Below are positions 1 through 64,000 of a stretch of DNA of 64,000 nucleotides, piece by piece. The position numbers and the translations under genes are program-made. The DNA is from Spongilla lacustris (lineage: Eukaryota; Porifera; Demospongiae; Spongillida; Spongillidae): NCBI GenBank assembly GCA_949361645.1, contig OX442421.1, positions 6,836,888-6,900,887 of the forward strand, read 5' to 3'. The stretch's first letter is position 1; every line of letters begins with the position of its first letter. The notes under the pieces were generated by a model that was given only the letters and a program-made list of their open reading frames with translations, searched no databases and was not told the DNA's origin.

Positions 1-1
1 C

Positions 2-1465
2 CAGGAAACAAATGGGAAAGAGCTACTCAAACATGTTGTGTATTCTTCTAAAGGAAGCAGTTACTTGGTTGAGCTTCATACTCAGTTAACAGCAGCAAAA
101 CAACATCTTATGCCTTGGTTGTGTTCTACCACAATAATGCCAGGTATTTCTTTGTACAAGCTCAAAGATCCACACACAAAAGAAAAATCAGATCTACCCA
201 TTGCAATTTTTGAAGTGATATCAGATACTCCAAGGCAGACATCCAGGCAGTTAGCCATAAAACTGGTGGAACTACTTCGATTATTTAGAGCATATGGCCA
301 TGACGTTCTTGATCTCACTGGAGTGGTTTTGCCTCGTTCAAAAAGTCTTACAGTGAAAAACACCCTGCTACCAGTGATCACTGTGTCACATGAAGAGTTT
401 TCAAGTACAGGTATGGAAATATCAGCTTTAGAGAACTTTTCAGATTCATGTATGGAAATATCAGCTGCTCTGTTGCAGATGAAAATTTCAGATAAAGGAT
501 CTGCATCAAAATCTACACCCAGCAATAAATCATGGACTTTTGCTGTAGAGGTGAAAGTTCGGTTTGATTGTACGCAGCTCAAGTTTGTCATATCTTATCA
601 GCCATTACAGTCCACTGACGTAATACGTGCTGTGAAAAATGCTCCTTTGGACATTGAAATTCGCTCCCATTCAAATTCTAATTTCCTTCAGTTGAATGAA
701 AAGGAGTTGGAACAAATAAGGGAGACCCTGTCAGCAGTCATGATTGAGGATTATAAAGGACTGAATATGTCAGTAGCCTTGCAGCAGCTGTATAGCAGAA
801 CGGCATTTGTTTTCAAAGCACAGACTGGGACAAAGAAAGAGATCATGCTGAAAGTATTTGTTTATGGTGAAGCAGAATACACGAGAATTGAAAACGCGGT
901 TAGGAAATTGAAGTTGCAACATGCGTTATTGAGTGAGGGCATTTTGAGTTTTGGCACAGTGGGAGAGGCAATAGACATATTTGTGTTTGAGTGTCTCCCT
1001 CAAATGTCCAAATATAAAGCTAAAGATTGCATCAGAGTTGCATTAGAAGCCATCAAACTGGCAGTAGATGAATTACACTCTCATGATGTTGCTCATTTAG
1101 ACATTCGTCTACCCAACATTTGTTTTAAAAGCACATCAGATGGAAATTATGGTTTGGTTGCTGTTCTCGTAGATTTGGAACGTGCCAAGGGTGATATCAA
1201 GTCCATATTGTCAGAAAACTACAGCAGTTGCATGTATAGGACAGGGTGGACATTGGAAGAAATTGACTTTTTGCAAGTTTATTGGATGGCTCTGTGGTTA
1301 CTTTTGGATGATGTTCATGTCAGCAAGGTGAGTTATCACTCGATGGATACTTTAGAAGCTGCCAAACTTTCTCCTGAGTGCTGTAAGGGATTGTGCAACT
1401 GGATCAAAGGGCTTAAATCTCCACTTCCTAAGGATCATTGGAATCAGTTTCTGACTTTCATTTAG
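2..1465 (+). CDS. Protein-kinase-fold protein, 5' truncated by window edge
   Basis: The frame is open from the first bases, so the start lies outside the window; the first in-frame methionine is not near the edge. The C-terminal half has a kinase-like layout: a lysine strand (EIMLKVFVYGEAEY), a catalytic-loop motif HDVAHLDIRLPNICF (HxDxxxxN) and a metal-loop-like VDLERA that has DLE in place of DFG. The N-terminal part contains DLPIAIFEVISDTP followed by a helix rich in Q, L and K. This weakly resembles the core of PD-(D/E)xK nucleases, but the usual Lys after the E-V strand is Ile, so that domain may be inactive. The visible part is one uninterrupted exon of about 1.46 kb, unlike the intron-rich genes to the right. 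Kinase fold is fairly sure. Activity, substrate and the N-terminal assignment are inference. Confidence 0.7.
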   Translation, partial: QETNGKELLKHVVYSSKGSSYLVELHTQLTAAKQHLMPWLCSTTIMPGISLYKLKDPHTKEKSDLPIAIFEVISDTPRQTSRQLAIKLVELLRLFRAYGHDVLDLTGVVLPRSKSLTVKNTLLPVITVSHEEFSSTGMEISALENFSDSCMEISAALLQMKISDKGSASKSTPSNKSWTFAVEVKVRFDCTQLKFVISYQPLQSTDVIRAVKNAPLDIEIRSHSNSNFLQLNEKELEQIRETLSAVMIEDYKGLNMSVALQQLYSRTAFVFKAQTGTKKEIMLKVFVYGEAEYTRIENAVRKLKLQHALLSEGILSFGTVGEAIDIFVFECLPQMSKYKAKDCIRVALEAIKLAVDELHSHDVAHLDIRLPNICFKSTSDGNYGLVAVLVDLERAKGDIKSILSENYSSCMYRTGWTLEEIDFLQVYWMALWLLLDDVHVSKVSYHSMDTLEAAKLSPECCKGLCNWIKGLKSPLPKDHWNQFLTFI

Positions 1466-1996
1466 GAGTGAATGCATTTAGCATAGTACGTGATTAAGCT
1501 GAGTAGCATTTGCATTTCTCCTAATTGATGCAAGATAAGAACACAAATCTCACTTGCAGAATGAAGATCATTTACTGGACTTGATTAAATTTGTGTCATC
1601 ATTGTTGCAGCATAATAATTACTACCAATGGCATACATATTTCACTGCATGGATGTAGACATTGAACATTTCAAGGGTTAAGCGTAGTAGTATGCTAAAA
1701 CTATTACCATAGAATAAAGATAAAGAAAGACAAATATACCAGGCTTATGTATGTATGCTAACTTTAACACTTGACCTGCGGTAATTAATTTCATAGCGAA
1801 TAAAATGCGGAAAATGCACTCAATGCCCCACATTCTAGTGGGTGCTACATCACGTAATACAATTCGACTCCGTATGCCCCACCTCCTACGTGGGTGTTGC
1901 GAGTCCACTTTTAATTAGTTAAATAAACCCATCTACTTTATCCCAGTCTGAATTCCACTCTCCAGCCTCATCTCTCAGCCACTAGTAAACAACATC
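1466..1996. other. Intergenic, 3' flank of kinase-like gene
   Basis: AT-rich DNA with no convincing coding signal. Around 1825-1915 two similar short stretches (GCCCCAC, then CTAGTGGG or CTACGTGGG) form small hairpins and may be a decayed repeat. Confidence 0.5.
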
Positions 1997-2895
1997 TTGT
2001 CTCACAACTATGACTACAATGAAGAGACACTCACAGAGCAACAAAAATCGATAAAGGAAGTAGTGAAAATGAAACTTCACAGACACAATACTGCTGCTAC
2101 CCAACTCAGAGCCATGCTGCCTTCCAATCTCCAGCTAGCAATGGACCTATGTCAAGAAAAAGGAGCATCCAGCTGGCTTACAGTGCTACCTATAGAGGAG
2201 TATGGGTTTACCCTCCACAAGACTGCCTTCCGAGATGCATTAGCTCTTAGATATGGCTGGTTACCTGCCAACACGCCCACCAGCTGTGCCTGTCTCTGTT
2301 GAGCATGCACTGTCATGTCCAAAAGGTGGTTTCCCTTCCATCAGGCACAATGAGATCAGAGACTATACTGCCTATCTCCTGTCAGAAATCTGCCACAATG
2401 TTTCAACTGAGCCTCATCTGCAACCCATCACAGGTGAGGTTCCCACCTCTGCCTCAGCCAACTTCCAGGATGGTGCTTGACTTGATGTAGCAGCAGATGG
2501 ATTCTGGGGAAGTCGTTTTGAGAGGGCATTCTTTGACGTAAAGGTTTTCAACCCCTACGCCCCCTCAAATAGACGACCTCAACCATCTGCCTGTTACCGT
2601 ACCCATGAGGCCTCAAAGAAACGAGCCTATGAGCATCGGATCCTCGAAGTTGAGCATGCCTCCTTCGCCCCACTCATCTTCTCTGCCACTGGAGGCTTAG
2701 GAAGGGAGGCCACAGTGGTTTACAGCCCAGCTCTCAGCAAAGTGGGGCCACTCTTATAGTTCAACCATGGCCTGGATTCGATGCCATCTCTCCTTCTCCC
2801 TTCTACGCTCCTCCATCATGTGCATCAGAGGAGATTGATCAACTATAGGCCATGCCTTTAACCACTCCCCTGTCGACCTGATTACAAAGGTTGCA
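1997..2895 (+). pseudogene. Decayed non-LTR retroelement ORF, C-terminal part
   Basis: Successive fragments in different frames read like the C-terminal end of a reverse-transcriptase protein that is very common in cnidarian and sponge genomes. Recognisable pieces are GASSWLTVLPIEEYGF, FRDALALRYGW, VEHALSCPKGGFPSIRHNEI, then further 3' ANGFWG-like, VFNPYAPSNR, KKRAYEHRI, EHASFAPLIFSATGG and MAWIRCHLSFSLLRSSI. A zinc-binding-like C/H cluster lies in the VEHALSCPKGG part. Several frameshifts and stops separate the pieces, and no reverse-transcriptase core (YADD) is visible upstream. It is a dead 5'-truncated insertion, as expected for non-LTR retroposition. Family assignment is from memory of similar proteins. 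Confidence 0.75.
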
Positions 2896-3617
2896 CAGGT
2901 CTCATCTATTCTTTAGTTTACTGTCTGACTGCCTGACTGCCCCCTTTAGTACACATTAGCATACATCATGTATCCTTGCAATGTAATTACTTGATCTTAT
3001 TATTATCATTATTACTTTTAATTAGCACCTCGATATGCTTTCCTCTAAGCTAATTACATATTTACAAGCATCGAAGGTGGTGCGCACCAATGAGCAGGAT
3101 CGCACAGAGAGGCAATGAAAGGTGTGGTACGTACGGATTGATATGCGATGCCATTCTGTGAGTTAAGGAATCCGAGACGCACACACGCGGGTCAGTAGAC
3201 ACGCTTAAATGAAATCTAAGAATTGATGATACCTTACAGCTCTCTCAGAGCTAATAGCCTATACCAGCATCTCAAGCAGCACGCAGTAACTTGTGCGCAG
3301 ATCTGATTTTGGTATCATAGCTAGGCTACATGTATATCGCTGTGTCTACCCTAGCCGGCTTAAAGAATACCACTGTCATGTCAGTGCCATTTATGGAATT
3401 GGCACGGTTGTTTTGCATTGGCAATAGGTTTGATATTTGGAACAACCAATAAAATTTGCGGTACCTACTCCAAAATGGCGGCTTCAAAGCTCATTAACTT
3501 TCAAGCACAAACCTTCCACATCTGGCACATACAATGCACACAAACAGGCCGTCAGTAGTTAGGTAAACTTATGCACTATCTTCAATATATCAAACGCATG
3601 TGTAAACTGTTAAAATA
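2896..3617. promoter_or_regulatory. 5' flank of RAG1-like gene
   Basis: No coding signal. Contains CCAATAAAA near 3446 and CAAAATGGCGGC near 3471, which resembles the YY1-type core promoter element found around animal transcription starts. Placed 150 bp before the candidate first exon, it is a plausible promoter. No terminal inverted repeat matching the right side of the gene was found by eye. Confidence 0.35.
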
Positions 3618-3620
3618 TTG

Positions 3621-6600
3621 ATGCACTACGCCTTGCGCAACCGAAGGCTTTTATTCAGCATCATCGGTTGTATTGTAATCTGGCTTTCGTTCTCCGATTC
3701 CGCTCTGATAAGTGCCCTTCGAAATAATACGGGAGAGAGAGCATTCACTGGTAAGTCGAAATATTCTTTTATCTTGAGGTGCCATATTTTCCATGAGTGA
3801 GGATGGTACGTTGTTCGTACCACATCAAGTCATGAATAATGCACATTCATGCCATATACAGTCTATGGAATCTGACCACACGTGCCGACGTGAGGACCTA
3901 TGTAGAGTATGTGGGTGCAGGCTACAAAAGGCTCTCAGAGCTAAGGGCAAAACAGGGAAACAAAAGCCACAATATGCGTGCCGCTCCTATTCAAAGGACT
4001 TAATGACAGCCTTCGATATTGACGTTGCAAGTGATGCTGTTGAGATCCACCCCCAGATGTTTTGCATATTGTGTCATAAGGCTATGACACGCATTGTTAG
4101 AGCAAAGGAGTGTCAAAGACCATACAAGTGCAGCGTGCAACCCTATAACTGGCACACACATACACTGGATACATGTAAGGTAAGTATTATAACTCTCTAA
4201 TATATGCACATGTGCCAAAATAACACAATATGTTTGTAGGTGTGCAAGCCTTCCTGTATGCTTAGATGGCAAAGCACTTTTAGGCCTGGACAGACAAAAG
4301 GTTACACCCCTAAAGCACTGATCACTTTGATTGAAGCCCTAGCACCCCCACCAGTTGTAACAAGGTATCCATACCCAGCCTTGGCACATCTACAAATACT
4401 ATCGACATCTGTGATGAACATGCTGATGTGTCCAATTTGTACTGCTGTACTGCAGCAACCAATCCAGCTGCCATGTCATATGTGTGTGTGTAAGCAGTGC
4501 ATTATTGACTGGATCAGAATCTCGGCACATAATCAGTGCCCCTGTTGTTATGACTTGGCCTGTCTACAGAAAGGTGCAGTCAAACTACCTCCTGACATAG
4601 TAAACACACTTCTTGGGGATGTCATGGTGTGCTGTACATTGTGTGGGCAAGGTGTCAGAGCTGGTGACTATGGTGCACATGAGTGTGGTCAGCTCAGCAA
4701 ACTGCAGCTACAAATAACTGCTCAAGTCCACTCACCAGCCAATACAATATGCATACCCACTGGAGGAACAGTATGTAATGCAAATTATACATGCATTAAT
4801 AATGATTAGGTTATTGTTTTTCAGCCTTTGACACTTATGAAAATTACACAGCCAAAACACCCCATCAGCCAAATGAGCCTACGAACACGAAAACGTCGGG
4901 CATCTGAAGTGTGTAATGCCAGAACCATGTTAAGTGCAGAAAGCTCCAGTCTCATCCTTGAGAGTAAGACGGAAAAGCAGCAACTACTTCTATCTGCAGG
5001 AATCACAAAAGAGATGAAACCAGAGGAAGGGCTTGCACTGAAGGCAGACTTAGGTCTCTCATGGAATAAGCTACGAGATCTGAGAAGGTATAGACTACAC
5101 TGTAGAAATTATTAATCATGTTTTCTTTATAATCATATGCTGTAAAAGATGGCTACAAGAAGCTGGGATGTACATTGGAAGTGAGCGGAAGCAGCGTGCA
5201 CTTGCTAAGGAGCTGATTGGTGATAACCTTGAGGTTGAGCTGACTCCATTTTCCTTTAAAACTTCTAATGGTGGGGAGGAGCTGAGAGGAGCACCACATG
5301 CATTCACTCCAAGTTTGCAGCACAAACTTGTGCAACTTCTTGAAGAAAATGAAAGGTATCAGTAAGCATAAATGATACGCATATTCATCACCTTTGTAAT
5401 AGGGAAAGCAAGCTCATTTGGCATGATGGAATGATTCCTCCCTCTGAGATTTGGGTGAAGCTAGGTGGAGACAAAGGGGGTGGTTCATTTAAAATGAACT
5501 TCCAAATAGTGAACATCTCCGCCCCCAACTCTGTCCATGCAACATGTGTGTTCTCCTGTTTTGAGGCTAGTGACTCAATCACAAACCTGCATGTAGCCCT
5601 GGACAGATTTAGAGATGAAGTTACAGAAATAAGGAACATGACTTGGAAGTAAACTAAATAGCGTTGCACTGTTGATCTCAAGGTATCACACAATTGTTTC
5701 AGGAACTATGCAATCCGACTGTTCATTTGTGGGGACTTAGACTTTCTTGACAAGATCTATGGCATATCAGGTTCCAGTGGTAAGTGTTTATTATCAACCG
5801 CCCGCTTTATATACATGTTACAATAGGGAAGTGTCCTTGCTTGTTTTGCTTGATAACAAGTAAGCAGATAAGGTCACCAGATGCTAGCAGGCAAAGATAT
5901 CCTCTGAGGTCACTTGAATCTATGGCTGGAGACTACCAAAGGTTTCTCAAATCTGGTGGCAACCATCAGCATGCTAAACACTACAACAATTGTATTCGAG
6001 AAGCCTTTTTTAACATTCCACTCACAGAGGTATCATAAATTGTACTTGCATATGCAATTGAATGCACTAAGATTTTTATTACAGGTGTGCATGCCAGGAC
6101 TCCACATCACACAAGGCATATTCCAGAAGCTTTTTGAGCTCTTTGAGGAAGCATGCCATAACCTTGACCTCCAACTTGCTCTTCACAGGCAAGGCTACAC
6201 AAACTGTGGTCCTGAATTTGAGAAGTACTGTAAGGTGCTAAAGGAGATCTCAACTGTCAGGCATGATCTGGAGCTAGCAGAGCAAGAAAGGGACACACTG
6301 GAGCAATTGATTACCTATTGTTCCCTTACGTATACAAACGCTACACGTGAGCTTAAAGGACTGACAGAGCTTTCACAGATAAGCAATGACAGAGTGCAGG
6401 GATTGGTAAGAACAAAATGAAATACAGCAGATAAATTACAAGGGCAAATTTTCTAGGCACACAGGTTGACAGAGCTGATGGATTTAGCTGATAAAGGGTT
6501 CAATATCAATGATGGTCCCTTTGTGAAACAACTCCTTGTGACCTTGGATTCAATTGGAGTTCACCGCCAAAAGTATTATGGAGGCATCTTTGTTGGCAAC

Positions 6601-7208
6601 CATATACATAAAATGCTGCAAGTAAGCATACATAATATGTCATAGATGCTGTGCTCACATAATATTTAACACAGTCACCTAACTTGGAGACTCTGTGCTC
6701 ATTGGTGACCAAAATGGCACATTCCATAGCACTCTTGCACTCTGAGGCCCAAGGAGTTTACAACAAATTCCATACCATCTTCACCTTGTTTGCAGAATGC
6801 CATTTCCAGTATAACAGTGGTGCACTATCTGAAAGACAAATAGATCAGCTAGGTAAGTTTAAAATAATGAACTCCAATGCTTACTTTGGTCCCTATCAAA
6901 TAGAGTTAGCAATCAAAAGGTTTTTCGAATTCTTCGACAAGGAGTTTCCTGACTCTCATAGGAGTGTGAAAATGCACATTCTCGAGCACCATATGGTTGA
7001 TTGGATTCGCTACCACCATGCTGGTTGTGGATTGATGGGTGAACAGGGAGCAGAGTCAATTCACTCCAAGTTTAACAACCTAAAAGCTACATTTAAATCT
7101 GTACATGATCCAGTTGAAAGGCTAATGTGTATAATGAAGGAACATTACCTTTCTGTATCACCAAAAATCCATGGTGCCACACCACCAAAGAAGAAAAGAA
7201 AGAACTAA
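3621..7208 (+). CDS. RAG1-like recombinase/transposase, apparently intact, multi-exon
   Basis: Exons in frame: 3793-4179 (an upstream exon 3621-3750 may splice to 3779 or 3830), 4240-4770, 4825-5087, 5149-5355, 5403-5648, 5703-5779, 5827-6029, 6085-6405, 6457-6621, 6675-6852, 6904-7208; about 960 aa from the ATG at 3793 (vertebrate RAG1 is about 1040). Domains: a zinc segment with LCRVCG, AFDIDVASDAVEIHP, MFCILCHKAM and WHTHTLDTC, matching the RAG1 N-terminal region; a RING (CPIC, CHMCVCKQC, CPCC, residues about 190-250) followed by a C2H2-like finger ending DYGAHEC; then a catalytic-type core with D486 in KLGGDKGGGSFKMNFQ, D556/D558 in FICGDLDFLDKIYG followed by the CPCLFC zinc knuckle, and E906/E910 in GLMGEQGAESIH. 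The C-terminus PPKKKRKN looks like a nuclear localisation signal. All three RNase H-fold carboxylate regions align with RAG1 D600, D708 and E962 in order and context. It could be a domesticated gene or the transposase of a RAG/Transib- or Chapaev-type element. No RAG2-like gene is seen. Confidence 0.88.
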
Positions 7209-8235
7209 GCAGAATAGAATACAAAAGAATACTTTAAAACTACTAGTATTGTTTATCTATAAAATGGCGTCAACCGCGTTAAAAGGGGAATATTCAAAAG
7301 GGCAAATGCTTGAACTAGAAAATATGGCACCCGCTAAATTAACCAAAAAACGTTACACAAACTTACGTCTGTTGTTGGGTTAAAATTTCAGGTGACTTTA
7401 TCAGGGAGGAATCGACAAAAAACGGACACTTCTCGTCCCTGGTTACAAAACACGCACCGACAACTCGCGCTTGGATATAACGTTCTGTACGACGTCATAG
7501 CACATGCTTTATATCGTTGTAATCACCATTTCTTCTATATTTCATGGTCAAATAATCGAGTCTCATCGTCTACAGAAGCTGCTCCAAATGGCCCTCTTTG
7601 TGGACATGTTTCCGTTGCTATGGGCTTAATGAGCTCCGTTGCTAGGTACTTATTATTCATACGGCGGAGGGCCTATTGTCCAATTTTGTACGTATTGTAA
7701 CAACCGTGGGAAGCACATATGTAAAGGGTCAGTGAGCATTCAAGCCTCCATCCAGTAATTGCGCATACTAGTAATGTTATCTGCTTAGAAAACTTCTAAG
7801 GGTGTGCTTTAATTTAAACTGTATTAAACGTTGTGAGCTTGTAGCTGTGTGTTATTCCTTCAGTTAACACCGGTTCCATGCCTAAATAGAATGTCAAACC
7901 TAGTTTTTAGAAAATTAGTCGGAAAAGGTGGTTTTAAGTTGAAAAAGACATATTCTGACAGCCCAACTCTTTCTACGACGATTGGTGCTATTCCTAGCTT
8001 CGTATCATTCACGGAGACGTAGGCCTAGTTAGCTTCATTTAAACAGACGCGATCGCCCGTTTTTCGATGCTCGAAAGCTACCGAGTACACTTTTTTCCGG
8101 AGTGGTTTCAAACACATTTGATGGTGTCCGTAAACGTGTTTAGGTACCCGATAACATATAGCTAAGCACAAGTGACACGTCACAACTTACCACACTCTCG
8201 CCTGGTACCCAGACCCAAACGTTGTATTTCTATAT
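7209..8235. other. 3' flank of RAG1-like gene, no gene seen
   Basis: Short open frames (for example around 7392-7700) have no recognisable domain or splice structure. CAAATGGCCC and other promoter-like motifs occur, but nothing can be assigned. Confidence 0.4.
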
Positions 8236-8656
8236 AATGTCACCGGGGGTACAAATATTATTGGACACCCGGGTGGACAGCAAAAAAGGTTTTTGCCGTT
8301 CGATCACGGAAAGGACCTGGCTGCATTTAACGGTACTGGCTTACAGAACAAGTCTTTTCAGGATTTGGCCGAGATAAGTAAGGCTTCGGTACTCGGTAAA
8401 ATGACCCGTGCTAGCGGACCTATCCATTACGCTCCGACCGCTCCGCACGGAGCGTAATGGATAGGTCCGCTAGCACGGGTCATTTTACGAGTACCGAAAG
8501 GATTTAAGCCTTACTTATCTCGGCCCAATCCTGAAAAGACTTGTACTCGGTACCGTTAAATACCACTTACTAGGTCCCTTCCGTGAGTGACCGAACGGCA
8601 ATAACTTTTTTTGCTGTCCACCACCCGGGTGTACAATTGTACCCCCGGATGGACAT
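8236..8656. repeat. Large near-perfect palindrome (foldback element)
   Basis: Two arms of about 200 bp run outward from an 11-bp loop at 8437-8447. The innermost arms CATTACGCTCCG/CGGAGCGTAATG and the outermost CCGGGGGTACAA/TTGTACCCCCGG pair with few mismatches and small indels along the whole length. No coding capacity. Typical of a foldback/MITE insertion. Confidence 0.85.
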
Positions 8657-8755
8657 TCAGGACAATAGACATTAAGTACGTTGATTAGTGATGTCACGTC
8701 CGGAGTACTTCTTAAAGGGAAGGGTCTATTGGTACCTCTAGATATGTTAAAACAT

Positions 8756-8972
8756 TCTCTATGAGAAAGTTGGTGCAATAGTGGTATATAAAAAGCAGGG
8801 AAACAAGGGTTGAATGATAAAAGAAAAACGAAATAGTCCTATATTTAGCACAAGCATGCACAATATAATGTTCCACAATATGTGCCAACTAAATATAGGA
8901 CTATTTCGTTTTCCCTTATCATTCAACCCTTGTTTCACTGCTTTTTACATCACTTTTGCCTTCAAATCCTAT
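8756..8972. mobile_element. MITE-like inverted-repeat element, copy A
   Basis: Left arm (about 8791-8850, AAAGCAGGGAAACAAGGGTT onward to CCTATATTTAG) and right arm (8888-8947) are inverted copies, with a 37-bp spacer. A diverged copy with the same arm sequence lies at 19,935-20,085, which shows a dispersed family. Confidence 0.8.
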
Positions 8973-9382
8973 ATACAACCAACTTACTCATAGGGAAAAA
9001 ATCGATTTGATTATAATGTGCATTTTTCATGAAATAAACATTAAGCACCCTTTTACTAAATTTAAAATCAAGACAAATAATCAACCACGCATAATTTATT
9101 CATAAATGTATTTAAAAGATGACGCAAGATACATGTATTATTAATATCATCTTAATAATTCATGACGTTTGCTGACGAAACTTTTGCTATGTGCACATGT
9201 AACAATGATTTAAATCTGGTATAATTAAAATAAATACAGCGTGCCAAAGCTTCTGCGCGAGGGTGTGGCACCGCGGTACGCCCACGCATATGTGCATGGA
9301 TTGAAAAGTCAGATAGATGATAAATAAATTATTCTGTGTAGAGTATGGACCAACATTCAGAAATCATGTATGCACACTAGTG
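8973..9382. other. AT-rich intergenic DNA
   Basis: No open frame, RNA gene or repeat structure could be supported here. Confidence 0.4.
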
Positions 9383-9493
9383 TAGTCTCGTACCCAAACC
9401 CACACTCGCAGCAGCGGATGGATTACATCATCGCTGCGGGAGAAATGGCGTAGCGGTGATGTAGCTACTAGTGTAGGTCTGGGTACGAGACTA
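9383..9493. mobile_element. Small MITE with TIR AGTCTCGTACCC
   Basis: TAGTCTCGTACCCAAACCCA at the left and the inverted GGTCTGGGTACGAGACTA at the right bound an element of about 110 bp. A solo end-like sequence (TAGTCTCGTACCCAGACCCA) recurs near 53,778, so the family is dispersed. Confidence 0.7.
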
Positions 9494-10281
9494 GCAGTAG
9501 GTTCTTTGTCGTCCGCTTGAACCAGCTAGTAGCTCGTTATTAACTATTACAATCCTTGCTCGAACCCAGTGGATTTATAACACTTGATGTGTCGTGCCAT
9601 GTGGGGTATGCCTCATGTCATTCTCTTTGTCAGTACAAAGCGCTCGCGGCATTACTTTCAAACTGGTTGTCTGTTTCAACGCTTTAACATACGTAGGTCC
9701 TATCAGTATATGCATGAAAAAGCTCGCCGATTTTTATAGGACTCTATTGCCTGGAAACCTAGCTCGGACAGGTTACAGTTTCCACGCTTTTCTTGTTCAT
9801 TTCACTAGTTACAAACATTATCCGTGCATGCCGGTTGATGGTGATCCAATTATGCTGTCATAGTCTGCGATTAATTAAGTTAAGTTCATTGTGCATTATG
9901 CAAGCGCTGCAGTAATGAATGCTTTGAAGTGCATATACGCGAAGATAGTCAAACCAGCTCTCAATTGCATGCATGGAAAATGCATGATGAAGAGGTTAGC
10001 ACTAACTTGCTGCCCATGCATGCAGGTGTACCAATTGCACTGACTGCATGCATATGATGCATGCATGTGCATTCGCTGTTATACATGGTAATCAGTAGGC
10101 TTGCATACTTTTACTATGTACACCTATATTTGTGTAACAACTGAGGTGCACGCGCATGCATTCAATATATGCGATACAATGCAGAGTGTAGCAGATAGTA
10201 TGCAGGCATTGTTTCCTCCTTGCAACTACTGGTTATGAAAATAACAAAGGCATCTGTTTACTACCACTACATGTATATCTA
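9494..10281. other. Intergenic, rich in TGCATGCA-like words
   Basis: No gene seen. Many short alternating GCATGC palindromes between 9960 and 10,160, perhaps simple-sequence drift. Confidence 0.35.
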
Positions 10282-11002
10282 CAGGCCCGTAGGCTGGGGG
10301 GGGTCGGTGGGTTCGGTCGACCCCCCCCCGCTCGTCAGAACTAGTTCCGCTTGCCATCAAAATAATTTATTCATAACTTCTATACATAGCCCGCGAGAAT
10401 GAGATGACAATACATGCAGGCTTCACGGTGGTCTGCTCTCATTGAACGCGTGGAAACTAAGCCCTACGCCCCGAAAAATTGAAATGGTTACGTACACCCA
10501 TAGCAACGAACCTGACAACCGATGCCTTTTAGAACCAGCTGTGCACGGGGTACATAAAACGTAATCAACACCTAAAAGCCATACTAGCAGTGATAAACAC
10601 CTCTGAACTATATTGTAAGCAAAAATCACGTGGCCTGGTGTTGCCAACTGTCGGCTCTGGTACTTCAAACCTATCGACTTACGCACGGCGATCACCGACT
10701 ACATGTGTTCAAAAAACTACAACGACGCTCGGTGACTGAATTGGAACATGCCAAAGCTATCACGGTAAAGTTAGTTGTTTGTACTGTCGTTTTTTGGTAA
10801 AGGTTAGTGGCAACGCATTTTCTGAAGTAGATTTCTAGCCTTTGAAAATCCACCATTTTGGTGTCTTTTTGGGGGTGGGGGAATTAATATTTGCGCAATG
10901 AAGTGGGTTTTAACAGAGCGTTTAAAATATAGCCTTACATTTCTTTTGGTCTAAATTTGAATCCATGCTCGTATGTAAATAGATTGAGCTTGAACTGAAT
11001 TA

Positions 11003-13193
11003 TTATTTATTCTTTACTCTCTTGGCTGGAGGGGGTATGGCAGCTACCAATTGTGGCTCAATACTTAGTAAGTGTTCTTGTACAATGCGCATCAGGTTCT
11101 GCATGTGGTTGTGGATTGGAGCAAATGTCAAGCCAAGAATTTTGCATGAATTGACTTGGCCCCTGAAAAGGGGGCTGTTTCTCCTTTGGGGTTATCGCCA
11201 ACAATTTGGCTGGATATGTGGTGCATCCTTTCCTCACCAGCTAGACAGATTCCTGATGATTTGAGCCACCTGAAACATTAGTGAGTTAGAATTGAGCTTT
11301 TGCTGTATGTTGTGACACACCGCCTTAGAAGCCTCAGTGTATTCCAAGGTATGGCAAGCCCAGCCTTAATCGCCGGCAATACATGTACCTGAACTTCAGT
11401 CCATGATGAGTAGGCAGCTGTAGTTTAGCTCTGGTGACATGCACAAATGTCATTGGCAGAAGTGAGTGTATATATTATGTAACCTCTGTACAAGTCATTG
11501 ACATTCACTTAACTGCTTCCCCTGTAGCAAGTTGTATGATGGCTTTGTCAGGACTAGCTGGTAGAGATTACCCTCTTCAGCAAACCCGCTGCTTGCTTCT
11601 CCTCCTCAGGTGTAAGTGTTGGTGCACACTCATGCTCTTCATAGTCACCATCCTTAATATCCCTGCTGCAGTCTGTATACAGTGCTCCAGAACATTTGAC
11701 AGCAGCAGCATTATCACACTTGATGATAGTCTGACTAGGGGATCATCCTGGTGACCGTCCTCTGAGCAGCAGGGGACCATCCTCTGAGCAGCAGGGGACC
11801 ATCCTCTGAGCAGCAGGGGACCATCCTCTGAGCAGCAGGGGACCATCCTCTGAGCAGCAGGGGACCATCCTCTGAGCAGCAGGGGATCATCCTCGGAGCA
11901 GCAGGGGATCATCCTCTGAGCAGCAGGGGAACATCCTCTGATCAGCAGGGGACCGTCCTCTGAGCAGCATGGGACTGTCCTCTGAGCGGCAGGGGATCAT
12001 CCTCTGAGCAGCAGGAGATCATCCTCGGAGCAGCAGGGGATCATCCTCTGAGCAGCAGGGGACCATCCTCTGAGTAGCAGGGGATCATCCTCGGAGCAGC
12101 AGGGGATCATCCTCTGAGCAGCAGGGGACCATCCTCTGATCAGCAGGGGACCGTCCTCTGAGCAGCATGGGACTGTCCTCTGAGCGGCAGGGGATCATCC
12201 TCTGAGCAGCAGGAGATCATCCTCGGAGCAGCAGGGGATCATCCTCTGAGCAGCAGGGGACCATCCTCTGATCAGCAGGGGACCATCCTCTGATCAGCAG
12301 GGGACCGTCCTCTGAGCAGCATGGGACTGTCCTCTGAGCAGCAGGGGATCATCCTCTGAGCAACAGGGGATCATCCTCTGGGCAGCATGGGACCATCCTC
12401 TGAGCAGCAGGGGACCGTCCTCTGAGCAGCAGGGGGCCATCCTCTGAGCAGCATGGGACCATCCTCTGATCAGCAGGGGACCGTCCTCTGAGCAGCATGG
12501 GACTGTCCTCTGAGCAGCAGGGGATCATCCTCTGAGCAGCAGGAGATCATCCTCTGAGTAGCAGTGGATCATCCTCTGATCAGCAGGGAACCATCCTCTG
12601 AGCAGCAGGGGATCATCCTCTGGGCAGCATGGGACCATCCTCTGGGCAGCATGGGACCATTACTGAGCAACATGGGACCATCTCTGAGCAGCAGAGGACT
12701 ATCCGTCCTCTGAGCAGCATGGATGGTTCACAGCATCATATGCTGCTATCCACTCCCGGAGGCATTTGGAGCACACCAGTGCACCACACAGCAGCTCCAG
12801 TGGCTGTGAGAGGGTGTTGGAGCACAGTGCACACTTCAGCTCCTTTAGCATTGATAGGTTGTTAGCTCTTGCCAAAGGTGGGCTAGGCTCACTATGGAGA
12901 ACTAGAGGAGGGGCAATCTTCTCAAGATGACCTCTTATGATGTCATATGTTTACTTGTTTTGCCACTCAAATAGCATCACTACACATTTGTGATGCACTC
13001 ACTTTGTGATGGCACAGATGGTTCTCTACATACCCAGCTTACATTGCATGCAGAACATCTCAGGGTTACATCATCCCCAGATGTGTCAAATGTCAAAAGC
13101 TATTTTCAGCTCAGCTGAGAATGCTATGCACTCAGAGCTGGTTCTTTTCTTTGCCCTGTACTTCGTTAGCCTCTGCCCACACACTCTGCAATG
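11003..13193 (-). pseudogene. Degenerate second copy of the RAG1-like gene
   Basis: Read on the minus strand from 13,193 downward: CRVCGQRLTKYRAKKR and FSAELKIAFDI, then in shifted frames DTSGDDV and NPEMFCMQCKLGM, matching the N-terminal zinc segment of the intact gene (LCRVCG, AFDIDVASDAV, PQMFCILCHKAM). At 12,848-12,690 a RING follows: LKCALCSNTLSQPLELLC, VCSKCLREWIAAYDAVNH and PCC. At 11,735-11,570 the finger IKCDNAAAVKCSG ends DGDYEEHEC. At 11,140-11,003 the C-terminus NLMRIVQEHLLSIEP ends PPPAKRVKNK and stop, like the intact PPKKKRKN. The region that should hold the catalytic core, between 11,570 and 11,300, is too short, so the core is deleted. Several frameshifts and stops confirm decay. 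Confidence 0.82.
11757..12720. repeat. 22-bp minisatellite inside the RAG1-like pseudogene
   Basis: About 43 copies of GCAGCAGGGGACCATCCTCTGA with point variants. On the minus strand the unit TGCTGCTCAGAGGAYGGTCC is identical to the codons just after the RING (PCCSEDG), so the array grew from coding sequence. Its open minus-strand frames are not a protein gene. Confidence 0.92.
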
Positions 13194-13792
13194 TATGGAA
13201 ATTGTAATCCATACCTATAATGTATAGGGCAAAACCACAACGTACGTCGATTATTCATGCAATACGCTCAGCTTGTTCGTGGTGACAGAAAATGCGTTGC
13301 CACTTCAGGCTAGTAAATTTTGGTAGCCACATGCCTCCTGAGCATCGCTGTAGTACTTATACCTTCCAGTTCAGTCACCAAAGGCTACATCGTCGCATTT
13401 AGTAACGCCCTCCTTCTAAATACGTATCGCGTGACCTTGCTAAACGGTATGCGCATGCTATCTATGTGGAATTTCAATTGTGCGCATTGACTGGACATGA
13501 CAGGAAAAGGAATGCAGTGTTTGAGTTCGTTTTCACTTTTTGATTTGCTAGTTCTGGTGAGTTATGGTTTGCTTTTAAACATCAGATGTCTATAATGAGC
13601 CATCAGTTAAGAAATATATGGTAATACCGTAAATGATCTAATTATTGACTTAGTTTCCAGCCGCATACAACCGTGGCTTAGTAACCGCGGGACATCCATT
13701 CTAAAATGGGGCGCCCACGTCCCGCCCACAACAAACAGCAACAGCGGAACAGGGGGCGGGTCCGTGAATTAAATTACGGGTTCCGTGCAACT

Positions 13793-13914
13793 ATGGGTAA
13801 AAGTTCCGCATACGATCAAGAATTGCGGAACTTTTACCCATGCATACTGTTAGTTGGGCGTAGGCCGACCTTCGCGTATTGGCGGATACGCGAAGGTCGG
13901 GCTACGCCCAACTA
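13793..13914. repeat. Two adjacent strong hairpins
   Basis: Hairpin 1 (13,793-13,841): ATGGGTAAAAGTTCCGCA pairs perfectly with its complement across a 13-bp loop. Hairpin 2 (13,851-13,914): arms of about 28 bp starting TAGTTGGGCGTAGGC, with one mismatch and an 8-bp loop. They lie in the right part of the 4-kb element and may be a nested MITE or ends of another element. Confidence 0.8.
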
Positions 13915-14272
13915 GCATTTGAGTTGCATACGACATTCCCAAATCGCCCGGAAGTTGCCCCGCCAGCCTTTAGACTCGCAACTCGCAAGCCAGACCTACA
14001 TGACTTCATTATTGAACGGGAACACAAACTGGGCTATATCCATGTTTCTATGCAATTATGCTATGTTTTGTGGCTGAAAAATGGCAAAAGTTGCAAAGCG
14101 GCTGGGGCTCCGCCCCAGCCCCCGATGGGGGAGCTTACAGCGCTCCCCCATACCCCCACGCTGGGCGAGAGGGGCTACGCCCCCTCCTGCTCCCACCCCC
14201 GCTCTTAATCAGTTCCACCTTATTGCTTTCCCGAACCCCCCCGTCTCCCGACCAGCCTACGGGCCTGATCTA

Positions 14273-14786
14273 TTCTTTCGTGCAGCTAGTCCTTCACAAT
14301 TCACATGTACATATCGTGGGATAAACTATGTTCAGATGATATGATCAAACATGCATGGTTGAATGGATGATGACACCAGGTTAAAAGTGACACTGTCAAT
14401 AAACCTCGTGCAAAGGTGTGAGCGATCACGCAATGCATTTATAAGTTATTAATAATCGGACATAAATTTATAATCGAATTGGATCAGCTTAAAAAACGTT
14501 CTATTCTTGCGAATAAAAAGGCGGGGGAAATTAAACGATGCAATACCAAACTGACTGATACGCCGCCATATAAACCTATAGTCCCTCGTATGTATGCTCT
14601 GACCACGAGAGGATTTGAATAGACAATTTGCATGTCTGCGACATTATAATTAATCAACGATGACTTTTTACCTCTAGTCGTATAAACTTCAATATACAAC
14701 TTCTAGCTATAGGCTAAGACTAATCTAAACAGTGCTATCTAATTAGTCGTTCTATCTTGTTTATTAAAATACGACCTTTCCCTTAC
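14273..14786. other. AT-rich intergenic DNA
   Basis: No coding or RNA feature could be supported. Confidence 0.35.
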
Positions 14787-14788
14787 TA

Positions 14789-15406
14789 CAGGGTGTTTCA
14801 CAATCAAGGAAAATTGTTTATAAACTAACCACAAGCAGTTAGCTAACTTTAAATTGTTGATAAATGCTCTATTAACTTGAGCTTAAATGTTGATGTAAAC
14901 AAACTAAATATTAAATTAATAATTAATTTAATAAAATCAAAACGAATTAATAATTCCCGATAACACCTAATCAAAACATACTATTTTAGAGATATTCAAA
15001 AGCTCCAACATTTCCTTGAATTTTAATAATATCAACTTGGCCGAATGTATTAATAAATTCAAACCACTAAATCGAGATACAATGGCCCCTAAATCAAGTA
15101 CATTGCGAAAATTAAAAAATCAAGATTTCAATCTTGAATAACTTCTAAATGGAAGCAGTTACTTAAGTACAGTTTGCATCTTTTAACTAATCACCAACCC
15201 TACATTTATTAACATTAATAATATTTAATTGAAATAAATAGGGATTTTGGGACTTTTATTATTGTTAATTAACCATTAAAGATAATATTGATTTTTTTTC
15301 ACCAGCATGTCTACTTTTGCTGTTAGAACTTTTAACAACAATCACCAGTTAATTAACTGCTTGTGGTTAATCTATAAACAATTTTCCTTAATTGTGAAAC
15401 ACCCTG
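14789..15406. mobile_element. Non-autonomous Tc1/mariner-like element, 618 bp
   Basis: Terminal inverted repeats of about 58 bp begin CAGGGTGTTTCACAATCAAG and end with the complement CACCCTG. TA dinucleotides flank both ends (14,787-14,788 and 15,407-15,408). TA duplication and CAGGG-type ends are typical of Tc1/mariner derivatives. The AT-rich interior has no transposase frame. Confidence 0.85.
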
Positions 15407-15408
15407 TA

Positions 15409-17297
15409 TGTTATCTCTGACTGTACACGCTGATTGACAGCCGTTTATAATTAGCTGTTCGCAAATGCAGACTGCCCGCATAAGTGACATGTTACCCAAG
15501 TTGCTGCAGCGGACCCGTGTGGTTGGACAAATAACTGAAATCATGGTATATAGATTTTTGCACAGTTTGCATCTTACAACCTTTGTACACGAAAAGATGA
15601 GGTGGCAAATGTATTATAACTTGCGGTTAGTTAATAAAATTCAAGAGTAGCCATTTTTCATACATTTTAATAGGTGTAAGTCTAACTTTGTTTTGAATAA
15701 ATCCGAAGCATTAGTACTTATAAATTCAACACAAATTCAAACCACACTACCCCTATGTAATAGCAATAGAACACATACTATAGGATGTCTTTTTGAACAC
15801 CATCACTTTCCTGGTGACCGCCGATTTCTGCATATACTTGTTTATAAGATCATGATCAGTTCACAAAAGCTGGATACTGAAAAATCATGCATGACTATAT
15901 TGATACGCAGTGTCACCAGATATCCACAACTGCAAGCCAGTGTACTAATACAGGACTATACTTGTTGGGTACATTAGGATGTGTATAGGCACAGGTGGGT
16001 GCGGCTCACCTCTGCATCTTACACAAATTGTCCAACATGATGGGTCCAGTCCCTGGTCCATACCAGATTGTCATGAAGGCCTCCAACACCCTAAGCCTGA
16101 AACAACCTGAGCTGACTGGGCATTTGTGTCACACTTACCCCAGAGGAGGAACTTTTTTTTTTTTTTGACCAATCCGATTGTGGGGAGACCCTGACAGTTT
16201 AGCATGCATTATTTTCTGCCCAAACAGCCAGTTATGGAAACTCACACGAAAAGAAAACCACCTTGAGGTGTCTCTCTATCACACCTCCCCTTCCTCCATT
16301 ACTCCCACTGTTCCATCAGTCCTTCCCTACACCATGACTCCTTTTTCTCTAACATCACTGCTCCCTTCACCTTCACTCCTCCCCAACCATCAGTCCCTCC
16401 TGTCATCCCCTTTAGTGTAGATTAACACATGTAGGACCAGGCATGTGCGTTATCCTGGATACATGCCTAGCAGCAGTATTGGTTGTCACCATGGCAACAG
16501 TGCTGGTCTGCCCGCATAACGGCACAAGTCATTGCACCACAGCTACCTCCTCTGTCTACCTGGAGATAGTACTTCACATTCACTTATACCTGAAGTTTCT
16601 AGTATGAAGTATGCAGTACTACCATCCCATGAACATATCTATGAATTAAAGCCCTCTTTTTTTCTGAGCTATTGTGTGGTCATCCAATTGTGTACTTATG
16701 TGCTCCTTTCACTTCATTGCTGCACATTATCATTCTGTCAGTGGTCATGTGCACAAGAAATTATTATAAGACGTGATCTGAAGAAAACCGAGTAGTTTTC
16801 CAGAGTGTAAAACTTGCCTCTGAGGTGGACAAACGTTAACAGACTTAATTAATTACAGTATCACTGCACGTGTTCTGTTGGTGTTATACTAAGGTGTTGG
16901 TCTTATGACTTCCCAACCAGTCAGTAGTTTCCATTTATTGGAAATGTTATGAGGGGCCCTTCTGTTTTCAACTGGAAAGATAAATAACTGCGGAGTTTGT
17001 GTGGTAATGCCAGCTTATCCAGGTGGCAAGGGAAATGAAGAACATTAATTATTTAACAGTTGTACACACATGTGTGTTCCGCCTGCGATCCCACCGAGGG
17101 GGCGTTCCCAAAGTGCGTCGGTTATCCGCGTTTTTAAACTTTACATGTATAGTATATCTACCTCTATGGCTCTATCTGAGAGAGCGTTATCAATTATCAT
17201 TATGCCATAGCCAAGAACTGAGAAATCGACAGACACATCAAACCAATCACAATGCTAAATCAGTGAATAGTCAGTTTCAGTTTCAATACAACTCATT
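15409..17297. other. Intergenic, no gene supported
   Basis: Several short open frames without domains. A T-run of about 15 bases at 16,151. The frame at 17,023-17,460 lies mostly opposite the small-protein gene and is a shadow. Confidence 0.4.
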
Positions 17298-17726
17298 TTA
17301 TGTTTTTGATTCATCATCCGGTTTCTCATTTTGGGCCTGCCCAATGTCGAGAAATTTGTTGGTTATAATATCAAACAGTTCGTCTTCGTCTTCGAATTCC
17401 AGCGTTTCGTCCTCGGCAGTTGGCCAGTCACCTGGAACAGAACCTTTGATAAGCCGATAATTAACAAACCATCCGGAACCACCCTTTTCCGTTAACTCCA
17501 ACACCGTTTGCTCGCTCAATCGCTTGGAAAGTTTTATATGGTAGGACGTGTATTTGATGGGCGCGCCTGGTCTGCACCTTTGCTTATTGATGATTCGCAA
17601 GAGTCTTCTTAACCTTTCTCTGTTTGGCTTGTACTCGATGAAGTAAAATTCCACGTCGCCACCGTCTCTGCCGGCTTTATCTCCAACGTAAAACTTGCTA
17701 AGGACGATGTACTGCCTTGATGCCAT
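17298..17726 (-). CDS. Small unknown protein, paralogue 1 (142 aa)
   Basis: Single-exon frame. I chose the start MASRQYIVLSKF (17,726) because it aligns with the start of the neighbouring paralogue and sits about 45 bp after a TATA box; an upstream in-frame Met exists at 17,798. Shared features of the pair: a strand-rich N-terminus (YIVLSKFYV), an aromatic/acidic VEFYFIEYKPN core, a basic RLRRLLR helix, LSEQTVLELTE, and a conserved IKGSVPGDWPT near the end. The C-terminal tail is acidic (EDETLEFEDEDELFD). No signal peptide or membrane segment. I do not recognise the family; the intact frame and paralogue argue that it is a real gene. Confidence 0.65.
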   Translation of the reverse strand: MASRQYIVLSKFYVGDKAGRDGGDVEFYFIEYKPNRERLRRLLRIINKQRCRPGAPIKYTSYHIKLSKRLSEQTVLELTEKGGSGWFVNYRLIKGSVPGDWPTAEDETLEFEDEDELFDIITNKFLDIGQAQNEKPDDESKT

Positions 17727-17771
17727 ATATGTGCTAATATTACTACTCACTGCACTGATACACATCGCCGA

Positions 17772-17782
17772 TTTTATATATA
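17772..17782 (-). promoter_or_regulatory. TATA box of paralogue 1
   Basis: Minus strand reads TATATATAAAA, about 45 bp upstream of the chosen start codon, the right spacing for a short 5' UTR. Confidence 0.55.
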
Positions 17783-17795
17783 CTGCATGTATACG

Positions 17796-17993
17796 CATGC
17801 ATGCAGAGGCAGGTTACCACAGCAGCTAAGGTGTTGATTGTCGTGACTAAAGATGCAGCCGGACAAGGGCATGCACTCGCCATGCAGATCAACACCTATC
17901 CGCAAATCGCTGTATGTCCAGCGCCAGCGGTGCAGGATAACTCAAGGGAGATCAACACCTTAGCTGCTGTGGTAACCTGCCTCTGCGTGCATG
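17796..17993. mobile_element. Foldback element next to small-protein promoter
   Basis: CATGCATGCAGAGGCAGGTT onward (43 bp) at the left is repeated inverted at the right (AACCTGCCTCTGCGTGCATG). Total about 198 bp. It starts only 14 bp beyond the TATA box of the gene at 17,298-17,726, so it forms most of that gene's upstream region. Confidence 0.82.
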
Positions 17994-18340
17994 AGCTTTT
18001 AAAACATAATATATCTCTCAGCATCAGTGCATGTGGTATACGTACTGACACTGTGACAGACTCACTTCACCACCGCAGTGCACGGACATTTGGAACTGAC
18101 TAAATCGACACCCGGCGCGGTGTCTCTCCCCCACCGCCTAACAGTAATAATTCATCCTGAATTTCAAAAGACACTTGTCAGCGGTGTGCAGTTGATAGCA
18201 AATCGCCCACAAGTAAACACTAACTATACGTTCATGATGTGCATCACGCACACATCAGATTCATGCGCGTGCGCACCCGCTTCGATTTCATGAGTGTAGT
18301 ATATGTTCATGTACATATAAATATAATCACTGCTTGTATC

Positions 18341-18460
18341 ACCCACACAGCCATTCTAACAGGCTGCGACTATAATCAACACCCACACAGCCATTCTAAC
18401 AGGCTGCGACTATAATCAACACCCACACAGCCATTCTAACAGGCTGCGACTATAATCAAC
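18341..18460. repeat. Three perfect tandem 40-bp repeats
   Basis: ACCCACACAGCCATTCTAAC plus the 20 bp after it is repeated three times without change, suggesting a recent duplication. Confidence 0.95.
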
Positions 18461-18735
18461 ACCCGGTCTCTCCCCGAGCATCGATAGCACACCTCAGCCA
18501 CGTCCCCTCTTTCTATAATCGCAAAGGTCACTTATCAGTCACAAACTTGATACAAAAAATCAAATAACGCAACTCGTGCTCGCAAGTATTTAAAAGTTCA
18601 AGTCCTGTCACAGTCCAAGAAAATTGCTCATCACTAGCTCCGCCAGTTGAGCGTCGTCTGTGCCCCTTCTTAAGCGAACACCTCCCACCATCGGTGGCCC
18701 CAAGCCAAGTAAATCGTAAAGAAAGTTTGGGCCAG

Positions 18736-19131
18736 TTATGGGCCCTCGACGTAGGGTTTCATTGTATGTCGCACACGCTCGACTTTGGATTTCATCTTCC
18801 GCCTTTTTTCTTTCACTCGTGTCGGCCAGTCCCCAGGAATAGTTCCCTTTATGACACGAATACCGCAGGGGCCAATATCACCCATCTCAGCCATCTCGGT
18901 AGCCGTTTGCTCGCTCACTTTAGTATCCAGATCGAAGTTGAAGGCCCAGAAGAAGGGATAACGGTCGTCATACTGCATCCAGTCCCCATGCACCATACGC
19001 CGAAGCCTTTCCAAACGTAGCTGATTCGGTTCGTATTCAACAAAGAATAGCTGCACGCTCGCTCCGTGGATGCCTTGATACTGCCCTGCAACCCATAGCC
19101 TGCTAATGATGATAAAGTTTTTCGACTCCAT
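18736..19131 (-). CDS. Small unknown protein, paralogue 2 (131 aa)
   Basis: Single-exon frame starting MESKNFIIISRLWV, aligning end to end with the gene at 17,298-17,726: FFVEYEPNQLRLERLRR against FYFIEYKPNRERLRRLLR, VSEQTATEMAE against LSEQTVLELTE, and IKGTIPGDWPT against IKGSVPGDWPT. Instead of an acidic tail it ends in a basic stretch (KEKRRKMKSKVERVRH). Identity is moderate, so the duplication is not recent. Same strand, 1.0 kb apart. Function unknown. Confidence 0.65.
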   Translation of the reverse strand: MESKNFIIISRLWVAGQYQGIHGASVQLFFVEYEPNQLRLERLRRMVHGDWMQYDDRYPFFWAFNFDLDTKVSEQTATEMAEMGDIGPCGIRVIKGTIPGDWPTRVKEKRRKMKSKVERVRHTMKPYVEGP

Positions 19132-19172
19132 TATACATGTATTAAATGATGTGTGCGGTATGTGCTGAGCTG

Positions 19173-19185
19173 CAGTATTTATATG
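19173..19185 (-). promoter_or_regulatory. TATA box of paralogue 2
   Basis: Minus strand reads CATATAAATACTGCA, 45-50 bp upstream of the start codon, matching the position of the TATA box in paralogue 1. Confidence 0.5.
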
Positions 19186-19934
19186 ATTTGGACAGGATAT
19201 AGCAAGCAGAGGCATGCTCTAAATACATGCGTAAAAGGCCGGCAGAATTGTTTTGTTATAATTATACGAAAGGAAAAAAAAAAAAAAAAAAAAAAAAAGG
19301 CCTCGTAAATATGTACGGAGACCATTGTTCTGATACTTTTCAGAAATAAGTGTATTAGCAATCGGCCGCAGGGTTTGATTATTTAATATGTACAAAAAAT
19401 AAGGTAAAACACGCAGCATTTTATTTATTCTTATGACGCGCTTGCAAAAGGCTAATTGGTGGTGGGGTGAGCCGGCACAGCCCGGCAGAATCAGAAGCAC
19501 TGCTCCATTATCATTCAAACCTCTGCAGTCCACTTCACCGATTCAATAGTGTCTAGATCGGCTAGCAGATTTCAGGATTGCAAATGATAGACTGGGTTTA
19601 TCCATAGTCTGACGTAGCCGTACCCTCGCGCTTTGCGGAGGGTCTGGAGACATTGCCATACCAAATCGGTTCTGATTACTTCCAACATATTAAAAGTTAT
19701 TAAGGTTACCTTACGTTACGAGGAACGCGAGGAATGCAATTATGTTACGGCACACGTGTACGATAGAAAGACGTACTGCGGCACATGTGGCTAGAGAACT
19801 AGGTTATGCAAACCTTACAACTAATTAAAAGTGATAGTTGATTTTGTGACTAGTTTATCCATGCATTACACCCCATCCGGCAGTGCACACACACAGTGTG
19901 GTTGATATGTTCAACAAGTAAATAAAAAAACGTT
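19186..19934. other. Intergenic with A-run
   Basis: A run of about 27 A near 19,273 followed by GGCCTCG. No gene supported. Confidence 0.4.
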
Positions 19935-20085
19935 CTCTATGAGGGATTTGAAGGCAATAGTGGTGTAAAAAGGAAGGAAACAAGGGTCTAATAATAAGGA
20001 AATCAAAATAGTCCCATATTTAGCTAAGCACACATTGTAGGATTTTGCATTGTTCATGTGCTAAATATAGAACTATTAGTTTAGA
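19935..20085. mobile_element. MITE-like element, copy B
   Basis: Carries GGATTTGAAGGCAATAGTGG, AAACAAGGGTC and CCCATATTTAGC, related to the 8756-8972 element. The right arm is shortened (GTGCTAAATATAGAACTATT). Confidence 0.7.
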
Positions 20086-21126
20086 CAAGCTACTCCGCAA
20101 CCAAGCGGTTTTGTGACATCAAGCAAACGCTAAACTGCATGTTTTTAACGTCTTGTTCGATGATGAGAAAAATCTAAGCGATCCGATCGTCAGGACTGGA
20201 GTCCCGTTAGAAGCGGGTCGCGTCTTTTAATGACATTCATAATCGGGGTTAATGAGAGTTAAACTAACGTAACTTTCGCTATCACATTTATGCGCATCAT
20301 ATCGTGTACATGTACATGGTTTGATTACAGTGGCCCACTGGTCCATTAGCCTGTTGCCTATAGTCATCAGGACTTAGGTAGAGCACTACCTCACTGGCTT
20401 GTGCGACATCCTTATTATGCACGGGTTTGACCTCTCCCACCCATTCTTCCTTCTCACCTCCTAGCCCCCCCCCCCCCCCCCCCCCCCCCCCAGCCTCCTC
20501 CTCTGCATACGTCACCTTCCTGGTCACACATAGCCTGGTCTCCTGGTCTATCTCTGTCCTTTCTTTTCACATGGTTGCAACTTATGATGAAATAATGAAT
20601 AGAGCTATAAATAGTATCACTGAATATTGGTACAAATGTAACGATACAAATTTGTAAAACAATCCAGAAAGGCTAGCAAAGTCATCTTCAAAATGGCATC
20701 ATTGGTAGTCATACAGGACTAACAAAGAACACACTTATGTACACACACCCGATACACGTATGTACACCTACTTGATACACTTATCCCGGTATTATCACTC
20801 CAAACAAAACTACTTACAAAAAACAGCATGCTAAGCATTTTAGACCAATATACTGTTTATCATTGTGCATTGATTGCTATTTTTTATTGACTTTGACGTC
20901 TGAACAAAACAGAGCACAAACCAGGAGTCCACCTGGGCACAATCTCCACCACACACACATACACACACTGCTGATTGAGTGTGATATCGTTGCTTTAAAC
21001 TGCTATGACTTCTCCAATTAAAGCCATTCACTCTCTCTGAAGTTAATATCCTGTAAAAATCAGCTAATCTTAATAAGGACATCCATTGAAACAAAGAGAA
21101 GCTCCAAGTGAGCCCATGCACTGCTT
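20086..21126. other. Intergenic with poly-C run
   Basis: About 26 C at 20,465-20,490. No coding feature supported. Such homopolymer lengths may be assembly-sensitive. Confidence 0.4.
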
Positions 21127-21595
21127 GGGGCTTTCTCACAGCTAACATCAGTGCAGGGGCTTTCTCACAGCTAACATCAGTGCAGGGGCTTTCTCGCAGC
21201 TAACATCAGTGCAGGGGCTTTCTCGCAGCTAACATCAGTGCAGGGGCTTTCTCGCAGCTAACATCAGTGCAGGGGCTTTCTCGCAGCTAACATCAGTGCA
21301 GGGGCTTTCTCGCAGCTAACATCAGTGCAGGGGCTTTCTCGCAGCTAACATCAGTGCAGGGGCTTTCTCGCAGCTAACATCAGTGCAGGGGCTTTCTCGC
21401 AGCTAACATCAGTGCAGGGGCTTTAATTCTCGCAGCTAACATCAGTGCAGGGGCTTTCTCGCAGCTAACATCAGTGCAGGGGCTTTCTCGCAGCTAACAT
21501 CAGTGCAGGGGCTTTCTCGCAGCTAACATCAGTGCAGGGGCTTTCTCGCAGCTAACAGCAATGCAGGGGCTTTCTTACAGCTAACATCAGTGCAG
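21127..21595. repeat. 29-bp minisatellite, about 16 copies
   Basis: Unit GGGGCTTTCTCGCAGCTAAC plus ATCAGTGCA, nearly invariant apart from a 4-bp insertion near 21,425 and variants at both ends. Confidence 0.95.
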
Positions 21596-21599
21596 CTGA

Positions 21600-23020
21600 T
21601 CCTGACAGGCATGCACCCACTTCAGAGAGTGCCTTCAAAAGTACTGTGGCCTTGGCAACAGTTGGTATGTCCTATGGGCACTGAAGTGTTTACTGGATTC
21701 ATATCTAGTAACAACCCTGAACATATCCTCCATCTTCTTCTCTGAGGCAGGCAACTACACATGAGTGGCTACCTCGGGCCCAAACCAATCAAATACTATA
21801 CGATTGCTGTTGTGGTAAAGAGTGAATCTTAACCTGTTACCATGGCTATGATGGGTCATGTGACCTCATCCATCGGTGCCCATTACATCACCAGCTGTGT
21901 GCATGCCAGAGCTAAATATAACATTATAAAAGCGACCAAACTACAAGATATAAAAATTTGAAATTGGTGATGTAGGATTTGTAGACACCAACTGAGTTAA
22001 AAGTATGGAAACGAGAAATTACATACCTATGTTTAGGCAGTTCAGCAAGTTCAGGCAGGCAGATTTGCTAAATGATGTAGGCTGGTCTGTGAATGTATAA
22101 TTTCCTAGCAAGCTGAACTTCACCCTGGTTCGGGCCGTGGCTCAGCCTTATTGGCAAGATGTGCTCCCTCCCTTGGCCTGCAGCTGGACATCCTTTGAGT
22201 TTTTCTATGTATTAGTTTATCATGTAATGTGTACACATATTATTATCTCTCTAATTTCCATAATTCCTTGTTTCCATACTTTTTACTCAATTGGTGTCTA
22301 CAAATCCTAAATTAATACCAATTAAATTTTTATATCTTGCATGTTTCACTCCTTTACATCTATCCTGAGTGTGTCTGGGAAGACCAGGTAGTATTAAGAT
22401 GGGGCCTGGTGGCTAAACACTGAGGTGTGCCTGTTTACTCTCTGAAGAGTACTGACTTCAGTGAGGATCCCCACTTTTATGCTTCCAAAGCCGATAAAAT
22501 CTGTTATGGACTATTGCTATTTAAACAAACTACATGTAAGGTGCTCAGTAAACGCCTAAAGATTGACATTTGTGTCAAGCATAACTCCCCTTAGGCTTAG
22601 TTACGAAACAAATCCGACTCGGCAGTAAGTTTCAAACTTGGTTGTTCTACAGTACTGTAGTGCTTCCACATAGCCAATAACATTATACTTCAATCGTGAC
22701 AGATACACCTTTTATCCGAGCGGATCTTATCTTAAAGAACGGAGAAACTTTTTAAAAGTTCGAGTGTACTGAGGAACGCGAGTGAGCGTTATGTCTGAGC
22801 TTTCTAAGCGTCGGCAGCTTTACTACATTCAAAGATAATATATAGACGAAAATATGCCCAATTGTTTCTACGGTACATAACAAGGGCGTCGCGCCCTATA
22901 GGGCCGATCCGGCCATGGCCGTACCAAATTTTAAGGACCACACCCACTGCACTCAACCGCAACTCTACATTATCTTACACTGTATTGTGTAACCTAATTG
23001 GGCCTGGGCCCTGGGGTCAA
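21600..23020. other. Intergenic upstream of ferredoxin gene
   Basis: No coding signal. A weak inverted pair (AAATTGGTGATGTAGGATTT near 21,960 and its diverged complement near 22,300) bounds about 350 bp and may be an old MITE. Confidence 0.4.
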
Positions 23021-23025
23021 CTGAA

Positions 23026-23033
23026 TGACGTCA
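23026..23033. promoter_or_regulatory. CRE/ATF palindrome TGACGTCA before ferredoxin gene
   Basis: A perfect full-site CRE lies 32 bp upstream of the start codon. The same palindrome lies 36 bp upstream of the start of the gene at 39,688. Confidence 0.45.
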
Positions 23034-23064
23034 CGTAATCCGGTCGCAACATCACACCATAACC

Positions 23065-23786
23065 ATGGCTAGCTTGGGAAGGGCTTTGTACGAAACAGTA
23101 ACAGCAAGTAGAGTACTGCTTCGAGGCTCTCGTGGCGCCTTATTCCACAAGGTCGCCTCGGTCCCTGCTATATCCTTGAGACAGCCAGTGGCATTATTTT
23201 CTTCAGCATCGAAACCTGAGCCTCCTAAAGGAAAAACGTTCGTTGTGTTAGAGGTATGTTTGATATGCGTATCACCCTTTTTGTTCTGTACAGCATTAAC
23301 ATCACGTTCGTCGACCGTGATGGAGACGAGTTCACGGTGAAAGCTAAGCTTGGTAGCACTCTCCTGGAGGTAGCTAAGGAGCACGACATCGAGGTGGAAG
23401 GTGAGTGCAACACTTATAGCGCATTCAAAATTGAAGAATCCTCCCTCCCACCGTTCCTTTTCCTTCAACACAAAACGATCGGACTACTGATTAGGTGCTT
23501 GCGAAGGCACACTGGCCTGTTCTACGTGCCACATGATAGTAGACCCTCAGTGGTATCGCAAGATCCCAGACCCCATCACGGAAGAGGAGCAAGACATGCT
23601 GGACTTAGCCTTTGGGCTTACCGAAACGTATGTTGTGTTCCTGAAGCTGCATGCCTTTGTACCCACACTTATCCCATCTCTATGCGCTGTAGCTCTCGGT
23701 TAGGCTGTCAGATCATTGTGTCACCAGAGCTAGATGGACTTCGCTTGAAGCTTCCAAAGGCTACAAAGGATGCCAGAAACAACTAA
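23065..23786 (+). CDS. FDX1: Mitochondrial [2Fe-2S] ferredoxin, adrenodoxin type
   Basis: Four exons: 23065-23237 (or to 23246; the first donor is non-ideal), 23294-23400, 23495-23627, 23693-23786; about 168 aa. The N-terminus [20 protein letters not shown] is basic and hydroxylated, a typical mitochondrial presequence. The mature domain starts [13 protein letters not shown]. The cluster-binding region reads [13 protein letters not shown] (three ligand cysteines) with the fourth in [26 protein letters not shown] and the DAR-containing end favour the FDX1/adrenodoxin branch over FDX2. It passes electrons from ferredoxin reductase to mitochondrial P450s and lipoyl or Fe-S biosynthesis. The AATAAA signal at 23,845 is 59 bp after the stop. 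Convergent with MCM8. Confidence 0.93.
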
Positions 23787-23844
23787 ATATTTATTTATAT
23801 ATTTTTAAACGAAGAGGCTTATAAAAAGGTTATTACTAGTTATT

Positions 23845-23850
23845 AATAAA
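23845..23850 (+). terminator. Polyadenylation signal AATAAA of ferredoxin gene
   Basis: Canonical hexamer 59 bp after the stop codon in the 178-bp gap to the convergent MCM8 stop. Confidence 0.6.
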
Positions 23851-23964
23851 GTATCAGCATATGTTGTTGTGATGCAGACTGCAATAAATATTAGTCTGTT
23901 CAATAGTTTTAAGTTTGCATTGCAGTGAGAGAGCCTGGGATGTGATGATAGGGACAAACTGCAG

Positions 23965-32337
<8,373 letters not shown>

Positions 32338-32559
32338 CCAGCTGGTTTTAAAAAAAAAATAATTTCATTCGCGCGTGCGCACATGCATTTGATATATATT
32401 GCATGCACTATGCGCATGCTTTTGGTGCACACACGTGATGCATGGCGCGCCTCTTTTTTTTTTTTTTTGTCACTACATATAAAGACATGCCACGTTGCCG
32501 TTTTTCATTTTTGCTCTGAGCATGCTTGTAGAAGAAGAAAGTGTTTGAGCCTTGCACGA
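32338..32559. promoter_or_regulatory. Bidirectional MCM8/CTPS promoter
   Basis: Only 222 bp separate the divergent start codons. Contains CGCGCGTGCGCAC (NRF1-like, near 32,370), a T-run at 32,453-32,468 and no clear TATA box. CpG-containing, TATA-less and divergent fits a housekeeping promoter. Confidence 0.55.
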
Positions 32560-35500
32560 ATGGAAGCAAAGAGCATAAAATACATCCTTGTTAGTGGCGG
32601 TGTAATCAGTGGCGTGGGCAAAGGAGTCATTACGAGCAGCATCGGCACTCTGTTGAAATCTATCGGTCTGAACGTGACCGCGATTAAGGTCGACCCGTAC
32701 CTGAACATAGATGCCGGAACTTTCTCTCCGTACGAACACGGTTTGTAGCAGTCCGCGTAATGATTACTACCGGTTAACTCGAACGGTTTCTTCTTCTAGG
32801 CGAGGTGTTTGTGCTGGACGATGGCGGCGAAGTTGACCTCGACCTGGGCAACTACGAGCGCTTTTTGGATGTGACCCTTACCAGGGACAACAATATCACC
32901 ACAGGGAAGATATACAAGTACGTCATCGAGAAAGAGCGAAAAGGAAGTTACCTCGGCAAGACAGTGCAAGGTGAGAGATCTCGAGTTGTTGAGACAGCTA
33001 TGCTTGGCTACAAACGCTGCTTGCAATTTGCAATTTCGAAGCCGTGATAAGTCCTGTGAACTTTTCTAATCCCTATAGTTATACCACACATTACCGATGC
33101 GATCCAAGAGTGGGTGGAGAGGGTTGCAAGCATACCCGTATCCGGCGACAAAGTACCAGATGTTTGTGTGATTGAGGTATGTATTGTGAATAGGGCAATC
33201 CAGCTGCGAGTTATTGTATTACTCCTGCAGCTTGGTGGAACTATTGGGGACATTGAAGGGATGCCCTTTGTCGAGGCCTTTCGACAGTTTCAGTTCAAAG
33301 TTGACAACAAAAATTTCTGCAATGTCCATGTCAGCCTTGTTCCTGAGGTGAGCCACACCCCTTTTTCACATATAATACTTGCTATGATGATTTTAATAAC
33401 AAACTTCTGAACACATTCGATTGTGTGGGTCAAAACGAGCTTTTTAAATCTGAGCAAGTTGTCTTTTATCAAGTGACCTTAACAGTACTGGATTATTATT
33501 ATTTGTTGTTTTGTTAAAAAGAACTATTTGCCTGCAGACAAGTGGTACCGGCGAGCAGAAGACCAAGCCAACACAGAACAGTGTGCGAGAACTAAGGGGG
33601 TGTGGTCTGTCACCTGATTTGGTGAGTTAATTGTTTTAGGGTGCTCTTCTCAATTTTATGATCCCCCCATAACAATTGATGTCATTTAAGGCCATTTATC
33701 TGCTTAGTATGCTGCATAATTGAGTAATCATTAATTAAGGTGTCTGGTGGTTGGTCTGGAGTGTATTGAAGCTGATGAGCTCTTGATGCTGTGCATGGGT
33801 GAAGAAACAGGACTTTGTACAGTTTGTGTGTTTGCATGCTATATTTGAGAATTCCTGGTAAAAGTTTGGGTAACTGTCTAATGTTACATGTACCTGATCC
33901 CCCCACCCCCTCACCCAAAATATCTGATAAAATGAAATAAAAACAATCCAATCCTGAATTGTTCATACACAATACCTACCCCCTAACAATGATACTCTTG
34001 AGACTCCTGTCAATAAAGTGTTTCTATTACAGATAGTATGCAGGAGTCAGCATCCCATAACAGGCTCAGTTAAAGAGAAGATCTCGCTCTTTTGCCATGT
34101 GAAGCCAGAGCAGGTGTGTCCAGTGTAATGGTTATGGAAGAATAATTGAAACTTGTTTTGTGTAGGTTGTCTCTGTTCACGATTGCTCTTCAATATACAG
34201 AGTGCCTCTCCTTCTCTACGACCAAGGTATGCTGAGCTACTTGATTAAGCGACTTCACCTGCCCCAGATCAGTCCCAAGACCTCTCACTACCTCCATCAA
34301 TGGAAGAATCTGGCAGATAGGTCAGCAGTCAGCAGTGTTGTGCTTGGGTGGGGTTGGGGGGGGGGGGGGCATATGGCATGCTTTTTTGCAGTTTTACACT
34401 TTTTCTGATGTAGATATGACAATCATCGCAGTGAAGTAAAGATTGTTCTGGTAGGGAAGTACACAAAGTCTCAAGATTCCTACTTGTCGCTGATCAAGGC
34501 CATGAAGCATGCTGCAGTGGCTTGTAGGCGCAAACTGAATTTATCGGTAAGGGCACTCAAATCAAAATACGTGTGTTTACGTTTTTGATCAGTGATTCAT
34601 ATGATTGTTACTAACACACCAACATTGGCATGTTAGTCTAGTCAAGTGCATAACACTGCAGGTGCTTGCATAACTTGAACAAGCAACAATCTATATTCCA
34701 CTTTGTCCAATGTGCTTAAGCTGTGTTTTCATTGCAGTGTATTGAAGCTGATGATCTTGATGAGCAATGCCAAACTGAAAATCCTGTCAAGTATCATGAA
34801 GCCTGGCAGCAGCTGTGTAGTGCAAAGTACAGAAAGATCCTTTTATTGTCGCTTTATTCACTGGTTTCTTACAGTGGTTTGATTGTGCCTGGAGGATTTG
34901 GTGCTCGTGGAACAGAAGGGAAAATGAAAGCTGTCAAATTTGCACGGGAGAAAAAAGTACCATACCTTGGTAAGAGGGTGTGTTGACAGGTGTTGTGAAA
35001 GTAGCACTGAGGGGGTGGTTCCTGTGTGTTCAGGCTTGCAATGATGCTATATGAATCGAATTTCTTCACCTGAATAAGTTGTGTTGATCATTTTTATTCA
35101 ACCCTGAGCAAGCCATGATCTTTTACTTTTTAAACTATCTGTCAGTTCACTGGGCAATAAAGCAATGGCTGATCAATAGGCAAAGAAAGATGTTTTTAGG
35201 TTTTTTCCATGTATGTTGGCTGCCATAAACATGATCAGCTTCCTGTACTAATTTTATTATACCTATGCAATTTTTAGTTATTGCATTACATCCTTTTGGA
35301 TTGCAAATTTGCACTTCCAGCTGCTGTGTATCTGCAAGCCATTAAAGATATTCACATGTGTGCCATACACAGGAATACAACAGCCTTTGGCATTCACTTG
35401 ACATGAATTCAACCACCTAGTTACAACTAATCACAGCAGATGAACTGAATAATTGTTACTCCAGCAAATTTGCACGATGGATGTATTTCATAACCTATCA

Positions 35501-36484
35501 TTTGGCTTCAATCTATGATGAAATTTCTATTGTTTAATTTTCAGTAAACATTTCCTGGATCCTTCGTTGTTGTGCAATTGATTTATTGTATATATATCTT
35601 TGTTTTTGAAGGGGTGTGTTTTGGAATGCAGTTGGCTGTTATTGAATTTGCCAGGAATGTGCTTGGATGGGAAGGTGGGTACAGTGTGTATAACATGATG
35701 GGATGGCACTACCAGCCTCTTCCTGCACACAGGAGCAAACTCCACTGAAAATGACCCAAACACAAAATATCCTGTGGTAAGTTAGCATTCCGTGTAATGT
35801 ATTTGAATCATTTGGGTGTTGCATATGTGTGTAGGTGATTGAAATGCCTGAACACAACCCTGGAGAGATGGGAGGCACAATGAGATTGGGAAAACGAAGA
35901 ACAGTTTTCAAGCAGGACTGCATAACTAGTATGTAACACTATGAGTGGTGCAGTGTTCTCATTTCTGACTTAACAGAAAAGCTGTACAATTCTGTTGAAT
36001 TTGTGGAAGAGAGACATCGACACCGCTATGAGGTTAGCACAATGTTTACATGTGTTGAGGCATGTTGTAAATGGAATTGGTCCAACTATAGGTTAATCCA
36101 CAAATGATTTCAGAATTTGAGCAGCATGGGATGCAGTTTGTCGGGCATGACTCTGATGGAAAGAGGATGGAAATAATGGAGTTAATAGGTAAAATGGCAT
36201 AACGTTTTTTTGGTTGTAAAATGATGCAGCATGGATTCCTCTTACCAGATCATCCTTATTTTGTTGGAGTTCAGTTTCATCCAGAATATCTCACAAGACC
36301 TATGAAGCCTTCACCTCCATACCTTGGACTACTGCTTGCATCTTGTCACAAATTGGATAGCTATCTTCAAAGGGGCTGCAGACTCTCACCTCGTGCCAGT
36401 TTTGACTGTGAGAATGATTCTGGTGAGGACGAGGCTTACAGCAGTGAACTCTCGTCTGTTGAGGAGTGCCCAACAGTCAAATGA
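32560..36484 (+). CDS. CTPS1: CTP synthase
   Basis: 16 exons: 32560-32740, 32800-32970, 33079-33176, 33231-33347, 33538-33621, 34033-34113, 34166-34320, 34414-34546, 34738-34826, 34875-34969, 35612-35674, 35733-35776, 35835-35928, 35977-36032, 36092-36188, 36249-36484. Sum 1794 nt = 597 aa (human 591). Cytosolic enzyme converting UTP, ATP and glutamine to CTP. The N-terminal amidoligase domain starts [16 protein letters not shown] (P-loop-like) and includes [20 protein letters not shown] and [10 protein letters not shown]. The glutamine amidotransferase domain has GGFGARG, the nucleophile C404 in GVCFGMQ, and H530/E532 in VQFHPEYL. The tail is Ser/Glu-rich, as in animal CTPS, where it is phosphorylated. 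Whether CTPS1 or CTPS2 cannot be distinguished; the symbol is for the family. Confidence 0.96.
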
Positions 36485-36645
36485 GTAGGAATTGGTGCAG
36501 TTTTATCTTCAAAAGTTGCAAGCATTTGGGACCTTCTGCAGCCGTTCCACACTGTTTTAACTTCATGTCATGTTGTGTTGCAAATTTGTATTCTATTTAT
36601 GCTTGTTAGATTCCAATCAGAATTAATACAGTGAAGTCAATACTG

Positions 36646-37002
36646 TACAGTGCCGGCTCGCATGAGCGAAATATTCATCGTGGAGTTAGGAAAGCTGTTC
36701 GTATACATAGCGCAACCATGCTGCTTTCATCTATTGATATTGATCTATCTGGACCGGCCTTAACCAAATGAATTTTAGTGATGAAATCGGTACAGTGCCA
36801 CCACGAGGCACTTCATTGGGTGTTAGGTTAGACAGCTTACCGCCAAGTACACGGACAGTTTTCCTAACACCCAATGAATTGCCTTTATTTTCCGTATAAC
36901 CGAGGTGGCACTGTACATGTATAGCTTTCCTAACGCCACGATGAATATGCCTTATTTTTCGCTCTTGCGAGGTGTGACTTCGCCTTGCTAGCCGGCACTG
37001 TA
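36646..37002. mobile_element. Nested MITEs with TIR TACAGTGCC
   Basis: The outer element ends TACAGTGCCGGCT (36,646) and GCCGGCACTGTA (to 37,002), with subterminal GTTAGGAAAGCT and AGCTTTCCTAAC also inverted. Inside, 36,791-36,915 has its own inverted ends (TACAGTGCCACCACGAGG and CCGAGGTGGCACTGTA) plus inner arms CATTGGGTGTTAGG/CCTAACACCCAATG. The inner one looks inserted into a relative. Confidence 0.82.
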
Positions 37003-37302
37003 CGTGTATCATATCATTTAGAACAAGGGAACCTATTAAGGAACAACCTTCCCTTGAACAGCCTATGCATGCTACAGCTACAGAGATGATTTTTAAAAAC
37101 ACTGTTGGATAAGAAATTAATGGAGATTACATCTACACTAAACCATAGGAAATATTTCATGAAAGGTATCACATCAATAGTGCAATAAACACACAGCTAT
37201 ACCGCATTATAGTATACACAGTAACTATCGCTTAACCACCCCACCGTCGACAGACCACGGCAGGTGGGAGCAAAATTTTGATCTTGATATGTACACACAT
37301 AA

Positions 37303-39688
37303 TTATGTCACAGTTTTCATTTCCTTTAGCAGTTTATGTCTTTGCACACACATTTCACATCGTTTGATAATCTGACTTAGCCTATGTTCTGCCCTTCTCT
37401 TCTCGTCCAAGAAGTCTTGTCTGTCCTTGCGCTGTTGCATAGCCAACAGAACATTAGACTTACTTAATTTTTCCTAACCGGAGGGGGGGGGGAAGGGGGG
37501 GGGGGGGGGGGGGTACTCTGACAGTGAGCTATGCACCATTCAAAACTATTCACCTCCATTTCACTGTGACAGCTCTGCAGGTCATCTAGCTTCTTCTGCC
37601 ACTCCACCTTTTCTACCTACAGGGTAGAGCCATTGTCGCAGCAGGCTACCAGAAAGAAAAAGAAAGTACCTCACAACATTGAAGTGCACGATGCCTTTCC
37701 TTGTCCCTCTCTTCAGCTCTCTGCTCCTCTCCTCTTGAGATAAATAAAAGCATTAGAGCAACCACTATTACCTTGTCTCTACACTAACCTAAGCTGTGCA
37801 CAGAGTTTCTCTTTGGCTACTTCCACCTCAGTGACCTTGAGCTTTATCTCCTTATCTGCCTTGTCGATGGCCACACCAACAGTCTGCTGGACTTGCCTCA
37901 ACCTTTTCACATGTGCCTGCGTTATGGGAGCAAGCGTAGTTTGAGCCACGTCAGAAGTGCCAACATCAACAGGATTAGAAATGAGTGCTTGGATGCTTGC
38001 AACAGTCTCATAATACTTCGTACGCTTTAAGAGAAAAGAAAAATCAGAAGGAATAATTTAAATACAAACGGCATTTTGTTCCTTACCATGTCAAGCAAGT
38101 CTTGCTTCACTTTCTGTGCTTCACACTCCAGGAGTTCTTTCTGCGCAGTAGCATCCTTGATGCCCTTGTCCAATTGGGCAACTTGTGTCTGTACAATACA
38201 CAATAGCCATTTAGAAAACAAAATGTCACTTGCACACAAGCATCACCTCAAGGTATCGGTATTGCCTGACATTTTTGATTTTCCGAATAAAGGAAATGTC
38301 ATTTTCATTGCAGTCGAGGCCACACGGTACTGTTGGATTAAGGAATGGAACAGAAACTGTACAAGCATTTAGGGGGGCTTCAGTTGCTCTGGCTTCGGCT
38401 CTTGACTGTACAGTTTTGGGATCAGCCATTTGACTTTGGTGTCTTTCAGCAGTACTAACACTTCGAAAGGCATTGGATGTGTCAAATTGAGATGAGGATG
38501 GAGATTTGACCATCTGAAGCTGATCTGCTGTAACTGTTTGAAGCTGAGCTGCTGGTTTTTCAACTCTTGTGTCCGTTTGAAGCTGAGCTGTTGGTTCCTC
38601 AACTCTTGTGTCCGTTTGAAGCTGAGCTGTTGGTTCCTCAACCCTTGTGTCTGTTTGAAGCGGAGCTGTTGGTTCCTTAACTCTAGCATGCGGTGTTCTT
38701 GGCAGCTCAAAGTTGGCACGTGGTGGTCCCATGCTTGACAAGTTGGCCTAAACCAAAATTGCACAAAGTTAACAATACACAGTGAAAGAATATAATAGTA
38801 CCATGGAGTACTCTTTCCGTCCTTGCTTTGTTATAGGAGATCTCTTCAGTGCATGCGAAGGAGTGAAACAGTCGCTGACAACCTCCCCTTTGGCACTCAT
38901 GGCCAGGGAAAGCGGGCCAGGTGGCACTTGTTGGAGGTCGCTGGGATCAGCAACTGCAGCCTTTTTCATAGCAGCACTGCTCTGAGGTGGACTGGTGTCA
39001 ATAGATTTCCTTATGCTTTGCTTTGCATTGCACAGACTTCTGTGTTTTGACTGTGCATCCTCAGTATTCTTCTTGCAAATAGGTGTTCTGGGTAGCTCAC
39101 GCCTGTTTTGTGGTGGAATTGCATCCAACAGATGTGACTGAATAGAAAATAGCTTTAAAATGTATATTCAAAATATATACATTGTGTATATATTTACCTC
39201 AATATTCGAAGGAACAGCTGCTGTACATGTAGCTTTGCCAGGACTTTGAAGGTGGGATGGTAATTTGAGTGGAAGGCCTGGACCCGCATGGTCTATTCTG
39301 GGTCGCACTCTGAATACTGGTGTAACAGACGCCGCCTGGTCAGGTTTTTTGTTTGATGGCGGAGAACGACAAAGAGACCGTCTTGGCGTGAAACAGTCAT
39401 CCTGTACGAGTCTTGGCTTCTCGTTACTAACTGTACGCGATTGTGTGGTCTAACAAAAACCAGAGATACAGTGACATTCATCTAGCCAACAATTCTAATG
39501 ATACTTTACCTGTTTGACATTATCAGTATTGGAGTCCAATGTTTTCAAAGCTGGCCTGCGATGCTTACAGAGAGTGAGAGAAAAACTGATAGCGCAGGTC
39601 ATTACAAATTCAGCGTGTGCACCTTCGTATCGGCGCGTTTTCCACCGTTTTTCTTAAGAAACGCAACTGTTCTATTTTCAGTCTCCAT
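37303..39688 (-). CDS. Unidentified coiled-coil protein with SP/TP-rich N-terminus
   Basis: Ten exons (minus): 39688-39623, 39563-39510, 39449-39198, 39137-38802, 38747-38247, 38188-38087, 38024-37789, 37733-37670, 37616-37554, 37473-37303. Sum 1845 nt = 614 aa, all in frame. The N-terminal 400 residues are low-complexity with paired motifs: DCFTPRRSLCRSP and DCFTPSHALKRSP; RRELPRTPICKK and NFELPRTPHARV. These TPxxK and SP sites look like CDK-type phosphorylation sites. Next come about four TDTRVEEPTAQLQ repeats. The last 220 residues are a predicted coiled coil (TQVAQLDKGIKDATAQKELL, EIKLKVTEVEVAKEKL, VEWQKKLDDLQSCHSEME, RRAEHRLSQIIKRCEMC). The layout resembles kinetochore or spindle adaptors, but I recognise no named family. 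A CRE palindrome lies 36 bp upstream of the start. Confidence 0.75.
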
Positions 39689-39723
39689 ACCCGAAGTTCA
39701 AACTTTGCCGCTATCTGCGCACA

Positions 39724-39731
39724 TGACGTCA
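39724..39731. promoter_or_regulatory. CRE/ATF palindrome TGACGTCA
   Basis: Full palindromic site 36 bp upstream of the start of the coiled-coil gene, near its expected transcription start. Confidence 0.45.
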
Positions 39732-40240
39732 CGAGATGCTTAATTACGGCATAATCACACAAGTTGCTAGGCAACGATCAAACTATATGCTGAGGAAAAA
39801 CGAAGTGCTTCATTTCAGCTGACATGTAATATACAATGTTAGGGTTACCAACAAAAATTACTTCCATAGACAAATTTTGAAAACCTTTCAGACTCTAAGA
39901 AAATTCGTGAGGGTTGGCAGCCCAGCCCTGCATGGTTCAGGTAATGCAGGAAGAGTGATGCTATAAACAGCAACAAATAATAATGACTTGTGGGAGTATG
40001 TAAAGCAGCTCAAATGTGAGAGAACTGCATGATTTAAAGAAGATGACGTGGCACCTGTAGATCTTACACAACAACCATGCAGTGAAGTTACTGTATCATG
40101 CACATTAGGACTGTGGGTGCACACAATGAGACTGAAGTTTACAGAGCCATAACACACAGAGCTTTCACAAATCGACTCGCAATGACAGTTATACTACAAA
40201 AGCTTGCTTTCTTCCACTGAAAGGATTTGCCATTCTAGAT
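39732..40240. other. Intergenic, no gene seen
   Basis: Small minus-strand frames without domains. The 3' UTR of the NDUFB4-like gene must lie here. Confidence 0.4.
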
Positions 40241-40640
40241 TTACAAAAACTTCCTTGGGGGTTTGCCTTTCTTGATATCCTGCCTTCGTAAGTCCCATTT
40301 GATAAGGTTATAGAGTCCAAATGGTACAACAAACGCCCAAACAAAAGCATAAAAGCTTGTCTTCGGAGTAAATTTGAAGTGTTCTACAGTTCTTTCTCGC
40401 ATCCTCCCCCACTTCTCGACGGCATTGGACCGCTTTGTAATAGAAATATCATGTGAAACAAAGCAAGTAACGCTACGACGAATACACAGTAGCTGTGATG
40501 CTCATTAATTGGAAGCAAGTAAGGAATTGAAATTTTAAGATAAAAAACAAAAACTATGTGAATAGTACCTCAATCTTAGCGTATTCTTCTGGAGGTTTCG
40601 AAGGCCTTTGTACGATGTGTGGATATCGATAGTCAGCCAT
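40241..40640 (-). CDS. NDUFB4: NDUFB4-like mitochondrial complex I subunit
   Basis: Two exons, 40640-40569 and 40432-40241, giving 87 aa. The start MADYRYPHIVQRPSKPPEEY is followed by RSNAVEKWGRMRERTVEHFK, FTPKTSF, one hydrophobic span (FYAFVWAFVVPFGLYNLI) and a basic tail (KWDLRRQDIKKGKPPRKF). The KWxxxRxxxxxxxFxxTPKxS block before a single membrane span matches the C-terminal half of human NDUFB4. It is shorter than the human protein (129 aa) at the N-terminus. It would be an accessory subunit of the inner-membrane arm of NADH dehydrogenase. Divergent from the thiolase gene with 57 bp between start codons. Confidence 0.72.
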
Positions 40641-40697
40641 CTTCAAAGAATAAATTATTGATAAACAATTAGAATTAATAATATCCCATCGTGCAAT
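40641..40697. promoter_or_regulatory. 57-bp bidirectional NDUFB4/ACAT promoter region
   Basis: The two divergent start codons are only 57 bp apart, so 5' UTRs and promoter must overlap. The spacer is AT-rich, without a clear TATA box. Confidence 0.5.
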
Positions 40698-42418
<1,721 letters not shown>

Positions 42419-42971
42419 GACATCTGCTTCTATAGTGCTTTTGCAATTGTGGGTGTGCCCACGTGTGGAGGACTAACCACATGTTATAATATGTTTGGTT
42501 ATGTGTGACCAATGATGGGGATGGTGGTGTGTATCACCAGGGGTGACGGGACCCCTACAGCCAGCTGTACCACTTTCTGGAGCCGATGTTAATAATTCAT
42601 TGGCTGGCTGACTTAACTATCTTTACGGCTAGCTGTACAGAGCTGATGTTAATAATTCATTAGTTATTTAGCAGGCTGGCTGACTTTTGTTGCTCATTTA
42701 TTATTCACTTTTCGATGAGTATGGTATGCAGGGAACCACTTGTTATGGTGGTGTGTAAAGTAAGGGGATGGACCATGCAGCCATCATGGTCCCCCTTCAT
42801 ACCAGTTACTATGGTTACCATTTAGCAGCTTGGATATCATCATTGACAAGAATTCATTCAGTACTGACTCTGATATAAAACGTCAGATGGCCTGTCTTCT
42901 AGCACAAGTGCACCAAACTTAGCACAAATAAATATGGCCCACATTATGGCAGCTGGTGGCCCTCAATATGG
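42419..42971. other. Convergent 3' intergenic region (ACAT2/PITRM1)
   Basis: Contains a tandem GAGCTGATGTTAATAATTCAT-like duplication near 42,580 and 42,640. The minus-strand AATAAA at 42,697-42,702 is a plausible PITRM1 polyadenylation signal. Confidence 0.45.
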
Positions 42972-55764
<12,793 letters not shown>

Positions 55765-56087
55765 TATATATTAAATTACACAAGACTGACTGCCCTCACG
55801 TGGATCCACTTGAAGACCCACGATGTTAAATTTGTCTGGGGAGGAGACAATTGTAGCGTACTGATAATTGATTGCTCCCAATTTACGGTATCGTTAGACG
55901 CTACTGTACTGAAGCGCTAAGAATTTGAAATTGCGAAGCAGGTTAGTAAGCTTTTCATAAGAATTAGCTTCGTCTCCCTAGTCAAGTACCACTGGGACAT
56001 ATAAGAGTCGATTTATTTGGTCTCAGATCTTATAATATGATTTGCTTAAATTAATTGACCCCACCCCCCTCGGCCTCGTACTCAGCA
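55765..56087. promoter_or_regulatory. Bidirectional PITRM1/CEP57 promoter region
   Basis: 323 bp between divergent start codons, without a tandem repeat. No TATA box in a clear position. ACCCCACCCCCCTC at 56,058-56,071 is an SP/KLF-like GC box just before the CEP57 start. Confidence 0.45.
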
Positions 56088-57323
56088 ATGGAAGCTCGTA
56101 TGCGCAGCGAGAGTATGTCGAACTTTTCCAGCATAGCAGACGTCCCCGACCACCTGGAAAGGCAGTACGGTCCACTGGGCGAAGTTTTCGAATCGCACGG
56201 CCTGAGCCTGCCCCAGAGGACCCCTCCGGAGAGCAACAGCGGTGGTAAGCCCGCCAGAACTAGTACTTTTGAGTGTCTCCTACACCTGTTGAGCAAGTGT
56301 TACAATTGTACCTAGCCATGATAAAGGCCCTGAAGGCCCTTCAGGAAAAGATAAGAGCACTGGAGCAGGACAGAGCTGCAGCTGCTGAGAAGCTGCGACA
56401 CCTTTCTCAAGAGGCTCAGAAGCATACCACTGCAACACGTGTGCACACCACAGCTCCACCCCAGCCCCACCAAAGTTCAGCGTTGCCGCAACCACACACC
56501 ACCACGCTATTACAGGAGCAAGAAGGTACATTAGCATTGCTGTGCACTTCACGCTCCCACCCTCACCATTTCGTGCGCCCACCCTCACCACTTCGTGCTC
56601 CCACCCTCACCACGATGCTCCCACCCTCACCACTTCACACTCCCACCCTCACCACTTCATGCTCCCACCCTCACCACTTCATGCTCCACCCTCACCACCT
56701 CACGCTCCCACCCTCACCACTTCATGCTCCACCCTCACCACCTCACGCTCCCACCCTCACCACTTCATGCTCCCACCCTCACCACTTCACGCTCCCACCC
56801 TCACCACTTCACGCTCCCACCCTCACCACTTCATGCTCCCACCCTCACCACTTCATGCTCCCACCCTCACCACTTCATGCTCCCACCCTCACCACCATGC
56901 TCCCACCCTCACCACTTCACGCTCCCACCCTCACCACTTCATGCTCCCACCCTCACCACTTCACGCTCCCACCCTCACCACTTCATGCTCCACCCTCACC
57001 ACTTCACGCTCCCACCCTCACCACTTCATGCTCCACCCTCACCACCTCACGCTCCCACCTCACCACTTCATGCTCCACCCTCACCACTTCATGCTCCACC
57101 CTCACCACCTCACGCTCCCACCTCACCACTTCATGCTCCCACCCTCACCACTTCGTGCTCCCACCCTCACCACTTCATGCTCCCACCCTCACCACTTCAT
57201 GCTCCCACCCTCACTCTTACCCTCATCTTCCACCCTTACCCCCACCAACCTCTGCCCAGAAAAGTCTGTACCTAATGTGTACAAGGAGGAGGATGTACTA
57301 GCTTGTAATAATGCAGAAACACG

Positions 57324-57369
<46 letters not shown>

Positions 57370-60320
57370 ATCCCCTTTATTTTAAGTACCTATTGAAAGG
57401 TTATCAGACTCACAGCAGGGGAAATGCATCAGGATTGTGTACATGTAGACAGAAAATGTTGCATGATATCCTGATTTTGGTCATGCTCCAGCTTACAGCA
57501 GAATGTTGATATATGTAGGGGATTTGTATTCTGGCATGCATGTGTGCGTAGGAAGTCATGAGGTGTTTTTAAAAACGTTATTATTTTAAATCATGTCCGC
57601 AGACCTCAAAGGTCGTCTTCACTCCTTGGATGGGCGGTTGGTCATGCAGAGCAAGGAGCTGGACCAGATGAGGGAGCGGCTGAGGCAGGCAGAGGCTGAC
57701 CGCAACGAGGCCGTCCTCAGGACGAGGTGGCTCGAGGAGCAGAGGCAGGAGTCTGAGAGGCACCAGTGGGCCACACCGCATGTGTCGCGTCGCAGCAGTG
57801 ATGAGGTGATGGGGAGGAGGAGGAGGAGGGGGGGCATTGATTGTGTGGGTACACGTGTGTGACACCTATGGTGAGCTCTAACTGGAGCAGTTATGCACTA
57901 GATAAGGACACTTGTAGGTGCTGTATGTAATTTTTAGCAGCGCCATCACAGGAATCAAACGCGCGATTGAACATTAAAATCACACACAAATCAATTTTGA
58001 TGTTCAATCACACAGTGATTTTACAGAGGATTTTTAAATCCTTTATAAAATCAAAACTTGACGTTTTTTTTCTTGTGCATCATTTTGCCCTGGAGGGTGT
58101 ACATTAGTGGCCTCAATTTAGACCATGGTTACGTGTATTCCTTTGTTGCACATTCATGTGTGCTTTTATAGGTACATGTATACACTAGTTATATCAACAG
58201 ACATATTATTTTAATAGGTGTGGTGTAACCATAGTCATTGTTGTACAAGTAATTCATTGATACAAAATTGCTTGTTGTGCCAATTACATGTATTCACTGT
58301 TTTTTGGGATATTCATTGCCATATACATGTACACTTCTGTTTCTAAGATACAATGTGACATGTACCAACAGTTATAGTTAATACAACTGTCGTCAGCTAC
58401 AGCTTAAAGTGCTATGATGGGGCATAGATTTGTGCAAGAATTGGAGTGTTGGCCATTTGTGGATTGAATTATTGGCTTCATAGATTGAAGGGTTGGCTAT
58501 ACATGAGTCGGGATGCAGGCAACATGAATGGCTCCAGGCATTGAATGTGATCCTGTGATAATGTTATGCTTTAGCAAAATCGAACACCACCTGGAACCCC
58601 AGTTAGCAAGGAGACAGAAGAGAAGGTTCGTCAGTTGGAGCAAGCCCAGATGCACCTGAGCGCACAGCACTCCATCACAGAGGTGGGGTAGCCATCAGTC
58701 ACGGGCAGAGGGGAGGGTGACCTCGTGGTGTGTTCTGTTCCCCTTACCAGAGTAGGATGAAGGAGCTGGAGAGCCAGCTGGCACAGAGGCACAGGCAACA
58801 CAAGGACAAGGCTAGTGAGGTCTGCTCCACCTGTCTTACTAGCCTTGTCTTCACCCCTCCCTCTCCCCCTCTCCCTCCCCTCCCCTCCCCCTCCTCTCCC
58901 CCTCCCCTCCCCTCCACTCCCCTCCCTCTCCCCATCCCTTAGCTGCACACTGAGACACCACTACTGGATGAGAGGGAGGTACCCAAACCTAAAGCATCTT
59001 TGCATAAAACTAAAAAGGTAGCTGTGTGTTTGTGTGTGTGTATGTATGTGTGGTGTGTGTGTGTGTGTATGTATCAGTATGTGTGGTGTGTGTGTGTGTA
59101 TGTATGTGTGGTGTGTGTGTGCAGGTATACGTATGGGGTGTGTGCATGGGTATGTCTTGTGTGTGTGTTAATTATCATAAACTATTGTTGCTGGTTGGAT
59201 TGTTTACCCCTCTTCTCCAAACATGTGATGATTATAAGCATGTGCACTATGAGTGTCTCATATTCCATGTGCCTTAGGGTACTTCAAAGGCACCAGATGG
59301 ATGCACCTGTGATGCCCAGCTGACCGCATGCAACTCATACTGCACCAGTAGGCCCCTCCTTGATGTGCACTACCATGCTTCCCTGAAAGATGTCCCCTTT
59401 GTCGTGGGAACCGTAAGTACTTGTGACCTCCCACCTGCTACCATTTTGTCTATGTTCCCTCTCCCCCTCCCCCAATTCACTTAACCTCCTCCCTCCCTCT
59501 CCTCTGCAGAGTACAAGCCCCTCCCACTCGTTGGGTGCCAATTGTCAGTGCATCCTGGCCACCATGAAGCGCCATAACACCTTACTGTGTGGGGCAGCTG
59601 CAGCCACAGCTGCACACAATAAAAAGAGAAGCTCGGGCACCTCTCGCTCGCGTGAACTGCTGGCCACTTTGGAGGAGGAGCTGGGTCACCTTGCATTGTG
59701 AGTTGGGGGAGGGTCACCTTGCGTTGCGAGTTGGGGGAGGGTCACCTTGCGTTGCAAGTTGGGGGAGGGTCACCTTGAGTTGCGAATTGGGAGAGGGTCA
59801 CCTTGCGTTGCGAGTTGGGGGACGGTCACCTTGCATTGTGAGTTGGGTGCTGATTGCGTAGTGAATATAGTGGTCACCTTGAATTGTCAGTAATTGTATG
59901 GGTGGCCCCCAAGTAGTTATGGTCTGTTGTAATGTGCACTCCTAACCTTGTACTGGTACCATCACTTTATCCTTCAGTGAGCACCAGGAGTTGTCAAGAC
60001 GACTTGAAGAGGAGGGAGGGGAAGAGGAGGAGGAGGAGGAAGGGGAAGAAAGAGGAGGGGAACATCCCAGAGCCATCTCAGAGCTGGAAGAGCAGCTAAG
60101 ACTGGTCACACGTCAGATGGAGATCAAAGCTGAGCAAATCAGAGCGGTCAAACTCGTCCATCCCCACAGCAAGCAAGGGAGGGTGAGGAGCGGTGGTGGT
60201 GCAGTAGCTGGGATTAGGGACGGAAAGCGGAAGAGCCGCAGCAGTCTAAATGCCGAGCTCCTCAGAGGTATGAAGGCAGTACAGTCCACACTGCAGAGGG
60301 ATGACCTTAGCTGGAACTGA
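56088..60320 (+). CDS. CEP57: Centrosomal protein CEP57
   Basis: Nine exons: 56088-56244, 56316-56525, 57603-57805, 58575-58682, 58751-58819, 58943-59017, 59278-59412, 59510-59697, 59978-60320. Sum 1488 nt = 495 aa (human 500). The N-terminus is variable, then PESNSG, IKALKALQEKIRALEQDR and the centrosome-targeting coiled coil continue through exon 5. The microtubule-binding C-terminal part is diagnostic: DVPFVVGTSTSPSHSLGAN (human FVAGTSTSPSHSVGAN), LATLEEELGHLA, FEHQELSRRLEEE, an acidic run, RQMEIKAEQI and the end LLRGMKAVQSTLQRDDLSWN. CEP57 scaffolds pericentriolar material and microtubule anchoring. It could equally be the single ancestor of CEP57 and CEP57L1. Intron 8 begins with a tandem copy of the exon 8 end. 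Confidence 0.93.
56540..57215. repeat. 23-bp minisatellite, CEP57 intron 2
   Basis: About 29 copies of CTTCATGCTCCCACCCTCAC plus CAC. It begins 15 bp after the exon 2 donor. Plus-strand frames of up to 342 aa combine real exon 2 with this repeat and are not products. Confidence 0.95.
57326..57368. repeat. (CA)n microsatellite, CEP57 intron 2
   Basis: About 21 perfect CA units. Confidence 0.95.
59680..59850 (+). repeat. 28-bp tandem repeat copying the exon 8 end and splice donor of CEP57
   Basis: Six units of GGTCACCTTGCATTGTGAGT plus TGGGGGAG. The first unit contains the last coding bases of exon 8 and its GTGAGT donor. Copies 2-5 have GC, GCAAGT or GCGAAT at the donor position, and the last copy restores GTGAGT. 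Confidence 0.9.
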
Positions 60321-60458
60321 GTATTGCGCAGTGCCCCTCCCATATTTATTGTTTACATGCTCACATACCCCCTATGCACACCCACATAGCACACTTCTAA
60401 GCTCTTGGTTCAGTGTAGTTTGTGTTGTGAGGTTTGTACAATGCAGAACAAATCGGCA

Positions 60459-61564
60459 TCACACTGGTGGTTGGTGTGGGTGTGGTCTGTTGTGTACCGT
60501 TTGCAGCTTCCTTCTATACTTCTCCAACTCCACACCTTCCCAGTGCTTGGACTGGAGGGGGTCAAAGAAGGTCCTCTTAATGTGGTCCCTCACCTCAGCT
60601 TCCTTCTCAGTAAGAGGAAGGCATGCTGCCTCTATGTTGCTGTCTACCATGGCCTTTGTGGTCATGCCAACTAGTGTGGTAGCAACCTGATGAGAAGGAG
60701 AATTTATTATCTTTCCTGGGGTTCCATGTAGGACTACCCCTGCATACATACCTCTTTAAAGCTGGTGCTGTAGTTGATGGCTAGTCGCGTGATGTCTACA
60801 CCGTGTTCTGAACAGTATCTTGACGCGTCCACTGCAGCCTTCTTTAACTCAGGCGATGCTGGGTGCCATGGCGGTATGCCCTTGCCGCCTTCCGTAAGGA
60901 GACCCATGCCTACAGGACTGGCGTTGATAAGCGGGATGCCTTTGGCCTTGTAGTAGCTGAATTCGTCGGTTAGGGACGAGTCGTTTAGAGTGAGTCTGCA
61001 ATAGGAGAGGACGCTGTCTATCTTCACGGGGCTCTTCTCGACGATGGCTCTCAGTGTGGAGAGCGGGTAGCCAGTGATGCCAATGTACCTGCACAGCCCG
61101 CGCTCCTTCAGTATCTGTAGCGCGGGAAGTGTGCTTTGTACGACAACGTCTACGGACGGTGCAAACTCCACGTCGTGGGCCTGAAGGAGGTCGACGTAGT
61201 CCAACTGCAGCCTCTGTAGGCTCTCCTGAGCGCTCGCTGTTACCTTTTCAGCAGAGAAGTCGAACATTTTGGCTGCGTCTTTCTCGTATCGTGCTACCTT
61301 TGTGGCGATAAAGTACCTCTCTCGCGGTATCCCTTTCAATGCATTGCCGATAAAACGCTCGGAAGAACCCTGTCCGTACCAGTATGCCGTGTCGATATAG
61401 TTAATGCCGCGGTCGATGGCATATTTAAATGCGCGAGTAGCCTCCTCTTCATTAATCTGGCCGTATAACTTTCCGTAAACTGTGCCTCCCAGTCCTAATA
61501 CCGAGGCTGTAAGATTGGTGTTTCCCAGTCGCCTGTACAGCATTGCTGGTCCACCACCAGCCAT
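60459..61564 (-). CDS. Aldo-keto reductase, L-galactose/D-threo-aldose dehydrogenase-like
   Basis: Two exons, 61564-60752 and 60686-60459; 346 aa. The N-terminus MLYRRLGNTNLTASVLGLGG is the standard AKR start. Tetrad: D58 and Y63 in NYIDTAYWYG, K89 in FIATKVARYEK and H130 in LLQAHDVEF. YVDLLQAHDVEF and the LGNTNLTASVLGLGGTVYG start fit the L-galactose dehydrogenase-like group, which oxidises or reduces aldoses with NAD(P). The last exon encodes DHIKRTFFDPLQSKHWEGVE and then a tail (LQTVHNRPHPHQPPV) unlike the tail in the adjacent duplicate. Convergent with CEP57, 138 bp between stops. Confidence 0.92.
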
Positions 61565-61797
61565 TGCTTGGGTTTATTGTACCACGCCTCCAAATAAATT
61601 AAGGGCTAATATTTACATTGTATAACGTCATCTACCCCCTTTTCCACTACACTGCACTGTTGACTGTACTAAAACAGCGAATCAATGTCCCTAAAAAGGA
61701 GCTGTATTGTAAAGAGATGCACATACAAACAATACATTTATTTAAAAAAACGATTGCAGTATCTGCTAGCTGCAGAAAATCAACAATGAGTCAAATA

Positions 61798-62945
61798 TTA
61801 CAGTTGGGACTTCATCTGCTGTCTATACTTATCCAACTCCACACCTTCCCAGTGCTTGGACTGGAGGGGGTCAAAGAAGGTCCTCTTAATGTGGTCCCTC
61901 ACCTCAGCTTCCTTCTCAGTAAGAGGAAGGCATGCTGCCTCTATGTTGCTGTCTACCATGGCCTTTGTGGTCATGCTTACCAGGGTGGTGGCAACCTGCA
62001 CAGAAGGCAAAAAAAATATCTTTCCTGAGGAGTGATAGTTTACAATCTTAGTGATGCTGGCCGGAGTCTAGGTTGCTTCCAAAAAAGGGGGAGGGGCCCA
62101 AATAAAATGATACATAAAAATATATAAATAGTGCAAATATTTAAAGTATACATGTAGCTATACGGTACAAGCCACCATACCATAGCTTTATTAGTACAAC
62201 TAGACCTAAGTAATTATTAATTGTGCAAGGCCTAGGACTGGTAATTAAGATGTACATAATATATATAACTCTTTTCCAATCTTAATCCACCACTAACAAT
62301 TTAATTGTTGCTATAAGACCCCTTGCCACGTCATCGCAGGAAGGTTTGACAAAACATTAGTGATGATATTATTTTGTCCCAAAATTTGTGCGTTATTTAG
62401 AATTTTTGTTTTCATTACGTACGAAAGATGATAACCAAAGCACGTACATGTACATGGAACCAAGTGAAATGTTTATTATTATTAATAATACAACAATCTT
62501 AAACAGCCTATAGTTAATGCAAAACACATCTGGTGAGTATTATTTATTTAAATATGAAACAGTGTAATAAAACTAAAACATAGAAGACTCATAAGTGATT
62601 TCAAAGTGTTCATATTCAGCTCAATGGATATCTCAATTTAATTAATGGTGTGCGTACAATTACGGTGTTAGATTACGTCATCGTCGTAGCACACGTTTTG
62701 GTTCAAAACAATATGGCCGCTAATGTTTTGATCCTTCCTGCGGCAAAGGGGCGTGTAAAATTAAATGTACTTAGATTTATATTTTGAAACACAATCCTTG
62801 TACATTGTACGGACTACCCGTGTGTACGCCCCTGCATACATACCTCTTTAAAGCTGGTGCTGTAGTTGATGGCTAGTCGCGTGATGTCTACACCGTGTTC
62901 TGAACAGTATCTTGACGCGTCCACTGCAGCCTTCTTTAACTCCGG
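61798..62945 (-). pseudogene. Truncated tandem duplicate of the aldo-keto reductase 3' end
   Basis: 62,945-62,844 repeats the last about 100 bp of AKR exon 1 (ELKKAAVDASRYCSEHG to FKE), and 61,995-61,798 repeats exon 2 almost unchanged, ending ELDKYRQQMKSQL and stop. The rest of exon 1 is missing upstream of 62,945. The intron between is 848 bp here but only 65 bp in the full gene, with matching ends, so about 780 bp was gained in one or lost from the other. It cannot encode the barrel with its tetrad. Confidence 0.85.
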
Positions 62946-63847
62946 TAGGCACTGCGGAATTTTTTTAAAAATGCTCAAAAGATTATAATATTATTATCGT
63001 TAGAAAGAGCAAAAAAAGCTGCGTTTAACATACTTTATGCGTCACCGTAGCATATTTAGCACCGGAGATATGTAGCGCCAAAGTGACAACTTTTTTTGTA
63101 CAGCGGTCAATGCGTAATCGCAATAAAAACTGTGACGGTTGAGGAACAATAAAGCATAACCTTGCCATTCCGTAAGATATTAATTCCAAACATTGCATAT
63201 AAGTGGTTCTGACTTTGTTAAGACTTTTAGAAGGGTTTTAACTAAAATTCATTACATGTATATTTTCAAATTGTGAACAAAAAACTGACTAGCATGCATA
63301 CACTTGAGCACAATATCATTTAGCATAGAAGAATATTATTTTCATTGGCCACAAACACTAAATCACCAATAAATAGTCCACGAGCATGTCAATGACCATC
63401 AATTCCTTATTCTTCAGATTCATCCATCATTCAATATTTCATTTTTAGTTTTGGTAACTTGCTTTATGGGTTATCTGCCCATCGTATAGTACGTTGGTGA
63501 ATTTACATGCACCTTGCAGAGAAGTTAAATTAGTAAATACTCTGGAAATGAAGGTTTGCTGCTCCTGTGGAATTGTCATAGTATACATGTATATTTTTTG
63601 CAAGATGTATAGTCATCTTATGAGGTTATAATGTCTCAGTATAACTCTAAGATTCTAACATTCACAGCTACACTTGAAAACCATAGTAGAACGTATTTTA
63701 ATGGTGGCATACTATATGTATAAAGGCCCTCACCTGGCTGACTATTGTACTCGTTGCAGTACAAGTGCAGCTATGGCTAGCTGTTCGGTTGACATCAACA
63801 TTGTTGATTATATATGCATGTATATAATTATATTATATTGCTGCAAT
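62946..63847. other. AT-rich intergenic DNA
   Basis: No coding feature supported. Moderately AT-rich with ATACATGTATAT words. Confidence 0.4.
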
Positions 63848-64000
63848 CTATGTCGTAAGCGTCAGCTGAAATTCTGATTCGTTTAACGAGTTCTGCAAGC
63901 ACCATGCTTTTGCCTCCTCTCTGAGATCTTCCACTAATAGACCCGTCATATCACGCGCTTTCGGATTAGGCTCGTGGCTCTTGTTCCAGAATGGTCCCTC
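63848..64000 (-). CDS. 3' end of unidentified gene, running off the right edge
   Basis: Minus-strand frame open from the window edge to TAG at 63,848: GPFWNKSHEPNPKARD, LVEDLREEAKAWCLQNSL, then NESEFQLTLTT. The amino-acid composition looks like real protein and there is no repeat, but about 50 residues are too few for me to name a family. It could also be a single terminal exon. Confidence 0.4.
   Translation of the reverse strand, partial: EGPFWNKSHEPNPKARDMTGLLVEDLREEAKAWCLQNSLNESEFQLTLTT

Follow-up and report, generated by a model that had tools for sequence, protein, structure and literature searches.

A Chapaev-type transposon of the sponge Spongilla lacustris encodes a transposase with the part order of RAG1

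We identify, with high confidence, an autonomous-looking cut-and-paste transposon of the Chapaev type (CMCT clade) in the sponge Spongilla lacustris, whose transposase carries its parts in the order known from RAG1, the antibody-gene-cutting enzyme. The element occupies positions 3403–7708 of the window, i.e., the 64,000-nucleotide stretch of DNA analysed (GCA_949361645.1, contig OX442421.1, positions 6,836,888 to 6,900,887), and is apparently intact and recently mobile. A preliminary description had reported a full-length RAG1-like gene at 3621–7208; that unit is too small, and the gene, far from standing outside known families, encodes the transposase of a multicopy Chapaev transposon. This transposase is a relative of RAG1, and its gene is not a RAG1 gene.

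Results

Gene structure

The gene comprises ten exons on the plus strand, separated by nine GT-AG introns of 47–61 bp, and has 977 codons plus a stop whose last base is 7208 (Table 1). The exons join in frame, as previously claimed, in what is a computational gene model predicted from the DNA. Relatives lend no support to the segment 3621–3792 and hence to the start first proposed at 3621; since relatives (e.g., P0005) begin near residue 25 of the gene model, translation probably starts at 3793 or 3865. Outside the exons, the largest open frame in 3403–7708 spans 120 aa (7338–7700) and had no Pfam match. Two 18-base stretches are missing from the window copy (at 4727 and 4962) and present in genomic copies L002–L005; the frame is kept.

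Table 1. Positions of the transposon, its gene and a related copy in the window.
Feature	Positions	Strand	Description
Chapaev-type DNA transposon	3403..7708	+	4306 bp; bounds from three ~99% full copies and deleted copies with both ends
5' terminal inverted repeat	3403..3412	+	CACGGTTGTT; ends common to genomic copies
3' terminal inverted repeat	7699..7708	+	AACAACCGTG; ends common to genomic copies
Exon 1	3793..4179	+	Chapa / RAG1 N-terminal zinc region; PF12560 match
Exon 2	4240..4770	+	RING (residues ~191-235), then C2H2-like finger
Exon 3	4825..5087	+	TGGTP motif; putative start of DNA-binding / dimerisation part
Exon 4	5149..5355	+	Inside DUF1280 match 368-531
Exon 5	5403..5648	+	GGDKGGG; candidate catalytic D486 (5470-5472)
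Exon 6	5703..5779	+	GDLDFL; candidate catalytic D556 (5734-5736)
Exon 7	5827..6029	+	C(2)C pair: C575 (5838-5840), C578 (5847-5849)
Exon 8	6085..6405	+	LH motif: L644-H645 (6100-6105)
Exon 9	6457..6621	+	
Exon 10	6675..7208	+	H(4)H pair: H901 (6975-6977), H906 (6990-6992); stop
GEQGAES in exon 10		+	Candidate catalytic E923 (7041-7043) or E927 (7053-7055)
Decayed related but different Chapaev copy	11012..13202	-	tblastn of family against window; separate from main element

Protein domains and relatives

The window protein matched Pfam RAG1_imp_bd (PF12560) at residues 13–134 (27.1 bits against a cut-off of 23.3) and DUF1280 (PF06918) at residues 368–531 (E 7e-17; 62.2 bits against a cut-off of 25); Pfam RING matches at residues 192–232 were all under their cut-offs. 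A protein search returned 20 relatives among the 7989 best candidates scored, three of which carry the name Ephydatia muelleri, and a profile added four more. We take EukProt entries with Em numbers to be E. muelleri and those with scpid numbers to be Sycon. One relative, P0020, is fused to retroelement domains. A profile built from 11 relatives matched mouse RAG1 residues 104–413 (zinc region, RING, C2H2) with an E-value of 2.8e-25; by Pfam and this profile, the sponge transposase contains a RAG1-type N-terminal zinc region and RING. Ten of the 11 profile members matched DUF1280 and four matched RAG1_imp_bd (E ≤ 0.1), and the parts follow the same order in relatives such as P0006, P0015, P0017 and P0021.

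Residues D81, P87, C91, C94, W120, H123 and C128 of exon 1 are invariant across 12 sequences, with C37 and H86 nearly so. The LH motif is nearly invariant in alignment A2, and the C pair and H pair are invariant across the seven sequences of the core-weighted alignment A4. All acidic motifs listed in the preliminary description are present, i.e., GGDKGGG (D486), GDLDFL (D556) followed by C575-x2-C578, and GEQGAES (E923, E927). Its order of zinc segment, RING plus C2H2-like finger, and acidic motifs is borne out by Pfam, the profile and the motif positions.

Element ends and target duplications

The true ends, 3403 and 7708, were established from genome copies. The inverted ends CACGGTTGTT...AACAACCGTG (CAC..GTG) occur in the window, in three full copies and in L008, L011 and L012, as compared without an end filter. 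We examined 29 loci, a subset of the genome copies in which L005/L072 and L009/L068 are each one copy. Paired ends were absent at eight loci, and 16 of the 21 copies with both ends carried an exact 4-bp target duplication; the duplication is missing in the window copy (TTGG / GGAA), L053, L058, L060 and L064. End conservation among the 29 loci is partly by construction, because the filter took only CAC starts and GTG ends.

In a scan of the flanks for inverted repeats with a duplication, the actual ends escaped notice, since the window copy lacks a matching duplication and the repeat spans 10 bp. One candidate pair of ends, 2001 / 7837 with a 5-bp duplication (15/20 matched; best of 30 shuffles, 14), was rejected as chance, given its position within an unrelated open frame and the several lengths tried. 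The statement that both halves of RAG1 stand in one gene with no RAG2-like neighbour holds for the element (3403–7708), inside which no RAG2-like gene was found.

Copies in the genome

Searching the genome (248.6 Mb in 51 contigs) with window positions 2860–8200 gave at least 86 matches, the window itself included; copy counts are lower bounds because 40 of 642 candidates were scored. Three loci were 99% identical over query positions 542/544–4850, another was 95% identical, and one split copy was 92–96% identical. Many shorter matches ranged from 70 to 100%, two of which (C10) were flanking sequence beyond the element. Relative to the window copy, the three near-identical copies carry 15, 13 and 18 substitutions; their ~99% identity extends across all 4.3 kb, including introns and untranslated parts. 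L002 and L005 have a broken reading frame, whereas it is uninterrupted in L003, L004 and the window copy. L002, L003 and L004 retain all nine splice junctions, and the 95% copy L005, relative to which the window copy gave dN 0.021, dS 0.061 and dN/dS 0.34, retains eight of the nine.

There were 17 internally deleted copies with both ends (the group L008, L011, L012, L053–L064, L069, L071). The deleted copies retain approximately query positions 544–1847 and 4129–4849, which cover the first exons and the final portion of exon 10. A repressor would require an open Chapa-RING frame; this was sought among them, and 0/17 had both N-terminal exons open over 85%. These copies look like a non-autonomous, non-coding family.

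Profile matches in the genome at E ≤ 0.001 numbered 116 for DUF1280 and 22 for RAG1_imp_bd, in a scan insensitive enough to leave the window's own exon 1 unlisted. A same-strand DUF1280 match lay within 2 kb of 15 of the 22 RAG1_imp_bd matches, so both halves are also found together elsewhere in the genome; the majority of the 116 DUF1280 matches had no listed RAG1_imp_bd neighbour. A genome scan with PF12940 was silent, but its controls were equally silent, and the scan is given no weight here.

Host and surroundings

The host looks to be an early-branching animal, as had been supposed: the best named relatives of a neighbouring aldo/keto reductase gene (60737–61573) are sponges, i.e., Ephydatia muelleri (82%) and Geodia barretti (63%), among the 120 of 1278 matches listed, which makes a demosponge allied to Ephydatia the most likely host. 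In the decayed Chapaev copy on the minus strand, the RING-coding part has expanded to a 22-bp tandem array of ~43 copies (11753–12704) and the catalytic core is deleted at ~11164/11137. Elsewhere, the window holds a nested near-perfect palindrome (8272–8622), likely a small inverted-repeat element, and a 25-bp satellite array of ~103 copies (50730–53271) among many minisatellites. The remnant of another coding repeat (1952–2759) had no Pfam match in the two frames tested; by eye, it is presumably retroelement-like.

Discussion

Our assignment to Chapaev follows published hallmarks (ends, duplications, motifs, DUF1280). In the available text of PMC4079192, these are CAC..GTG ends, 3–4 bp duplications and the motifs C(2)C, LH and H(4)H; the sponge element has CAC..GTG ends, 4-bp duplications (in 16/21 copies, the window copy not among them), C575-C578, L644-H645 and H901-H906. 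DUF1280, matched here at E 7e-17, is named as Chapaev transposases and placed in one clade with RAG1 in excerpts of PMC3985635, and those of PMC12730594 describe C(2)C and H(3-4)H motifs as common to RAG1, Transib and Chapaev in the CMCT clade.

A true RAG1L / ProtoRAG transposase that had lost RAG2L would share the complete RAG1 part order, the N-terminal match (E 2.8e-25) and the core fold, but the core sequence and the duplications make this very unlikely. The RAG1-type catalytic core fold, shared with RAG1 and BbRAGL, comes from a structure predicted for an Ephydatia homologue (41% identical to the window protein over 84% of the query); the RNase H fold set as a check by the preliminary description is thus predicted for this homologue rather than for the window protein itself. 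Structural alignment gave core identities of 13–16% to RAG1 and BbRAGL, against >30% between TransibSU and RAG1 (PMC4411706, in part). PF12940 (RAG1 core) had zero Pfam matches in the window protein at E ≤ 10, and DUF1280 matched instead. The core-weighted profile A4 (seven relatives), compared with solved structures, reached RAG1 only via the RING region (best E 0.008), and Transib was absent from its listed matches. With the profile of 11 relatives, a second stretch set the H pair and E region against RAG1 874–1005 at 2.4–2.5 bits, not significant alone; in it, the RAG1 E962(Q) position faces the Q of EQG in the first alignment and E962 faces the last E in the second. Of the contexts likened to RAG1 D600, D708 and E962, the three motifs are there, but the two alignments disagree on the counterpart of E962. 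The significant profile match to RAG1, Transib or CMC over both halves that the preliminary description set as a check was obtained for the N-terminal half, but by sequence the core did not match RAG1 significantly. The 4-bp duplications also differ from the 5 bp of Transib and RAG (PMC8355894, in part).

A domesticated host gene, i.e., a sponge counterpart of RAG1, would suit the intact ten-exon frame, the dN/dS of 0.34 relative to the 95% copy and the unmatched flanks of the window copy. The chances of this are slimmer still: the inverted ends are intact and common to deleted non-coding derivatives, three loci are ~99% identical even in introns and untranslated parts, and selection on the transposase between bursts could explain the dN/dS. 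The gene model is predicted computationally, which might suggest unrelated exons stitched together by chance or annotation artefact, but the order shared with P0006, P0015, P0017 and P0021 and the nine junctions all kept in three further copies render the probability of this negligible. We retain the reading of a Chapaev transposon.

Described Chapaev elements (Chapa and RING subgroups; DUF1280) share with this one the CAC..GTG ends, 4-bp duplication, C(2)C / LH / H(4)H motifs, DUF1280, Chapa and RING; the present element differs in its sponge host, nine small introns and nearly identical copies, some with the whole gene. RAG1 and RAG1L (ProtoRAG) have in common with it the part order, N-terminal similarity and predicted core fold (on the homologue), whereas its core has no significant sequence match to theirs, no RAG2L was found in the element and the duplications are 4 bp rather than 5 bp. 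According to excerpts of PMC7204232, molluscs have RAG1L that includes the zinc region and RING, a cnidarian has a RAG1L-RAG2L pair, and Transib (HzTransib) lacks any equivalent of the RAG1 N-terminal region; neither this lack nor the 5-bp duplication of Transib is seen in the sponge element. The Aplysia N-RAG-TP has RAG1 N-terminal-like sequence (PMC8355894, in part) and, likewise, the sponge deleted copies keep N-terminal exon sequence and lose the catalytic part; unlike N-RAG-TP, the full sponge element also has a core, and the deleted copies are not open.

The one gene recognised in the element encodes a transposase with a Chapa zinc region, a RING plus C2H2-like finger, a putative DNA-binding/dimerisation part and a DDE core of predicted RNase H fold with a C(2)C/H(4)H zinc insert. 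For the chemistry and activity of transposition, we infer the following course. The spliced protein would bind the CACGGTTGTT ends, and its three acids, with two metal ions, would excise the element and join it to the target with a 4-bp stagger; gap repair would then produce the 4-bp duplications seen. By analogy with RAG and Transib, the flank likely forms a hairpin during cutting, and the RING is likely to act as a ubiquitin ligase, as in RAG1.

Chapaevs with Chapa, RING and core were already described by Kapitonov and Koonin (2015), who inferred that an ancient common ancestor already combined all three (PMC4411706, in part). The kind of system is known; new here are the sponge host, copies of near identity, precisely mapped ends and the family of deleted copies. 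Among the papers listed in a literature search that left out most subscription papers and Repbase, none dealt with a sponge Chapaev carrying a RING, and available portions of PMC4298943 and PMC5745447 mention Chapaev by name only. We tentatively propose, as a scenario that may well prove wrong, that RAG1 inherited its halves jointly from a Chapaev-like transposase complete in the earliest animals, and not through fusion of Transib with N-RAG-TP; sponge elements would be its little-changed descendants and N-RAG-TP-type elements internal-deletion derivatives, as the deleted copies here suggest. The deleted-copy family might serve as a model of how N-RAG-TP-like elements arose.

Sponge transposons are seen here to carry the RAG1 layout in full. 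They exist in several near-identical copies, and in three of these the gene is uninterrupted. This fits the 2015 inference that the N-terminal half and the core had already been joined when RAG1 arose. The element is a candidate for studying how cutting proceeds, whether hairpins form and what the RING does, all in the absence of RAG2.
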